Positions 1-64,000 of a DNA stretch of 64,000 nucleotides are shown here, one piece after another; positions within the stretch are counted from its first letter, which is position 1, and the number at the start of each line of letters is the position of its first letter. The notes below the pieces were generated by a model. It worked only from the letters and a program-made list of their open reading frames with translations. It did not search any database and was not told the DNA's origin. Location of the stretch: contig NZ_JACLZJ010000007.1 of assembly GCF_014253075.1 (NCBI RefSeq), positions 62,001 through 126,000 on the forward strand, written 5' to 3'. The stretch is from Ochrobactrum sp. CM-21-5. GTDB lineage: Bacteria; Pseudomonadota; Alphaproteobacteria; Rhizobiales; Rhizobiaceae. The translations under genes and the position numbers were made by a program.

Positions 1-974
1 AGACGCCACTTGGCATCAGGCCTGCGGCGCCATGTACCGGACCCTGTGCAAGGCGCATCGGTCAGGACCAGATCCATCTTGCCGATAAGGGGGTCGAGGT
101 CTTCCAGACGACCGTGCACTTGCGTGTTACGCACCCCTGCCCTTTGGAGCCGTTCATGCATCGGGGAGAGGCGCGCACGTTCCGCATCGTAAGCATGTAT
201 CTGACCGCTGTTTTGCATAGTCGCTGCCAGAGCCAGCGTTTTACCACCAGCGCCCGCACAATAGTCCAGAATCTGCTCGCCGGGTTTTGCGCCCGCAATC
301 AGTGCGGCAAGCTGTGAACCGAGATCCTGCACTTCGAACCAGCCATCAAGAAAAGACTGATCGGCCTGCACATTTGGATGTCGGCCAAGCCCGTCAATCG
401 GCGGAATGCGTAGCGCCTGCCTAAGAAAAGGCGCGAACGCCGCGCCAGCTTTCTGCAAGGCTCCCAGCGTCGCTTCCGGCGTCGCCCGCAAACTGTTGAC
501 ACGCAAATCGACCGAAGGACGTGCACCAAGCGCTTTACCTTCCTCCACCCAGCGCTCACCGAACAGTTCTTGCAAAGATGACACACACCATTCCGGCACG
601 TCGGCCTGCACAAAGTCCGGCGCAGCAGAAATGTCGCGGTTTGTCCAAGCTTCACGGTATGCACTATTCAGGGGACGCGGAGCGAATTTGTCGCCATCCA
701 GCATTCCATCGATAGCGGCCAGATCCATTCCGCTTTCAACCAGCAGCGCGCCATAGGCCAATGCCTGCGCGTCGTTAGCATCCATTCGCCAGGCGATAGA
801 CAGCTTACGACGCAACGCATCGTAGACGATATTACCGATGACCGCGCGGTCACCCGCGCCTGCGAAACGATGAGCCGCTCCCCAGTCTTTCAGCACATCG
901 GAAGCCGGGCGCTTGCCCGTCTCGATCTCGTCCAGGATCTCGATTGCCGCCTGTAGGCGTCCGCCAAGCCGCAT
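1..974 (-). CDS. RsmB-like 16S rRNA (cytosine-C5) methyltransferase, 3' end off the window
   Basis: The frame is open from an ATG at 974 to the left edge of the window, about 324 residues. It has the layout of RsmB/NOL1/NOP2/Sun enzymes, which transfer methyl from SAM to cytosine C5 in rRNA. A variable N-terminal domain comes first. A SAM-binding motif follows (YCAGAGGKTLALAA, residues ~240-253), then an acidic loop and motif IV with its cysteine (DAPCTGSGTWRR) close to the edge. The second conserved cysteine (motif VI, TCS) should lie just outside the window. It is convergent with nothing here and is separated from katA by 125 bp holding the katA terminator. The assignment to RsmB rather than a paralogue such as RsmF is inference. 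Confidence 0.85.
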   Translation of the reverse strand, partial: MRLGGRLQAAIEILDEIETGKRPASDVLKDWGAAHRFAGAGDRAVIGNIVYDALRRKLSIAWRMDANDAQALAYGALLVESGMDLAAIDGMLDGDKFAPRPLNSAYREAWTNRDISAAPDFVQADVPEWCVSSLQELFGERWVEEGKALGARPSVDLRVNSLRATPEATLGALQKAGAAFAPFLRQALRIPPIDGLGRHPNVQADQSFLDGWFEVQDLGSQLAALIAGAKPGEQILDYCAGAGGKTLALAATMQNSGQIHAYDAERARLSPMHERLQRAGVRNTQVHGRLEDLDPLIGKMDLVLTDAPCTGSGTWRRRPDAKWR

Positions 975-1048
975 TGTTTCTCCTTCAGTTTAAGCTCGTG
1001 TCGGGCATAGCCTTCATTGAAGGGAAAAGGCAATCATCAATTCCAAAC

Positions 1049-1078
1049 AAAAAGCCGGAACCCTTCAGTTCCGGCTTT
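1049..1078 (-). terminator. Rho-independent terminator of katA
   Basis: A 10-bp perfect stem (1051-1060 with 1069-1078, AAAGCCGGAA) has an 8-nt loop. Read on the minus strand it is followed by a TTTGTTT tract, 22 nt after the katA stop codon. Confidence 0.85.
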
Positions 1079-1099
1079 CCGTCCATTGATGACGTTAGC

Positions 1100-2599
1100 T
1101 TATTCAGCGGCCGTCGCCTCTTCATTCAGAGCGATGGTGTTGGCTTCGTAGCCATGCGCCTCCTTCAAAGCCTTACGCACACCGGCTTCATAATCCGGGT
1201 GGACGAGCTTGAAGTGAGCAAGCTGACGCTCGACGATGAAACCGGGAACCCCACCCATCGCCGCAGCAATATTGGAAAACAGGCGCTGCTTCTGTCCGTC
1301 ATCGAACAGATTGAACAGCGCACGCGGCTGCGAATAATCGTCATTGCCGATACGATGGTTATAACGGTCGGCATTGCCCGTAATACGCAACGGCGGCTCC
1401 TTGGCCGTCGGCTGTTCCACCGGACCATTAAATGAATTTGGCTCGTAGTAGGCGTCCGGATTACCGGTCTTGATGCCGCCATAAACGTTCATCTGACCGT
1501 CGCGGTGATAATGATGGACCGGGCATTTCGGCTGATTGACCGGAATGGTCTCATAATGCGTGCCTAGACGATGACGGTGCGCATCCGCATAGGAGAACAG
1601 GCGCGCCTGCAACATCTTGTCAGGTGAGTAACCGATACCCGGAACAATATTCGAGGGGGAGAAGGCTGCATTCTCGATTTCCGTGAAATAGTTCTCCGGA
1701 TTACGGTTCAACTCCATGATGCCGATATCGATTGGCGGATAATCGGCATGCGGCCAGACCTTGGTAAGATCAAACGGATTGTACGTCGTCTTGTCCGCGT
1801 CCAGCTCGGGCATAATCTGCACCTGGACTTTCCACTTTGGGAAATCCCCCTTCTCGAGAGATGTAAACAGGTCCTCCTGGGTGGATTCACGAGTGCGACC
1901 GATCACTTTTTCAGCTTCGGCATTGGTCCAGTGGCGATGCCCTTGCATAGTCTTGAAATGGAACTTCACCCAATATCGCTCGCCCGCATCGTTCCAGAAG
2001 GAATAGGTGTGCGAACCGTAGCCATTAATATGGCGCACATCGGTCGGCAGGCCGCGATCCGACATCAGGATAGTCACCTGATGCAGGCTCTCAGGCGAAA
2101 GCGACCAGAAGTCCCACATGGCCGTAGCGGAGCGCAGGTTAGTTTTGGGATGGCGCTTCTGCGTGTGGATGAAATCTGGAAATTTCAACGGATCGCGCAC
2201 GAAAAAGACCGGCGTATTGTTGCCGACCAGATCCCAATTGCCTTCTTCGGTATAGAACTTCAGGGCAAAACCACGCACATCGCGTTCGGCATCGGCTGCG
2301 CCTTGCTCGCCAGCAACGGTGGAAAAGCGCGCCAACATTGGCGTCGTCGCGCCCGGCTGCAGGGCCTTGGCCTTGGTATACTTGGAAATATCGCCAGTGA
2401 TGGTCAACGTTCCATAAGCACCCCAGCCTTTGGCGTGCACTGCGCGCTCGGGAATACGCTCGCGGTTCTGGTGACTCAGCTTTTCGACGAGCTGATAGTC
2501 TTGCAGCAATACGGGACCGTACTCGCCAGCGGTAAGGGAGTTCTGATTATCCGGTATCGGAGCACCGGCGCTCGTCGTCATAATCGGGCGATCTGCCAT
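1100..2599 (-). CDS. katA: Catalase, clade 3 haem monofunctional (KatA)
   Basis: Breaks down hydrogen peroxide to water and oxygen. The protein is 499 residues, the usual small-subunit catalase size. The distal haem histidine is His55 (RAVHAKGWG), the catalytic asparagine is about Asn128 ([12 protein letters not shown]), and the proximal haem tyrosine is near 337 ([14 protein letters not shown]). The start at 2599 is chosen because an AGGAGGG ribosome site sits just before it; the frame is open much further upstream, but that part overlaps the oxyR promoter region and lacks family similarity. The sequence closely resembles the Brucella catalase, which is known to reach the periplasm without a classical signal peptide; none is visible here either. 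It is divergent from oxyR and probably OxyR-activated. A terminator follows at 1049-1078. Confidence 0.97.
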
Positions 2600-2697
2600 G
2601 GGAAATCCCTCCTGAAAGTTCAACATGAAACCAAGAACCAGCCTCAGACAACGCCCAATGCGAGAGCACCAACGCGTAGCGTGGCCAGATAACAAGG

Positions 2698-2734
2698 CTA
2701 GATTAGACCTATTCCAATTATAATCTCCAATTGC
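2698..2734. promoter_or_regulatory. Probable OxyR site, katA-proximal (degenerate)
   Basis: The spacing of the OxyR consensus (four quartets ATAG/CTAT separated by 7 nt) is followed for three quartets: CTAG at 2698, a perfect CTAT at 2709 and ATAA at 2720. The fourth is poor (TTGC at 2731). It lies about 100 bp upstream of the katA start, a reasonable position for activation. Assignment is by pattern only. Confidence 0.45.
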
Positions 2735-2751
2735 TTTTCCGATAGTTATTG

Positions 2752-2766
2752 ATAGGATTTTCCTAT
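2752..2766. promoter_or_regulatory. Perfect OxyR half-site overlapping the oxyR ribosome-binding region
   Basis: ATAG at 2752-2755, 7 nt, then CTAT at 2763-2766, within a larger dyad (GATAGGA / TCCTATC, 2751-2767) that ends one base before the oxyR ATG. It includes the only purine-rich stretch (TAGGA) that could serve as the oxyR Shine-Dalgarno. OxyR bound here would block its own expression. Confidence 0.55.
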
Positions 2767-2767
2767 C

Positions 2768-3688
2768 ATGTTTACGATTCGTCAGATGCGCTATTTCGAT
2801 GCGCTTGCCTCTACTCTGCATTTTCGCAAAGCAGCCGAATTGGTTCACGTTTCCCAGCCGGCCTTGTCGGCGCAGATTGCCGAAATGGAGGCGACTACTG
2901 GCGCACCGCTTTTCGAACGGTCGCAGCGGCAGGTCATCATGACGGAGCTTGGCAAGCAGCTTTTGCCCGGCGTTCAGGCGATTTTGCGTGAACTGCACAC
3001 GCTTGAGGAGATTACTGCCCAAAGCCGCGGGCTTTTACAATCGCGTTTGCGGCTCGGCATAATTCCCACCGTAGCGCCCTATCTGGTGCCGATTTTGATC
3101 CCGCTTCTGCGTGAAAAACACCCCTCCTTTCACCTGCAGTTGCGCGAGAGTGTGACCGCTAGACTTCTAGAAGAGCTACTTACAGGCGAAATCGATGCCA
3201 TCGTCGCAGCCCTTCCAATCGAAGACGACAGACTTGCGTATCTGAAACTGTTCGATGACCGCTTTTTAATCGCCACATCCAACAACGACCGGACTGTTCT
3301 TTCCTCGCCAATGACACAGGACAATGTCGCACTGGACCGCCTGCTGCTGCTTGAAGAAGGCCACTGTATGCGTGATCAAGCGCTGGCCATATGCTCCCTG
3401 CCTTCACAGCGCCAGCTCGTAAAATATGGCGCAACCAGCATGACCACGCTTTTGCAAATGGTAAGCCATGGCATGGGATTGACACTAATCCCCGAAATTG
3501 CAGTTCGCGCCGAAGCCCGCAGTAATCATATGCGTATCGTGCCGTTTGAGGGTGAGCAGCCGAAGCGTGAAATCGCCCTTTTTTGGCGCAGGCAAAGCAT
3601 GCGCCGCAAGGATTTCCAAGCGTTAGCGGAGTGCATTCTCGAAAGCGCAAGCAGCCTTCAAATCGAGGATGACGACCTCGATACATAG
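2768..3688 (+). CDS. oxyR: Hydrogen peroxide-sensing LysR regulator OxyR
   Basis: A LysR-family transcription factor of 306 residues, with the winged HTH at residues ~1-60 and the regulatory substrate-binding fold from ~90. The redox pair that defines OxyR is present: Cys200 in [10 protein letters not shown] and Cys209 in ICSLP, matching Cys199 and Cys208 of the E. coli protein in position and context. Oxidation to a disulfide by peroxide turns it into an activator. It is transcribed away from katA, its classical target, across a 168-bp intergenic region containing OxyR-like half-sites. The ATG at 2768 is the first codon matching the LysR N-terminus ([14 protein letters not shown]). Confidence 0.96.
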
Positions 3689-3808
3689 CTGCCAGTCGAA
3701 TAAGTGGCGCTTGAAAGCCCTTGAACCTCACTCTTAAGATTGCCTTAAGGTTAGAAGCAGAACCACTCAACGTTTTGATTCTCAAACATTTTGTCTGGAG
3801 TGGGGATA

Positions 3809-4912
3809 ATGAAGTGGTCCGATATAGGGATATATGGCGCTGTCTTTTGTCTGAGCCTTGGTTATTTCGCAGCGACGAGCGATAGTTCCCGTTCGAAACC
3901 GGCGGCGGCTCAACCGCGTACGAATAACGTCGTGGCAAGCAGCACCCCCGCACTGGCGCAAAGTGCGGCAAACACTGCGGAAAAGGAAAGGAAGCTTTCA
4001 TCCACCGCATCCGAACCGGTGCAAACGGTATGGAACATACCAGATCCCGACAACCTGCCCGATGATGTGTGGGGCCAGATGGTACGCCATGGGCGCGATC
4101 TGATTACAGACACCTATGCGCATATCGGCCCTGAAGTTGCCGACAAAACGAAGCGTTTTGCAGGCAACAACCTTTCCTGCCAAAGCTGCCATCTCGAAGC
4201 GGGAACCAAGCAATACGGCCTACCGCTCGTCGGCGTCTACGGCGACTTTCCACAGTACCGCTCCCGCGAAGGCCAGGTCGGCACAATCGAAGACCGCCTC
4301 AACGGCTGCATGACGCGAAGCCTCAACGGCAAGCCTCTGCCCCTCGATTCCACCGAGATGAAGGCGATGGTTGCCTATATAAAATACGTATCTACCGGCA
4401 CCGTTGTCGGACAGAACATCAAGGGTCGCGGTTCGGGAAAGATGCCGGAGCTCAATCGCCCCGCTGATCCCGTCCGCGGCAAACAGCTTTACGCCGAAAC
4501 CTGCGCGGTTTGTCATGGTGCAGACGGACAGGGCAAGCGCGTGGGCGTGGTCGGCGACGCAAAAGGTTATGAGTTCCCGCCGCTATGGGGTCCAGACAGC
4601 TTCAACGACGGCGCCGGAATGAACCGGCTGATCTCAGCTGCAAATTTCATCCACGCTAATATGCCGAACGGCGTGTCGCTGGAAGAACCGCAGCTTGAAC
4701 CGGAAGATGCATGGGATATAGCCGCCTTCTTCCAGTCGAAGCCGCGCCCAGCCAAAGCCAATCTGGATAGCGACTTCCCCAACAGGCTCGAAAAGCCTGT
4801 GGATGCAGGCTACGCACCATACGCCGACAAATTTGCGGTCGAAGTGCACAAACTTGGGCCGTTTGATGAAATCAGGGCTGAGATCAAGAAGCTCAAGGCC
4901 ACGACCGACTGA
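3809..4912 (+). CDS. Dihaem c-type cytochrome, thiosulfate dehydrogenase (TsdA)-like
   Basis: A 367-residue exported cytochrome c. An N-terminal hydrophobic segment (residues ~5-24) acts as signal or anchor. Two haem-binding motifs are visible, CQSCH near residue 124 and CAVCH near 232, so there are two fused cytochrome c domains. The first domain carries the TsdA-type context GNNLSCQSCHLEAG and a conserved cysteine in NGCMTRSLNGKPLP; in TsdA enzymes such a cysteine ligates the catalytic haem that couples two thiosulfates to tetrathionate. No sox or other sulfur gene is nearby, so the substrate is inferred from family only. An upstream in-frame TTG at 3791 exists, but the ATG at 3809 has a GGAGTGGGG ribosome site directly before it. 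Confidence 0.85.
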   Translation: MKWSDIGIYGAVFCLSLGYFAATSDSSRSKPAAAQPRTNNVVASSTPALAQSAANTAEKERKLSSTASEPVQTVWNIPDPDNLPDDVWGQMVRHGRDLITDTYAHIGPEVADKTKRFAGNNLSCQSCHLEAGTKQYGLPLVGVYGDFPQYRSREGQVGTIEDRLNGCMTRSLNGKPLPLDSTEMKAMVAYIKYVSTGTVVGQNIKGRGSGKMPELNRPADPVRGKQLYAETCAVCHGADGQGKRVGVVGDAKGYEFPPLWGPDSFNDGAGMNRLISAANFIHANMPNGVSLEEPQLEPEDAWDIAAFFQSKPRPAKANLDSDFPNRLEKPVDAGYAPYADKFAVEVHKLGPFDEIRAEIKKLKATTD

Positions 4913-4915
4913 GAC

Positions 4916-4946
4916 AAAAAAAGGCGGCTTGTTCGAGCCGCCTTTT
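4916..4946. terminator. Shared bidirectional terminator (cytochrome / guaB)
   Basis: A 9-bp perfect stem AAGGCGGCT (4921-4929) with AGCCGCCTT (4936-4944) is flanked by an A-run on the left and TTTT on the right, between two convergent genes. It should stop transcription from both sides. Confidence 0.9.
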
Positions 4947-4969
4947 CCATTCGTCGAACTGATACGATA

Positions 4970-6529
<1,560 letters not shown>

Positions 6530-6671
6530 TTACTGGGTTGAATTGGCACCGGCTGGTAACACGCTTATGACCAAATGGAAAGTCTTTTACTTACAAGTTT
6601 CAGTTACCGATAAGGATTTGCGTGATAAACCGCATCTCGATCAACTGTCGAGGGAGCCAACAGGGACAAAA

Positions 6672-8021
6672 GTGAACAAGTCATATAAACGTGTTCCGCT
6701 GATCCGTCGTTCAAGAGCCATGTGGATGTCGCCACGTGCTTGGAAGCCAAGGCTGGTCTTCTGGAGCGGCGCGCTGGCAATCGGCATCATTAGTGTCGGT
6801 TTTGCAGAAGCTGCCGATATCGCTCAAAACTGGTTCAAAGCGCTAACTGGTGGCAACCAGTGGCGCGCCTGGCTTCCACTGCTTATCACCCCGCTGGGCT
6901 TCATGGCGTGTTCATGGGTCGCCATCTCGTGGTTTCCAAACTCCGGCGGCAGCGGCATTCCTCAGGCAATAGCCGCACGGCACCTGACCGACCATGAAGA
7001 CCGCTCTCTTCTTCTATCAATCAAGGTGGCCATCGGTAAAATATTTCTCACTGTGGCTGGCTTATTCTGCGGTGCATCCATTGGACGAGAGGGTCCAACC
7101 GTGCAGATAGGCGCATCTATTATGCTTCAATCCGCACGCTTTGGCGGCATGGAACAGGCGCGCGGTCTCATCCTAGCTGGTTCGGCCGCAGGCATAGCAG
7201 CTGCCTTCAACACACCGCTGGCCGGGATCGTCTTCGCTATTGAGGAAATGGGGCGCGCCTATGCAGCACGCACCAATGGGCTTGTCCTTTCGGCAGTCAT
7301 TCTTGCTGGTCTTGCCTCACTCGGCCTTTTAGGAAACTACAATTATTTCGGCCTCACCACCGTTACCGCGACAACTGGCAAGGACTGGAGTATGGTTGTC
7401 GCATGCGGCATAATCGGCGGTGCGCTCGGCGCAGCCTTCAGCGCACTGGCGCTTGATCTCGGACGACGTGTCCGCCGCCGCATTCAAAAAGCGCCTTTAC
7501 GCAATGCAGTCCTGTTTGCCGGCCTTTGCGGATTGCTGGTTGCCATCATCGGCATCGCTTCCGGTGGAACCACTTTCGGCACTGGCTACGATCAGGCGCG
7601 TAGCGCCGTCGAAAGGCTGGCGTTACCGCCCCTTTATTTCGCCGCGAAATTTGCGGTTGGCCTTTTATCGATGATTTCCGGCATTCCGGGCGGTATCTTC
7701 GCTCCATCCTTGTCGGTCGGCGCGGGGGTTGGCAGTACGATCGGTCTGGTATTTGGCACAAGTGCGAGCCTTGCGGCAGTGCTCGGCATGGCAGGCTATT
7801 TCGCTGGTGTCGTGCAAGCGCCAATGACTGCCTTTGTCATCATTCTGGAGATGACAGGCAACCATAACAATGTCATTCCGCTGATGTGCGCGTCGATGCT
7901 GGGCTACGGTACGGCGCGGCTCATCTCAAACAAACCATTATATCACACCTTGTCACGCGACTTTGTAGCGGACGCACTGCGCCAGCGCCGCGTGCGTGAA
8001 AAGAATACGGTTTTAGAGTAA
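6672..8021 (+). CDS. ClC-family chloride channel / Cl-/H+ antiporter
   Basis: A 449-residue polytopic inner-membrane protein of the ClC family. All three anion-pathway signatures are present: GSGIPQA, GREGPTVQIG with the gating glutamate (residue ~140) and GIFAPSLSVG. The internal proton-pathway glutamate of exchangers is retained in the FAIEEM segment, so a Cl-/H+ antiporter of the E. coli ClcA type is more likely than a passive channel. Start: the GTG at 6672 has AGGGA five bases upstream and begins a normal basic N-terminus. The frame also allows an ATG at 6543, which would add 43 unsupported residues. No C-terminal CBS domain is present. Confidence 0.9.
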   Translation: MNKSYKRVPLIRRSRAMWMSPRAWKPRLVFWSGALAIGIISVGFAEAADIAQNWFKALTGGNQWRAWLPLLITPLGFMACSWVAISWFPNSGGSGIPQAIAARHLTDHEDRSLLLSIKVAIGKIFLTVAGLFCGASIGREGPTVQIGASIMLQSARFGGMEQARGLILAGSAAGIAAAFNTPLAGIVFAIEEMGRAYAARTNGLVLSAVILAGLASLGLLGNYNYFGLTTVTATTGKDWSMVVACGIIGGALGAAFSALALDLGRRVRRRIQKAPLRNAVLFAGLCGLLVAIIGIASGGTTFGTGYDQARSAVERLALPPLYFAAKFAVGLLSMISGIPGGIFAPSLSVGAGVGSTIGLVFGTSASLAAVLGMAGYFAGVVQAPMTAFVIILEMTGNHNNVIPLMCASMLGYGTARLISNKPLYHTLSRDFVADALRQRRVREKNTVLE

Positions 8022-8049
8022 AGCGGCAATTTGGAGGAGAAAACTGTTC

Positions 8050-9141
8050 ATGGATCGCAGAACATTTGCCAAGTCACTTGCGGGGCTTGGGGCAATGCCC
8101 TTTGTCGTTAATGCTGCGTCGGCAGCCTCTGAAGGAGGAAAGAGCATGCTGGAACTTATGGGCGGAAGCATTACCGATGTACCGGGGATCAAGCTTGGAC
8201 ATCACACACTGACGAAACGGCCCACCGGCTGCACAGTACTGCTTTGCGAAGACGGCGCAGTTGCAGGCGTCGATGTCCGCGGCTCTGCTCCCGGCACGCG
8301 TGAAACTGACCTTCTCGACCCGATCAACTATGTGCAGCAAGTGCAGGCTGTCCTCCTTTCTGGCGGCAGCGCTTACGGTCTCGCTGCGGCAACCGGCGTG
8401 ATGCGTTATCTTGAAGAAAACAATCTCGGCTTTAAGATTGGAAAGGGCGTCGTTCCTATTGTGCCCGCAGCCATCCTCATGGATCTGGGCGTCGGCGATT
8501 TTTCCATTCGCCCGGATGAGGAAGCAGGGTATCTCGCCTGCAAGGCAGCCAAAGCCGAGACTTCCACTGAAGGCAATATCGGGGCGGGCGCAGGCGCGAC
8601 GGTCGGCAAAATGTTCGGTATGGATTATGCTATGAAGGGTGGTCTTGGCACCGCAAGCTACAAAGTGCCCGGCACCGAGATCGTGGTGGGGGCGATTGTC
8701 GCCGTCAATGCAGTCGGCGATGTCTATGCGCCCAACTCGCGCCAGATTCTGGCTGGCGCTCGCACGGAGGACGGTAAAGGGTTTCGCGATACCATGTCCG
8801 CCATCATGCAAGGCAGTGGTGTTGTCAAATCCGGCGGCGCCAATACCACAATAGGCGCAATCGCGACCAATGTTCCGTTTGACAAGGCCCAACTCAAGAA
8901 AGTCGCGGGCATGGCGCATGATGGGTTTGCGCGGACGATCAACCCTATCCATACGATGTGGGACGGCGATACGATTTTCGCGCTCTCATCCGGTAAGGCC
9001 AAGGATGTGGACGCGGATGTGACCGCTATCGGCGCGATCGCGGCAACAGTGATGGCCGAAGCCGTCGCACGGGCAGTTACTCGCGCAGATAGCCTTAAGG
9101 ATTTGAATTTGCCTGCCTATAAGGATTTTCGCCAGCACTAA
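8050..9141 (+). CDS. P1 (DmpA/S58) family peptidase with a Tat-type signal
   Basis: A 363-residue member of the DmpA/BapA N-terminal-nucleophile aminopeptidase family, which mature by self-cleavage and release N-terminal residues or hydrolyse beta-peptides and amides. Family features seen are VDVRGSAPGTRETDLL, LSGGSAYGLAAATG, GNIGAGAGATVGK and the GGLGTAS segment. Gly200-Thr201 there is my guess for the cleavage/nucleophile site; this is inference from alignment by eye. The first 26 residues look like a twin-arginine signal (DRRTFAKSLAG followed by a hydrophobic stretch ending VNAASA), so the enzyme probably folds in the cytoplasm and acts in the periplasm. GGAGGAG lies upstream of the ATG. 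The natural substrate is unknown. Confidence 0.85.
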   Translation: MDRRTFAKSLAGLGAMPFVVNAASAASEGGKSMLELMGGSITDVPGIKLGHHTLTKRPTGCTVLLCEDGAVAGVDVRGSAPGTRETDLLDPINYVQQVQAVLLSGGSAYGLAAATGVMRYLEENNLGFKIGKGVVPIVPAAILMDLGVGDFSIRPDEEAGYLACKAAKAETSTEGNIGAGAGATVGKMFGMDYAMKGGLGTASYKVPGTEIVVGAIVAVNAVGDVYAPNSRQILAGARTEDGKGFRDTMSAIMQGSGVVKSGGANTTIGAIATNVPFDKAQLKKVAGMAHDGFARTINPIHTMWDGDTIFALSSGKAKDVDADVTAIGAIAATVMAEAVARAVTRADSLKDLNLPAYKDFRQH

Positions 9142-9225
9142 GATGCATATGATTGCACCAATAGAGCACCACGCATCCGTATGGCCACATGAATGATGTT
9201 CTATCACGTTAAATGATGCATCAGA

Positions 9226-9257
9226 CTAGTCGAAAACCGTAGCCGGTTTTCGACTAG
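9226..9257. repeat. 14-bp perfect inverted repeat, 4-nt loop
   Basis: CTAGTCGAAAACCG (9226-9239), loop TAGC, then the exact complement (9244-9257). It lies in the 232-bp gap between the peptidase gene and manB. There is no T-tract on either side, so it is either an atypical terminator for the peptidase or an operator for manB-manC. Confidence 0.8.
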
Positions 9258-9373
9258 ATGCGATAGAGATTTAGGATCCTTACGAGGTAAAGTTATAAGA
9301 TGACGAAAGCTTTGAACAAATCCGTCCTTCGCAACGCTCCTGTGATCGATTGTAGAAAGGGTTTTGGAAGTTA

Positions 9374-10804
9374 ATGAGTGACACTTCCCTTAAATTCGGC
9401 ACAAGTGGCCTTCGGGGATTGGCGGACGAACTAAACGGTTTTCCCGCCTATGCCTACTCCTTTGCCTTCGTCAGAATGCTCGTAGAAAGCGGTAAACTGG
9501 AACACAGCGCAACGGTTTTCGTCGGGCGCGATCTTCGACCCTCAAGCCCGGATATTGCCGCGCTTTGCATGGCCGCAATCACGGATGCGGGTTTCAAGCC
9601 TATCAATTGCGGTGTACTGCCAACGCCTGCCCTCAGCCACTATGCGATGATGCAACAAGCACCATGTATCATGGTCACGGGAAGCCACATTCCGGATAAT
9701 CGCAACGGTTTGAAATTTTATCGGCGCGATGGCGAGATCGACAAAAGGGACGAGCGGGCAATCAGCTCTGTTTATGCTTCGCTGTCCGCTGGACTTGCAT
9801 TCCAGCATTTGAATACAGTTCCCGAAAATGATGCGGCAACAACAGCCTATATCGACCGCTATGCCGACTTTATGGGACAGGACAGCCTGAATGGCCTGTG
9901 CGTCGGTGTGTATCAGCACTCCTCGGTCGCCCGTGATTTGCTTGCCCGTGTTCTTTCCGCACTCGGCGCTGAAGCGGTTGCCCTCGGACGCTCCAATGTG
10001 TTTATACCTGTCGATACCGAAGCTCTGCGCCCCGAAGATACCCAACTCCTTGCAGCCTGGGCCGCGCAAAGCCGCTTCGACGCGATTGTCTCGACCGACG
10101 GCGACGCCGACCGCCCCCTGATTTCCGATGAACGAGGCCAATTCGTACGCGGCGATCTTGTTGGCGCAATCACCGCAAGCTGGATCGGCGCAGATGCGAT
10201 CGTCACGCCCGTGACTTCCAACACTGCGCTGGAGGGATGCGGACGGTTTGCGCATATCGTGAGAACACGTGTCGGCTCTCCTTATGTCATCGAAGGCATG
10301 AAGCATGCAGCAAACAAAGGTGCAAAATCTATAGTCGGCTTTGAAGCCAATGGCGGCGTCCTACTTGGTTCCAGCGCCGACAGGGATGGCCGCAACCTGA
10401 CCGCGCTTCCTACACGCGATGCCCTCCTGCCGATCCTCGCCTGTCTCAGTGCGATCAAGGAACAGGGAAAAAAACTGTCAGAAATCAGTGCAAGCTTTCG
10501 CTTTCATGTCGCACTGAGCGACCGGTTACAAAATATGCCGCAAGCTAAAAGCGGACCTTTCCTGGCTGCGCTGAAAGATGAGGCGGTCCGTAACACGCTC
10601 TTCCCCGCTGACGATACTATCACGCGATCCGAAGCTATCGACGGCGTAAAACTGTTCTTCAAGTCCGGCAGTGCCATTCACTATCGTGCTTCCGGAAATG
10701 CGCCCGAACTCCGCTGCTATGTAGAAGCCGCCAACGAAAATCAAGCGATCGAACTTCTGGCTCTAGGCCTGGATATCGCCCGCAACGCAACAAAGGACAA
10801 CTGA
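9374..10804 (+). CDS. manB: Phosphomannomutase / phosphohexomutase
   Basis: Interconverts mannose-6-phosphate and mannose-1-phosphate in the cytoplasm, feeding GDP-mannose synthesis. The 476-residue protein has the alpha-D-phosphohexomutase organisation: N-terminal KFGTSGLRG, the phosphoserine loop TGSHIPDNRNG (Ser104), the metal-binding loop DGDADRP near residue 242, a sugar-binding loop (FEANGGVLLG) and the C-terminal phosphate-binding segment (YRASGNAPELR). It is followed after 3 nt by manC, so the two form one operon. In Brucella the equivalent pair makes mannose for the LPS core and O-chain perosamine. A perfect inverted repeat sits 117 bp upstream. Confidence 0.93.
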   Translation: MSDTSLKFGTSGLRGLADELNGFPAYAYSFAFVRMLVESGKLEHSATVFVGRDLRPSSPDIAALCMAAITDAGFKPINCGVLPTPALSHYAMMQQAPCIMVTGSHIPDNRNGLKFYRRDGEIDKRDERAISSVYASLSAGLAFQHLNTVPENDAATTAYIDRYADFMGQDSLNGLCVGVYQHSSVARDLLARVLSALGAEAVALGRSNVFIPVDTEALRPEDTQLLAAWAAQSRFDAIVSTDGDADRPLISDERGQFVRGDLVGAITASWIGADAIVTPVTSNTALEGCGRFAHIVRTRVGSPYVIEGMKHAANKGAKSIVGFEANGGVLLGSSADRDGRNLTALPTRDALLPILACLSAIKEQGKKLSEISASFRFHVALSDRLQNMPQAKSGPFLAALKDEAVRNTLFPADDTITRSEAIDGVKLFFKSGSAIHYRASGNAPELRCYVEAANENQAIELLALGLDIARNATKDN

Positions 10805-10807
10805 GCA

Positions 10808-12223
10808 ATGAGCTTTATACCTGTCATTATCAGCGGCGGTTCGGGCTCCAGACTTTGGCCGCTTTCACGTGATGCTCACCCTAAACCGTTTATCGAACTG
10901 CCAAACAGCGGAACCCTTATAGGGAAGACCTATAATAGAGCTTCCCGCCTTGAAGGTGTCGACCACATCCTGACCGTCACCAACCGGGATTTCCTGTTTC
11001 TGACGCTTGATGCATATGCAGACGCCAAAGCGCCAAAGATGGACAATGCGTTTCTGCTGGAACCACTCGGGCGCGACACAGCACCAGCGGTCGCTTTGGC
11101 TGCACTTCATGCTGCCACCAACTACGGCCCTGACGCTACACTGCTGGTCATGCCTGCCGATCATCTGATCGAGGATGAAACGGCGTTCGCAGAAGCGGTA
11201 CAAAAAGCGCGCAAGCTTGCGGAAGCTGGCCGTATCGTCACCTTCGGCATCGTGCCGGACCGTCCGGAAACCGGCTTCGGCTATATCGAGACCGAAGGCG
11301 AAGACGTTCTACGTTTCGTCGAGAAACCTGATGCCACGACGGCAAAAACCTACGTCGAAAGCGGGCGCTACTTCTGGAACTCCGGTATGTTCTGCTTCAC
11401 AGCGGCAATCATGCTGGACGCCATGCAGCGTCATGCGCCAGAAATTCTTGATAGCGTAAAAGCTTCGCTCGAACACGCGCGTCGTGGCGCCAATGGAGAA
11501 ACCAAAACATTTGAAATCGCGAAGGATGATTTCGCCGTCACTCCGGCCATTTCCATCGATTATGCCATCATGGAAAAGGCAGACAATATCGCCTGCATCC
11601 CAGTTTCCTGCGGCTGGTCAGATATCGGTTCGTGGGCAGCTATGGCTGATCTGATCGAACCCGACAATGACGACAATCGCCTGCGCGGCGAAACAGTGAT
11701 CGAGGACACCACGAATAGCTTCGTCCTTTCTGAAACACGGTTGGTCAGCCTCGTCGGCGTCCACGATCTTCTGGTGGTCGATACACCCGATGCATTGCTT
11801 GTAGCCCATCGCGACAAAGCGCAAGAAGTCCGTAGCGTTTTCAATAAATTGCGCGCGCAAGGTCATGAAGCGGCAAAACTTCATCGCACGGCTCACCGTC
11901 CATGGGGCACGTATACCGTTCTGGAAGAAGGTGATGGTTTCAAGATCAAGCGCATAGAAGTGAAACCCGGCAGTCGCCTGAGCCTACAGGCACATCATCA
12001 CCGTTCAGAACACTGGATTGTGGTTTCCGGGACAGCGAAAGTCACCAATGGCGACCGCGAAATCCTGTTGACCACCAATCAATCGACTTACATCCCCTGT
12101 GGATTCAGGCACCGCCTTGAAAATCCGGGCATCCTGCCGCTGGTTCTCATCGAAGTGCAAAGCGGGGAATATCTCGGAGAAGATGACATCGTACGTTACG
12201 ACGATGTCTATGGGCGTACGTAA
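10808..12223 (+). CDS. manC: Mannose-1-phosphate guanylyltransferase / mannose-6-phosphate isomerase (bifunctional)
   Basis: A 471-residue type II phosphomannose isomerase/GDP-mannose pyrophosphorylase. The N-terminal nucleotidyltransferase begins with the GGSGSRLWPLSR activation loop and contains the sugar-binding FVEKPDATTA region. The C-terminal cupin domain (from about residue 360, RPWGTYTVLEEG) carries the isomerase motif QAHHHRSEHWIVVSG. With manB it turns fructose-6-phosphate or mannose-6-phosphate into GDP-mannose for surface polysaccharide. It starts 3 nt after the manB stop with AAGGA inside the manB 3' end, indicating translational coupling. Confidence 0.95.
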   Translation: MSFIPVIISGGSGSRLWPLSRDAHPKPFIELPNSGTLIGKTYNRASRLEGVDHILTVTNRDFLFLTLDAYADAKAPKMDNAFLLEPLGRDTAPAVALAALHAATNYGPDATLLVMPADHLIEDETAFAEAVQKARKLAEAGRIVTFGIVPDRPETGFGYIETEGEDVLRFVEKPDATTAKTYVESGRYFWNSGMFCFTAAIMLDAMQRHAPEILDSVKASLEHARRGANGETKTFEIAKDDFAVTPAISIDYAIMEKADNIACIPVSCGWSDIGSWAAMADLIEPDNDDNRLRGETVIEDTTNSFVLSETRLVSLVGVHDLLVVDTPDALLVAHRDKAQEVRSVFNKLRAQGHEAAKLHRTAHRPWGTYTVLEEGDGFKIKRIEVKPGSRLSLQAHHHRSEHWIVVSGTAKVTNGDREILLTTNQSTYIPCGFRHRLENPGILPLVLIEVQSGEYLGEDDIVRYDDVYGRT

Positions 12224-12322
12224 CAAGTCACCCGTCATGTAGCACGAGACCCGTACACTTTCGACGTGCCGGAGCTATAAAGGTAGGTTCTTTGCAACAA
12301 CGAATCCTTTTATAGTCCGGCC

Positions 12323-14200
12323 ATGACCATTCGGCACCTAAGCGAAACCATCATTAACCAGATTGCCGCGGGCGAGGTGATCGAGCGTCCAGCAAGCGTA
12401 ATCAAAGAGCTCGTCGAAAACGCCATCGACGCTGGTGCGACACGCATTGAGGTCGTGACGGCAGGTGGCGGCAAATCGCTCCTGCGAGTAACGGATAATG
12501 GCTCTGGAATCCCTGCCGATGAGCTGTTACTCGCAGTTTCACGTCATTGCACTTCTAAACTGTCCGACGACGTACATGATATTCGTGCTCTGGGGTTTCG
12601 TGGCGAGGCCCTGCCATCCATCGGTTCGGTGGCGAAGCTGACGCTCAAATCGCGTCCGCAGGATGCGGAGTCGGGTTTTGAAGTTTCTATTATGGGCGGG
12701 CATCTGGAAGGCCCTCGCCCGGCTGCGCTCAACCGTGGCACGATAGCCGAAGTGCGTGATCTCTTCTATGCAACTCCTGCACGCCTCAAGTTCATGAAGA
12801 CGGATCGTGCGGAAGCGTCTGCCATCACGGATATCATAAAACGCATTGCTATCGCTTTTCCGTATATCCGCTTTTCGCTGGCAGGCACCGACCGTACGCC
12901 AACGGAAATGCCTGCCACCGGTACTGGCACAGACGCAACGCTGGATCGCATAGGACAAGTGCTTGGCAAGGAATTCTGCGATAATGCTTTGGTCATCGAC
13001 GCAGAACGTGACGGGGTACAGCTTGCTGGGTTTGTCGGAATTCCGTCCTATAATCGGGGCAATGCGCAACACCAGTTTGCCTATGTGAATGGCCGCCCTG
13101 TACGTGACAAGCAGATTTTCGGCGCATTGCGTGGCGCCTATTCGGATGTCATTGCCCGTGACCGGCACCCGGTAGCGGTTCTGTTTTTGACGCTCGACCC
13201 TGCGCTTGTTGACGTCAATGTGCATCCGGCCAAGGCCGATGTGCGTTTCCGTGACCCTGGACTCGTGCGCGGACTGATCGTAGGGGCCATCAGACAGGCA
13301 CTGGCACAATCCGGTATACGTCCGGCCACCAGCGGTGCGGAAGCCATGCTGCAAGCGTTTCGCGCGGAGGGATTTCAACCGCGACCATCATCGACGCCAC
13401 ATACAACAGCCAGTGTTCACATCTCGGAAAATCGGCACCCTGCCTCAATGGCACCACGTACGGAATGGTCGCCACCAACTGCTCACCCAGCCCACCGTCC
13501 ATTGAACTCAGGGAACGAAGCTTCCTTTCACGAAGACGGGCAGGCCATGCTTGAAACGCTGGTCATGCCGACTGCCGATGCGCGCGCCAGCATGGCGGAT
13601 GCACCACCAGAGCTTATGCAAAGTCCACTGGGTGCTGCCCGTGCACAAATCCATGCCAATTATATTGTCTCGCAGACCGAAGACAGCCTCGTCATAGTGG
13701 ACCAGCACGCAGCCCATGAACGACTAGTTTACGAAGCGCTGAAAAATGCGCTGCATGCACGCCCTATACCGGGACAGATGCTGCTCATCCCGGAGATTGT
13801 CGATCTACCTGAAGAGGATGCCGAACGTCTGACAGGACACGCGGAAACGCTTGCACGTTTCGGACTGAGTGTGGAGCAGTTCGGTCCCGGCGCGATCGCG
13901 GTACGGGAAACTCCGGCTATGCTGGGTGAAATGAATGTGCAGCAGCTTATCCGTGATCTTGCGGACGAAATCGCCGAGCACGACACATCAGATGGCCTTA
14001 CAGCCATGCTCAATCATGTAGCAGCTACTATGGCTTGTCATGGCTCGGTTCGCTCCGGGCGAAGAATGAAACCAGAAGAAATGAATGCGCTTTTGCGTGA
14101 AATGGAAGCCACGCCCGGTTCAGGCACATGCAATCACGGACGTCCTACCTATATTGAGCTGAAGTTATCCGATATAGAGCGATTATTCGGCAGACGCTGA
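12323..14200 (+). CDS. mutL: DNA mismatch repair protein MutL
   Basis: A 625-residue mismatch repair mediator that links MutS to strand incision. The N-terminal GHKL ATPase has [26 protein letters not shown] and [13 protein letters not shown] poorly conserved linker runs from ~350 to 430 and is followed by the C-terminal dimerisation/endonuclease domain. The metal-binding nicking motif DQHAxxExxxxE is intact ([12 protein letters not shown], from residue ~460), as are ACHGSVRSG and CNHGRPT near the end. It is therefore an endonuclease-type MutL as expected in organisms without MutH. No mutS is present in the window. It is preceded by a 99-bp gap after manC. Confidence 0.97.
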
Positions 14201-14281
14201 GAGAAATTTGTAGCCTATCCATTCCCCTGTGCTGGACCCTACAATGGCTGCTTGGTAGAATCGAATTTTGAGGTATCGCAA

Positions 14282-14518
14282 ATGAACAGATATGAATCGC
14301 CCCGCTCTTCCGAAGCTGTCCTGCGCTATCTCGACGGGGATTATGAGATTGTCCGGCACGGCGCTTATGTCGTCTGCGCTGTTACCGGTGCGCACATACC
14401 GTTGGATGAGCTGAAATATTGGAGCGTAGCGCGTCAGGAAGCTTATGCGAGCGGATTGATCTCGTTCGAACGAGAACTTGAATATAACCCCGAACTGCGC
14501 GGCCGCAAGAAAGGCTGA
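14282..14518 (+). CDS. DUF2093 family protein
   Basis: A 78-residue conserved protein found in alphaproteobacteria, here in its usual place between mutL and lpxK. The core YEIVRHGAYVVCAVTGAHIPL is characteristic. The ATG at 14282 follows a GAGG ribosome site; a TTG 30 nt upstream is in frame but unsupported. One cysteine sits in the conserved CAVTG segment, as if part of a small zinc- or ligand-binding fold, but no function is established. Confidence 0.85.
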   Translation: MNRYESPRSSEAVLRYLDGDYEIVRHGAYVVCAVTGAHIPLDELKYWSVARQEAYASGLISFERELEYNPELRGRKKG

Positions 14519-14534
14519 GAACGCTCCAAAGCGC

Positions 14535-15560
14535 TCAACCACATGTGCGGCACTTGAACCGCTCCAGCAACGTTTCAAGAATGCGGTCAACCGCATCAGT
14601 GCGTTCAAACTTCAGATCAACATCCAAAACAGCCAGCCCGCCCAGAAAATTGTCCGACACACTAGGCATGGTAGCTATTCGCACTTGGTCTTTAGCAGTA
14701 GTGATCAGGTTCAGGCCTTGCCGTTGAGCAGCCCGCATCAAATCCTGCAAATCGTCAGATTCGTAGCTGTAATGATCGGGAAAGGCACGGCTTTCCACCA
14801 CTTCCCCGCCGGCTTCAATTACACTTGCAAAAAACTTGTCCGGATTGCCGATGCCGGCAAAGGCAAACCAGCGGTTGCCACGTATCACTGCGCTTGAAGA
14901 AGGCACAAGCCGCGCTTCGAAGATCGGGCGCCCGGCCCGTGCAGCCTGGCGGATCACGAAATCTGCGCCATCATCCCTGCCGATACGCAATACGGCGTCG
15001 GTCTTACGCATCTGGTCTGTCATCGGAGCACGCAGTGGGCCGGCAGGGATGACGTGACCATTGCCGATACCGCGGGCAGCATCGACTACCAGAAGCGCGA
15101 AATCCGCGTGCAATCTGACACTTTGGAAGCCATCATCCATGATAATAAAGTCACATCCGCGCTGCTGCAAATGCATTGCAGCTTTGAAGCGGTCAGACGA
15201 AAGCGCTACAGGTGCGTGTCGTGCCAGAAGCAACGGCTCATCTCCAACATGACGTGCACCGTCGTGCGCCGGGTCCACCAGATGCAAACCGGAATAATTT
15301 CCACCATAACCGCGAGAAACGATACCTGGACTAAACCCTCGCTCCTTCAGCGCTTTGGCGAAAGCGATAGCAGTAGGAGTCTTTCCTGCGCCGCCAACAG
15401 TGAAGTTACCTATGCATAGAACAGGTAACGCTACTTTAGGTGGCTCAGCTTTCAAAAGCCGCCTGCCCGCCGCAACGCCGTAAATCCATGCAACAGGTGC
15501 CAGCGCCAGCGCTCGCCAATCGGATTTTTCCCACCAAAAGGGCGGCGCCTCGCTGGCCAT
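14535..15560 (-). CDS. lpxK: Tetraacyldisaccharide 4'-kinase (lipid A biosynthesis)
   Basis: Phosphorylates the 4' position of the disaccharide lipid A precursor at the inner membrane. It is 341 residues long with an N-terminal hydrophobic anchor (LALAPVAWIYGVAAG) and the Walker A loop GNFTVGGAGKTPT (residues 51-63), typical of this kinase family; IMDDGFQS is the conserved downstream motif. It starts 2 nt after the waaA stop codon, so it is the last gene of the pmbA-to-lpxK lipid A-core cluster on the minus strand, and it is convergent with DUF2093. Confidence 0.95.
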   Translation of the reverse strand: MASEAPPFWWEKSDWRALALAPVAWIYGVAAGRRLLKAEPPKVALPVLCIGNFTVGGAGKTPTAIAFAKALKERGFSPGIVSRGYGGNYSGLHLVDPAHDGARHVGDEPLLLARHAPVALSSDRFKAAMHLQQRGCDFIIMDDGFQSVRLHADFALLVVDAARGIGNGHVIPAGPLRAPMTDQMRKTDAVLRIGRDDGADFVIRQAARAGRPIFEARLVPSSSAVIRGNRWFAFAGIGNPDKFFASVIEAGGEVVESRAFPDHYSYESDDLQDLMRAAQRQGLNLITTAKDQVRIATMPSVSDNFLGGLAVLDVDLKFERTDAVDRILETLLERFKCRTCG

Positions 15561-15562
15561 TG

Positions 15563-16903
15563 TCAGCTTCCGCCAGTCAGCGAGGCAGCCTCATTGCGAT
15601 TGCCTGGCAACTGCGCCTGCAAGACCAGCGGCTGTATAAAGGGTTCAAGTGCTACGAGCGTACGCTCCAGCGCACCACGCATATCCTTCACGGTATTTAC
15701 ACCCGCGTTGATCATGGTTCGCAGATGCTGCGGATTATTGAACAGAAAGTTGATAGCCCCGGCCAGCATATTACGATCCTTCACGATACGTGCGCCACCA
15801 TTCTTGATGAGGCGCTGAAAGGATTCCCGAAAATTCTGTACATTACGACCTGTGAGGACCGCTGTCCCCATCATCGCCGGTTCAAGCGGATTGTGACCGC
15901 CTTCCTTGGTCAGTGAATTGCCGATGAAAGCGATTTCCGTCAGCTGCAGATAAAGTCCCATTTCACCGATTGTATCGCCCAAAAGAATGTCCGTATCGAC
16001 TTCTATCGGCTCCTTTCGGCTTCTTGCCGCCACCTTCAGTCCCTTCTCGGCCAGCATGATTTCAATCGACGCCGCACGATTTGGATGCCGCGGTACGATG
16101 ATCGTGACCAAATGCGGATAGCGTACCTTCAACATCTTGTGCACCTCGGCGGCAATCTCCTCCTCACCATCATGCGTGGAGATTGCGGCCCATGTCCGAC
16201 GACCACCGATCTGCCGCTGTAGAACAGACAAGCTCTTTGAATCGGCAGGCGGCAAAGCCGTATCGACCTTGAGATTGCCGGAGACGGTTACCGGCCGGGC
16301 CCCGAGTGTGCGAAAACGCTCGCCATCCAGTTCAGACTGCGCCACCACATGCGCGAAATTTTCGAACAGCGCTTCGGCCAGCGCAGGACGCTTTTGCCAG
16401 GCGGTAAAAGACCGGTCCGACAATCTGCCATTGACCAGAACCTGTGGAACGTGACGGGTGCCGAGCGAGAGCACTGTGGTTGGCCAGATTTCGGATTCAC
16501 AGCCGATAGCCAGATCCGGCTTCCAGTGATCGAGGAAACGGTTCACCGCCGGCTGCAGATCCAGGGGCGCGTACTGGTGGATGACCTTCGAACCGAGTTG
16601 ATCCGCAACCACCTTGGCGGACGTTACCGTACCTGTCGTCATGACGATATGAATGCCAGTCGCGACAAGACGCTCCACAAGCGGGGTTATCGCAACTGTC
16701 TCACCCACGCTCGCAGCATGCGCCCATATCACCGGGCCTTGCGGACGAACAATTGCCGACTTGCCGTAACGTTCACCGCGACGCAAGCGTTCTTCCTTGC
16801 CACGCGAAGTACGGTACGCAATGTAGGTACCCACAAACGGATATGCGGCGGAACCGAGCAAACGGTAGGCAGACAACATGCTGCGTGCCCAGCGTTCACT
16901 CAT
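15563..16903 (-). CDS. waaA: 3-deoxy-D-manno-octulosonic acid (Kdo) transferase
   Basis: Adds Kdo to lipid IVA using CMP-Kdo, starting the LPS core. The protein has 446 residues and is a GT30 family member: an N-terminal membrane-anchoring segment, the HAASVGET motif with the catalytic-base glutamate, and a C-terminal Rossmann half with the CMP-binding stretch (FIGNSLTKEGGHNPLEP). It overlaps the upstream DUF374 gene by 4 nt and ends 2 nt before lpxK, so translation of the three is coupled. Confidence 0.95.
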   Translation of the reverse strand: MSERWARSMLSAYRLLGSAAYPFVGTYIAYRTSRGKEERLRRGERYGKSAIVRPQGPVIWAHAASVGETVAITPLVERLVATGIHIVMTTGTVTSAKVVADQLGSKVIHQYAPLDLQPAVNRFLDHWKPDLAIGCESEIWPTTVLSLGTRHVPQVLVNGRLSDRSFTAWQKRPALAEALFENFAHVVAQSELDGERFRTLGARPVTVSGNLKVDTALPPADSKSLSVLQRQIGGRRTWAAISTHDGEEEIAAEVHKMLKVRYPHLVTIIVPRHPNRAASIEIMLAEKGLKVAARSRKEPIEVDTDILLGDTIGEMGLYLQLTEIAFIGNSLTKEGGHNPLEPAMMGTAVLTGRNVQNFRESFQRLIKNGGARIVKDRNMLAGAINFLFNNPQHLRTMINAGVNTVKDMRGALERTLVALEPFIQPLVLQAQLPGNRNEAASLTGGS

Positions 16904-17706
16904 TTCGCTTTCTCCAATGAAGCATAAGCCTTGACTGTCGCGTCATTGAGCCGGCGTGTCAGTTCCATGCGCTTTTCTTCCAGTTGCATCTCATCAGCGT
17001 CAGCAGCCACCCAAACCGGATCCCCGCACACGACGGTGGAACGTCCGAATGGTAACGGAATAGTTGTCTTATCCCATGTCTTTTCAAGAACATGATTCCG
17101 TGAAAATGCATAGGCAAATGGTATTATCGGGCGGCCGGACAACTTCGCCAGTAAAATTATGCCTTCTCCCGCCTCACGTGCTTTGCCGTGGGCGATGTCA
17201 GCAATCATCGAAGCCGATTGTCCTTTTTTTAGCGCATTTTTCAACGTCAGTAATGCACGCGCGCCACCTTTTTCCGGCTTTGCCCGCGACCCGCGCCCAC
17301 CAGACCCCCGCACGGTTATGAAGCCGAATTTCTCGGCTACGCGCGCGTTGAGTTCCGCGTCGGCGCTGCGTGAAAACATCGCCACCACTTCCAGATCATC
17401 TGGCCGTGCCAGCGGCGCCATCACATGCTGGCCATGCCAGAACGTGATGATAGAAGGTTTCATTTCCCGTAAAATAGCTTCCGGGTTCGCCGAATCCTTC
17501 AGGCGCGGATTGGTCGTATAAACAAGCTTGAGATAAGCGGAAATCAACCACACAATCGCTGATTTTACAGTGTCCGACTGTGTCAGAGGTCCGCGAATGC
17601 GCCTCCACAGACGCTTCGCAAAACCAGCTTTTTTCTTGTGCGCAACAGTTCGTTCCGCGCCATCGTGACGTTCCATCCGATTTTCGCCAGAAGCGGACAA
17701 CGACAC
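16900..17706 (-). CDS. DUF374 lysophospholipid acyltransferase-superfamily protein
   Basis: A 268-residue protein of the DUF374 branch of the LPLAT/PlsC fold. The segment ITFWHGQHVMAPL takes the place of the catalytic His box, and a glycine/arginine-rich patch (GSGGRGSRAKPEKGGARA) follows. Its position between DUF4170 and waaA, with a 4-nt overlap onto waaA, argues for a role in lipid A or LPS maturation; the acyl substrate is not known. The GTG at 17706 directly abuts the DUF4170 stop codon. An ATG ten codons later is the alternative start but has no clear ribosome site. Confidence 0.8.
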   Translation of the reverse strand: MSLSASGENRMERHDGAERTVAHKKKAGFAKRLWRRIRGPLTQSDTVKSAIVWLISAYLKLVYTTNPRLKDSANPEAILREMKPSIITFWHGQHVMAPLARPDDLEVVAMFSRSADAELNARVAEKFGFITVRGSGGRGSRAKPEKGGARALLTLKNALKKGQSASMIADIAHGKAREAGEGIILLAKLSGRPIIPFAYAFSRNHVLEKTWDKTTIPLPFGRSTVVCGDPVWVAADADEMQLEEKRMELTRRLNDATVKAYASLEKAK

Positions 17707-17958
17707 TCAATCCGCCGCGAGATTCACGCCTTCCGGATCGAGCAACCGATGCAGGTGCACGATGAAATAGCGCATATGGGCATTGTCGACAGTCTGCTGG
17801 GCCTTAGCCTTCCATGCAGTCCGGGCGGTCTCGAAGTCAGGATAGATACCGACAATATCAAGGTTGTCGAGATCGCGGAACTCAACGCTTCCGAGCTTTT
17901 TCAGCTCACCGCCAAACACCAGATGAAGAAGCTGCTTTTTATCGCCTTCGACGCTCAT
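17707..17958 (-). CDS. DUF4170 family protein
   Basis: A small (83-residue) soluble protein conserved next to waaA/DUF374 in Rhizobiales. It has no catalytic motif that I can identify; the sequence alternates beta-like and helix-like stretches (LLHLVFGGEL, GIYPDFETARTAWKAKAQ). CAGGGA precedes the ATG. Its stop codon is immediately followed by the GTG of the DUF374 gene. Function unknown; context suggests envelope lipid metabolism. Confidence 0.85.
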   Translation of the reverse strand: MSVEGDKKQLLHLVFGGELKKLGSVEFRDLDNLDIVGIYPDFETARTAWKAKAQQTVDNAHMRYFIVHLHRLLDPEGVNLAAD

Positions 17959-17994
17959 AACAATATTCCCTGAACAATTTGGTTCGCGGCATGA

Positions 17995-18804
17995 TTAGCC
18001 CAATGGCCCGCCCGCGACAACACTCAACATTTCCTGCAGAAGGTCTCCACTGGCCGCGACAAGAGCCCCATGGCTTTGTGTCGGACCTCCATAAATGAGC
18101 GGAAGAGCCTCACTCGTCACGATGCCGCCGCCCGACTCGCTCAAGATTAGGTCGGCTGCGGCAAGATCCCAATCATGCGAATTTGGCCGAATGAAGGTGC
18201 CCGCAATATCACCGCGTGCAACCATCGCAATACGATAGGCAAGTGATGGTACATAGGGATGAATTTTCACCCGTTCACGCCATCCTTCCGGCAAGGAGCC
18301 AATCATATTACGTGCCGAAGCGATCGTAATATACTCGCCCGGCGGCGGCAGTTTCACATGAATGTGATCGCCATTCTGCAAGGCGCCTATCCCCCTGCCC
18401 GCTTCGATGAACTCCTTGCGAGCAGGACATTCAAGCACGCCCGCCAAAGGCCGTCCGTTCTCGACGATGGCAATGCTCACACACCACTGATCCTGTCCGG
18501 CAATGTAAGCGCGGGTTCCATCGATGGGATCCACCACGAACGCGCGTCGCCGCTTGACATCGGCGCGCTCGTCAATGGTTTCTTCGGATATCCAGCCGTA
18601 CTCCGGGCGCGCCTTCAGCAACACATCCTTCAGATAACGGTCTACGGCCAGATCAGCCTCACTGACCGGCGAATGGCCGTCCTTGAGCCATACTTCGGGA
18701 GAATGTCCGAAATAACGCATGGCAATGCGCCCGGCCTCCCTGGCCGCTTCCCGCAAAAGCCTTAACTCGTCGCGAATATCGTTTGCTTGGTCAGTTACCG
18801 GCAA
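17995..18804 (-). CDS. Inositol monophosphatase-family phosphatase (CysQ/HisN-like)
   Basis: A 269-residue Mg2+-dependent, lithium-sensitive-type phosphatase. The metal-binding sites are visible: WISEETIDE, VVDPIDGTRAYIAG and the C-terminal HDWDLAAADLILSESGG. The family includes CysQ (3'-phosphoadenosine-5'-phosphate nucleotidase), HisN and SuhB. The Rhizobiales neighbourhood with pmbA usually carries the CysQ label, but the motif alone does not settle the substrate. It starts with TTG at 18804, overlapping the pmbA stop by 14 nt; no other start is available before the first domain. Confidence 0.85.
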   Translation of the reverse strand: MPVTDQANDIRDELRLLREAAREAGRIAMRYFGHSPEVWLKDGHSPVSEADLAVDRYLKDVLLKARPEYGWISEETIDERADVKRRRAFVVDPIDGTRAYIAGQDQWCVSIAIVENGRPLAGVLECPARKEFIEAGRGIGALQNGDHIHVKLPPPGEYITIASARNMIGSLPEGWRERVKIHPYVPSLAYRIAMVARGDIAGTFIRPNSHDWDLAAADLILSESGGGIVTSEALPLIYGGPTQSHGALVAASGDLLQEMLSVVAGGPLG

Positions 18805-20134
18805 GTGTCATGCCTTCAATCACCAGAGTGGGCGCGGTCATTCCGAAGTTGCGATCGATATCGGAAGCGGGCGTCATATTGCGGAACATGTCCTTGAGAT
18901 TAGATGCGATAGTCACCTCGCTCACAGGATAAGCAAGCTCACCATTTTCGATCCAGAAACCAGATGCGCCGCGGCTGTATTGGCCTGTAATCATATCGAC
19001 ACCCTGTCCGAAGACCTCGGTTACATAGAACCCCGTACCGACCGCGCGGATAAGTTCTTCCGGCGATTGCCGACCCGGTTCGATCGCAAAATTGGTGGAT
19101 GCGGGCGATACGCTAGAGCCCGACCGCACGCCGCGTCCGTTGCCCTGCAAACCAAGCTCACGAGCACTCGATCCGGAAAGTAGCCAATGTTGCAGCACGC
19201 CATCCTCGATCATCGTCAGCCGCTGGCCTTCAATGCCTTCGCCATCGAAAGGTCGCGATGACGACCCTCGCATACGCAACGGATTATCTGTGACATTGAT
19301 ACCCGCCTTCAAAACCTGCTTGCCCATGCTTTCCCGCAGGAAGCTCGTCTTTCGCGCCACCGAAGCACCGTTAATGGCACTGGCAAGATGCGCGGCCACG
19401 CCACGCGCCAAACGGGGGTCGTAAACGACGGTAACGGGACCGGTCTTCGCCTGCCGCGCTCCCAGCCTGCGCACGGCACGTTCGCCGGCGCGACGACCGA
19501 TATCCTCCGGTGCATCCAGATCGGAAAAATGCAGGCGTGAACTGAAATCATAGTCGCGCTCCATCTTCGTGCCTTCACCCGCAATGGCCGAGACCGAGCG
19601 CCCAAAGCGCGTTGCTGCATAATGTCCAGAAAAACCCATGGAGGTAACAAGCACCAACCCACCAAGGCTGCGCGATGCGCCCGCTCCGCCGGAATTGGCA
19701 ACCCCTTGCACACCAAGAGCCGCAGCCTCGGTTGCGAGCGCATCGTGCGTCAGGCGTTCCGTGTCAATCTCGGTAGCATCATAAAGATCAAGATTGCGTG
19801 GCGCTTTTACAAGAAGTGCCGGCTCTGCCAGCCGTTCATAAGGATCTTCTGGCGCGACGTGCGCCATGGCCACCGCACGTTCGGCCAAACGATCAGGATC
19901 CGCCCCTGCATTCGCAGAAACGCTGGCGACCCGGTCACCAACGAAAACGCGCAATGCGAAATCATCGCTTTCGGACGATTCGGTTCCCTCAACCTTGCCC
20001 AACCGCACAGAGACACTGACTGATCGCGCTCGCATCACGACTGCATCAGCTTGGTCAGCGCCTGCGCGTCGGGCAGCGGCAACAAGATTAGCTGCGCGTT
20101 CGACTAGAATTTCTGCCGAATTATCTGAAATCAT
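18791..20134 (-). CDS. pmbA: TldD/PmbA-family metalloprotease subunit, PmbA (TldE)
   Basis: A 447-residue PmbA-type protein. In E. coli TldD and PmbA (TldE) form a heterodimeric protease that trims leaders from modified peptides and degrades the CcdA antitoxin; PmbA is the subunit lacking its own zinc site. Typical segments are LGKVEGTESSESDDFALRVFVGDR near the N-terminus, and a glycine-rich NFAIEPG / GVDMITGQYSRGASGFWIENG block near the C-terminus. The ATG at 20134 is preferred over a TTG four codons upstream. No tldD is in the window. It is the first gene of the minus-strand cluster leading to lpxK. Confidence 0.9.
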   Translation of the reverse strand: MISDNSAEILVERAANLVAAARRAGADQADAVVMRARSVSVSVRLGKVEGTESSESDDFALRVFVGDRVASVSANAGADPDRLAERAVAMAHVAPEDPYERLAEPALLVKAPRNLDLYDATEIDTERLTHDALATEAAALGVQGVANSGGAGASRSLGGLVLVTSMGFSGHYAATRFGRSVSAIAGEGTKMERDYDFSSRLHFSDLDAPEDIGRRAGERAVRRLGARQAKTGPVTVVYDPRLARGVAAHLASAINGASVARKTSFLRESMGKQVLKAGINVTDNPLRMRGSSSRPFDGEGIEGQRLTMIEDGVLQHWLLSGSSARELGLQGNGRGVRSGSSVSPASTNFAIEPGRQSPEELIRAVGTGFYVTEVFGQGVDMITGQYSRGASGFWIENGELAYPVSEVTIASNLKDMFRNMTPASDIDRNFGMTAPTLVIEGMTLAGN

Positions 20135-20161
20135 TATATAATCCAAGATTGAGAGGCGCTA

Positions 20162-20177
20162 TCCCGGCCGGCCGGGA
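20162..20177. repeat. 16-bp perfect GC palindrome
   Basis: A self-complementary TCCCGGCCGGCCGGGA sits in the divergent pmbA/antiporter intergenic region, 28 bp upstream of pmbA. It could form a strong hairpin in the pmbA leader or be an operator; neither can be shown from sequence. Confidence 0.5.
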
Positions 20178-20333
20178 ACCTCAATTTGCAGTTGACCTGA
20201 GCCAGGCCTGCCAAAAAATATCGCCAAATTGTTCGACATCGGGCTGAATACAGCCATATCTTGTTTCTATATTGCCGAAATCCCGAGCCTTCAAGGCAAG
20301 TCACCTATATCTCTCCAAAACCAAGAGCACAAC

Positions 20334-22178
20334 ATGGTTGCCACTGGCGGAAATCTCTACCTACAGTCGCTCATGATTCTGGGCGGTGCGATCATTGCCG
20401 CGCCCTTGTTCAAACGGCTGGGACTTGGCACGGTGCTGGGCTATCTCGCCGCTGGTATAACGATCGGACCTGTCGCGCGCCTGATCGCCGATGGCGAGGA
20501 ATTTTTGCATTTTTCCGAACTTGGCGTTGTCTTTCTGCTCTTCATCATCGGCCTTGAGCTCAAGCCATCACGCTTGTGGTCACTGCGTCACGCAATTTTC
20601 GGTCTGGGTGCGGCACAAGTATTGCTTTGCGGCATCGCCCTCACAACTCTCGCAATATATCTTATGGGCTTGAGTACGGAAGCTGCCATTATTATTGGCT
20701 TCGGCCTCGCGCTTTCCTCCACCGCTTTCGCCATGCAGGTGCTGGAAGATCGCGCCGAAACCAACCAGAAACATGGTCAACGCGCCTTTGCGATCCTTCT
20801 GTTTCAGGATTTGGCTATCGTTCCAATTCTGGCAATCATTCCTGCCCTATCTCCAAATGAGCCGTCACAAGCAAGCGCGGGGTTTCACCTGGCAACTGCA
20901 ATTGCAGCAATCGCCGCATTGGTTATTGCCGGGCGCTATCTCATCAATCCAATGTTTCGCATCATCGCCAATACCGGTGCGCGTGAGGTTATGATTGCTG
21001 CGGCTCTCTTTGTGGTCCTTGGTTCTGCCAGCTTGCTGCAAGCTGCAGGTCTTTCCATGGCCATGGGTGCCTTCATCGCAGGCGTACTGCTCGCCGAATC
21101 CTCCTATCGGCATGAGCTGGAAGCCGACATCGAACCTTTCCGTGGCATTTTCCTCGGGCTGTTCTTTGTTGCGGTCGGGTTATCTTTGAACCTCACAGTG
21201 ATTCTGGAATACTGGAAAATCATTCTTCTGGCCGTTCCGGTTTTCATGATAACCAAAATCGCGATTATCTATCTGCTGTGTCGCATTTTCCGTTCCAGCC
21301 ATAATGATGCCGTGCGTATTGCCTTTCTCCTGCCGCAAGGTGGCGAGTTTGCCTTCGTTCTGTTTTCGGCCGCTTCCGCTGCAGCGATCATATCGAGCGC
21401 ACTGGGCTCAGAGCTTGTGGCCGCTGTCACGGTTTCGATGGCGCTGACACCACTTTCCGTTGCCATAGGTTTAAAGCTCCTGATGAAGGACAAGACCGAC
21501 GATGTCATGGAGGAGACCTTCGAAGGCGCCGGTTCTGACGTTCTGATGATCGGCTTCTCCCGCTACGGGCAGATTTCGGCCCAAATCCTTCTCGCTGGCG
21601 GCATTGACGTAACGGTGATCGACAGTTCACCCAATCGGGTTCGTGCAGCAGGAAAATTCGGCTTCCGTATCTATTTCGGTGACGGCACCCGCAAGGACGT
21701 GCTGGAAGCGGCAGGCATCCGCAAAGCCAAAATTGTTGCTGTCTGCACACACAAAAAGGAAACGACCAGCCACATCGTCAATCTGATCCAGTCAGAATAT
21801 CCTGATGTACGCCTGTTCGTGCGCTCCTATGACCGCGAACACACGCTGCAACTGCGCGCCCAGGGCGTGGAATACGAACTGCGTGAAACCTTCGAGTCTG
21901 GCCTTCTGTTCGGCCAGCGCACATTGGAGGGATTGGGGCTTTCCGAAGCAACCGCTTATGCCATCCGCGAAGATGTGCGCCAGCGTGACGAAGACCGGCT
22001 GCATGTACAGGCATCTGAAGGCATCATGGCCGGGCGGCACTTGCTCTTTAACAAGCCGGTTACGCCTGAGCCTCTGGTCAAGCCGACCCGCGAAGGTCAG
22101 CGTATTGACAAGGGGGCTGACGCAATGCCGTCTATCTCACCTTCGGACGACAGTGTTACGCCAGTTGCCGCAGAATAA
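20334..22178 (+). CDS. KefB/KefC-type monovalent cation:proton antiporter (CPA2) with RCK domain
   Basis: A 614-residue protein. The N-terminal ~390 residues hold about 12 hydrophobic segments of the CPA2 antiporter fold (LGYLAAGITIGP, FLLFIIGLELKPSRLW, GFGLALSSTAFAMQVLEDR). A cytoplasmic TrkA-N/RCK Rossmann domain follows (DVLMIGFSRYGQISAQILL), with an extra ~60-residue polar tail. KefB/C proteins exchange K+ for H+ under control of glutathione adducts bound to the RCK domain. No KefF/KefG ancillary gene is adjacent. The ATG at 20334 is the first codon before the antiporter fold; a longer frame to 20229 has no support. Confidence 0.9.
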   Translation: MVATGGNLYLQSLMILGGAIIAAPLFKRLGLGTVLGYLAAGITIGPVARLIADGEEFLHFSELGVVFLLFIIGLELKPSRLWSLRHAIFGLGAAQVLLCGIALTTLAIYLMGLSTEAAIIIGFGLALSSTAFAMQVLEDRAETNQKHGQRAFAILLFQDLAIVPILAIIPALSPNEPSQASAGFHLATAIAAIAALVIAGRYLINPMFRIIANTGAREVMIAAALFVVLGSASLLQAAGLSMAMGAFIAGVLLAESSYRHELEADIEPFRGIFLGLFFVAVGLSLNLTVILEYWKIILLAVPVFMITKIAIIYLLCRIFRSSHNDAVRIAFLLPQGGEFAFVLFSAASAAAIISSALGSELVAAVTVSMALTPLSVAIGLKLLMKDKTDDVMEETFEGAGSDVLMIGFSRYGQISAQILLAGGIDVTVIDSSPNRVRAAGKFGFRIYFGDGTRKDVLEAAGIRKAKIVAVCTHKKETTSHIVNLIQSEYPDVRLFVRSYDREHTLQLRAQGVEYELRETFESGLLFGQRTLEGLGLSEATAYAIREDVRQRDEDRLHVQASEGIMAGRHLLFNKPVTPEPLVKPTREGQRIDKGADAMPSISPSDDSVTPVAAE

Positions 22179-22206
22179 TCTTATGAATTTGGCTTACGCG
22201 ACGATT

Positions 22207-23070
22207 TCAGGCGCCTGCGTTTGAAATCGTCGGAACATGGTGGCTTTCGACAGCCTGCTCAATGGCGCATTTCAGCTCATCGCGAACGCCAGCGCTCTGG
22301 ATGAGAATCTGTTCGAACTTCAAGAAGTCGAGAAGACCGATCCGATCAACATCGGGACGGATAAAGATTTGCGGCGGCCGAATGCGAAACTTGTTCTCCA
22401 TGATCGAACACATGGTGAGCTGATTAGCACCGATCACGGCTTCGAATGTCGTCGGCATATAGTCATCTGGCCCAACAGGCGCGCCCACAATATCGACACC
22501 GATGACGATATCCGCCTTATCAAACAGAAGATCGAACGGCACCGGATTGAATAGCCCGCCATCGACCAATATGCGGCCATCGCGGCGAACCGGTGCGAAG
22601 ACCGGCGGGATAGCGCAGGAAGCAGCGATTGCCGACCGCAGTTCCCCCTGCTCGATATGCATTTCCCGTGCCGCGTGGAAATCCGTAGCAGTAATGCTCA
22701 TCGGGATTTTAAGGTCTTCAACGTTGAGCGGAAGTTCGCCTGGAAGAAAAACGTCGAGGACTTTTTCAATATTGAACTGACTGACACGAAACCCGCCTTT
22801 AAGCAGTTCCACCCAGCGCGCTGGCCGCGTCTGCCAGATCCGATGCAGAACTTCCGCACGACGGCTAAATATTGCCGCCATATATTCGTGGATTTCTTTA
22901 CCTGTCATGCCGTTGGCCATTGCGACCCCGACAATTGAACCTATTGATGAGCCTGCAATTGCGACCGGTTTTATACCGAGTTCATCAAGCACTTCGATGA
23001 CATGGATATGCGCAATACCCCGCGCACCGCCGCCGCCAAACGCGATGGCAAAACGTGGCGATGAAGGCAT
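22207..23070 (-). CDS. Patatin-like phospholipase (RssA family)
   Basis: A 287-residue cytoplasmic serine lipase-type protein with the patatin catalytic dyad. The oxyanion hole is GGGGARG, the nucleophile elbow is GSSIG, and the catalytic aspartate lies in DGGLFNPVP. It hydrolyses acyl ester bonds of phospholipids or lysophospholipids; the physiological substrate is unknown. The ATG at 23070 is chosen; an in-frame TTG at 23112 would overlap the upstream peptidase gene. It is convergent with the antiporter gene with only 28 bp between the stops and is probably co-transcribed with the two M16 genes. Confidence 0.88.
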   Translation of the reverse strand: MPSSPRFAIAFGGGGARGIAHIHVIEVLDELGIKPVAIAGSSIGSIVGVAMANGMTGKEIHEYMAAIFSRRAEVLHRIWQTRPARWVELLKGGFRVSQFNIEKVLDVFLPGELPLNVEDLKIPMSITATDFHAAREMHIEQGELRSAIAASCAIPPVFAPVRRDGRILVDGGLFNPVPFDLLFDKADIVIGVDIVGAPVGPDDYMPTTFEAVIGANQLTMCSIMENKFRIRPPQIFIRPDVDRIGLLDFLKFEQILIQSAGVRDELKCAIEQAVESHHVPTISNAGA

Positions 23071-23092
23071 TGTTTTATCCAAGATGGCAACC

Positions 23093-24421
23093 TCAGGTCT
23101 TTGGCGGTCCAAAAATCAGAATAGCTGGCTCGGCTTCAAGAAGTTTTTTGGCGATAGCCTTGACCTGCTCCAGCGTTACAGCATCGATGAGTTCTGATCG
23201 CTTGTCGATATAATCGCGCGGCAATCCGGTTTTCTGAAGACTGACCAGTGTCTCGGCAATCGCTGCGGATGAATCGAGATTATTTACCGCGTAAGACCCT
23301 TTGAGGAAATTTTTGGCTGCTGCAAGTTCTTCCTCTGTCGGCCCGTCCTCGGCCATGATGCTTACCTGTTCGCGAATGATCTTGAGCGTTTCCTGTGCCT
23401 TTTCAGGCCGCGTCGCGGTAGAAATCATCAACGCTGAAACATGATCACGCAACATCATGGACGACGACACGGAATAGGCCAGCCCGCGCTTCTCGCGCAC
23501 TTCCGCATAAAGCCTGGATGTGAACCCGCCGCCAAGAATGTGGTTCATCAAATAAGCAGCGAAAAATTCGGGATCCTTGCGAGGAATTGCCGGATAGACA
23601 AAGCTGATCGACGTCTGCGGCATTTCAAAGCTGAGACTGGTCGTGGTGCCAAGTGCAAGTTTTGCATCTGGTACGGGAACCAGTTCCGCCATAGCCGGGA
23701 GATCGCCGAAAACCTTGTCGAGCATGGCGCCAAGATCCTCCGCGTTGATGGAGCCCACGACGCCGACGGTCAATTGATCGCGTGCAAAATTCTTACGGTG
23801 AAAACTGATGAGATCGTCGCGGTTGATCGACTGGAGCGACTTCACTGTACCGTCGTCCGGTCGCGCATAAGGGTGATTCCCGTAAAGCACTTCCGAGAAT
23901 TTACGCGAAGCAATCGTTGAAGGATTACGCTGTGACGCCTCTATGCTCGCAACGACCTGCTGGCGTATCCGGTCAATCGCATCCTGATCAAAACGCGGTT
24001 TGTTGACGGCAAATGCAAGGAGATTTGTCACAGCATCACGGTTTTCTGCCAACATACGAATACCACCGGCAACCGCATCCGACGACGCCGCGAAGCTCAT
24101 TTCCGCTCCAAGATTATCCATCCGCTCCTGAAACGCATCAGAATTCAGGTCGCCGGCACCTTCGTCGAAAAGGCCAGTCATCAGATTGGCAAGACCTTCC
24201 TTGCCCAACGGATCTTGGGATGTCCCGCCCTTGAACGAGAAGCGCATGGAGACAAGCGGGACAGAATTGTCCTCCACCAGCCAGGCATGAATACCTTTCG
24301 GCGAGACCACTTCCTGAATTTCGATGGCACGTGCAGGCAAAGCGCAGAGCACGAGCAATGTCAGGGAAGCCGCCAACATGCCCGCAAGCGATTTGAAGTT
24401 GAGCATGATAATATTCTTCAC
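23093..24421 (-). CDS. M16-family peptidase subunit, zinc site missing (non-catalytic partner)
   Basis: A 442-residue exported M16 (insulinase/processing-peptidase-like) protein with a signal sequence (residues ~8-32, LAASLTLLVLCALPARA). Where active members have HxxEH, this one reads GLANLMTGLFDEG, so zinc cannot be bound. The substrate-gripping Arg/Tyr region of the C-terminal domain is intact (SRLYAEVREKRGLAYSV). This complementary loss is what is seen in heterodimeric M16B proteases. The GTG start overlaps the stop of the active subunit gene by 4 nt and has AAGGAG 7 nt upstream. Confidence 0.9.
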   Translation of the reverse strand: MKNIIMLNFKSLAGMLAASLTLLVLCALPARAIEIQEVVSPKGIHAWLVEDNSVPLVSMRFSFKGGTSQDPLGKEGLANLMTGLFDEGAGDLNSDAFQERMDNLGAEMSFAASSDAVAGGIRMLAENRDAVTNLLAFAVNKPRFDQDAIDRIRQQVVASIEASQRNPSTIASRKFSEVLYGNHPYARPDDGTVKSLQSINRDDLISFHRKNFARDQLTVGVVGSINAEDLGAMLDKVFGDLPAMAELVPVPDAKLALGTTTSLSFEMPQTSISFVYPAIPRKDPEFFAAYLMNHILGGGFTSRLYAEVREKRGLAYSVSSSMMLRDHVSALMISTATRPEKAQETLKIIREQVSIMAEDGPTEEELAAAKNFLKGSYAVNNLDSSAAIAETLVSLQKTGLPRDYIDKRSELIDAVTLEQVKAIAKKLLEAEPAILIFGPPKT

Positions 24422-25974
24422 TGGATTGCTCCTTCCGCACCGTTGGCACCCGCACCCTGCGCCGGCGCGTCAGAGTTCTCACGGGCGCTTTCAGGTTCTG
24501 CATCCGGCGGCAGCAGATAGCTGGTCACAGATTGGTCCTTGACGAGATAACGTGTTGCTACGTCCTTGATCTGATCAACCGTTATGGATTTGATGAGATC
24601 TGGCCATTTCTGAATATCGTCCACCGACTGGCCGATAGCCAGGGTCGAACCATAAATCCTTGCCATGCCAGCCTGACTATCGCGCGCAAAAATGACCGCT
24701 TTCAGGAAACGGTTACGAGCCTGATCGAGTTCGGTCTGGGTAACGCCATTCTTGATGATACGCGCGACTTCGGCGTCAACCGCCTTTTCGACATCCCCTA
24801 GGGTTGCGCCGTTGCGCGGCGCGCCATAGACTGAAAAGGTGCCATCATCCAGAGCATCGCCGCCATAACTCGCACCGGTATTGGCTGCGATACCCTTTTG
24901 GACGATAAGTTCCTGATAAAGGCGAGAACGCAAAGAGCCTCCGAGTATCTCACCTAAGAGATCAAGCGCTGCGGCATCACCTTGTTTTACCCCCGGAAAA
25001 CGCTCTTCATTGGCATAGGATGGCACCAGCCATGTCATACGAAAAGAAGGGGTGCTGACACGTTCGTCATGCAGTGTCACGACGCGAGCGGCATGCTTTG
25101 CTGGTTCCTGCGGACGCTCACGTGGCAGCACATCCGCACGCTTTGGTACCCTCGCCCATGTTTTCATAGCCAGTTCGCGTACGCGTTCCGGTGTCACATC
25201 GCCTGCGATCACCAAAGTAGCGTTGTTTGGCGTATAATATTGCTGATAGAAATCAATGGCGTTCTTGAGACTTAGCTTTTCCATCTCCTGTCGCCAACCG
25301 ATGACCGGCTTGCGATATGGATGATTATAATAGAGGACAGCATCGGAGTTTTCCATCAATATTGAGGCTGGATTGGAATCCACACGCATACGCCTCTCTT
25401 CCAGAATGACCTCTCGCTCAGTCTTCACCATGTCTTCGTTCAGAACCAGATTTTCCATCCGGTCCGACTCGAAATCCATCACCATTTCGAGCGCTTCCGG
25501 TGAAACGCGCTGAAAATAGGCTGTGTAATCATAAGAAGTGAAAGCGTTTTCCTGCCCGCCGATCAAAGCTACCTTGGCCGAGAATTCGCCCGCCGGATGG
25601 CTTTTCGTGCCCTTGAACATCAGGTGTTCAAGAAAGTGAGCAATACCGGAAACTCCCGGAGCCTCATCTGCCGACCCAACGTGATACCAGATCATCTGCG
25701 TTACGACAGGCGCGCGATGATCCGGGATAACGACGACCTCCAGACCGTTTTGAAGGGTGAAATGACTAACACCGTCTGCCTGAGTGATTTCCGGCAAAGC
25801 TACTTGTTCGGTAGTCGGCGACTCGAGTGCAGACGCAGGCTTGGATGTTTGGGACTTAGTCTGGTCAGTCGGTTGAGATTCCGCCTCAACGGAAACGGTT
25901 GCTAACGGCAGTGCCAGCATGAACCCTAGGGCAGTGGACAACAGCAAGCGCCGGAGTGAGGAGTTATTCACCAA
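24418..25974 (-). CDS. M16-family zinc metallopeptidase, catalytic subunit
   Basis: A 518-residue exported protease. The signal peptide occupies about residues 1-31 (LLLSTALGFMLALPLATVSVEA). The inverted zinc motif HFLEH is present at about residue 116 in SGIAHFLEHLMFKGT, with the downstream glutamate helix (ENAFTSYDYTAYFQ region). It is expected to degrade or process polypeptides in the periplasm, as one half of a clamp-shaped heterodimer with the inactive partner encoded directly downstream. The tail is rich in Pro/Glu/Ala, a likely disordered end. Confidence 0.92.
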   Translation of the reverse strand: MVNNSSLRRLLLSTALGFMLALPLATVSVEAESQPTDQTKSQTSKPASALESPTTEQVALPEITQADGVSHFTLQNGLEVVVIPDHRAPVVTQMIWYHVGSADEAPGVSGIAHFLEHLMFKGTKSHPAGEFSAKVALIGGQENAFTSYDYTAYFQRVSPEALEMVMDFESDRMENLVLNEDMVKTEREVILEERRMRVDSNPASILMENSDAVLYYNHPYRKPVIGWRQEMEKLSLKNAIDFYQQYYTPNNATLVIAGDVTPERVRELAMKTWARVPKRADVLPRERPQEPAKHAARVVTLHDERVSTPSFRMTWLVPSYANEERFPGVKQGDAAALDLLGEILGGSLRSRLYQELIVQKGIAANTGASYGGDALDDGTFSVYGAPRNGATLGDVEKAVDAEVARIIKNGVTQTELDQARNRFLKAVIFARDSQAGMARIYGSTLAIGQSVDDIQKWPDLIKSITVDQIKDVATRYLVKDQSVTSYLLPPDAEPESARENSDAPAQGAGANGAEGAIQ

Positions 25975-26098
25975 GCGACGTCTCCAATCAGTTTCTTTCC
26001 GCCCAGCCTCGCAGGCGGCATGCGTTCAGTTTGACGAGCGGCCTTGTTCAACCGCTGATAATACATAGCGCAGCGCCGAACGGTGCCGCTAAATCCGT

Positions 26099-26662
26099 TC
26101 ACCCGGTGGCTTTCAGCTGGGCTAGCCGAATGATTGTGCCCCCGTAGTTGCGTTCTTCAAACACGACGAATCGTTCATCGAGTTCAAGAGCTGCGTCCAC
26201 ATCCTCTTCAAGCACCAAAAGTGCGTCAGGATTAAGCCAGCCGCCCTCAAGCGCTGATAAAAATGCCTTCTCTCCCATGTGACGGCCATAGGGAGGATCA
26301 GCAAACACCAAATCAAAAGGCTCCATCGTGCCGACGGGACCCAACTGACAGGCATCGCGGCGCAAAACCTTGGTATGGCCTTGAAGGCCAAGCGCCTCGA
26401 TATTCTGACGCAGAAGACCTCGTCCCTCAGCGGTCTCCTCTATAAAGATCGCATAGCGTGCACCACGCGAAAGGGCTTCAAGGCCAAGCGCGCCGGTGCC
26501 CGCAAAAAGATCGAGCACACGTGCGCCTTCCACTTTTCCAGGGAAGCCATGCGCGAGAATGTTGAACAGGCTTTCGCGAGTCCGGTCCGTGGTTGGGCGA
26601 ATGGCGTTGGTTAACGGTGTTACGAGCGGGCGCCCGCGAAACTTACCGCCGACGATCCGCAC
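26099..26662 (-). CDS. rsmD: 16S rRNA (guanine966-N2)-methyltransferase RsmD
   Basis: Methylates G966 of 16S rRNA during 30S assembly. The protein is 187 residues with the SAM-binding motif DLFAGTGALGLEALSRGA (51-68) and the catalytic DPPY (122-125). The true start is a GTG at 26662 preceded by a G-rich ribosome site. The same frame runs open to 27070 inside the rluB coding region, but that extension is a by-product of rluB's repetitive sequence. It overlaps the rluB 3' end by 20 nt, so the two are coupled. Confidence 0.93.
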   Translation of the reverse strand: MRIVGGKFRGRPLVTPLTNAIRPTTDRTRESLFNILAHGFPGKVEGARVLDLFAGTGALGLEALSRGARYAIFIEETAEGRGLLRQNIEALGLQGHTKVLRRDACQLGPVGTMEPFDLVFADPPYGRHMGEKAFLSALEGGWLNPDALLVLEEDVDAALELDERFVVFEERNYGGTIIRLAQLKATG

Positions 26663-28331
26663 TGCCGCCCCCTGATCTGCCACCACCGCCTGGTTTTCTG
26701 CCGCCCGGCTTACCGCCTGATTTACCATTTGGTTTGCCGCCGGGGCCACGGCGCGGTCCATCCTTGCCTGGACCTTCGCCAAAACCATGGGAGCGTCCGC
26801 CCGAACCACCATTGCGTGAACCCGAGCGCGTATCGCGATCGGAGCCGCCACCCCGGCCTTCCCCACGCGGGCCGCCAAGTTTTCCGGACTTGCGCCCTTC
26901 AAAGCCGCCCTGCGAGCGCTCGCCGGATACACTGCCGACATCGCGCAACTCAGCGCGCTCGCGCTTGCCGGGGCGCCGCTCCTTACGTCCGTCTTCACGC
27001 TTTTCACTGCTTGGCGAACCGTTATCTTCCTTATCGAATCGACCTTCCTGGCGCTTGTGGCGACGCTCACCGCTCTTATTCACACCCCGCTCGTCCTCAT
27101 CGAAACGACGCGGACGCATTTGCATGTCGCCGCTGAATTTCGCTGAACGATGCGGCATCTGATGTTCGACTCGTGCAGATTTCGCCGCAGCCTTCTCGCC
27201 CTTCGGGCGCGCACCCGGCGCCATCCATACATTCGCATTGCCGCGACGGCGCGGTTCAACAGTTTCAACGCCTTTTTTGTCATCGCGACCACGACGGCGT
27301 TCTGGACCGCTGGAAATCCATTCACGTTCACGCGGAGCACGTCGGCGTTCGCCTTCCGGTTCTTCCATCTCGCGCGGAGTACGGCCCTGAACCACCGTAT
27401 TTGAGAACTCATTGTGGATCGGCGCATCAAAATCGGCACCGGACTCCTCAATCAGCTTGGCGCCAAGCTGATCGCGAAGAATGCGGCCACGGATTTCCCG
27501 CACAGCCCCTTCTTCTAGATCGCCAAGCTGGAACGGACCGAACGAAACGCGGATAAGGCGACCGACTGTCAGACCGAGTGCTCCAAGAATATTCTTTACT
27601 TCGCGGTTTTTACCTTCACGCAGGCCGATCGAGATCCAGACGTTTGCGCCCTGTTCGCGCTCCAACTCCGCTTCTATGCTACCGTAAAAAACGCCATCGA
27701 CGGCAATGCCGTTCTTCAATTCGTCGAGCTGCTGCTGCGTGACCTTGCCGTGCGCTCGCACACGATATCGGCGCAGCCAGCCGGTTGACGGCAACTCGAG
27801 CACACGCGACAACCCACCGTCGTTGGTGAGAAGCAAAAGACCTTCAGTGTTAATGTCGAGCCGGCCAACGGAAAGCACACGCGGCATTTCCGGTGGCAGT
27901 GCTTCGAAAACGGTCGGACGGCCTTCCGGATCGCGGTTGGTAGTCACAAGGCCCGCAGGCTTGTGATAGAGCCAGAGACGCGTACGCTCTGCCTGTTTCA
28001 ATGGCTTGCCGTCGACGCTGATGACATCGGTGCGCTTCACATTTATAGCGGGGCTTTCCAGAACTTTGCCATTCACCGCGATGCGGCCTGCGGCGATCAT
28101 TGTCTCCGCTTCACGGCGCGAAGCTATGCCCGCACGTGCCAGCCGCTTGGCGATGCGCTCGCTGGCGTCATCTCCAGTTTGCTCTTCGCGCGCACCAAAT
28201 TTGCGCGGCTTGTCGCGCCCGCCATCACCCCGGCGTGGATGATCGCCACGATCGGGCCCATCTGAGCGGCCTGAGCGACCGTTGCGGTCGTGGGGGCGTT
28301 TGCCGCCCTTATCATTATCTTCTGTGGTCAT
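26643..28331 (-). CDS. rluB: RluB/RsuA-family pseudouridine synthase with long basic C-terminal tail
   Basis: Converts a uridine of rRNA to pseudouridine. The order is a short Arg/Gly/Asp-rich N-terminal arm (1-55), an S4 RNA-binding domain (~58-105, ASRREAETMIAAGRIAVNG), then the catalytic domain with GRLDINTEGLLLLTNDG and its active aspartate at 159. Core homology ends near residue 295. The remaining ~265 residues are low-complexity, dominated by Arg, Gly, Lys and Glu, and finish in GGRKPGGGGRSGGG-type repeats. Known RluB proteins also have basic tails but usually far shorter. The tail probably binds RNA or ribosomes; this is inference. The ATG at 28331 has AAAGG upstream. Confidence 0.9.
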   Translation of the reverse strand: MTTEDNDKGGKRPHDRNGRSGRSDGPDRGDHPRRGDGGRDKPRKFGAREEQTGDDASERIAKRLARAGIASRREAETMIAAGRIAVNGKVLESPAINVKRTDVISVDGKPLKQAERTRLWLYHKPAGLVTTNRDPEGRPTVFEALPPEMPRVLSVGRLDINTEGLLLLTNDGGLSRVLELPSTGWLRRYRVRAHGKVTQQQLDELKNGIAVDGVFYGSIEAELEREQGANVWISIGLREGKNREVKNILGALGLTVGRLIRVSFGPFQLGDLEEGAVREIRGRILRDQLGAKLIEESGADFDAPIHNEFSNTVVQGRTPREMEEPEGERRRAPREREWISSGPERRRGRDDKKGVETVEPRRRGNANVWMAPGARPKGEKAAAKSARVEHQMPHRSAKFSGDMQMRPRRFDEDERGVNKSGERRHKRQEGRFDKEDNGSPSSEKREDGRKERRPGKRERAELRDVGSVSGERSQGGFEGRKSGKLGGPRGEGRGGGSDRDTRSGSRNGGSGGRSHGFGEGPGKDGPRRGPGGKPNGKSGGKPGGRKPGGGGRSGGGSADRRR

Positions 28332-28521
28332 CTGATATTGGCCTTTCAGCAGCGCTGCCGCGCCACTCTGCACCTTCAATCTCGGGCAAAGGACTATACG
28401 GATCAGGAGCGCCCTATAATTCTGTTCGCAAATCGGTTTCGATTTCGAGCATTATGCAGTAACAAATCGCTCCATAGCTTGCGAGCGAAATTTCCGAAAG
28501 AATGCATGAAATGGGTTCGAC

Positions 28522-28995
28522 ATGAAAAAGATGGCACCCGCCCCGTCACCAATTTTGGTTGCTCCGATGGCTGTGGCCCTTGACGAAGCGCGAGCTGCAG
28601 GCACGCGTGGTGAAGTACCGATTGGCGCGGTCGTTCTGCATCAGGGCAAGATCATTGCGCGTGCTGGAAACCGCACACGCGAAATGAATGACGTGACCGC
28701 CCATGCCGAAGTACTCGTCATCCGCGATGCAGGCAGAATATTGCAAACCGAACGACTTATCGACTGCGACCTTTACGTAACGCTGGAGCCATGCGCCATG
28801 TGCGCTGCCGCCATTTCATTCGCCCGCTTCAGGCGCCTTTATTACGGCGCATCCGATCCCAAGGGCGGTGGTGTCGAACACGGACCGCGTTTTTTCTCAC
28901 AACCCACCTGTCATCATGTGCCGGAAGTCTATGCTGGCTTCTCCGAAGGAGACTCGCAGAGCATTCTAAGGAGTTTCTTCCGCGAAAAGCGATAA
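28522..28995 (+). CDS. tadA: tRNA-specific adenosine-34 deaminase
   Basis: Deaminates the wobble adenosine of tRNA-Arg(ACG) to inosine. The 157-residue protein has the zinc-dependent cytidine-deaminase fold: His61-Ala-Glu63 (catalytic glutamate) and Pro-Cys91-Ala-Met-Cys94. The family-typical LEPCAMCAAAISFARF and FFSQPTCHHVPEVY parts are present. It is divergent from rluB across 190 bp. Confidence 0.95.
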   Translation: MKKMAPAPSPILVAPMAVALDEARAAGTRGEVPIGAVVLHQGKIIARAGNRTREMNDVTAHAEVLVIRDAGRILQTERLIDCDLYVTLEPCAMCAAAISFARFRRLYYGASDPKGGGVEHGPRFFSQPTCHHVPEVYAGFSEGDSQSILRSFFREKR

Positions 28996-29165
28996 ACGAT
29001 CAGCTTCCCATCCTGCGACCAGCCATACAACGCAACCATCAGCCAAGGAAAAACCTGCTGATCAGGCCATAACGGTCATGTCCGTCAAAAATAGTATCTG
29101 TGTTACGCATCAAGCCACACCGTACATTCCGATTTGAAGCGATTCGATCTGCGCGAACGGAACCT

Positions 29166-29179
29166 TTGATGCAAATCAA
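29166..29179. promoter_or_regulatory. FNR/FixK/Anr-type binding site
   Basis: TTGAT (29166-29170), GCAA, ATCAA (29175-29179), inside the longer dyad CTTTGAT-N4-ATCAAAG. It matches the FNR family consensus exactly. No annotated gene starts within 1 kb downstream in either direction. Confidence 0.6.
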
Positions 29180-29290
29180 AGAAACGCCAGCACAAACAAC
29201 ATTACAAAAAACTTAACACTTCGGCGCATCGAAAAAACCTGCACAGCGCCAGAAATTACACTGAAAACTCTTAATGCATACAAGAAAATA

Positions 29291-29322
29291 AATAGCCGTA
29301 GCATATTTTTACTACGACTATT
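29291..29322 (-). terminator. Terminator of the lipoprotein gene
   Basis: An 11-bp stem (29291-29301 with 29312-29322). On the minus strand all pairs form in RNA with one U-G, and a TATTTTC tract follows. On the plus strand the same position is a mismatch, so it works leftward, 23 nt beyond the lipoprotein stop codon. Confidence 0.7.
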
Positions 29323-29344
29323 AAAAATAAGATAGATTTACAAC

Positions 29345-30019
29345 TTAGTTCCAGGGCAAGTAATCACGCCAACCCTTGGAGATACCTGCGGCTTTCTTGC
29401 GCTCGCGTTCCTTCTGAGCCTCATCTTGACCAAGTTCACCGGCAGCAGCAGTCGAGGCTGGCTGACGATAGATCAACGGCGGCTCGCTCAGATAGCGGCG
29501 GGTTGTCGAATTGCCCTGCGCTTGTTCCGCGCGCGCTTTCTTATAGGCTGCAACCTTTGCGGAATCGAAGGTTGGCGTGCGAGATTCATAATCCTCACGG
29601 CGACTATTGCCGCGCGGGAGTATAGCACTTGCATTATCTGCAACCGGACCATCCTGCATAACCGGTGAAACAAAATTCGGATTGTCACGATTAGCAGTGA
29701 TTTCGTCACGCAGACGCTTGCGGCGCTGTTCCGGAGATTCCGGCCAGTTCGGATCGCCCGCACTTGCCACGCTCTGCTGCGGCGGCGGAAGCTGCCTCTT
29801 ATCATCACCCGCCGTCGGCCGAACGAGGTCAGGGCGCGGCTTATAGTCAATACGCTGCTTCTTCTTGCCCTGACCGAAACTCGCCATGTTAGAAACATCA
29901 TCAAGGAGCTGCGCGCCCGACGTTTTGTCAGTTCCATAGGTTGGCGAAGATACACAGCCGGATAGCGAGAGACCCGCCAAGGCCGTCATAATTATCAGAA
30001 CTCGTCCTTCAATCTTCAT
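29345..30019 (-). CDS. Conserved hypothetical lipoprotein
   Basis: A 224-residue protein with a lipoprotein signal: MKIEGRVLIIMTALAGLSLSGC, lipobox LSGC with the lipidated cysteine at residue 22. The remainder is polar, rich in Arg, Pro, Asn and Gln, with no recognisable enzymatic motif and several Arg-rich stretches (SPEQRRKRLRDEITANRDNP), and ends in GWRDYLPWN. It is probably an envelope-anchored, partly disordered protein. The ATG at 30019 is preferred over an ATG 14 codons upstream because it begins the signal peptide. It lies downstream of ileS, 251 bp away, with no identifiable lspA between them. Confidence 0.75.
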   Translation of the reverse strand: MKIEGRVLIIMTALAGLSLSGCVSSPTYGTDKTSGAQLLDDVSNMASFGQGKKKQRIDYKPRPDLVRPTAGDDKRQLPPPQQSVASAGDPNWPESPEQRRKRLRDEITANRDNPNFVSPVMQDGPVADNASAILPRGNSRREDYESRTPTFDSAKVAAYKKARAEQAQGNSTTRRYLSEPPLIYRQPASTAAAGELGQDEAQKERERKKAAGISKGWRDYLPWN

Positions 30020-30270
30020 TAGCGCCACTTCTTTTACGCCTGCCGATTTTTGCTTTGCCAAAAGCTGTCCAAGTCAGCCTTGCCGCAAGAAACCGGCAAC
30101 TCCAAGGCAGGTCGTGAGTTTATCCGAGGAATGCCTTGTACATGAGAGCAACTCACGCGGCAATCCGGTGTTAACTGCTATTTCACCATGCTCGAGACCA
30201 GACTGGCAACCGTACTCTTCAAATAAACTCCCAGCTACAACACGCCGGGAATTTTTCTTCGAAGGATCAA

Positions 30271-33183
30271 TCAGCCGCCAAGTCTGCCAAGCGCCTTCAA
30301 TTCACGAAGCGCTGCAGCATCCCTTGCCGAGACTTCCGGGAAATCAGCGTCTGATCCTACATCCGTCGTGTAACGCCACGAACGGGCACATTTTTCACCT
30401 TTCGCACGCACGGGCACAACAGCCACGCCCTTGACATCATCAAGCGTGAAAGCCCCTTCTGGCGCCGCTGCGTCAGTCACTGCGATGCCGCTGGTAATGC
30501 AGATTTCGGAGAAATCCAGCCCTTCAAGCGAATCGCTCAGGCTCTTGTCCGCGATATGAACGACCGGCGCAGCCTCCAGCGACGAGCCGATGCGTTTGTC
30601 AGCACGTTCCAGTTCAAGAGCACCAGTAACAACGCGACGAACCCCGCGCACCTTGCGCCATTTTTCTGCCAGCACATCGTCGCGCCATTCGGCAGGTACC
30701 GAGCGAAACTGCTCGGCATGAACCGAAATCGACTGCGGGTATCGGTCAAGCCACGCTTCTTCAGTCGTAAAGGGTAGCATAGGCGCGAGCCAAGTCGTCA
30801 CGCGGTCGAATATCTCGCGTACGGTCTGGAGTGCAGCCTTGCGGCGAATGCTGGATGGTGCATCGCAATAGAGTGCGTCCTTGCGGATATCGAAGTAGAA
30901 GGCCGAGAGCTCGACATTCATGAAGTCGATAAGCGCTCGGGCAATACGTTTGAAATCGAATGCGTCGTAGCCAGAACGCACGACTTCATCCAGTTCCGCC
31001 AGACGATGCAGCATCAGACGCTCCAGTTCAGGCAGATCAACATGCGCAATCGCCTCGCCCTCGTCATGGGCGAGCGTACCCAGCATCCAGCGGATGGTGT
31101 TGCGAAGCTTGCGATACGCATCGATATTGGTCTGAATGATGCTTTTGCCGAGACGCTGATCTTCCCAATAATCCGTCGTCATCACCCAAAGGCGCAGAAT
31201 ATCCGCGCCGGATTCTTTGATGACATCCTGCGGCGTCACGGTATTACCGAGCGACTTTGACATTTTCTTGCCGTGCTCGTCCATGGTGAAGCCATGGGTC
31301 ACAACGGCATTATACGGGGCACGACCACGCGTGCCGCAACTTTCCAGCAGCGATGAATGGAACCAGCCGCGATGCTGGTCCGAGCCTTCCAGATAGACAT
31401 CGGCCGGCCATTTCAGATCGGGACGATCTTCCAGCGTAAACGTGTGCGTGGAACCGGAATCGAACCACACATCAAGAATATCACGCACCTGCGTCCAGCC
31501 TTCATTTGCGCGACTGCCAAGGAAACGCGCGCGCGCGCCTTCGGCGAACCAGGCGTCGGCACCTTCCTCTTCGAAGGCATCCATGATGCGCTTATTTACC
31601 GTATCGTCCTGGAGGATGTTACCTTCCTCATCAACGAATACGCAGATCGGCACGCCCCAGGCGCGCTGGCGCGACAGAACCCAGTCGGGGCGGCCTTCAA
31701 TCATCGAGCGCAGACGAGTCTGCCCAGCGGCTGGGACAAAGCGGGTATCGTCGATGGCTTTCAATGCACGGGAGCGCAACGTCGTGCCGTCGCCGAGGTT
31801 CTTGTCCATATAGACAAACCATTGCGGCGTATTACGGAAGATAACTGGTTTTTTGGAACGCCAGGAATGTGGATACGAATGCTTCAGGCGACCACGCGCG
31901 AAAAGCTTGTTATACGCGATGAGCTGTTCGATCACGGCCTTGTTGGCATCGCCCTTCTTGCCGTTGTCATCGATCACACGTGCGGGACCGATTTCGCGAT
32001 CCGGGCCGAAGCCCGGTGCGTCCTTGGTATAATAGCCGTCATCGCCAACCGGAAACGGGATATTCGGATCGATGCCGCGCGCTTCCAGCTCGCGAACATT
32101 ATCCATCCATGCTTCAAAGTCTTCGCGACCATGGCTTGGCGCGGTGTGCACGAAGCCCGTACCTGCATCGTCCGTCACATGATCACCATCGATCATCGGA
32201 ACGATGAACTCATAACCACCGCCAAAGCCCTTAAGCGGATGCGCGAGCGCGATCTTGCCCAGCTCGTCCGCCGAAACACCACGCAGACGCGTAAACTGAA
32301 GTTTAGCCTTGGTGAAGCATTCGTCCGCCAATTTTTCTGCGAAGATAAGCTTTTCACCTGGCTGAGGACCGAAATCGTTCTCCGCCTCAATGACCTCATA
32401 AAGCCCATACTCAATGCGCGACGAATAGGATACGGCACGGTTACCGGGGATTGTCCATGGCGTGGTCGTCCAGATAACAACCGAGCTTCCGCTGAGATCG
32501 CTCCGGCCTGCTACCGGGAATTTGACCCAGATCATGTCGCTTTCAATGTCGTGATATTCGACCTCGGCTTCCGCAAGCGCCGTGCGCTCCACGACCGACC
32601 ACATGACAGGCTTGGAACCGCGATACAACTGTCCCGATGCGGCGAATTTCAGCAACTCACCCGCGATCCGCGCTTCCGCATGGAAGTTCATTGTTGTGTA
32701 AGGATTCTCGAAATCACCAAGGATCGCAAGGCGCTTGAATTCGTCTGTCTGGATCTTGATCCAGTTGGCGGCGAATTCACGGCATTCCCTACGGAATTCG
32801 TTGATCGGAACCTCGTCCTTGTTCTTGCCTTCGGCGCGGTATTTTTCCTCGATCTTCCATTCAATCGGCAGACCGTGGCAATCCCAGCCCGGAACATAAT
32901 TCGAGTTATAGCCACGCATTTGGAACGAGCGGGTGATAACATCCTTAAGGATCTTGTTCAGCGCGTGGCCGATATGGATGTTGCCGTTGGCGTAGGGCGG
33001 TCCATCGTGCAGCACATAAAGCGGACGGTCTTTCGCTTGCTCGCGCAACTTCTTATAGAGATTCATGCCCTCCCAGCGCTCGACGAAAAGCGGCTCGCGC
33101 TGCGGCAAGCCCGCGCGCATCGGAAATTCAGTCTGCGGCAGATAAAGGGTTTTGGAGTAATCTATTTTAGTCGTCTCGGTCAT
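30271..33183 (-). CDS. ileS: Isoleucyl-tRNA synthetase
   Basis: Charges tRNA-Ile, a class Ia synthetase of 970 residues. Motifs are [11 protein letters not shown] (HIGH) and [10 protein letters not shown] (KMSKS), with the large CP1 editing domain between them and an anticodon-binding helical domain at the C-terminus. The C-terminal zinc ribbon of bacterial IleRS, normally two CxxC pairs, is reduced to a single cysteine ([12 protein letters not shown]), and the second pair is replaced by [13 protein letters not shown], so it cannot bind zinc in the usual way. The start ATG at 33183 gives the normal N-terminus. Confidence 0.97.
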
Positions 33184-33479
33184 GATCGGTATTTGCCTGT
33201 GAAGCCCAAGCAGAATTTGCGGGCACGTTAATCAGATAAACAGGGGACTGTATGGGCACAGCCGGTCGCTCCCGGACCTCCGCGCCAGAAATTGCCTGGC
33301 AGATCAACCATTCAGGCAAAGCGGGAGGCCGGGCCAATAATTCGTATGGCCGTCACGATAAGGCGAAGATCCGTCGTCATGTGCATGCTTTTAGCAATGA
33401 GCTTTGCAGGAATAAAGAGGCAGAGCGCAATAAACTTGCAGCACTGTTCCTGAAAAGGTTCGCAGTATCGCCGTCTGGC

Positions 33480-34325
33480 TCAATCGAGTGAAAAATCGAA
33501 GCGATAAGTCGCCAAGAGGCCAACCATAAACTGATTTCGATCCCCACGCTCTCGCACTATGCTCGAATCCTTTGCAGGCCCCTGCAGGCGACTGTACTCC
33601 CCAAACAGGCTGGTATCGATGGTGTCAGTCGCTTTCCAGGTAATTGCACCGCCAACGCCAACCGATTTGAAGCCACTGCCCGGCCGGTACTCTGAGAGCC
33701 CTGAAGCTGCGGCTTCCTCCGCATCCACACCATAATAGGTCTTGAAGTAGTCCTTGGATGCGAAGGTCGCGCGCGGACCGCCGGATACACGCACTGTCGG
33801 CGTCACATCATAAAAGGCGTCGGCGGCAATGTCCGCGACCACGCCCTTATGCGCGCGAATACCATGACGCACCTCGCCACGAACGCGCAGCCAGTCGGTC
33901 GGGTAGACATCGACAAAACCACCGGCTTCGCCGCCGAACTTCGTGTCTTTCAGACCATTGATGTCGTGATCCCGTTCAAAAAGCAGTTTACCCGCCACTC
34001 CGACGCGGAACCGCTCATTATCGATGACCGCAAAGGACACATTGTCATTGCGCGAGGAAAAGCGTGTTGCCTCCCCCTGACGGCCCAGCGAGATCAGTGG
34101 CTGCGCAGAAAAACGATACTTGTTCGAACCTTCAAACTTAGGAGCAATCAGGCCAGCCGCGCCAACCTTAAGATACCAGTCACCCGACCAGAAATGCTTG
34201 CGCGCGGGCTGAATGCTTTCTGCCGCATAAACATCCGCTTGCTGCACATCGGCGGAAAACGCGAGCGAACTACTCATTAAAAATGCAGCGCCTGCAACTA
34301 GGCATGGAGAAATAATATGCGTCAC
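33480..34325 (-). CDS. MipA/OmpV-family outer-membrane protein
   Basis: About 281 residues with a signal peptide (ISPCLVAGAAFLMSSSLAFSA). The rest alternates short amphipathic beta-strands (WYLKVGAAGLIAPKFEGSNK, VSGGPRATFASKDYF) and ends in LLATYRFDFSLD, as expected for a beta-barrel. MipA of E. coli scaffolds murein hydrolases, and OmpV relatives are porin-like; which role applies here is unknown. The GTG at 34325 with TTGGAG upstream is chosen over a TTG nine codons earlier. It is isolated between ribF and ileS, on the same strand. Confidence 0.85.
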   Translation of the reverse strand: MTHIISPCLVAGAAFLMSSSLAFSADVQQADVYAAESIQPARKHFWSGDWYLKVGAAGLIAPKFEGSNKYRFSAQPLISLGRQGEATRFSSRNDNVSFAVIDNERFRVGVAGKLLFERDHDINGLKDTKFGGEAGGFVDVYPTDWLRVRGEVRHGIRAHKGVVADIAADAFYDVTPTVRVSGGPRATFASKDYFKTYYGVDAEEAAASGLSEYRPGSGFKSVGVGGAITWKATDTIDTSLFGEYSRLQGPAKDSSIVRERGDRNQFMVGLLATYRFDFSLD

Positions 34326-34438
34326 ATGAAACTCCAACAAACAGAACCCCAAAATTCTGCGGGGCTATTCGATACTGTTTGTCGAGAATATGTAAAATTA
34401 AACTTAAATCATAAGTAGTGGGTTAAAAAAGATTCCAC

Positions 34439-35428
34439 TCACTCGAAAGAAAGGACCCGATCCAAATCCGAGATAGGTTTCGCGCCGGACAATATGGCCC
34501 GCGCCTCTTCTTCATCGCACTTCATCTGCTCGACAAGCGGGTCAAGGCCTTCAAACTTAACCTCTCCTCGCAAAAAGCCGAAGAAAGAAACAGAAACGGT
34601 CTCTCCATACAGGTCATCAGAAAAATCGAAAACAAACGTCTCAAGCAGCGGCATGCCGTCACCGTCAACAGTCGGGCGACGACCGAAGCTTGCAACTCCA
34701 TCATGTAACGCACCGTTCTGTCGTCGAAATTTCACCGCATAGATACCGTATTTTAAGCTGGTTTGCCCGTCAGGTTCCATATTTGCGGTAGGAAATCCAA
34801 GTGCGCGCCCCAGTTTTTTTCCATGGATCACTTCGCCTCGGATCATGTAGCGATAACCCAAAAGACCTGCCGCCTGCGCGACGTCACCCTCGCTTAGAAG
34901 TGCCCGAATGCGAGTTGAAGAAACAAGATCGCCCCCCTCATCCGTAAAGGCATCCACCAGCATCACGCTGAAACCAGCGTTTCCACCAGCCCGTTCAAGG
35001 AACTCCGGTGTACCGCGTCGACCTTTACCGAAGTGGAAATCATAGCCGGTAACGACACGGCTTGCGTGCAGCTTCTCCACCAGAATGTGCTGTACGAAAT
35101 CCTCCGCCGTCCTAGCGGAGAATTCGGCGGTAAACGGCTGCTCGACAACCGCATCAAAGCCCATCAATCCAAGGATTTCGGCTTTTTGAGCAGCATCGGT
35201 CAAACGATCAACGGGCTGATCCGGCTTAAAGAAACTGCGTGGATGCGGTTCGAACGTCAGCACGACCGCCGGAAGCCCTTCCTTCGACGCCAAAGCCAAA
35301 GCGCATTCGAGTACTGCCTGATGGCCGCGATGAACGCCATCGAAATTGCCAATAGCCACAACGCAGTTGCGTAGTCCCTCCGGCAGGGCATCCGTTCCCG
35401 AAAGGCGCTGAAAGCTTGATTTTGTCAT
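34439..35428 (-). CDS. ribF: Bifunctional riboflavin kinase / FAD synthetase
   Basis: Makes FMN and FAD from riboflavin. The 329-residue protein has an N-terminal FAD synthetase (nucleotidyltransferase) domain with the GNFDGVHRGHQAVL motif and the conserved SSTRIR segment. The C-terminal flavokinase beta-barrel has GRALGFPTANM and its Thr/Asn MgATP-binding residues. The ATG at 35428 (MTKSSF) is preferred; an in-frame TTG at 35470 would overlap the neighbouring HAD gene. RibF next to ileS is a common bacterial arrangement, here interrupted by the OmpV gene. Confidence 0.95.
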   Translation of the reverse strand: MTKSSFQRLSGTDALPEGLRNCVVAIGNFDGVHRGHQAVLECALALASKEGLPAVVLTFEPHPRSFFKPDQPVDRLTDAAQKAEILGLMGFDAVVEQPFTAEFSARTAEDFVQHILVEKLHASRVVTGYDFHFGKGRRGTPEFLERAGGNAGFSVMLVDAFTDEGGDLVSSTRIRALLSEGDVAQAAGLLGYRYMIRGEVIHGKKLGRALGFPTANMEPDGQTSLKYGIYAVKFRRQNGALHDGVASFGRRPTVDGDGMPLLETFVFDFSDDLYGETVSVSFFGFLRGEVKFEGLDPLVEQMKCDEEEARAILSGAKPISDLDRVLSFE

Positions 35429-35466
35429 GTTTTCAACTTGAATCGCAATTGGATTTGTGACGTGTG

Positions 35467-36315
35467 TCAAACGAGAGCGTAAAGCGCTGCGATCGGACGA
35501 TTGCCATGCTTTTGGAGAAATGCTTCCATTTTATCAACGTCCACACTTCCTCCGACCGCATAATCCGCCGCGTGGACACCACCGGAAATGTAGAGCACGT
35601 CCAATCCGAAATCAGCAGCACCCTTCACGTCGGTCAAAACGCCGTCACCGATACCGAGAATCCGGCTTTTCTCAACCTTCTCGCCGCGAATTTCCTCCGC
35701 TGCGTGCAATGCAGCTTCATAGATCGGGCGGTGCGGCTTGCCTGCGATCAGCGTGCGCCCGCCAAGCTGGCCATATTCCCGCGCCAGAGCGCCTGCGCAC
35801 CAGATCAGCCGCGAACCGCGTTCGACCATCATATCGGGATTTGCACAAATGAACGGCAGGTTGCGCGAACGCAGTCGCCGGAGCAATTCCATATAGTCAT
35901 CCGGAGTTTCTACTTCATCGTCGTAGAGACCCGTACACACCACGCCATCGGCTTCGAATTCTTCGACAAGCTCGACATCCAGGCCGTCATAGATCGCAAG
36001 TTCGCGTTCACAGCCAATATGGAAAACCTTGCGCGGCCCCTCAGCGATCAGTTCACGAGTAACATCACCTGAAGTGACGACGCGATCATACGCGTCTTCA
36101 GGCACGCCTAGAAGCAACATCTGCGCTTCGACGCCGGCATGGGGACGCGGTGAATTTGTTACCAGAATAACCGTAACGCCTCTTGCGCGCGCGCGCTTCA
36201 GCGCCTCGATAGCATTCGGGTGCGCGGCAACGCCGTTATGCACCACCCCCCAAACATCGCAGAAGAGCACATCGTACTGGTCGGTCAGATCGTCGAGGCG
36301 TTCAAGCTGCTTCAT
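35467..36315 (-). CDS. HAD superfamily class IIA phosphatase (TIGR01459-type)
   Basis: A 282-residue HAD hydrolase. The nucleophile loop is FCDVWGVVHNG, motif II is LVTNSPR, and motif III/IV is GKPHRPIYEAAL and GIGDGVLTDVKGA. The order and length fit the class IIA group seen in alphaproteobacteria, related to NagD/PGP phosphatases. Substrate unknown; co-directional with ribF 38 bp away and so possibly linked to flavin or nucleotide dephosphorylation. Confidence 0.88.
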   Translation of the reverse strand: MKQLERLDDLTDQYDVLFCDVWGVVHNGVAAHPNAIEALKRARARGVTVILVTNSPRPHAGVEAQMLLLGVPEDAYDRVVTSGDVTRELIAEGPRKVFHIGCERELAIYDGLDVELVEEFEADGVVCTGLYDDEVETPDDYMELLRRLRSRNLPFICANPDMMVERGSRLIWCAGALAREYGQLGGRTLIAGKPHRPIYEAALHAAEEIRGEKVEKSRILGIGDGVLTDVKGAADFGLDVLYISGGVHAADYAVGGSVDVDKMEAFLQKHGNRPIAALYALV

Positions 36316-36604
36316 ATTCTTCCTCTTTATATACTGCTCCCGAGAATACGATCATCGGAAACTGCTAGCGATATTAGGGCTCAGCTGGAATGCGAGCCGA
36401 TAGCGTGTTCCATCTAACGTAGCCAACTCCTCCTGTCACGAGCTTTGCCGTCAATATTCTGATGGAAGTGCGCCCGGGCAGCCGACGAGCGGGTTCACCG
36501 AAGATTTACCGCGCTTCGTGACCGATCGTTAGGGAGCTGCTGTTGCGCAGCCTACAACCTTTCATTTTCAAATCGCTTTAATACAACCAATCGGCGGGGT
36601 CGAA

Positions 36605-37526
36605 TTGAAAAACCGGATTGCATTGATCGGCAGCAGATCACGCCGCCGCGCCCATGGTTGCGCCACACACCTCCAGCGTTTCCACACGGACGAGCGTGGA
36701 AACTTTGCGATCATGGCGATAATTCTCGTAGTGCCCATGCTGCTTGCGGGAATGCTGGCAATGGATTCCGCCAATTTGATGCGGACACGCAACAACGTGC
36801 AGGCTGGACTCGATGCCTCCACCTTAGCGGTTGGCAAGAAATTCTCGACCGGCGCAGAAACGATTGCCCTGAAAGTCTACGGTCGGCAGGTGTTCGATGC
36901 CAATCTGACAGCAATAGCGGCAGTTAAAGTAAGTTTTCCATCAGCTTCCCCGACAAATCCACTGACAACCAGCAAGTGGAAGCATCAGCCTATCGTTCCC
37001 TTTTCGGCACGCTCTCCTCGCTTCTGTCCTAGGGGCGAGAGGACTGGAGCCGGCATTCAAGAGTCAGGCTTAAGAACACGATCGAAGTGGCACTCGTTCT
37101 CGATACTTCGGGATCGATGAAGTACCAAGGATCAACACCAGTTCAAAACAAAGACGGCAAAATATGCCGCGCATGGACTTGCTTAAAGATGCTGCCATAA
37201 AACTGGTTGAAATCCTGTCTTCTCAAGCTTCTCAAATCACTTATATGAAAAATCCTGTACAGTTTTCTGTTGTTCCTTTCGCCGGATCGGTCAATGTCGG
37301 GCCGGATAACGACAATGCGGTCTGGATAGACACACAAGACAAATCATCTATGCATCAAGAAACAGAAGGCGCAGATTGATCTCCTCGAGACTTGCGCATC
37401 GCAGTCCCGCGTTCGGATGGAAAACGGCAAACCAGCGGAGCTGTTCTGGAACTCGACCGGCGGCGAACTGAACGAAACTTTCGCCAGATCGGAGACGAAC
37501 TATCAAATCTGCGTATTTCAGGTTGA
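36605..37526 (+). pseudogene. Decayed tadG-like (TadE/TadG Flp pilus) gene
   Basis: Pieces of one TadG protein lie in order but in different frames. First is an N-terminal TadE/G domain with its single membrane helix (ERGNFAIMAIILVVPMLLAG, from 36605). Next are ISFPDKSTDNQQVEASAYRS (near 36940, another frame), then a von Willebrand A domain start (EVALVLDTSGSM near 37100) and its continuation (MDLLKDAAIKLVEIL, then VPFAGSVNVGPDNDNA) after further shifts. The typical TadG C-terminus LLETCAS...FRQIGDELSNLRISG ends with a stop at 37526. About 200 residues expected between the vWA part and the C-terminus are missing. There are at least three frameshifts plus an in-frame stop (near 37017), so no functional product. 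No other tad gene is nearby. Confidence 0.85.
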
Positions 37527-37634
37527 TAGTACGCAAGCCGACATCCATATGCGCCGCACTGCCATCCGTGCAGTGTCAATCCTCGCAAACCGTGCAAATT
37601 AACCATCATTCCCCTGTCAAAATAATCAGGCATC

Positions 37635-37665
37635 CTTGACAACATAGGGCATGGCTTCTATCTCT
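37635..37665 (+). promoter_or_regulatory. Heat-shock (RpoH-type) promoter of groESL
   Basis: CTTGACA (37635) followed after a normal spacer by CTTCTATCTC (37656-37665), close to the alphaproteobacterial RpoH consensus CTTG / CYTATNT. It lies just upstream of the CIRCE element. Pattern-based. Confidence 0.6.
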
Positions 37666-37673
37666 GTGCGGCA

Positions 37674-37700
37674 TTAGCACTCTTATGACTAGAGTGCTAA
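37674..37700. promoter_or_regulatory. CIRCE operator (HrcA binding site)
   Basis: TTAGCACTC (37674-37682), 9 nt, GAGTGCTAA (37692-37700): an exact match to the CIRCE consensus, 62 bp before the groES start and at or just after the expected transcription start. Confidence 0.97.
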
Positions 37701-37761
37701 CAACGTGGATCGGTTCGATCCGCAACCAGGGTTCAACGTCTACAACACCAAGGGTTATACC

Positions 37762-38058
37762 ATGGCTGAGATTAAGTTCCGCCCGCTTCACGACCGCGTT
37801 GTCGTACGTCGCGTCGAATCGGAAGCAAAGACCGCAGGCGGCATCATCATTCCTGAAACCGCCAAGGAAAAGCCGCAGGAAGGCGAAATCGTCGCCGTTG
37901 GCACTGGCGCCCGCGATGAGAGCGGCAAGCTCGTTGCGCTGGACGTGAAGGCAGGCGACCGTATTCTGTTCGGCAAGTGGTCGGGCACTGAAGTCAAGAT
38001 CGGCGGCGAAGATCTGCTGATCATGAAAGAATCCGACATTCTGGGTATCGTGGGCTAA
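37762..38058 (+). CDS. groES: Co-chaperonin GroES
   Basis: A 98-residue 10-kDa chaperonin that caps the GroEL ring. The family signature [12 protein letters not shown] is at residues 6-17, followed by the mobile loop ([19 protein letters not shown]) and the C-terminal [18 protein letters not shown]. The ATG at 37762 is the normal start; upstream in-frame codons are leader sequence. It is the first gene of the groESL operon under CIRCE and RpoH-type signals. Confidence 0.98.
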
Positions 38059-38116
38059 TCGTTTCGGTTATTGCCAGTCGGCAAAACCGCCAAATTAGCT
38101 TCTACCTCAAGATTAA

Positions 38117-39802
<1,686 letters not shown>

Positions 39803-39903
39803 GAAGCCCATAAGCACACCCATGAGGTTAAAGCCTGCGCCGCAAGGCGGCGCGGGTGGCGAAACGGATTTGCAACAAGTCTGCAAAACACTGTTCTCTA
39901 TTT

Positions 39904-39933
39904 GAAAGGCGGCCTTTGGCTGCCTTTCTTTTT
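39904..39933 (+). terminator. groESL terminator
   Basis: GAAAGGCGGCC (39904-39914), loop TTT, GGCTGCCTTTC (39918-39928), one G-U pair, followed by TTTTT. It lies 101 bp beyond the groEL stop. Confidence 0.9.
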
Positions 39934-40017
39934 ATGCTCGGCAACCAGTTGTGATTTATGAAAAATTTACTGTCTAAACCTGTTGTGATTTCAAAAACTG
40001 TATTTTAGAAACTTCTC

Positions 40018-40047
40018 ATTGACTCCGAATGGCCATTCATGGTCAAT
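40018..40047. repeat. 30-bp interrupted palindrome
   Basis: ATTGAC (40018), 3 nt, the 12-bp palindrome GAATGGCCATTC (40027-40038), 3 nt, GTCAAT (40042-40047). Only the two 3-nt spacers do not pair. No T-tract follows, so it does not resemble a terminator; a dimeric operator is possible. Confidence 0.75.
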
Positions 40048-40113
40048 CCCGACTGACGCAGAGACGGACTTCCTGTTTGCCCCCGCACTTTGGAAGTCCT
40101 GCCTCAGGCAACA

Positions 40114-40141
40114 GGAAAGGCAGGCTTCGGCCTGCCTTTCC
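40114..40141. terminator. Terminator of the HxlR-type gene (possibly bidirectional)
   Basis: A 12-bp perfect stem GGAAAGGCAGGC (40114-40125) with a TTCG tetraloop (40126-40129) and its complement (40130-40141), 27 bp beyond the stop of the minus-strand regulator. TTTT follows on the plus side a few bases later. Confidence 0.8.
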
Positions 40142-40167
40142 ACTTTTATACTTCGTGTTTTCGCAGA

Positions 40168-40563
40168 CTATTCCGCCGCGTCAGCATGGCTTTCGCCAGA
40201 TCGGAATGTATCGTACCGCGCGCGCGCCATCATCACCTTTGCTTCGTTCGCTATCGCCCACTCCCCCAACCCCCGAACAGGCCGCAAAAGATCGCGCCCT
40301 AGCTCGGTCAGAGCATACTCCACCTTTGGCGGTATAGTCGGGAAAACGGTGCGCGAAACAAATCCATCCCTTTCCAGGTTACGCAATGTCGTGGTCAGCA
40401 TTTTCTGCGAGATGCCATCTACCGTACGGCGCAATTCGTTGAAACGCATCGGACAATTACCGAGATAGCTCACTACGAGCACTGTCCATTTATCTCCAAC
40501 ACGGGAGAGAATATCGGTCACCGCTCTGCAAGCAGCGGTTTCCTTGAAGTCACCGGGTTTCAT
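40168..40563 (-). CDS. HxlR-family winged-helix transcriptional regulator
   Basis: A 131-residue HxlR-type regulator. The conserved N-terminal cysteine is present (AACRAVTDILSRVGDKWTVLV), followed by the wHTH (MRFNELRRTVDGISQKMLTTTLRNLERDGFVSR) and LTELGRDL. Such one-cysteine members (YodB, QorR, HypR-like) sense quinones or electrophiles through that thiol. The start at 40563 has a perfect GGAGG 7 nt before it. It is divergent from an FMN reductase gene, its probable target. Confidence 0.92.
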   Translation of the reverse strand: MKPGDFKETAACRAVTDILSRVGDKWTVLVVSYLGNCPMRFNELRRTVDGISQKMLTTTLRNLERDGFVSRTVFPTIPPKVEYALTELGRDLLRPVRGLGEWAIANEAKVMMARARYDTFRSGESHADAAE

Positions 40564-40620
40564 AAAAGTGCCTCCTTGCGCCGCACGTACAGTCACTTAT
40601 ATAGCGTCAGTTTCTAATGG

Positions 40621-40642
40621 TTACTATTCGAAAAGGTAGTTA
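40621..40642. promoter_or_regulatory. Candidate HxlR operator
   Basis: TTACTA (40621-40626), 10 nt, TAGTTA (40637-40642): a dyad with one mismatch in an 81-bp divergent promoter region, ending 2 nt before the FMN reductase start codon. Weak pattern evidence. Confidence 0.35.
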
Positions 40643-40644
40643 CA

Positions 40645-41205
40645 ATGACCATGCTCAAAGTCGCAGTTATCATTGGCAGCACTCGCGAACAGCGTTTCGC
40701 ACCCGTTCCGGCACGGTGGATCGCCAAGCTCGTTGCCGAACGCCCCGAACTTGATGTCGAGATTCTGGATCTGGCGGATTATCCAATGGGTTTTTACGGC
40801 GACTCTGCGACCACGACTCCACAGACCGAAACTGCGGACAAGTGGAAGACCAAACTGCGTGAGTTTGATGCCTACATTCTGACTGCCGCCGAATATAATC
40901 ATGCGCCAACAGCTGTTTTGAAGAATGCAATCGATTATGGTGACTGGATCCAGAAGCCGATGGGCTTTGTCGGTTACGGCGGCGTTGGCGGTGCACGTGC
41001 CGTCGAACAGTTACGCATGATTGCCGTCGAAATGTCGTCCATGTCGGTCAAAACCGGTGTGCATATTCTGTTCCCGGACTATCTGGCTGTGGTTAAAGGC
41101 GAAAACACCCTGGACGATTTCCCGCATTTGGCAGAAGCGGCCAAAAACATGCTCGACCAGCTCATCTGGTGGGGCAACGCGCTGAAAATCGCCCGCGCCG
41201 GATAA
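40645..41205 (+). CDS. NADPH-dependent FMN reductase-family protein
   Basis: A 186-residue flavodoxin-like reductase. The phosphate-binding loop is GSTREQR near the N-terminus, and TAAEYNHAPTAVLKNAIDY is the typical FMN/dimer contact stretch. The family (ChrR/AzoR-like) reduces quinones, azo dyes or metals in two-electron steps. Its divergent HxlR regulator with a conserved cysteine suggests induction by quinone-like or electrophilic stress. Confidence 0.9.
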   Translation: MTMLKVAVIIGSTREQRFAPVPARWIAKLVAERPELDVEILDLADYPMGFYGDSATTTPQTETADKWKTKLREFDAYILTAAEYNHAPTAVLKNAIDYGDWIQKPMGFVGYGGVGGARAVEQLRMIAVEMSSMSVKTGVHILFPDYLAVVKGENTLDDFPHLAEAAKNMLDQLIWWGNALKIARAG

Positions 41206-41219
41206 TCTGACTGTAAAGA

Positions 41220-41247
41220 CAAGCCGGATCGATCTCGCTCCGGCTTG
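41220..41247 (+). terminator. Probable terminator of the FMN reductase gene
   Basis: A 9-bp perfect stem CAAGCCGGA (41220-41228) with TCCGGCTTG (41239-41247), 14 bp after the stop. There is no clear T-run, so it may be a weak terminator. Confidence 0.5.
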
Positions 41248-41343
41248 CCGCTGGCAGGTTTCGCTCTATGCTTACCGAGACAGAGCATTGTCTGCGTTTC
41301 CATTTAAACAGGGACCGCGTCAGAAAACAGATCGGATATTTAT

Positions 41344-41601
41344 ATGCGTAAGGAACTGCCAATCGAAAAAGCCCCCAAAGATGGCCGCAAGATCACCGTG
41401 GTCTGGACCGATGATGACGACCAGCGCAACGAGTCGATCGCGCAATATCGCTCGTTGGAACAGTTAAATGCGGGCGGAGGGCAATGGGACGAAACCGATA
41501 CCGGCTGGTGGACCTTTACCGACAGCAAGACCCAGCGCAAAATCGAGCCGATCTCCTGGATTTCTGAAACTGACGATGGCGACGACGAGGAGAATAACTG
41601 A
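41344..41601 (+). CDS. Conserved small hypothetical protein
   Basis: An 85-residue, strongly acidic protein (WTDDDDQRNES near the middle, DDGDDEENN at the end) with several tryptophans in the core (GQWDETDTGWWTF, EPISWISE). The composition and coding bias look real, and similar small proteins occur in Rhizobiales, but I recognise no domain. It may be co-transcribed with fumC, which starts 155 bp downstream. Confidence 0.6.
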   Translation: MRKELPIEKAPKDGRKITVVWTDDDDQRNESIAQYRSLEQLNAGGGQWDETDTGWWTFTDSKTQRKIEPISWISETDDGDDEENN

Positions 41602-41756
41602 CAAATGGGGGTATGCCCATGCGCCATTAAACTTGACTACTATAATCATATTTGATCGGATAAATTTGCCTAAAACAATGCACTGCCGACGATTGTGCAG
41701 TGCTATATTCAGTTCGAAGGACTCTTTCCGAGCCCAGAGCCAGCCGGAGACTTGCA

Positions 41757-43148
41757 ATGACTGCTATGCGTACCGAAACAGACACTTTCGGACAGATCGA
41801 CGTTCCCGCAGAACGTTATTGGGGCGCACAAACGCAGCGATCGTTGCAAAACTTCAAGATTGGTGGCGAACGTATGCCCCTGCCGCTCGTTCATGCACTG
41901 GGCGTCGTGAAGCGCGCTGCGGCGGAAACCAATATCGCGCTTGGCAAGCTGGATCCGGTTCTGGGTCAGGTAATCGCGGTTGCCGCTTCGGAAGTCATCG
42001 AAGGCAAGCTTGACGATCATTTCCCGCTTGTCGTCTGGCAGACCGGCTCCGGCACCCAGTCCAATATGAACGCCAATGAAGTCATCTCCAATCGCGCCAT
42101 TGAGCTTCTGGGGGGCGAACTGGGTTCCAAGAAGCCGGTTCACCCGAACGACCATGTCAATATGAGCCAGTCATCCAATGACAGTTTCCCGACAGCGATC
42201 CATATCGCGACGGCCGTCGAGACTGTCAATCTGCTCTATCCCGCACTCGATCACCTGACCAATGCGCTGCAGGTCAAGGAAGAAGCGTTCAAAGACATTA
42301 TCAAGATCGGCCGCACCCATACGCAGGACGCAACGCCAGTCACGCTCGGCCAGGAGTTTTCGGGCTACCGTGCAGCGCTTGAATATGCCCGCCAGCGGAT
42401 TGAGACATCCCTCGCCGATGTTTTCCTGCTCGCACAGGGCGGCACCGCCGTCGGAACCGGCCTCAATGCGCCTATCGGGTTCGATACCGGTTTTGCCGAT
42501 GCGGTGAGCGAGATCACCGGCCTTTCCTTCAAAACAGCACCAAACAAGTTCGAGGCGCTTGCCAGCCACGGCGCGATTCTCAATTTTCATGGAAGCCTTA
42601 ATGCGCTGGCAGCCGATCTGTTCAAAGTCGCCAACGACATCCGTTTTCTCGGTTCAGGCCCCCGCTCCGGCCTTGGTGAACTCTCCCTGCCGGAGAACGA
42701 ACCCGGTTCGTCGATAATGCCAGGAAAGGTGAACCCGACCCAGGCCGAAGCCATGACGATGGTTGCCACGCAGGTATTCGGCAACCAAACCACCGTGATG
42801 GTTGCTGCAAGCCAGGGCCACTTCGAGCTGAATGTATTCAAGCCGGTGATCGCCTACAATGTCCTGCAATCGATCCGTATTCTAAGCGATGCGATGGTCT
42901 CGTTCGCTGACCACTGCATTGAAGGAATCGAAGCAAATGAAGCACGTATCAAGGAATTGCTTGAGCGTTCGCTGATGCTCGTTACAGCACTGGCCCCGGC
43001 AATTGGTTACGATAATGCGGCCAGGATTGCCAAGACCGCTCACAGGAATGGTACGACCCTGCGGGAAGAGGCCTTGTCCAGCGGGCTGGTATCCGAGGAA
43101 GATTATGACCGGCTGGTGCGCGCTGAACGCATGATTGCGCCAGAATGA
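41757..43148 (+). CDS. fumC: Fumarate hydratase class II
   Basis: Interconverts fumarate and L-malate in the TCA cycle; an oxygen-stable, iron-free tetramer. The 463-residue protein carries the superfamily signature [13 protein letters not shown], the active-site segment [11 protein letters not shown], and [18 protein letters not shown]. The ATG at 41757 ([12 protein letters not shown]) follows CGGAGAC; 19 upstream in-frame codons are not supported. Confidence 0.98.
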
Positions 43149-43247
43149 GTGTATCTGTACGATGAACAAACTGTCGAGAATTACCCAGCTTTTCTTGACA
43201 GTCCGCAGCCGTTAATTGATGCCTCAGTTCAACAGGAGATAGCCCCA

Positions 43248-43649
43248 ATGACCTCTATCACTCCGCAGACCAACGGCGTTGCAACTCTCATCGCCCGCAT
43301 ATTTCTCTCGATACTCTTCATTCTCGCTGGTTACAGCAAGCTGGCCGGCCTCGCTGGAACGGCTCAATATTTTGGTTCCATTGGCCTTCCGGTTCCAACT
43401 GTCACCGCAGTCATCGTCGGCCTGATCGAATTTGTTGGCGGGCTCGCCATTCTGATCGGCTTTCAGACGCGCATCGCCGCTCTCATCGTCTGCCTCTTCA
43501 CCATCGGCGCAACGCTTGTCGCGCATATGGATTTTTCGCAAGGCATGAACGCCATGATGGCACAGAAAAACCTTGCGATCGCCGGCGGCCTTCTCCTGCT
43601 CGCCCTGCATGGTGCAGGCTCGCTCTCGATCGACGCCAGGCGCGGCTGA
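43248..43649 (+). CDS. DoxX-family membrane protein
   Basis: A 133-residue integral membrane protein with four hydrophobic segments (LIARIFLSILFILAGYSKL, TAVIVGLIEFVGGLAILIG, AALIVCLFTIGATLVA, LAIAGGLLLLAL), the DoxX/YphA layout. Members are tied to thiol and redox homeostasis in some bacteria; the role here is unknown. The ATG at 43248 has AGGAGA upstream. It may be read with fumC or from its own promoter in the 99-bp gap. Confidence 0.88.
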   Translation: MTSITPQTNGVATLIARIFLSILFILAGYSKLAGLAGTAQYFGSIGLPVPTVTAVIVGLIEFVGGLAILIGFQTRIAALIVCLFTIGATLVAHMDFSQGMNAMMAQKNLAIAGGLLLLALHGAGSLSIDARRG

Positions 43650-43664
43650 TCAAAAGCCACAAAA

Positions 43665-43692
43665 AAGCCGCGCCATGCAGATGACGCGGCTT
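43665..43692. terminator. Bidirectional terminator (doxX / hisG)
   Basis: AAGCCGCG (43665-43672) and CGCGGCTT (43685-43692), 12-nt loop, an A6 run on the left side, between convergent genes. It serves the minus-strand his operon best. Confidence 0.75.
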
Positions 43693-43713
43693 CCTCAATG
43701 AATACCCTGAAGA

Positions 43714-44409
43714 TCAGGCCTTCAGGCCTTCCCGGATACGCGTCGCAATCTCCGCAACGCGGCCATTCTCATGACTGCGGCGCGCCGAAATGAGACAAGC
43801 CTGGGACCGCAGGATTATACCGTCTTCCAGCACCTTGAGCTTATTGGCACGAAGCGTCGAGCCGGTAGAGGTAATGTCTACGATCATATCGGCAGAACCC
43901 GCTGCCGGCGCTCCTTCGGTCGCCCCCAGGCTTTCCACGATACGATACACCTGAATGCCGTGTTTTTGAGAGAAAAACTGCTGCGTCAGGCGCCAGTATT
44001 TGGTCGCGATACGCAAACGACGACCATGACGCTGACGGAAATCCGCCGCCACATCGTCAAGATCCGCCATACTGGTCACGTCGCGCCAGACTTCCGGCAC
44101 CGCCACCACCACATCGGCATGACCGAAACCCAGCTCAGCCTCAATCGCCACGCGCTCATCGGCATGCGCCAATGTCTCGCGCACGAGGTCTTCCCCCGTG
44201 ACGCCCAGATCCACACTGCCATAGCCCAACTCGCGTGCAATCTCGGAAGCCGACAGGAATAGAATGTCGAGACCGTCCTCGCCTTCGACGCGCGCGCGAT
44301 AATTGCGGTCGTCATCCGGCAGAATGACCTTGTAGCCGGCCTTTTCCAATACGGCGAGCGTTTGTTCCTTGAGCCGACCCTTGGACGGCAATGCCAATGT
44401 GACGCTCAT
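43714..44409 (-). CDS. hisG: ATP phosphoribosyltransferase, short-form catalytic subunit
   Basis: First step of histidine synthesis: ATP plus PRPP gives phosphoribosyl-ATP. At 231 residues this is the short form, which lacks the C-terminal ACT-like regulatory domain and depends on His[14 protein letters not shown] at the start and the PRPP-binding [15 protein letters not shown] motif are present. It overlaps the hisZ stop by 4 nt, as the third gene of hisS-hisZ-hisG. Confidence 0.97.
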
Positions 44410-45548
44410 GATTGTTCTCCCGCCAGTGCCTGCAGCCGGTCGAGCCAGATGGAGAAGCCAACGCCGGGAATATTCTCTGACGCGCCGAGCATGGTCAAAA
44501 GCCGGTCATAGCGTCCGCCGCCAGCCAGAATCCCGTCCTTTTCCACCCCCGTCTGGCGGATTTCATAGACAAGACCGGTATAGTAATCGAGCGGACGACC
44601 AAAAGATGCGTCGTAGATAATGTTCTGTGTGGCGATACCGGCCTGTTCGATTGCATCGGTCCGGGCCTCGAACTTCTGCAACACAGCGCCAAGATCGAGT
44701 GCATTATCCGCTGCAAAAGCGCGCAGCGTCACCCCAGCGGAATCCAGCGAAACGCGGGTTTCCAGAAATTGCTGCAAGAGCTGAAGCGCAGATGCGGGAA
44801 ACCGCGTCACGGCCAGATCTTCCTTTTCGATCAGGCGGCGGGCAATTTCGGCCGGTGTGCGGCCTGCGCCGGGCGAAATGCCAGCTTCCAGCATTTCGGT
44901 TTCCAGCATACGTGCAAGGCCGGTTTCATCGCCTTCGGCAACCAGCACCGCCAGAGCCTCCGGCAATGGATCGCGCCGCTGTGCGCCGGTGAGCTCGGCA
45001 AGGGCAGCGTCCATGGAATCAGCATCTCCGAAAGCCCGCAGCAATTTCTTGCGCCAACCCTGCGGCAAACCGAGCGCCTTCAGCATGCCCGCGAAAACCG
45101 ACTGATCGCCCAGCACTATTTCAAGCTTAGCGTCGGGGGCAACCGCCTTCACACAGGAAAGTGCGTCGGCAATAGAACGCGCATCGGATACAGCTTCATC
45201 GCCCGCACCCAGATCTTCGATCCCTGCCTGGAGAAACTCAGCCGCACCATCGCGACGCTGGCGGAATACTTCACCGAGATAGGCATAACGCTTCGGCGTC
45301 GCGGCATTCAAAGCAATATGATTACGGCAAACCGGAATGGTGAATTCCGGACGCAGGCAGAGGCTGTCGCCATTCTCATTTTCAGTCAGGAAGATACGGC
45401 GGCGCAAATCCTCGCCCGCCATATCCAGGAATGGGTCGGCTGGCTGGATCAGCGGAATTTCCACCAGTTCGGCCTCACGCGCGCCCAGTTCCACACGAAG
45501 CGAATCGAAAACGCCAGTCGAGCGCGATCCCGCCATAGTCTCGGTCAT
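44406..45548 (-). CDS. hisZ: ATP phosphoribosyltransferase regulatory subunit HisZ
   Basis: A 380-residue class II synthetase-like protein that pairs with short HisG and conveys histidine feedback. It resembles the HisRS catalytic core (motif 2-like [20 protein letters not shown] and motif 3-like GGGRYDRLL) but lacks the anticodon-binding domain and tRNA-charging features. Here it lies directly between the true hisS and hisG, with 4-nt overlaps on both sides, which makes this assignment secure. Confidence 0.95.
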
Positions 45549-47053
45549 CCTGCCTGTTGGGCGCGATCCCGCGCTTGGGCCTCAAGGATTTCACGGACCG
45601 CATCCACCAGCCCCTCTTCCCTGACAGTAATCTGTGCCGGACGGCTTTCACGCCAGATCGCATTATCCTCGATTTCAGCAGACAGGCGCTTGCCTTCCAC
45701 CAGATCCTTGAGCTGCACTTCACCAGCCTCACGTTCCTGCGAGCCCTGAATGACGACGCAAGGCGCATCACGGCGGTCGGCATATTTCATCTGTGCCTTC
45801 ATGCCAGACCCACCGACATACATTTCGGACCGGATTCCTGCCTGACGCAGATCGGAAACCATCTTCTGGTAACGCCCGAGGCTTTCCGTATCCTTGTCCA
45901 TGACCAGCACAACGACCGGACCGACGCTATCCGAAACATCCAGTTTGCCGAGGTTTTTCAACGCTGTCATCAGACGCGAAACGCCGATGGAAAAGCCAGT
46001 CGCCGGAACTGGTTCGCCGCGAAAGCGCGATACCAGACCGTCATAGCGGCCACCGCCGCCAACCGAACCGAACACAACCTTCTGGCCATCTTCATTGGTA
46101 ACATCGAACAGCAATTCAGCCTCGAAAACCGGGCCGGTGTAATATTCAAGACCGCGCACCACGGACGGGTCGATCTTCACACGGCTTTCATAGCCGCCCG
46201 CATCGAACAGCGCCTGCATGTCGGCAAGTTCGGCGACACCCTCTTCGCCCTTGGCGTTGCCGACAACGACAGCACGCAGATTGGCGATGGTTTCCGCGCC
46301 GGTCACGCCACCTGCCGCAGTGAATGCCAGAACCTTTTCGATTGCCGCATCGGAAAGCTCCGCGCCCTTGGTGAAATCGCCGCTTTCGTCGAGACGGCCT
46401 TTACCCAGCAGGAGATGCACACCTTCAGGGCCGAACTTGTCGAGCTTGTCGATGGCACGCAGCACGTTGAGGCGCTTGGCAGCGTTGCCTTCGCCTTCAA
46501 GGCCTATGGCGTCAAGCACACCGTCCAGAACCTTGCGGTTGTTCACGCGGATCGCATAATCGCCCCGGCTGATGCCAAGACGCTCCAGCGTGTCGGCCAT
46601 CATCATGCACATCTCGGCATCGGCGGAAACATTCGGCGCGCCGACGGTGTCGGCATCGAACTGCATGAACTGGCGGAAACGGCCCGGTCCCGGCTTTTCG
46701 TTGCGAAACACCCAGCCGCTGCGATAGCTGCGATAGGGTTTCGGCAGCGTTTCGAAATTTTCCGCCACATAGCGCGCCAGCGGCGCAGTAAGATCGTAGC
46801 GCAGCGACAGCCACTGCTCATCGTCGTCCTGAAACGAGAACACGCCTTCATTCGGGCGATCCTGATCCGGCAGGAATTTTCCGAGTGCGTCGGTATATTC
46901 GACAAGCGGCGTTTCCACCGGTTCGAACCCGTAAAGATCATAGACCTCGCGGATGGTCGCCATCATCTTTTCGGCGGCGCGTAAATCATCCGTCACCCGA
47001 TCGACAAACCCGCGCGGCAATCGCGCCTTCATCTTGTCCGCTTTATCGGCCAT
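45545..47053 (-). CDS. hisS: Histidyl-tRNA synthetase
   Basis: Charges tRNA-His; a class IIa synthetase of 502 residues. Motif 2 ([20 protein letters not shown]), the histidine-binding segment [14 protein letters not shown], motif 3 ([13 protein letters not shown]) and a C-terminal anticodon-binding domain are present. The ATG at 47053 gives a start matching the Brucella form; a TTG ten codons upstream is open but has no ribosome site. It starts the hisS-hisZ-hisG operon, putting histidine charging and the first biosynthetic step under shared expression. Confidence 0.96.
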
Positions 47054-47097
47054 TTTCCCTGCCTGATCGCTGATTTTACTCAATTCATACCGGAAAG

Positions 47098-47120
47098 AAC
47101 CGGCAAAGCTGTTGCCGGTT
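47098..47120 (-). terminator. Probable terminator of the LysE-type gene
   Basis: AACCGGCAA (47098-47106), 5-nt loop, TTGCCGGTT (47112-47120), followed on the minus strand by CTTTCC. It lies 44 nt beyond the LysE stop, upstream of hisS. Confidence 0.6.
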
Positions 47121-47163
47121 TCCTAACCGATCAAGCCCATCGCGGCAAGTGCGGGAAGCGCGA

Positions 47164-47784
47164 TCAGCGCGCAGCAATGGCAACGGCTGCTCCGGCCATC
47201 ATGCCTGCACTGGTTCTGTTGGCGATTCGCATCATCCGCGGACTGCGCAAAAACCGCCGCGCCTGCGCTGCAAGCACGACCCAGGCCGTATCGACAGCAG
47301 CCAGAACAGCAAACATAACCAGCAGCAATTCCGCCCAGCCAACCAGAGAAACATGAGTGATATCGACCACGGTCGGCAAAATCGCGATATAGAAAACCAT
47401 GATCTTCGGATTGCCGAGCGTGACCGCCAGCGCGCTGAGGAAAAGCTTGCGGCCTTCGCCATGGCGCGGGATGGCATTTTCGTCCGTTGCTTCGTCCACT
47501 GGCGCGATCCACATTTTCCAGGAGAGATAGACCAGATATGCGACGCCCGCATATTTGAGCATCAGAAAAGCAGTATGGAAAGTGTTGGCAAGAGCGGAAA
47601 GGCCCCATACCGCCAACGAAAGCCAGATGGCATCACCCAGCCACAAACCGAACATGAACGGGAAGACGCCCTGATGCCCCCGGCTGATAACACGCGCAAC
47701 CAGCGCGCCGACATTTGGCCCTGGCGTGCCTGCAGCCACGATCAAAATACCGGCAAAAGCCACCAGCGACATCAGGTCCATCAT
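47164..47784 (-). CDS. LysE/RhtB-family amino acid exporter
   Basis: A 206-residue inner-membrane protein with about six hydrophobic segments. The family start VAFAGILIVAAGTPGPNVGALVARVISRG is followed by the conserved LGNPKIMVFYIAILP. It exports an amino acid or small metabolite; the substrate cannot be predicted. Same direction as hisS, separated by a hairpin. Confidence 0.88.
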   Translation of the reverse strand: MMDLMSLVAFAGILIVAAGTPGPNVGALVARVISRGHQGVFPFMFGLWLGDAIWLSLAVWGLSALANTFHTAFLMLKYAGVAYLVYLSWKMWIAPVDEATDENAIPRHGEGRKLFLSALAVTLGNPKIMVFYIAILPTVVDITHVSLVGWAELLLVMFAVLAAVDTAWVVLAAQARRFLRSPRMMRIANRTSAGMMAGAAVAIAAR

Positions 47785-47848
47785 TACCTCCCAAAGCTAG
47801 CCGCATGTTTTTCGCAGAAACATTACATATGCGCAATGCTGATCGGAA

Positions 47849-48496
47849 CTAATGCGGGCGCTTGAATGATTGCCGCAGTTTTTCGATGTTTGGGCGGCAA
47901 TGACAACCCTCGATATGATCATTCACGAGGCCCATAGCCTGCATGAAGGCGTACACCGTGGTTGGCCCAACAAATGACCAACCACGCTTCTTCAGGTCCT
48001 TCGAAATATGGGTCGACGTCTCAGTCTTGGGATTTGCGACAAGCGTTGGGTAATCCACGACTGCCGGACGATCCTTTGCTCCCGGCTCGAATGACCAGAA
48101 ATAAGCCGCAAGCGAGCCTTTTTCATTGACCAGTTCAATGGCGCGCCTGGCATTGTTAATGACGGAAACGATTTTTCCGCGATGCCGCACAATCCCTTTG
48201 TCAGTGAGCAAACGATCCACGTCATTCTCGTCATATTCTGCGATGCGCCGGAAATCGAAGCCGTCAAAAGCCGCCCGAAAGTTTTCACGCTTGCGCAGTA
48301 TCGTGAGCCACGAAAGTCCAGATTGAAACCCCTCAAGACAAATCTTCTCAAAAAGACGACGATCATCGGAAACAGGAATGCCCCATTCGCTGTCGTGGTA
48401 GGCGAGATAGTCGGGCAAGATACCCGGCCAGAAGCAACGAGTTTTGCCATCTTCACTAACGATCAGACCTGTTTTTGCCTTGGCTGTGTCGCTCAT
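47849..48496 (-). CDS. tag: DNA-3-methyladenine glycosylase I
   Basis: Removes 3-methyladenine from alkylated DNA. The 215-residue HhH glycosylase has RCFWPG, YHDSEWGIPVSDDRRLFEKICLEGFQSGLSW with the catalytic glutamate, the zinc-binding C-terminus with DHIEGCHC and a conserved N-terminal cysteine/histidine. GGGAG lies 7 nt before the ATG. It is independent of the neighbouring LysE gene, 64 bp away. Confidence 0.95.
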   Translation of the reverse strand: MSDTAKAKTGLIVSEDGKTRCFWPGILPDYLAYHDSEWGIPVSDDRRLFEKICLEGFQSGLSWLTILRKRENFRAAFDGFDFRRIAEYDENDVDRLLTDKGIVRHRGKIVSVINNARRAIELVNEKGSLAAYFWSFEPGAKDRPAVVDYPTLVANPKTETSTHISKDLKKRGWSFVGPTTVYAFMQAMGLVNDHIEGCHCRPNIEKLRQSFKRPH

Positions 48497-48748
48497 TACC
48501 CAACTCCCAAACTTTATCCCTTGTTAATCACGTCGCGAAACCTGCCAATAACCACAACTTTACTTGGAGAGCTTGCCAAACGGAATACGCGTCAAAATTT
48601 ACCTTTATGATTCCATTGCGCGACACAATCCCATCATGAACTTGAGGGCTGCGCTCCTGACAAATGACGACAGGAGATGCACGGGCAAACCGCGCCAGAC
48701 GGATAAGCAATCGCAATTTATGGCGCAAAAGAGAGACGGATCTGGACT

Positions 48749-49516
48749 ATGAAACCACGTCATCTTCTTCTGATCGGATCGCTTGCAGCTATCGCCGTTT
48801 CTGTCTTGAGTACCGGAATGGCTTTCGCCAATGATCGTTACGCTACCTTGCCACCGGTGCGCATCAGCCCCGACCTTGCCGCACCTTGGGTCGCGCAGCT
48901 GCATGGACAACCCGCTAGGCTTGGCCCATTGCCAGATGCATCACAGCCAGCTTCCCGCACGGTTACTAAGAACAGGCAGAAAGCAAAGACGCGCTATCGT
49001 CAAGCTTCCTACCAGCGTCCGGTAGCAAACCCGGTCGCGGTGTCACGGAAAAATCAGCTTAGCCCGATATATTTACCCCAGGTGGTTTCGTATTCCGGCA
49101 AGGAAAAACCTGGCACAATCGTAATCAATACCGGTAAGCGCTTTCTCTATCTGGTTCAGTCTAATGGAACCGCCAAGCGATACGGTGTCGGGGTCGGCAA
49201 ACAGGGTTTCAGCTGGAAAGGTTCGCAGCGCATCAGCCGCAAGGCTGAATGGCCAACGTGGACCCCGCCGAAAGAAATGATCGCCCGTGAGCGCAAGAAG
49301 GGGCGCATCTTGCCCATTCGCATGGAGGGTGGCATCAACAATCCTCTTGGCGCACGCGCGCTTTATCTGGGTTCGACGCTCTATCGCATCCACGGCACCA
49401 ACCAACCATGGACTATCGGCAAGGCCATGTCTTCAGGCTGCATTCGCATGCGCAACGAGGACGTCACTGATCTTTACGAACGTGTTCCAATCGGCGCAAA
49501 AGTCGTCGTCCGCTAA
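48749..49516 (+). CDS. L,D-transpeptidase (ErfK/YbiS/YcfS/YnhG family)
   Basis: A 255-residue periplasmic YkuD-domain enzyme that cross-links peptidoglycan or attaches proteins to it. It has a signal peptide (LLLIGSLAAIAVSVLSTGMAFA, residues ~6-27) and a basic, disordered linker (~55-100). The catalytic domain contains the conserved histidine in YRIHGTN and the nucleophile Cys231 in MSSGCIRMRNED. Brucellaceae encode several paralogues that tie outer-membrane beta-barrel proteins to peptidoglycan; whether this one does so is inference. Confidence 0.93.
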   Translation: MKPRHLLLIGSLAAIAVSVLSTGMAFANDRYATLPPVRISPDLAAPWVAQLHGQPARLGPLPDASQPASRTVTKNRQKAKTRYRQASYQRPVANPVAVSRKNQLSPIYLPQVVSYSGKEKPGTIVINTGKRFLYLVQSNGTAKRYGVGVGKQGFSWKGSQRISRKAEWPTWTPPKEMIARERKKGRILPIRMEGGINNPLGARALYLGSTLYRIHGTNQPWTIGKAMSSGCIRMRNEDVTDLYERVPIGAKVVVR

Positions 49517-49547
49517 ACTATTTCAGCACATTGCCGGCAATTTTCAG

Positions 49548-49571
49548 GACCGCCTTCTTGCGAAGGCGGTC
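49548..49571 (+). terminator. Terminator of the L,D-transpeptidase gene
   Basis: GACCGCCTTC (49548-49557), loop TTGC, GAAGGCGGTC (49562-49571), then GCTTTATAT, 31 bp after the stop. Confidence 0.8.
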
Positions 49572-49781
49572 GCTTTATATTCATGAATCTGAAACATTCG
49601 AAATTTCTGCACAGAAAGAATGTTTCCACCTGACAAAGATTGCGGAAAGGGCTTTTCCTTTTCCGACGAACCCCCATATGCTGCCGATAGCAAAGTTCAA
49701 AGGAACATGCGGGAGAAGCTGCCCTCGGCGGCTTGTGCCGGAGAAAATACTGGCGCTCGCATAGGAGGGAAAGGACAGATC

Positions 49782-50612
49782 ATGACCGTACCGACGGTAA
49801 AACTGAACGATGGCAATCACATTCCGCAGCTCGGTTACGGTGTCTGGCAAGTGGGAAACGACGACGCAATAGCCGCAGTCAGCGAAGCACTGAAAGTTGG
49901 TTATCGGCATATCGATACCGCCGCCATTTATGGCAATGAAGAGGGCGTCGGGACAGCGATCAACAGCTCCGGTATTGCACGCAATGATATTTATCTAACG
50001 ACCAAGCTTTGGAATAGCGAACAGGGATATGAAGCAACCCTTAAGGCGTTCGACTCTAGCCTGAAGAAGCTCGGCACCGATTATGTCGATCTCTACCTGA
50101 TTCATTGGCCGATGCCTTCCAGAGATCTCTACATCGAAACATGGCGCGCCTTCATCAAGCTGAAGGAAGAAGGCCGCGCCAAATCGATCGGTGTGTCGAA
50201 TTTCCGCACTGCCGATCTTGAACGTATTCTGAAAGAAAGCGATGTCGCGCCGGTTCTAAATCAGATTGAGCTCCACCCGCAGTTCCAGCAGGACGAGCTG
50301 CGCCTGTTTCACGGCAAGCATAATATTGCAACCGAAGCATGGAGCCCGCTTGGGCAGGGCAAGATTTTAGAGGATGCGACACTGAAGTCGATTGCTGAAA
50401 AACATGGCAAGTCCGTCGCCCAGACAATTCTGCGTTGGCACATAGAAACTGGCAATATCATCATACCGAAATCGGTTACACCGGCTCGTATCAAGGAGAA
50501 TTACGACGTATTTGATTTCCGTCTGAGCGGTACGGAACATGATGCGATCACAAAACTGGACAAGTCCGAGGGTCGAATTGGACCAAATCCGAGTACATTC
50601 TCGGTCTCTTGA
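49782..50612 (+). CDS. Aldo/keto reductase (2,5-diketo-D-gluconate reductase-like)
   Basis: A 276-residue NADPH-dependent (beta/alpha)8 reductase of the AKR5-like group. The catalytic tetrad can be placed: Asp45 and Tyr50 (YRHIDTAAIYGNE), Lys75 (LTTKLWN) and His108 (LIHWPMP). The cofactor-binding IIPKSVTPARIKENYDVFDF lies near the C-terminus. The ATG at 49782 follows a strong AGGAGGGAAAGG; the longer open frame from 49620 overlaps non-coding leader. Broad carbonyl detoxification is likely. It is convergent with the aldehyde dehydrogenase at the left end of the catabolic island. Confidence 0.92.
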   Translation: MTVPTVKLNDGNHIPQLGYGVWQVGNDDAIAAVSEALKVGYRHIDTAAIYGNEEGVGTAINSSGIARNDIYLTTKLWNSEQGYEATLKAFDSSLKKLGTDYVDLYLIHWPMPSRDLYIETWRAFIKLKEEGRAKSIGVSNFRTADLERILKESDVAPVLNQIELHPQFQQDELRLFHGKHNIATEAWSPLGQGKILEDATLKSIAEKHGKSVAQTILRWHIETGNIIIPKSVTPARIKENYDVFDFRLSGTEHDAITKLDKSEGRIGPNPSTFSVS

Positions 50613-50620
50613 TCAAAAAC

Positions 50621-50650
50621 GATCAAGCCGGATTAACGCCCGGCTTGATC
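50621..50650. terminator. Shared hairpin between aldo/keto reductase and aldehyde dehydrogenase genes
   Basis: GATCAAGCCGG (50621-50631), 8-nt loop, CCGGCTTGATC (50640-50650): an 11-bp perfect stem, 8 bp after the reductase stop and 80 bp beyond the dehydrogenase stop on the other strand. No strong T-run. Confidence 0.65.
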
Positions 50651-50729
50651 GTACAAAATGAAAGTTCATTGAAAGCGTGTTTTCTACGACCAGTGACGTT
50701 GGCGGCAGTCGCTCCAATTGAGCTTGCTT

Positions 50730-52178
50730 TTATATCTGTAAAAATGAAACAAACTTCGTGTTCTGATAGGCATCCAACGCGTCTGCACCACCTTCTGTCC
50801 CGTAACCGGAGTCATTGATGCCACCGAACGGCACTTCCGGTAACGCCAGACCATAATGGTTGATAGTGATCATTCCGCTGCGAACTGAAGAGGAGATTTT
50901 CGCAGCATTGGCCGATGAACCGGTAAAGGCATAAGCCGCAAGCCCATAATTTAACCGATTGGCCTCACCCAACGCTTCATCCAGTGTATCAAATCTGTTC
51001 AGCAGCGCCACAGGACCAAATGGTTCCTCGTTCATGATCGCTGCATCGCGCGGTATATCGGCCAAGACAGTCGGTTCAAAGAAATTGCCCCGGTTGCCGA
51101 TACGCTCGCCACCTGTAATCAAAGCAGCTTTATGCTCTTTCGCATCCTGCACCAAACGCTCCATTGCGTTGACCCGTCTCGCATTGACCAATGGCCCCAT
51201 CGTCGTTTCAGCATCGAGACCATTCCCGACCTTCAACGATTTGGCATATGTTGCAATCCCCTCGACCACCTGATCGTAAACAGAAGTTTCAACAAGGAAG
51301 CGGGTCGGTGCAATGCAAATCTGTCCTGCATTCCGAAACTTGGAACCAGCGGCGACCTGGATCGCCCGTTCGATATCGGCATCCGCCATGATGATAACCG
51401 GTGCGTGCCCGCCAAGCTCCATAGTGACGCGCTTCATGTGCAGACCACTAAGTGCTGCCAGTTGCTTGCCCACCTGAGTGGAACCGGTGAAAGATACCTT
51501 TTTGATAACGGGATGAGGTATAAGATAGGACGAGATTTCAGCCGGATCACCGTAAACCAGATTGATGACGCCATTCGGCACGCCGGCCTCTGCGAAGGCG
51601 CGCACCAGTTCAGCTGGAGCAGCAGGCGTATCTTCCGCACCTTTCAGAATAATCGAACAACCGGCGGCCAAAGCTGCGGAAATCTTACGGACCGACTGAT
51701 TGATTGGAAAATTCCACGGCGTAAAAGCTGCAACAGGGCCGACGGGTTCCTTGACCTCTGCTTGCATGACGTGCGCCAGCCGCGGTGGAACAATCCGGCC
51801 ATAGCTGCGGCGCGCTTCCTCCGCAAACCAGTCGATCAGGTCGCAGGCAGCGGCTGCTTCGGTACGTGCTTCGGCAAGTGGCTTACCCTGCTCCATTGTC
51901 AGCAAATGCGCAACCGTTTCGCCCCGTCGGCGGAAAATATCGGCAGCACGACGCAAGACTTTATAACGGTCGAAAGCAGAAACCCTGCTCCATATCTCAA
52001 AGCCCCGATCCGCAGCGGCCAGTGCTTCATCAAGATCTGTCGTCGTGGCTTTCGCAATATGGCCGATAACCTCATCGGTCGCCGGATTTAAAATCTCGAT
52101 CGTTTCGCCATCCGAAGCACCACGCCAGGTTCCATCAATGAACAGCTGTATGTTTGAATACTCTACCTGAGTTCCCAT
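50730..52178 (-). CDS. NAD(P)-dependent aldehyde dehydrogenase (succinate-semialdehyde dehydrogenase-like)
   Basis: A 482-residue ALDH superfamily enzyme oxidising an aldehyde to the acid. Active-site residues are visible: Asn156 (PWNFP), Glu254 (MELGGHAP) and nucleophile Cys288 (NAGQICIAPTRF). The overall sequence is closest to the GabD-like group by eye, but the substrate is not fixed by the motifs. GGAGACG precedes the ATG. It lies 15 bp downstream of the CoA-transferase gene and so at the end of the transporter operon, where it would oxidise an aldehyde intermediate of the imported compound. Confidence 0.9.
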   Translation of the reverse strand: MGTQVEYSNIQLFIDGTWRGASDGETIEILNPATDEVIGHIAKATTTDLDEALAAADRGFEIWSRVSAFDRYKVLRRAADIFRRRGETVAHLLTMEQGKPLAEARTEAAAACDLIDWFAEEARRSYGRIVPPRLAHVMQAEVKEPVGPVAAFTPWNFPINQSVRKISAALAAGCSIILKGAEDTPAAPAELVRAFAEAGVPNGVINLVYGDPAEISSYLIPHPVIKKVSFTGSTQVGKQLAALSGLHMKRVTMELGGHAPVIIMADADIERAIQVAAGSKFRNAGQICIAPTRFLVETSVYDQVVEGIATYAKSLKVGNGLDAETTMGPLVNARRVNAMERLVQDAKEHKAALITGGERIGNRGNFFEPTVLADIPRDAAIMNEEPFGPVALLNRFDTLDEALGEANRLNYGLAAYAFTGSSANAAKISSSVRSGMITINHYGLALPEVPFGGINDSGYGTEGGADALDAYQNTKFVSFLQI

Positions 52179-52193
52179 AAACGTCTCCTCTTC

Positions 52194-53456
52194 TCAAACC
52201 GCTGCCTGGTATTGATGAATGACCCCAGCCTCGATCAACTGGGCCAGCTTGTCCTTGTCCAGCTTGAGCACATTTTCCAGAATGGAGACGCTATCCTCTC
52301 CCAACATGGGCGGCGCCTTGTAAGATGCCTGTTGCTGGGCCTCCAACCCTTGAGCGGGGCGCACCAGCGAAATGGCCCCCAGATGTGGGCTCTCCAGTGT
52401 CTGCACGACCTGCCGCGCCTTTACGTTCGGGCTTTCAAAGGCCTCCGGCACTGTCTTAACCTGCCCGGCAGGAACCCCCACCTTCAGGCAGGCAGCCATC
52501 CAATATTGCCGGGTATTGGTCAAGAAGCGTTCCACCATTTGCGGGATTAGTTCGGATCGATTTAACGCACGATCGCTTGCAGTCTTGAAACGCTCATCGG
52601 TCACCAGTTCCGGCAGATCAATAACTTTCTCGCAAAGGATCGCAAACTGGCGGTCATTGCCCACCGCGAGCGCAAAGGCGCCGTCCGAGCACTCGAAAAT
52701 TTGGTAAGGTACAACTGTCGGATGCGCATTGCCGAAGCGCGTCGGCACGTGGCCACCGTTCAGATGAGCGCTTCCGACATTGATCAATGTGTTGAGCGCA
52801 CATTCATAGAGCGAAATATCAACGTACTGACCGACACCCGTAGTCCTACGTTGATAAAGTGCGGCAAGAACGGATTGGGTGGCGACCATACCCGCAACAA
52901 TATCCGTCATGGCAACACCGATGCGCATCGGCTCACCATCTGTCTGTCCGGTGATGGACATCAGACCGCTCTCTGCCTGCACGACAAAATCGTAACCAGG
53001 ACGCAGAGCTTCCGGCCCCGTCTGACCATAACCGGAAATCGAACAATAAATGATGCCCGGGTTGAGAGCCTTCAGGGTTTCATAATCGACCTTCAGGCGC
53101 TCAACGGTGCCTGCGCGGAAATTTTCCACGACCACATCGGCCTGTTTGGCCAGTTCATGAATAATCTTCAGCCCTTCCGGCGACTTGATATCCAGAGCCA
53201 GGCTTTTCTTGCCCCGGTTTGCACAGAGGAAGTAAGTACTGGCGCCCTTGTAGTTGGGGATCGACCAGGCGCGTGTATCGTCGCCGCCCTGAATGTTCTC
53301 GATTTTCCAAACCTCGGCGCCCATATCTGCGAGGCTCATTGTGGCCCAGGGACCAGCGAGAACCCGAGAGAGATCCAGAACCTTTATTCCGGCCAGCGGC
53401 AAGGTTGCATTGCTTTTGGTCAGGCTGGGATCGTTTATGTTATTCATCATTTCCAA
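52194..53456 (-). CDS. CaiB/BaiF (class III) CoA-transferase
   Basis: A 420-residue family III CoA-transferase that moves CoA between carboxylic acids, using an aspartyl intermediate; Asp156 in [12 protein letters not shown] is the expected nucleophile. Conserved parts are [23 protein letters not shown] and [18 protein letters not shown]. The start is TTG at 53456 with AAGGA 7 nt before it (ATGs at 53450 and 53447 are alternatives). It follows the dppF-like ATPase gene by 52 bp. It probably activates an imported or derived acid to its CoA ester for the 3-hydroxyacyl-CoA dehydrogenase of the same island. Confidence 0.9.
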
Positions 53457-53508
53457 GATTGCATCCTTCTTGATCGGTCCTGCCGATTAGCAACACCAAA
53501 ACTCAAAA

Positions 53509-54540
53509 TTATTGAGCCGCACGCCATTCCTGCGGGAAGTGACACGCAACCTCGTGCCCTCCTCCATGACTTTGCAGTTCGGGCCTGACTTCGGCGCAAA
53601 CCGCCTGTGCTCTGAAGCAGCGGGTGCGGAACGAGCAGCCTGATGGCGGGTTAATTGGGCTTGGAACATCGCCCTTCAGCAAAATCTGCTGACGCTTGCG
53701 TTCGATAACTGGATCGGCCAGCGGCACAGCCGACATCAAAGCCTGCGTGTAAGGATGCAACGGGCGTCCGTAGAGCTTCCCCTTCGGGGCTTTCTCGACA
53801 ATGCGACCCAGATACATCACCGCCACCGTGTGCGAGATATGGCGAACAACCGAAAGGTCATGCGCGATAAACACATACGACGTCCCGAACTGAGCCTGAA
53901 TATCCTGAAGGAGATTCAAAATTCCCGCCTGAACAGATACGTCAAGTGCGGAGACCGGCTCATCGAGCACCATGACCTGCGGATTGAGAGCCAATGCACG
54001 CGCAATCACGACACGCTGACGCTGGCCACCTGAAAGCTCATGTGGATAGCGTTTGCCGTGCTCAGGATTAAGCCGCACCAGTTGCAGCATTTCCTTCACA
54101 CGTTCTTTCCGCTGTGCCGGCATGAGATCACCAATGCGCAGCGGTTCGGCGACACTGTCCTCGATGCGCATGCGCGGGTGAAGCGATGCAAACGGGTCCT
54201 GAAACACGAACTGGAGATGTTTGCGCGCCGCACGCATCTCCCGGGCATTGAGTTTTGTAACGTCGTTGCCGCGAAAAAGAACTTCGCCCCCCGTTGGCTC
54301 TATAAGCCTTAGAATGCAGCGCCCAAGCGTAGATTTTCCGCAGCCGGATTCACCAACCAACCCGAGAGTCTCTCCCTTGGCAAGATCAAATGAAATGTCG
54401 TCGACGGCTTTGACCTGCGCGATATCGCGCTGAATAATTATGCCGCCTTTCACCGGAAAGCTTTTTCTGAGATTGCGAACGGAAAGGGCGGTTTCTGCTT
54501 GCGATTGGGACGGCGCAATCGTCGTGAAGGTTTCACTCAT
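53509..54540 (-). CDS. Peptide-type ABC transporter ATP-binding protein (OppF/DppF-like)
   Basis: A 343-residue ATPase of an Opp/Dpp-class importer. Walker [13 protein letters not shown], signature [15 protein letters not shown], Walker [13 protein letters not shown], and the C-terminal oligopeptide-transporter extension with a cysteine-rich [14 protein letters not shown] segment (an iron-sulfur-like cysteine cluster is common there). It overlaps the preceding ATPase gene by 4 nt. The two ATPases together energise the two permeases of the operon. Confidence 0.93.
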
Positions 54541-55571
54541 AATTCGCCTCCTTCAAAAGTTTCCGCCTCGATCTTGCGTGCAAAAGGCGGCAAGCTATCG
54601 GCAAAATGGCATGCCGATTTGTGTTTTCCGAATCGCTGATAGGATGGAACCGTTTCGCGGCAGACGTCCTGCGCATACAGGCAACGCGGATGAAAGGCGC
54701 ACCCTTGGGGAAAGGCGCCAAGCACCGGCGGAGCGCCGTCTATGGAAAACAGCTTTCCGTCGCTGTCGCCGAGCGTGGGGATCGAGGCGATCAGACCCCG
54801 CGTGTAGGGATGTCGTGGATTTTCAAACAGCTCATATATGCCCGCTTCTTCAACCACCTCACCAGCATAGACTACGGCAACCCGGTCGGCGTGGCCAGCC
54901 AGAACGCCAAGATCATGCGTGATGAGGATTAATCCGAGGCCCAGTTTCTCTTGCAAATCGCGCAGAACCGCCATGATCTGCGCCTGTACCGTCACGTCCA
55001 GCGCAGTGGTCGGCTCATCGGCGATCAAAAGATCCGGATTGTTAGCGACGGCCATCGCAATCATCACACGTTGGCGCATACCACCGGAGAATTCATGCGG
55101 ATATTGTTTAACACGCTGATCGGGTTGCGGAATTGAGACAAGTTCCAGCAATTCGATGGCACGAGCCAGCGCCTGTTTATGGTTCAAACCTTTCTGATGA
55201 AGCTGCAAAGCCTCAATGATCTGATCTCCGACCTTCATTACCGGATTAAGAGAAGACAGAGGATCTTGAAAGATCATGGCGATCTTCGAACCACGCAAGT
55301 TCTGCATTTCACGGCGCGATTTGCCCACCAGTTCCTCTCCCTGAAAGGTAACGGAACCTGTCACTTTCGCGTTAGGCGGTGTCAGGCCGATTGCAGCAAG
55401 CATGCCAATCGATTTTCCCGATCCGGACTCACCGACAATCCCCAACACCTCCCCGCGCTCAAGTTCCAGACTGATACCGCGCACAGCGTCAAGGACTCCA
55501 CCATCACGACCGAAACCCACCCGCAAATTCGCAATTCGAAATAGACTGGCGCTCTTATTCAGGCTTGTCAT
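54537..55571 (-). CDS. Peptide-type ABC transporter ATP-binding protein (OppD/DppD-like)
   Basis: A 344-residue ATPase. Walker [14 protein letters not shown], signature [14 protein letters not shown], Walker [13 protein letters not shown], followed by the C-terminal Opp/Dpp domain ([16 protein letters not shown]). It lies 12 bp downstream of the second permease gene and overlaps the OppF-like gene by 4 nt. Confidence 0.93.
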
Positions 55572-55583
55572 TTTATTCCCCGA

Positions 55584-56429
55584 TCATTTGGAGCGCGGAT
55601 CGAAATAGTCGCGAAGACCATCGCCAATGAAATTGAAGCCCAGCACAATGGTCAGAATTGCGAGTCCAGGCCCCAAGGCGATCCACCAATTGTAGAAATA
55701 GACCGCGCCTTCAGCGATCATCGAGCCCCATTCAGGTGTCGGAGGCGTTGCTCCAAGGCCGATGAAGCTAAGCGATGCGGCTAGCAGAATAACCTGGCCG
55801 AGATCCATCGTGGCGCTGATGAGTATCGGGGTCCAGCAGAGCGGTAGAATATGCTTGAACAGGATGCGCGTGCTGCTCGCGCCTGCCGCTATCGCTGCCT
55901 CGACATGTTCGCGTTCGCGTACTTCCAATACTTGTGCCCGCATCAGCCGGGCATAAACCGGCCACCAAACGATCACCATGGCAATGGCGGCATTCTCAAG
56001 ACCAGGCCCCAGCGAAGCAGCAACGGCCATGGCGAGCAGCATCGGTGGAAATGACAGCGTGATATCCACCAGCCGCATGATAACTGCACCAATCAAGCCG
56101 CCTTTATAGCCTGCGACCGCACCAGCCAGAGCGCCAATAACAACTGCACTGACCACAACGACCAGCGCAATTGGCAAGGAGTGCTTGGCGCCGTAAAGCG
56201 TGCGAGTCAGCACGTCACGACCAAGGGCATCCGTACCCAGCCAATAAGACCAGCTCGGCGTCTGCAATCGGCGACCAACCATATCCAGCGGATCGTAAGA
56301 CGTCATGTAAGGCGCGAAAATAGTGGCAACGAGCCAGAAACCGACAACGATAATGCCAATAAACAACGGCAGAGTGAACCAGCTTGGTATTTTGAACTGA
56401 CGCGTTAAGATATTTACTGAAGCTATCAT
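55584..56429 (-). CDS. Peptide-type ABC transporter permease (DppC-like)
   Basis: A 281-residue inner-membrane permease with an N-terminal anchor helix (residues ~18-38), the DppC-typical LGTDALGRDVLTRTLYGAK periplasmic segment, and the cytoplasmic EAA loop EAAIAAGASSTRILFKHILP that docks to the ATPases. AAGGGGAAG precedes the ATG. It lies 11 bp after the DppB-like gene. Confidence 0.93.
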   Translation of the reverse strand: MIASVNILTRQFKIPSWFTLPLFIGIIVVGFWLVATIFAPYMTSYDPLDMVGRRLQTPSWSYWLGTDALGRDVLTRTLYGAKHSLPIALVVVVSAVVIGALAGAVAGYKGGLIGAVIMRLVDITLSFPPMLLAMAVAASLGPGLENAAIAMVIVWWPVYARLMRAQVLEVREREHVEAAIAAGASSTRILFKHILPLCWTPILISATMDLGQVILLAASLSFIGLGATPPTPEWGSMIAEGAVYFYNWWIALGPGLAILTIVLGFNFIGDGLRDYFDPRSK

Positions 56430-56440
56430 CGACTTCCCCT

Positions 56441-57454
56441 TCAGCCCAACCGCACGCGTGGATTGGCGAGAACGTATGCGACATCGGTAAGCAGATTGGT
56501 CACGAGGAACATAATTCCGCCAACGATCGTCACCCCAATTATTGCAGGGAAATCAAGCGAACGAGCTGCCTCCACGGCATAGGATCCCAGGCCAGGCCAG
56601 GCAAAAATGGTTTCTGTCAACACAGCACCGGTGATCAGATATGCGAAGGAATAACTGATCACGGTGAGAACCGGCACGAGAATGTTCCGCAATGCGTGAC
56701 GGAAAACCACACGCAATTCCCCTGCCCCTTTCGCGCGTGCAGTGAGGATGAACTCCCGCCCGATCACATCCAGCATATTAGCCCGGACAAGGCGGGAAAT
56801 GGTTCCGGCAACAGTCCAGCCAAGCACGACGGATGGAAGTACCAGATGGGCAAGAGCATCCTTAAATGCTGCAAAATCACCGGCGAGCAGACTGTCGATC
56901 GTCATGAACCCGGTGACAGCGGCAGGCGGCGTCATGCGCGGGGCAAGACGCCCAGGGCCCGGCAGAAGTTCAAAATGCACCGAGAAAATGAACAGGGCAG
57001 CGAGCCCCAGCCAGAAAACCGGCAACGACGAACCGAGCAAAGCGAAAAGTCGCGCCATATGGTCGATAATACTGTCGCGATAATAGGCGGCTAGAATGCC
57101 GAGCATGATTCCAACAATCGAACCCAGAACCATCCCCGCCAGCACCAGTTCCATGGTGGCCGGTAAACGCGCCATGAGATCAGTACTGACCGGACGTTTG
57201 GTAACAAAGGACGTGCCCATGTCGCCAGTCACGAGATTTTTCAAATAGATGAAGTAGCGCTCAGGCAAGCTGCGATCCAGCCCCCACTTTGCTTTCGCAG
57301 CCGCTACGACCTCTGGATTATTCATCTGTTGCTCTGCCACTATTGAGGTGAGCGGGTCACCTTTCGTTATGGTGGTCAGACCGAACGCTATGGTAACGAT
57401 ACCCAGAATTAGAAACGGCATCGCAATCAGACGCCTGAAAAGATAGTTTGACAT
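56441..57454 (-). CDS. Peptide-type ABC transporter permease (DppB-like)
   Basis: A 337-residue permease, first gene of the minus-strand transporter operon. It starts MSNYLFRRLIAMPFLILGIVT, has about six membrane segments and the EAA-type loop FILTARAKGAGELRVVFRHA. The ATG at 57454 (with GGGAA upstream) begins the canonical Dpp/OppB N-terminus; the frame continues to 57517 but that would intrude on the promoter. No binding protein gene is in this operon; it is instead at 59863-61482. Confidence 0.92.
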   Translation of the reverse strand: MSNYLFRRLIAMPFLILGIVTIAFGLTTITKGDPLTSIVAEQQMNNPEVVAAAKAKWGLDRSLPERYFIYLKNLVTGDMGTSFVTKRPVSTDLMARLPATMELVLAGMVLGSIVGIMLGILAAYYRDSIIDHMARLFALLGSSLPVFWLGLAALFIFSVHFELLPGPGRLAPRMTPPAAVTGFMTIDSLLAGDFAAFKDALAHLVLPSVVLGWTVAGTISRLVRANMLDVIGREFILTARAKGAGELRVVFRHALRNILVPVLTVISYSFAYLITGAVLTETIFAWPGLGSYAVEAARSLDFPAIIGVTIVGGIMFLVTNLLTDVAYVLANPRVRLG

Positions 57455-57510
57455 GCACAGTTCCCATTCTGGAAATTTGGCGCGGCTCTTGGGTGGCTTT
57501 GCGCTTAGTA

Positions 57511-57542
57511 TTGACAACCAAAATGGGAGCCGTCAATATAAA
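57511..57542 (+). promoter_or_regulatory. Probable iclR promoter, overlapping the opposing transporter promoter
   Basis: TTGACA (57511-57516) and an AATATAAA stretch (57535-57542) form a plus-strand promoter with an 18-20-nt spacer. On the opposite strand TTGACG (57531-57536) and AATACT (57507-57512) form a leftward promoter over the same bases. Promoters of such face-to-face design are usually mutually exclusive. Pattern-based only. Confidence 0.45.
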
Positions 57543-57559
57543 TGAAATTAAATTTCATT
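57541..57559. promoter_or_regulatory. Candidate IclR operator (19-bp palindrome)
   Basis: AATGAAATT (57541-57549), central A, AATTTCATT (57551-57559): a perfect dyad. Its core TGAAATTAAATTTCA resembles the E. coli IclR box TGGAAATNATTTCCA. It sits 53 bp upstream of the iclR-family start, at the plus-strand -10 and just upstream of the leftward -35, placed to control both directions. Confidence 0.6.
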
Positions 57560-57612
57560 TTTGTATTTTTCAATCTGTGCCGGGAACACCCGCCTGAAGA
57601 CCAGGAGAAAAC

Positions 57613-58446
57613 GTGAAGAAAAGAGCGAAGCCGAGTCCACAGGACGCCGAAAAAGATTCCGCTCAGGTTTCGAGCGCTCTCGTGCGTGGGCTGGAGATAT
57701 TGCGTAGCTTCACGCCGCAGGATGTTTCACTCGGCAACCAGGAGCTGATCGACCGCACGGGATTGCCGAAGGCCACGATTTCACGCTTGACCTATACCTT
57801 GGTCAATCTCGGCTACCTTAATTACGACGAGAACCTGGGACGTTACAGCATTGGTCCCGCAACGATCGCTCTTGGCTATTCAGGCCTGAGTTCCAATGCG
57901 GTTGTCTATATGGCAATGCCTCTCATGCGCAAACTTGCGGAAAAGACCGGCGTCGCTGTGGCGATGGGTCTACGCGAACAGCATGAGATGGTTTACATCG
58001 CCAATGCACGCTCTGAAAACCCTGTTTCCCTGCGCCTGAACGTTGGTTCACGCCTCCCGATCTGGAAGACTGCGATGGGGCTCGCGTATTATGTAGGCAT
58101 GGAAGAAACACAGCGAGAGATTCTTCTTGAGCAGATGCTGGCTACGGAACCAGAGCATTCGGAGCGAATCCTGCGATTGACAAATCATGCGCTGGAAGAT
58201 TTCGCGCGGGATGGCTTCATTGCCTCCTGCGGCGACTGGTACAGCTACATCAATGCGGTTGGCATTCCATTCCGTCCGACCGACGGAACACAGCTTGTCG
58301 CCATCACCTGTGGTGGCATTACCGATATTGCGCCGCGTGGCATTTGTTACGCTGAAATTGGCCCCGACCTCAAGAAACTTGTTATCGAATTGCAGGAAAG
58401 ACTCCTAGGCAATTCAAGCAAGGCCTCTCCAAACCCTCAACCGTAG
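57613..58446 (+). CDS. IclR-family transcriptional regulator
   Basis: A 277-residue regulator with an N-terminal winged HTH (residues ~20-80, VRGLEILRSF, GLPKATISRLTYTLVNLGYL) and a C-terminal IclR effector-binding domain (PLMRKLAEKTGVAVAMGLREQHEMVYIANA, then YINAVGIPFRP). GTG start with CAGGAGAAAA before it. It is divergent from the ABC transporter operon and 44 bp upstream of the lipoyl-hydrolase gene, so it most likely controls the island in response to the imported compound or its acid. Confidence 0.93.
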   Translation: MKKRAKPSPQDAEKDSAQVSSALVRGLEILRSFTPQDVSLGNQELIDRTGLPKATISRLTYTLVNLGYLNYDENLGRYSIGPATIALGYSGLSSNAVVYMAMPLMRKLAEKTGVAVAMGLREQHEMVYIANARSENPVSLRLNVGSRLPIWKTAMGLAYYVGMEETQREILLEQMLATEPEHSERILRLTNHALEDFARDGFIASCGDWYSYINAVGIPFRPTDGTQLVAITCGGITDIAPRGICYAEIGPDLKKLVIELQERLLGNSSKASPNPQP

Positions 58447-58490
58447 AAATCCTACACGGCTGCGAAAACCACATCGTTGCAGGACATCCC

Positions 58491-59780
58491 ATGGCCACTG
58501 AAATTCTATATCCAAAAGTTAGTCTGGAAACCAATTCCGGAACCATTTCACGCTGGCACGTGAAAGATGGTGATGAGGTTACACAAGGCCAACTTCTCTT
58601 TGAAGTAGATAATGACAAAACCGTGGTGGAGGTCGACGCTCCCCACGACGGCACAATCACAATATTGAAACCTTCCACTGACCACGAGATCGATGTCGGT
58701 CAAAGCGTAGCCAGTTTGTTCGCCAAGGGCGAAGCTGTCACCACCGGCGCGCCCGTAGCGGTTGCGGTTGCCCCCAGAAGCGCCATAACAGCATCAACTT
58801 CACCAACGACCCCAGGCACAGACCGTAACGATAGAACGATTGCAACACCGCTTGCCAAGCGCATGGCCAGCGATGCCGGTATCGATCTTGCACTGGTCAG
58901 CGGTAGCGGCCCGAGTGGGCGCATTCAGAAGAAAGATATTGTTGCCGCAATAGAAACCGCCGGGATGTTTTCTCAGCGCAAACCTTTTTCAGCGCAGCCA
59001 CAACTGGGAAACAATACCCTCCTCAATACTGTCTGGCTGCGAAAGGGCGAAGCCACGCCACTTGTCCTGCTGCATGGCTTTGCTTCGGATCACAACAACT
59101 GGCGTGGCCTTTTCGCTGGCAGCCAATGGCAACAGCCATTGCTAGCAGTTGATCTGCCCTCACATGGTGAATCACCGCTGACTGACACCGAAAACCTTGA
59201 TGCGATCGCGGCCATGGTGGAAGACACGCTCAAGGCGCTGGATATTCAACGCGCGATTCTTGTAGGTCACTCTTTTGGTGCAGCCGTCAGCACACGCCTC
59301 GCCAGCCGAGGCAACCTTGACATCCGCGCATTGGGACTATTTTCACCCGCGGGACTTGGTCCCGAAATCAATGTGGGCTTCGTACAGAATTTCGTTCGCG
59401 CAAAGTCAAAAGAAAGTGTCACGCCTTGGTTGCATGAACTGGTTCATGACAAGGCGACGATCTCGGAAACTTTCATCAATGCGGTAGTTCAGCAGCGCCA
59501 GAACCAGAGTTTGAGTGACGCCATGACGTCGTTTTCCGAGCATTTCTTTGCCGACGGCACACAGACGGTTTCAATCGTGGACGATCTCGCATCCCTCGAA
59601 ATCCCCGTTCGTGTCATCTACGGAAAACAGGATAAGATCTTGCCATTCCGCTACACACGCAACCTGCCTGACAACGTCGCGCTTCACGCCTTTGAAGCCT
59701 GCGGGCACATGCCACACCTGGAAAAGCGAAGCCTGTCCTTACGCATTTTGGAAGAACTTTCCAGTTCTACACGTGTGTAA
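58491..59780 (+). CDS. AcoC-type E2: lipoyl domain, subunit-binding domain and alpha/beta-hydrolase
   Basis: A 429-residue protein with three parts. The biotinyl-lipoyl domain has the attachment site DNDKTVVEV, Lys43. The peripheral subunit-binding domain (~114-152, ATPLAKRMASDAGIDLALVSGSGPSGRI) is the docking site for E1/E3. The third part is an alpha/beta-hydrolase domain (~185-425) with LVLLHGFASD, nucleophile Ser261 in GHSFG, an aspartate in YGKQDKILP and the C-terminal histidine in CGHMPHLEK. The usual CoA-dependent acyltransferase domain (HHxxxDG) is absent. AcoC of acetoin dehydrogenase has the same swap. It probably transfers or releases the acyl group formed by the fused E1 at 61517-63694. 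No E3 gene is in the window. Confidence 0.9.
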   Translation: MATEILYPKVSLETNSGTISRWHVKDGDEVTQGQLLFEVDNDKTVVEVDAPHDGTITILKPSTDHEIDVGQSVASLFAKGEAVTTGAPVAVAVAPRSAITASTSPTTPGTDRNDRTIATPLAKRMASDAGIDLALVSGSGPSGRIQKKDIVAAIETAGMFSQRKPFSAQPQLGNNTLLNTVWLRKGEATPLVLLHGFASDHNNWRGLFAGSQWQQPLLAVDLPSHGESPLTDTENLDAIAAMVEDTLKALDIQRAILVGHSFGAAVSTRLASRGNLDIRALGLFSPAGLGPEINVGFVQNFVRAKSKESVTPWLHELVHDKATISETFINAVVQQRQNQSLSDAMTSFSEHFFADGTQTVSIVDDLASLEIPVRVIYGKQDKILPFRYTRNLPDNVALHAFEACGHMPHLEKRSLSLRILEELSSSTRV

Positions 59781-59784
59781 AGAA

Positions 59785-59813
59785 AAAGCCGCCGATGAGG
59801 CATCGACGGCTTT
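59785..59813 (-). terminator. Terminator of the binding-protein operon
   Basis: AAAGCCG + CGATG stem (59785-59797) with CATCG + CGGCTTT (59801-59813), one mismatch, 3-nt loop. On the minus strand it is followed by TTTTTCTTT; on the plus strand by no T-run. It lies beyond the other hairpin for leftward transcripts. Confidence 0.8.
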
Positions 59814-59831
59814 CTGTCAGATAGAAACTGA

Positions 59832-59867
59832 AAGGGCCGAAGATTTCTCTCCGGCCCTTATTTTATT
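59832..59867 (+). terminator. Terminator of the iclR/E2 transcript
   Basis: AAGGGCCG (59832-59839) with CGGCCCTT (59852-59859), followed on the plus strand by ATTTTATTT, which overlaps the stop codon of the opposing binding-protein gene. Confidence 0.8.
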
Positions 59868-61482
59868 TGGAGATCGAGATTTCGGCCAACGGCAGATTGC
59901 AACAAGCTGAATAACGGACACCATTCACCCTGTTATTATACGCGAGAATAACGTCCGGGCTGAGCATCGGAATGATAACATTAGCGGCAGACATCACTTC
60001 ACCAGCTTTAAACCAGACCTTGTCCGCCTCATCTAATGGCGATTTGAGCGCGTCAGCCATGATCTGCGGAATCTCATTGATCACAAATGAGGGGTCACGC
60101 GCCTCACCGGCACGCTTGGCCCAGAGGCTGTCCTTTGCCAGTCCAAATGCATCGACATATTGCGATGTCCCATAGAAGTCCGGTGCGTAGTAAACGGCGG
60201 TCATCGGGATGCCGTCACCATTAACCTTTTCACGCCAGGTCGCGAACGAAACCGGCTGCAATTCGACATTCACATTGACCTTCGAGAGATCCTGCTGGAT
60301 CTTTTGCATCATCTGAGTGAAATCGACACCGTAAACGTTCAAGTTCGGATAGGTTGCTTCCAGCTTAAAGCCATCGGGATGACCAGCCTTGGCGAGAAGC
60401 TCCTTGGCTTTCTGCGGATTATATTCCGGGATCTTATGATCCGACCCACCCGGGAAGCCGATCGGTATCGCTGCCGCGATCAGCTGCCCCTTGTCGCCGA
60501 GCATGAAATCAAGCAAAGATTCACGGTCGATTGCCGCTGAGATTGCTTCGCGGACATCAGCTGTCAATGGAACTTCATTCGACTTCGCCCCCGGTGAAAG
60601 GGCCAGATAGATGAAGTTATAAGAATGGATGGAGTCGACCTTGACATCCTTATTGCGAATGGTTTTGGCCGTTTCCGGATCAATCTGCATCGCAATGTCA
60701 GCCGAACCGTTTTCCAGCATCTGCGCCTGAGCAACGGCATCCTTCACCTGACGGATGACAACTTCGTCAACCTTCGGTGCCTCGCGCCAATAGTTCACGT
60801 TGCGCTTCAGGCGCAGTTCGGAGTTTGGTTCATAGGCGCCAAGGACAAACGGGCCGCTGCCAGCTGAGTTGGCCAGAAACCATGCTTCTGCATTGTCTTT
60901 TTGAGCTGCATCTGCACCGTTAAGCGCGTTTGCATCTGCCGCCGCGACATCACTGTTGACGATACCGAAGTAGGGCGAGGCTACAACGTTATAAAATTCG
61001 GAATTCGACGCCTGGGTCTTGACGACCACAGTTTCTTCATCCGGCGTTTCGATGGAAGCAATCGTGTCTGCCAGAAACGATGGGCTACCCCTGACGTTTT
61101 TCAGACGCTCCCACGACCATTTTACGTCTTTTGCTTCCACCTTGGATCCATCCGAGAAAACAGCTTTCGGATTGATCTTGAACGTGAATTCGGTCTGGTC
61201 ACCGTTCGCCGTATAGCTCTTAGCGAGTACTGCGACGATTTGATTGTCCTTGTCCAACGAAAGAAGGCCTTCATAGACGGCGGAATCATAAATCTGGCAG
61301 GTGTCGCAGAAGGTGCGATGAGGATCGAGCGAATTGATGTCCATGTTTCGGGCGATGACCAGAGAGTTAGTACTCTGGGCCGATGCCACTGCCGGCAAAG
61401 CCGTGAGCAGCGTTGCCGCCATCATCACGTTTCGCAAAGCCTTGAAGGACATGTCGGCGGCTCCCGCTTTTCTCTGTTGCAT
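59863..61482 (-). CDS. ABC transporter substrate-binding protein, family 5 (peptide type)
   Basis: A 539-residue exported binding protein. The N-terminus has a signal peptide (MMAATLLTALPAVASA, ending about residue 36) after a short basic region. The family 5 features SLDPHRTFCDTCQIYDSAVYEGL and the EFTFKINPKAVFSDGSKVEAKDVKWSWERL block are present. The CDTC pair near the start of the mature protein is unusual and could form a disulfide. AAGGGAG lies upstream of the ATG at 61482. It is the only binding protein in the island and the natural partner of the DppBCDF-like genes, though encoded on a separate transcript behind the E1 gene. Confidence 0.93.
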   Translation of the reverse strand: MQQRKAGAADMSFKALRNVMMAATLLTALPAVASAQSTNSLVIARNMDINSLDPHRTFCDTCQIYDSAVYEGLLSLDKDNQIVAVLAKSYTANGDQTEFTFKINPKAVFSDGSKVEAKDVKWSWERLKNVRGSPSFLADTIASIETPDEETVVVKTQASNSEFYNVVASPYFGIVNSDVAAADANALNGADAAQKDNAEAWFLANSAGSGPFVLGAYEPNSELRLKRNVNYWREAPKVDEVVIRQVKDAVAQAQMLENGSADIAMQIDPETAKTIRNKDVKVDSIHSYNFIYLALSPGAKSNEVPLTADVREAISAAIDRESLLDFMLGDKGQLIAAAIPIGFPGGSDHKIPEYNPQKAKELLAKAGHPDGFKLEATYPNLNVYGVDFTQMMQKIQQDLSKVNVNVELQPVSFATWREKVNGDGIPMTAVYYAPDFYGTSQYVDAFGLAKDSLWAKRAGEARDPSFVINEIPQIMADALKSPLDEADKVWFKAGEVMSAANVIIPMLSPDVILAYNNRVNGVRYSACCNLPLAEISISK

Positions 61483-61516
61483 TTTGTTCTCCCTTTTATC
61501 CAGCTTGGTAAGTCAT

Positions 61517-63694
61517 TCATGCTGAAAGCATGATTTTTTCCAGTGCCACCCGTATCTTTTCAGCCGAACCTAGTGCCGCCTTGTTCAGAACCAATGAAAC
61601 GACTGGCGACGCTATACTGCCCGTTACATGCAGGATCTCGTGGTCCAGTTCGTTGAAGTAGCGCTTCTGGATTTCTGCTGCCCAATGACGGCCAAGCGAC
61701 AGACCGCTCGCAACCTGCTCAGCGATCACAATCCGGTTGGTTTTTGCGATGGAGGCGCCAATCAGTTCCCAGTCGATGCCGAACATATCAAGACTGCGCA
61801 TATCGATAATTTCGGCGTCGATGCCGGATTCCTCAACCGCCTTTATGGCTGCGGGAACCATGACGGAGGTGGACAACACAGTGCATGCCGATCCCGGGCG
61901 CAGGACTTTAGCCTTGCCAAACGGAATGCAATAGTCGCGGTCATTTTTGGGGACCAGGCTTTCCCGCTGGTAGAATTCAACATGCTCGATCACGGCAACA
62001 GGATCATTCGATTTCAATGCGCTGTTCATCAAGCCGATATAATCGAACGCATTGGTTGGCGATACGACGCGCCAGCCCGGGAACATTGCAAACAGCGCCG
62101 AAGGGTCGCCGGAGTGCTGGGAACCATAACCTGTATGTGGCGAGACGCGCACACGTAGAACGATGGGCACCGGAAAACCGTCACCGAACATGTGGCGCAC
62201 TTTAGAGATTCCGTTGGCGATCTGGTCGGCTGCGACGAAGCAAAAGTCACCAAACATGATTTCAACAACCGGGCGCAAGCCCCGCAAAGCAGCCCCCAGT
62301 GCCACGCCAGTAAACCCATTTTCAGCAATCGGCATGGCGAGGACCCGTCCTGGAAACAGTTCGAGGGCGCTTTTAGTGAACCCACTAACCCCACCGGCGA
62401 ACCGATGAACATCCTCGCCCATCACAATGATGGTCGGGTCTTTTTCCATCATGCGCCCAAGAACATCCGAAGCTGCAGCGGCGAAGCGCATTTTCTGCAG
62501 TTGGTCTGGTTGATAGTCTTCAATCTCACGGAATTCAGCGTCGGAGAACTCGCTGCCGTCACCAAGAATACCGTCATCAACGCTATCGGTGGAAGGCCAG
62601 AGGGCGTCGGGAATGCGCAGGACATTGCTGCCCGGTGCCGTTTCGGTCAATCGCTCTCCCGCAGCCTGAACGGCAGCGGTTACGCGATCATCAATCTTCG
62701 CAAAGTCGGCTTCGTCCGCAATTCCAAGTTCCTTCAGGCGGCGTTCAGCCTGCGCAATTGGATCACGACGCTTCCACTCATCTTCTTCCTCGCGGGTACG
62801 ATAGCCAAAATCACTGCCTGATTTACTGCCGCTCTGGTGAAGATAACGATAGCACTGCGCCTCGATGACAACGGGGCCGCCCTCTTCCTCGATAATGCGG
62901 CAGGCATCGCTCATGGCCTGATGAACGGCGAGAATGTCCATGCCGTCGCATTCAATGCCAGCAAAGCCAAGCATCGGGCCACGGGAGGCAATGCGGGTTT
63001 CACGCGTTGCATCCTGAATGTGCGTTGATACGGCATAGAGATTGTTCTCGACATAAAAGATGACCGGCAAGCGATAGAGCGCGGCGATATTCATCGCTTC
63101 GTAGGTCGCGCCTTGCAAAGACGCGCCATCACCGAAAAATGCGACTGATATGCCTTTTCGGTTCAACAGCTTGTCCGCCAGTGCATAACCAGCCGCGTGT
63201 GGAATGTTGCCACCGACAATTGCGCTCGTTCCGGCAATACCGGAAGCTGCATCGCGCATATGCATCGAACCACCACGCCCGCCGCAGTATCCCGTGTTCA
63301 GTCCCATGATTTCAGCCATCAAACGATAGACGGCATCATTCATTCCGTGAGTGAAATCAGACTGAAGAACATCGAATTGCGAAGGCGTCTGCGCATTGAT
63401 CAGCTTGGTCAAAACCTGATGGTGAGCGCGATGCGTACCATTGATCTGATCGTCGGTTTTCAGCACCGACATGGCGCCGACAGCCGCAGCCTCCTGTCCT
63501 ATACTTGCGTGAGCGGGGCCATGAACCAGTCCAGCTTTTTCAAAGTCGAGTATCTTCTCCTCGAACCGGCGGATCAGCTTCATCTGGCTATACCATTTCA
63601 GCAGATCGGCTGCTTTCGCATTGCGCCAGTCTTCGTCAGTTACATTGAGCCGATACCAAGGCGCCGATGGTTTCAGATCGATTTTTTCTGCCAC
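61517..63694 (-). CDS. Fused alpha-beta E1 component of a 2-oxo acid / acetoin-type dehydrogenase (TPP-dependent)
   Basis: A 725-residue fusion. The N-terminal alpha half (1-~390) has HRAHHQVL and the TPP motif GDGASLQGATYEAMNIAALYRL...ENN (188-218). The C-terminal beta half (~400-725) has MGEDVHRFAGGVSGFTKSALELFPGRV, ENGFTGVALGAALRGLRPVVEIMF and the C-terminal transketolase domain (FGKAKVLRPGSACTVLSTSVMV). The active site is formed across the two halves. It decarboxylates a 2-oxo acid or cleaves an acetoin-like ketol and loads the acyl onto a lipoyl arm. The start is GTG at 63694 with AAGGA upstream, 14 nt after the preceding gene, which makes an operon. Confidence 0.93.
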   Translation of the reverse strand: MAEKIDLKPSAPWYRLNVTDEDWRNAKAADLLKWYSQMKLIRRFEEKILDFEKAGLVHGPAHASIGQEAAAVGAMSVLKTDDQINGTHRAHHQVLTKLINAQTPSQFDVLQSDFTHGMNDAVYRLMAEIMGLNTGYCGGRGGSMHMRDAASGIAGTSAIVGGNIPHAAGYALADKLLNRKGISVAFFGDGASLQGATYEAMNIAALYRLPVIFYVENNLYAVSTHIQDATRETRIASRGPMLGFAGIECDGMDILAVHQAMSDACRIIEEEGGPVVIEAQCYRYLHQSGSKSGSDFGYRTREEEDEWKRRDPIAQAERRLKELGIADEADFAKIDDRVTAAVQAAGERLTETAPGSNVLRIPDALWPSTDSVDDGILGDGSEFSDAEFREIEDYQPDQLQKMRFAAAASDVLGRMMEKDPTIIVMGEDVHRFAGGVSGFTKSALELFPGRVLAMPIAENGFTGVALGAALRGLRPVVEIMFGDFCFVAADQIANGISKVRHMFGDGFPVPIVLRVRVSPHTGYGSQHSGDPSALFAMFPGWRVVSPTNAFDYIGLMNSALKSNDPVAVIEHVEFYQRESLVPKNDRDYCIPFGKAKVLRPGSACTVLSTSVMVPAAIKAVEESGIDAEIIDMRSLDMFGIDWELIGASIAKTNRIVIAEQVASGLSLGRHWAAEIQKRYFNELDHEILHVTGSIASPVVSLVLNKAALGSAEKIRVALEKIMLSA

Positions 63695-63708
63695 GATGAC
63701 GGTTTCCT

Positions 63709-64000
63709 TTACTTATAGTCTGCCAATGGCAGCTTCAGCTCGGCCCGGCGACGCAACCAAAGACTGGCACGGTATCGCGGATCGAGAGTTCTTTCATGAA
63801 TGTGATCGAGAATACGGACAATCACACCGGTACCGATACGATCGCCCCATTCAAGCGGACCGAACGGATAGCCGAGCCCCAGCCGCACGGCAGCATCGAG
63901 ATCTTCGGCAGATGCGATGTTTTGCTGAACCATGTCCGACGCAATATTCACAATCATTGCCAGAACGCGCTGGCAAACGGTTCCGCAGCTATCGCTAATC
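63709..64000 (-). CDS. 3-hydroxyacyl-CoA dehydrogenase (PaaH-type), C-terminal end only
   Basis: The frame is open to the right edge; about 97 C-terminal residues are visible. They match the second helical dimerisation domain of PaaH-like 3-hydroxyacyl-CoA dehydrogenases: VCQRVLAMIVNIASDMVQQ, ASAEDLDAAVRLGLGYPFGPLEWGDRIG and YRASLWLRRRAEL. The NAD-binding part lies outside the window. It stops 14 nt before the fused E1 start. It would oxidise a 3-hydroxyacyl-CoA intermediate of the island's pathway. Confidence 0.85.
   Translation of the reverse strand, partial: ISDSCGTVCQRVLAMIVNIASDMVQQNIASAEDLDAAVRLGLGYPFGPLEWGDRIGTGVIVRILDHIHERTLDPRYRASLWLRRRAELKLPLADYK

What the first reader, a model, noticed from the sequence alone, without database searches (positions are those of the whole stretch)
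50621..64000. IclR-centred import-and-degrade island with an acetoin-dehydrogenase-like complex
Seen: a DppBCDF-type importer, class III CoA-transferase and aldehyde dehydrogenase run left from one IclR gene. An AcoC-like E2 runs right. Facing it is an operon of 3-hydroxyacyl-CoA dehydrogenase, fused E1 and the importer's binding protein. Known: acetoin/2-oxo acid complexes, CaiB transferases and PaaH dehydrogenases each act on short acyl chains, and Dpp-class importers also carry non-peptide substrates. Inferred: this is one pathway that takes up a compound, cleaves it with TPP/lipoate chemistry to an aldehyde plus an acyl group, and handles the products as CoA esters. I know of no named pathway with this combination.
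Basis: partly seen in the sequence, partly recalled or inferred. Interest (0 to 1): 0.75.

Follow-up and report, generated by a model that had tools for sequence, protein, structure and literature searches.

The report
Undescribed regulon, probably for amino alcohols
A shared but apparently undescribed bacterial gene set under one operator looks built to import a hydroxylated amine, remove its nitrogen to give an acetoin-like ketone, and break that ketone with an acetoin-dehydrogenase-like complex.

Summary
All genes named are present: DppBCDF importer, CoA-transferase, aldehyde dehydrogenase, IclR, AcoC-type E2, binding protein, one-chain E1. The conserved part runs about 4 kb past the window end.

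Two things were missed. (1) 30 of 41 loci carry a class III aminotransferase related to FumI (fumonisin aminopentol aminotransferase); 25 of 41 carry a class IV one of the (R)-amine transaminase group. (2) The palindrome TGRAATTWWATTYCA lies in the IclR/Dpp and ECH/ACAD promoters and in a kinase/aldolase promoter on another contig, beside this genome's FumI-like gene. These are its only exact both-strand sites in 4.28 Mb.

Best model: import, transamination of a vicinal amino alcohol to an alpha-hydroxyketone (acetoin homologue), E1/E2 cleavage to acyl-CoA plus aldehyde, oxidation, CoA transfer, beta-oxidation. Related loci without E1 often carry a split transketolase. One pathway: about 0.85. 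This chemistry: about 0.5. Substrate unknown.

The parts
50730..52178 (-). Semialdehyde-type aldehyde dehydrogenase
   Evidence: Pfam Aldedh 523 bits; PDB best 9zh8 and 5x5t (alpha-ketoglutaric semialdehyde dehydrogenase), both 634 bits
52194..53456 (-). Class III CoA-transferase (CaiB family)
   Evidence: Pfam CoA_transf_3 418 bits; best NCBIfam succinate-glutarate CoA-transferase 378 bits, below its cut-off of 750; PDB 10uh 804 bits, then 9br7 succinate-hydroxymethylglutarate CoA-transferase 352 bits
53509..54540 (-). DppF-like ATPase of the importer
   Evidence: NF008453 422 bits, cut-off 408
54537..55571 (-). DppD-like ATPase
55584..56429 (-). DppC-like permease
56441..57517 (-). DppB-like permease; an in-frame ATG at 57454 (MSNYLFRR...) may be the true start
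57543..57557 (.). Palindromic putative operator TGAAATTAAATTTCA between DppB and IclR
   Evidence: binding not tested
57613..58446 (+). IclR-family regulator
   Evidence: Pfam HTH_IclR and IclR_C
58491..59780 (+). AcoC-type E2: lipoyl domain, E3-binding domain, alpha/beta hydrolase
   Evidence: lipoyl Lys and Ser/Asp/His of the hydrolase kept in 31 of 31 E2s aligned
59863..61482 (-). Family 5 solute-binding protein of the importer
   Evidence: Pfam SBP_bac_5 259 bits; in 36 of 41 E1 loci
61517..63694 (-). One-chain E1 (alpha and beta parts fused, 725 aa), TPP-dependent
   Evidence: GTG start agrees with orthologues
63709..64000 (-). C-terminal end of a 506-aa 3-hydroxyacyl-CoA dehydrogenase; gene continues outside the window (L002:709-2229), followed there by enoyl-CoA hydratase, operator (L002:3067-3081), acyl-CoA dehydrogenase and shikimate-dehydrogenase-like gene

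Best explanation
One IclR-controlled catabolic pathway for a hydroxylated amine, most likely a vicinal amino alcohol, with or without an N-acyl group. Proposed steps, all inferred from family, linkage and regulation: (1) DppBCDF with its family 5 binding protein imports the amine. (2) A FumI-like class III aminotransferase, joined in many genomes by a class IV aminotransferase of the (R)-amine transaminase group, turns R'-CH(NH2)-CH(OH)-R into the alpha-hydroxyketone R'-CO-CH(OH)-R, a homologue of acetoin when R' is methyl. (3) The one-chain E1 attacks the ketone with TPP, releases the aldehyde R-CHO and passes the acyl group over the lipoyl arm of the AcoC-type E2 to CoA. (4) The semialdehyde-type dehydrogenase oxidises R-CHO, the CaiB enzyme gives the acid a CoA, and ACAD, ECH, HCDH and a thiolase shorten it. 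(5) A 3-oxo-tetronate-kinase-like enzyme and a class II aldolase, under the same palindrome in the window genome, probably handle more hydroxylated ketols, giving DHAP plus an aldehyde. Shown: gene content, linkage, the shared palindrome, aminotransferase kinship. Not shown: any substrate, any reaction, or IclR binding.
For: Linkage census with paralogue control. All 7 of 297 family genomes with this E1 clade have the FumI-like gene, against 11 of 290 others; within 15 kb of E1 in 5 of the 7. FumI kinship: 453 bits for the Agrobacterium T29 copy, next solved protein 170; 390 bits for the window genome's own copy, its only hit at E<=1e-60. FumI makes a 3-hydroxy-2-ketone (PMC2933618, passages), chemically a long acetoin. 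E2 passes the acetoin E2 model. The class IV enzyme of Shinella HZN7 differs from solved 6xu3 in 10 of 324 aligned positions; the next hits include (R)-selective transaminases. Shared palindrome joins the island promoters with the kinase/aldolase promoter beside the FumI-like gene on contig C23. In 11 loci with the FumI-like gene but no such E1, 7 carry a transketolase N half and 6 a C half; transketolase too acts on alpha-hydroxyketones (established knowledge).
Against: No reaction tested. E1 scores best with pyruvate dehydrogenase E1 models, all below their cut-offs, so homology does not fix its substrate. No E3 gene was seen in the island. 14 of 41 loci show no E2 and 11 of 41 no FumI-like gene within the fetched stretch, and in the window genome the FumI-like gene is on another contig. 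The window genome has no class IV aminotransferase at E<=1e-60. G080 holds both E1/E2 and a split transketolase, so the swap is a tendency. A Dpp importer seems ill suited to long-chain sphingoid-like amines. The palindrome also occurs by chance elsewhere: all 5 genomes without this E1 that were scanned have sites at <=1 mismatch, and G294 has one exact both-strand site without island homologues nearby.
Confidence: 0.5

Rival explanations
1. The substrate is a polyhydroxylated amine (amino-polyol or amino-sugar relative). Transamination gives a ketose, kinase and class II aldolase split it to DHAP and an aldehyde, and E1/E2 oxidises a 2-oxo acid formed later instead of cleaving the ketol.
For: Kinase in 21 and aldolase in 21 of 41 loci, kinase in 10 of 11 FumI-like loci without E1; aldolase closest to fuculose-/ribulose-1-phosphate aldolases; E1 nearest to pyruvate dehydrogenase models.
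Against: Does not explain the hydrolase-type acetoin E2 or the CoA-transferase plus beta-oxidation set; no enzyme making a 2-oxo acid was recognised.
Confidence: 0.2
2. A pathway for an omega-amino acid or short dicarboxylate: the class III enzyme deaminates the omega-amine, the semialdehyde is oxidised, activated by CaiB and beta-oxidised; E1/E2 serves a side product.
For: CaiB best resembles succinyl-CoA-dependent glutarate-type transferases, ALDH resembles semialdehyde dehydrogenases, and a 3-oxoadipyl-CoA thiolase is in 3 of 41 loci and in Agrobacterium T29.
Against: The class III enzyme is nearest to FumI, far above GABA-type enzymes (453 against about 121 bits); kinase, aldolase and the dedicated E1/E2 are unexplained.
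Confidence: 0.14
3. Ordinary acetoin or 2,3-butanediol catabolism with unrelated neighbours.
For: E2 passes the acetoin E2 model.
Against: Importer, CoA-transferase, ACAD and aminotransferases stay linked in many genomes and share the palindrome; E1 matches no acetoin-specific model.
Confidence: 0.06
4. Two or more unrelated pathways that share a neighbourhood.
For: E1 promoter sites within 2 mismatches are seen in only 12 of 41 loci; some loci lack several of the genes.
Against: Co-occurrence across many genomes, in several gene orders, with shared palindromes.
Confidence: 0.08

Closest known systems
Acetoin dehydrogenase complex with AcoC-type E2
   Same: TPP E1 plus an E2 made of lipoyl, E3-binding and alpha/beta hydrolase domains
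   Different: E1 alpha and beta fused in one chain; no E3 in the island; IclR control; tied to an importer, CoA-transferase, beta-oxidation and aminotransferases
Fumonisin degradation by Sphingopyxis MTA144 (fum cluster, FumI)
   Same: Class III aminotransferase of the same family that makes a 3-hydroxy-2-ketone from a 2-amino-3-ol
   Different: The window genome's own copy is clearly diverged from FumI. Recalled, not tested: in the fum cluster the keto product is thought to meet an acetolactate-synthase-like TPP enzyme, and import uses a TonB receptor
Fold IV (R)-selective amine transaminases
   Same: Island AT4 of Shinella HZN7 is about 97% identical to solved class IV aminotransferase 6xu3 and related to enzymes called (R)-selective transaminases
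   Different: Here inside a conserved catabolic island; absent from the window genome at E<=1e-60
3-oxo-tetronate pathway (OtnK kinase, OtnC decarboxylase)
   Same: Kinase family and class II aldolase superfamily
   Different: Kinase 273.5 and 269.4 bits against a cut-off of 350; aldolase scores higher with fuculose-/ribulose-1-phosphate aldolases than with OtnC

Membership tests
Acetoin dehydrogenase complex | TPP-dependent E1 with alpha and beta parts | tested here: met
   E1_dh, Transket_pyr, Transketolase_C in one chain; TPP and active-site motifs kept (roles recalled)
Acetoin dehydrogenase complex | E2 of AcoC type | tested here: met
   NF011457 431.7 bits, cut-off 307; lipoyl Lys and hydrolase triad in 31 of 31
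Acetoin dehydrogenase complex | E3 (AcoL) gene in the cluster | tested here: not met
   None among the island genes listed; rest of the genome not searched for E3
Acetoin dehydrogenase complex | Cleaves acetoin | not testable with these tools
   needs enzyme assay
FumI-type aminotransferase | Sequence nearest to FumI, well apart from other class III enzymes | tested here: met
   453 against 170 bits for the next solved protein; window genome copy 390 bits, only hit at E<=1e-60
FumI-type aminotransferase | Deaminates a 2-amino-3-ol | not testable with these tools
   needs enzyme assay
Fold IV (R)-amine transaminase | Close sequence match to the group | tested here: met
   Shinella and Agrobacterium island copies; but no copy in the window genome at E<=1e-60
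3-oxo-tetronate pathway | Kinase over the OtnK cut-off and decarboxylase over the OtnC cut-off | tested here: not met
   269-274 bits of 350; 92 and 126 bits of 250
IclR regulon | One operator in front of both divergent island promoters and of linked genes elsewhere | tested here: met
IclR regulon | The IclR protein binds the palindrome | not testable with these tools
   needs gel shift

The most novel reading that the evidence does not exclude
Alphaproteobacteria share an undescribed 'transaminate, then cleave the ketol' strategy for vicinal amino alcohols: FumI-type and (R)-selective transaminases make acetoin homologues, which a dedicated one-chain E1 with hydrolase-type E2, or in sister loci a split transketolase, cleaves. 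This would be the native job of at least part of the fold IV (R)-amine transaminases used as biocatalysts.
Probability: 0.4. Interest if true: 0.72.

Novelty: new variant of a known kind. Interest (0 to 1): 0.52.

Why it matters
It would extend acetoin-dehydrogenase chemistry to amine-derived ketols, give a natural setting to a transaminase group known to me mainly from biocatalysis, and point to further FumI-like enzymes. The palindrome offers a way to list pathway genes scattered in a genome, as it did here for the kinase and aldolase on contig C23.

Tried and rejected
Rejected: plain acetoin catabolism (too many linked extra genes); a chance neighbourhood (paralogue control). Considered and left open: long-chain 2-amino-3-ols, amino-polyols, aminocyclitols, biotin-like compounds; the genes single out none.

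Led nowhere: literature on this gene combination (no paper; ten listed, seen as titles and abstract starts, none on it); on the solved structures (35 papers matched, 12 listed, unrelated by title); on (R)-amine transaminases in Shinella or their natural role (one paper each, seen as abstract start, not on it); on the fum cluster's TPP enzyme (five listed, none holds the term fumK). Most subscription journals are not held, so absence from print is not shown.

In one search a look for a site just upstream of E1 gave 7 mismatches in L003, L019 and L025 and 3 in L032, L042 and L048; one search read the E1-ACAD gap directly and found 3 mismatches in L003 and L019 as well (L025 was not repeated). 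The site at C1:666150 of the window genome, exact on one strand only, is read as chance. The first census (ORF-based) undercounts; (tblastn, identity thresholds that I chose per family, 40% coverage) replaces it. Counts are lower bounds because loci end 10 kb from E1. The simple ORF caller mis-calls genes in GC-rich genomes. Some genomes were fetched twice under different ids (for example L041 and L052), so the 49 clade E1 rows are not 49 genomes.

Full report
What is there. The window is G000:C26:62001-126000 of a 4.28 Mb genome in 28 contigs. The contig runs on for 12.4 kb: the 3-hydroxyacyl-CoA dehydrogenase and an enoyl-CoA hydratase, then in the other direction an acyl-CoA dehydrogenase, a shikimate-dehydrogenase-like gene (about 4 kb past the window end), a penicillin-acylase-like gene and a second Dpp system. 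The nearest named E1 relatives (89-90%) are Brucella tritici, B. pseudogrignonensis and B. rhizosphaerae, next to two unnamed Rhizobiales isolates, so the organism is probably an environmental Brucella of the Ochrobactrum group (inference).

E1 clade. Of 297 genomes of the family, 18 have a fused E1 at E<=1e-150: 7 at 63-100% identity, the window included, and 11 at 44-48% only; one of the seven (G188) also holds a 46% copy. A scan of genome contigs gave 41 loci at 61-90%, a few of them short or with partial E1; by record titles they are mostly Rhizobiaceae, Phyllobacteriaceae, Brucella and Rhodobacter relatives (placement recalled). Five more were read on plasmids or megaplasmids. In an alignment of 64 E1 rows, 49 of this clade, the commonest forms keep GDG, the glutamate of PI(A/S)EN and the histidine of QHS in clade and paralogues alike.

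Co-occurrence., all 41 loci, short ones included: SBP 36, IclR 31, DppB 30, DppC 30, ACAD 30, FumI-like AT3 30, CaiB 28, DppD 27, DppF 27, E2 27, class IV AT4 25, kinase 21, aldolase 21, ALDH 11, HCDH 11, ECH 11, shikimate-DH-like 5, PotD-type SBP 5, thiolase 3, split transketolase 0. Twelve loci of the 44-48% paralogues: SBP, IclR, DppB, DppC, DppF, ACAD, CaiB, E2, AT4 all 0; DppD 1, AT3 1, kinase 1, aldolase 1, ALDH 2, shikimate-DH-like 3, transketolase halves 2 each. Several paralogue loci do have a more distant lipoyl E2-like gene (31-42%), below the thresholds used. So this set belongs to this E1 clade. Five plasmid loci: SBP, IclR, DppBCDF, CaiB, E2, ACAD, AT4 and kinase 5 of 5, AT3 4 of 5.

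Aminotransferases. AT3 of Agrobacterium T29 scores 453 bits with 6hbs/6hbv and 170 with the next solved protein; 6HBS is FumI (PMC9858248, passages). The window genome's own AT3 is on contig C23 at 339513-340709, 6 kb from that contig's end, 59% identical to the T29 copy, with 6hbs as its only hit at E<=1e-60. It lies beside a kinase, a class II aldolase, a GntR gene, a DMFA2_C protein and a PotD-type importer 85-92% identical to the one near E1 in B. tritici. Whether C23 and C26 are adjacent is not known. All 7 genomes with this E1 clade have AT3, against 11 of 290 others (hypergeometric 8e-10, relatedness ignored); the gene is within 15 kb of E1 in 5 of 7. AT4 of Shinella HZN7 differs from 6xu3 in 10 of 324 positions by my count; the window genome has no AT4 at E<=1e-60. 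FumI's product is a 3-hydroxy-2-ketone (PMC2933618, passages): a longer acetoin. This is the main chemical reason for the model.

Operator. The two divergent promoters share 18 of 20 bases around a palindrome. For the 13-base core GAAATTWAATTTC the window has one site, an exact one (0.1 expected at <=1 mismatch, 1.85 at <=2, Markov sequence), and the continuing contig one with 1 mismatch, in the ECH/ACAD promoter. In the whole genome TGRAATTWWATTYCA is exact on both strands at three places only: the two island promoters and the kinase/aldolase promoter on C23. A fourth place is exact on one strand and a fifth has 1 mismatch; the reversed control pattern has none. Other genomes with this E1, places at <=1 mismatch: G271 2 of 3 in the island; G188 4 of 4 in the island region; G080 2 of 2, the second before its DppBCDF and E2 genes 25 kb from E1; G089 1 of 1, upstream of E1; G178 1 of 5; G106 0 of 1. 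Five genomes without this E1: 11 (G294), 3, 2, 2 and 1 places; one of G294's is exact on both strands, with no island homologue within about 8 kb. Over the loci (<=2 mismatches to the core): 34 of 41 E1-clade loci (47 sites in 842 kb), 1 of 12 paralogue loci (1 in 235 kb), 1 of 11 AT3 loci without E1 (1 in 215 kb); base composition was not matched. 27 of 31 loci with an IclR or DppB ORF have a site within 300 bp of its start; 12 of 41 have one near an E1, ECH, HCDH or ACAD start. Nine loci that I chose (L003, L004, L008, L009, L019, L028, L032, L033, L048) all have a 3-mismatch variant upstream of E1.

Swap of the TPP enzyme. Of 11 loci with AT3 in genomes without this E1, 7 hold SBP and DppBCDF, 10 the kinase, 6 the aldolase, 7 a transketolase N half, 6 a C half, 0 AT4 (domains). 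Transketolase and acetoin-type E1 both act on alpha-hydroxyketones (established knowledge), which speaks for a ketol intermediate. G080 holds both kinds, so this is a tendency. The importer comes in two forms: binding protein about 60-65% or about 51-55% identical to the window's; the second form is shared by some E1 loci and the AT3 loci without E1.

Downstream steps. CaiB is closest among functionally named solved proteins to human succinate-hydroxymethylglutarate CoA-transferase, ALDH to a semialdehyde dehydrogenase, and the Agrobacterium thiolase passes the 3-oxoadipyl-CoA thiolase model (708 bits, cut-off 597). This suggests that the arm left after cleavage is a short acid or dicarboxylate (inference). 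DMFA2_C, penicillin-acylase-like and amidase genes beside parts of the system suggest N-acyl or N-formyl forms of the amine (inference).

E2. The lipoyl lysine and the hydrolase serine, aspartate and histidine are kept in 31 of 31 E2s with over 90% coverage, the window included (30 GHS, 1 AHS; shorter E2 pieces were left out). The hydrolase domain is therefore probably catalytic (inference).

Literature. FumI papers were seen as passages only (PMC2933618, PMC5408185, PMC9858248). Searches for the combination gave no paper describing it within an open-licence library.

Noticed in passing
L002:5393-13131 (G000:C26:130393-138131): Penicillin-acylase-like gene and a second complete Dpp system follow the island; both partly seen also in Brucella cytisi L038, beside ACAD.
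   Followed up: partly
L038 (Brucella cytisi LMG 22713): Most island genes, E1 and SBP included, are broken into short ORFs, by sequencing error or decay; left as they are.
   Followed up: no
L074 (G188 C1): The 46% paralogous E1 sits with FumI-like and class IV aminotransferase genes, kinase, aldolase, split transketolase and ALDH: a second, independent joining of the same parts.
   Followed up: partly
L063, L065, L068, L071: Shikimate-dehydrogenase-like genes (40-46%) recur near the paralogous fused E1s too.
   Followed up: no
L051:9027-10706 and L059:15163-17427: DMFA2_C (N,N-dimethylformamidase beta-like) proteins lie near the FumI-like gene in two lineages.
   Followed up: no
L082:2348-9637 (G080): Two luciferase-like monooxygenases and a flavin reductase lie inside this genome's enlarged island, a possible C-N bond-opening step.
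   Followed up: no
L003:23201-24178: The Shinella island's class IV aminotransferase is about 97% identical to solved structure 6xu3; I recall 6xu3 as a Shinella enzyme, but no call shows its source.
   Followed up: partly
G000:C1:666150: One-strand exact match to the operator, upstream of a gene that looks like glucose-6-phosphate isomerase (recognised by eye); probably chance.
   Followed up: partly
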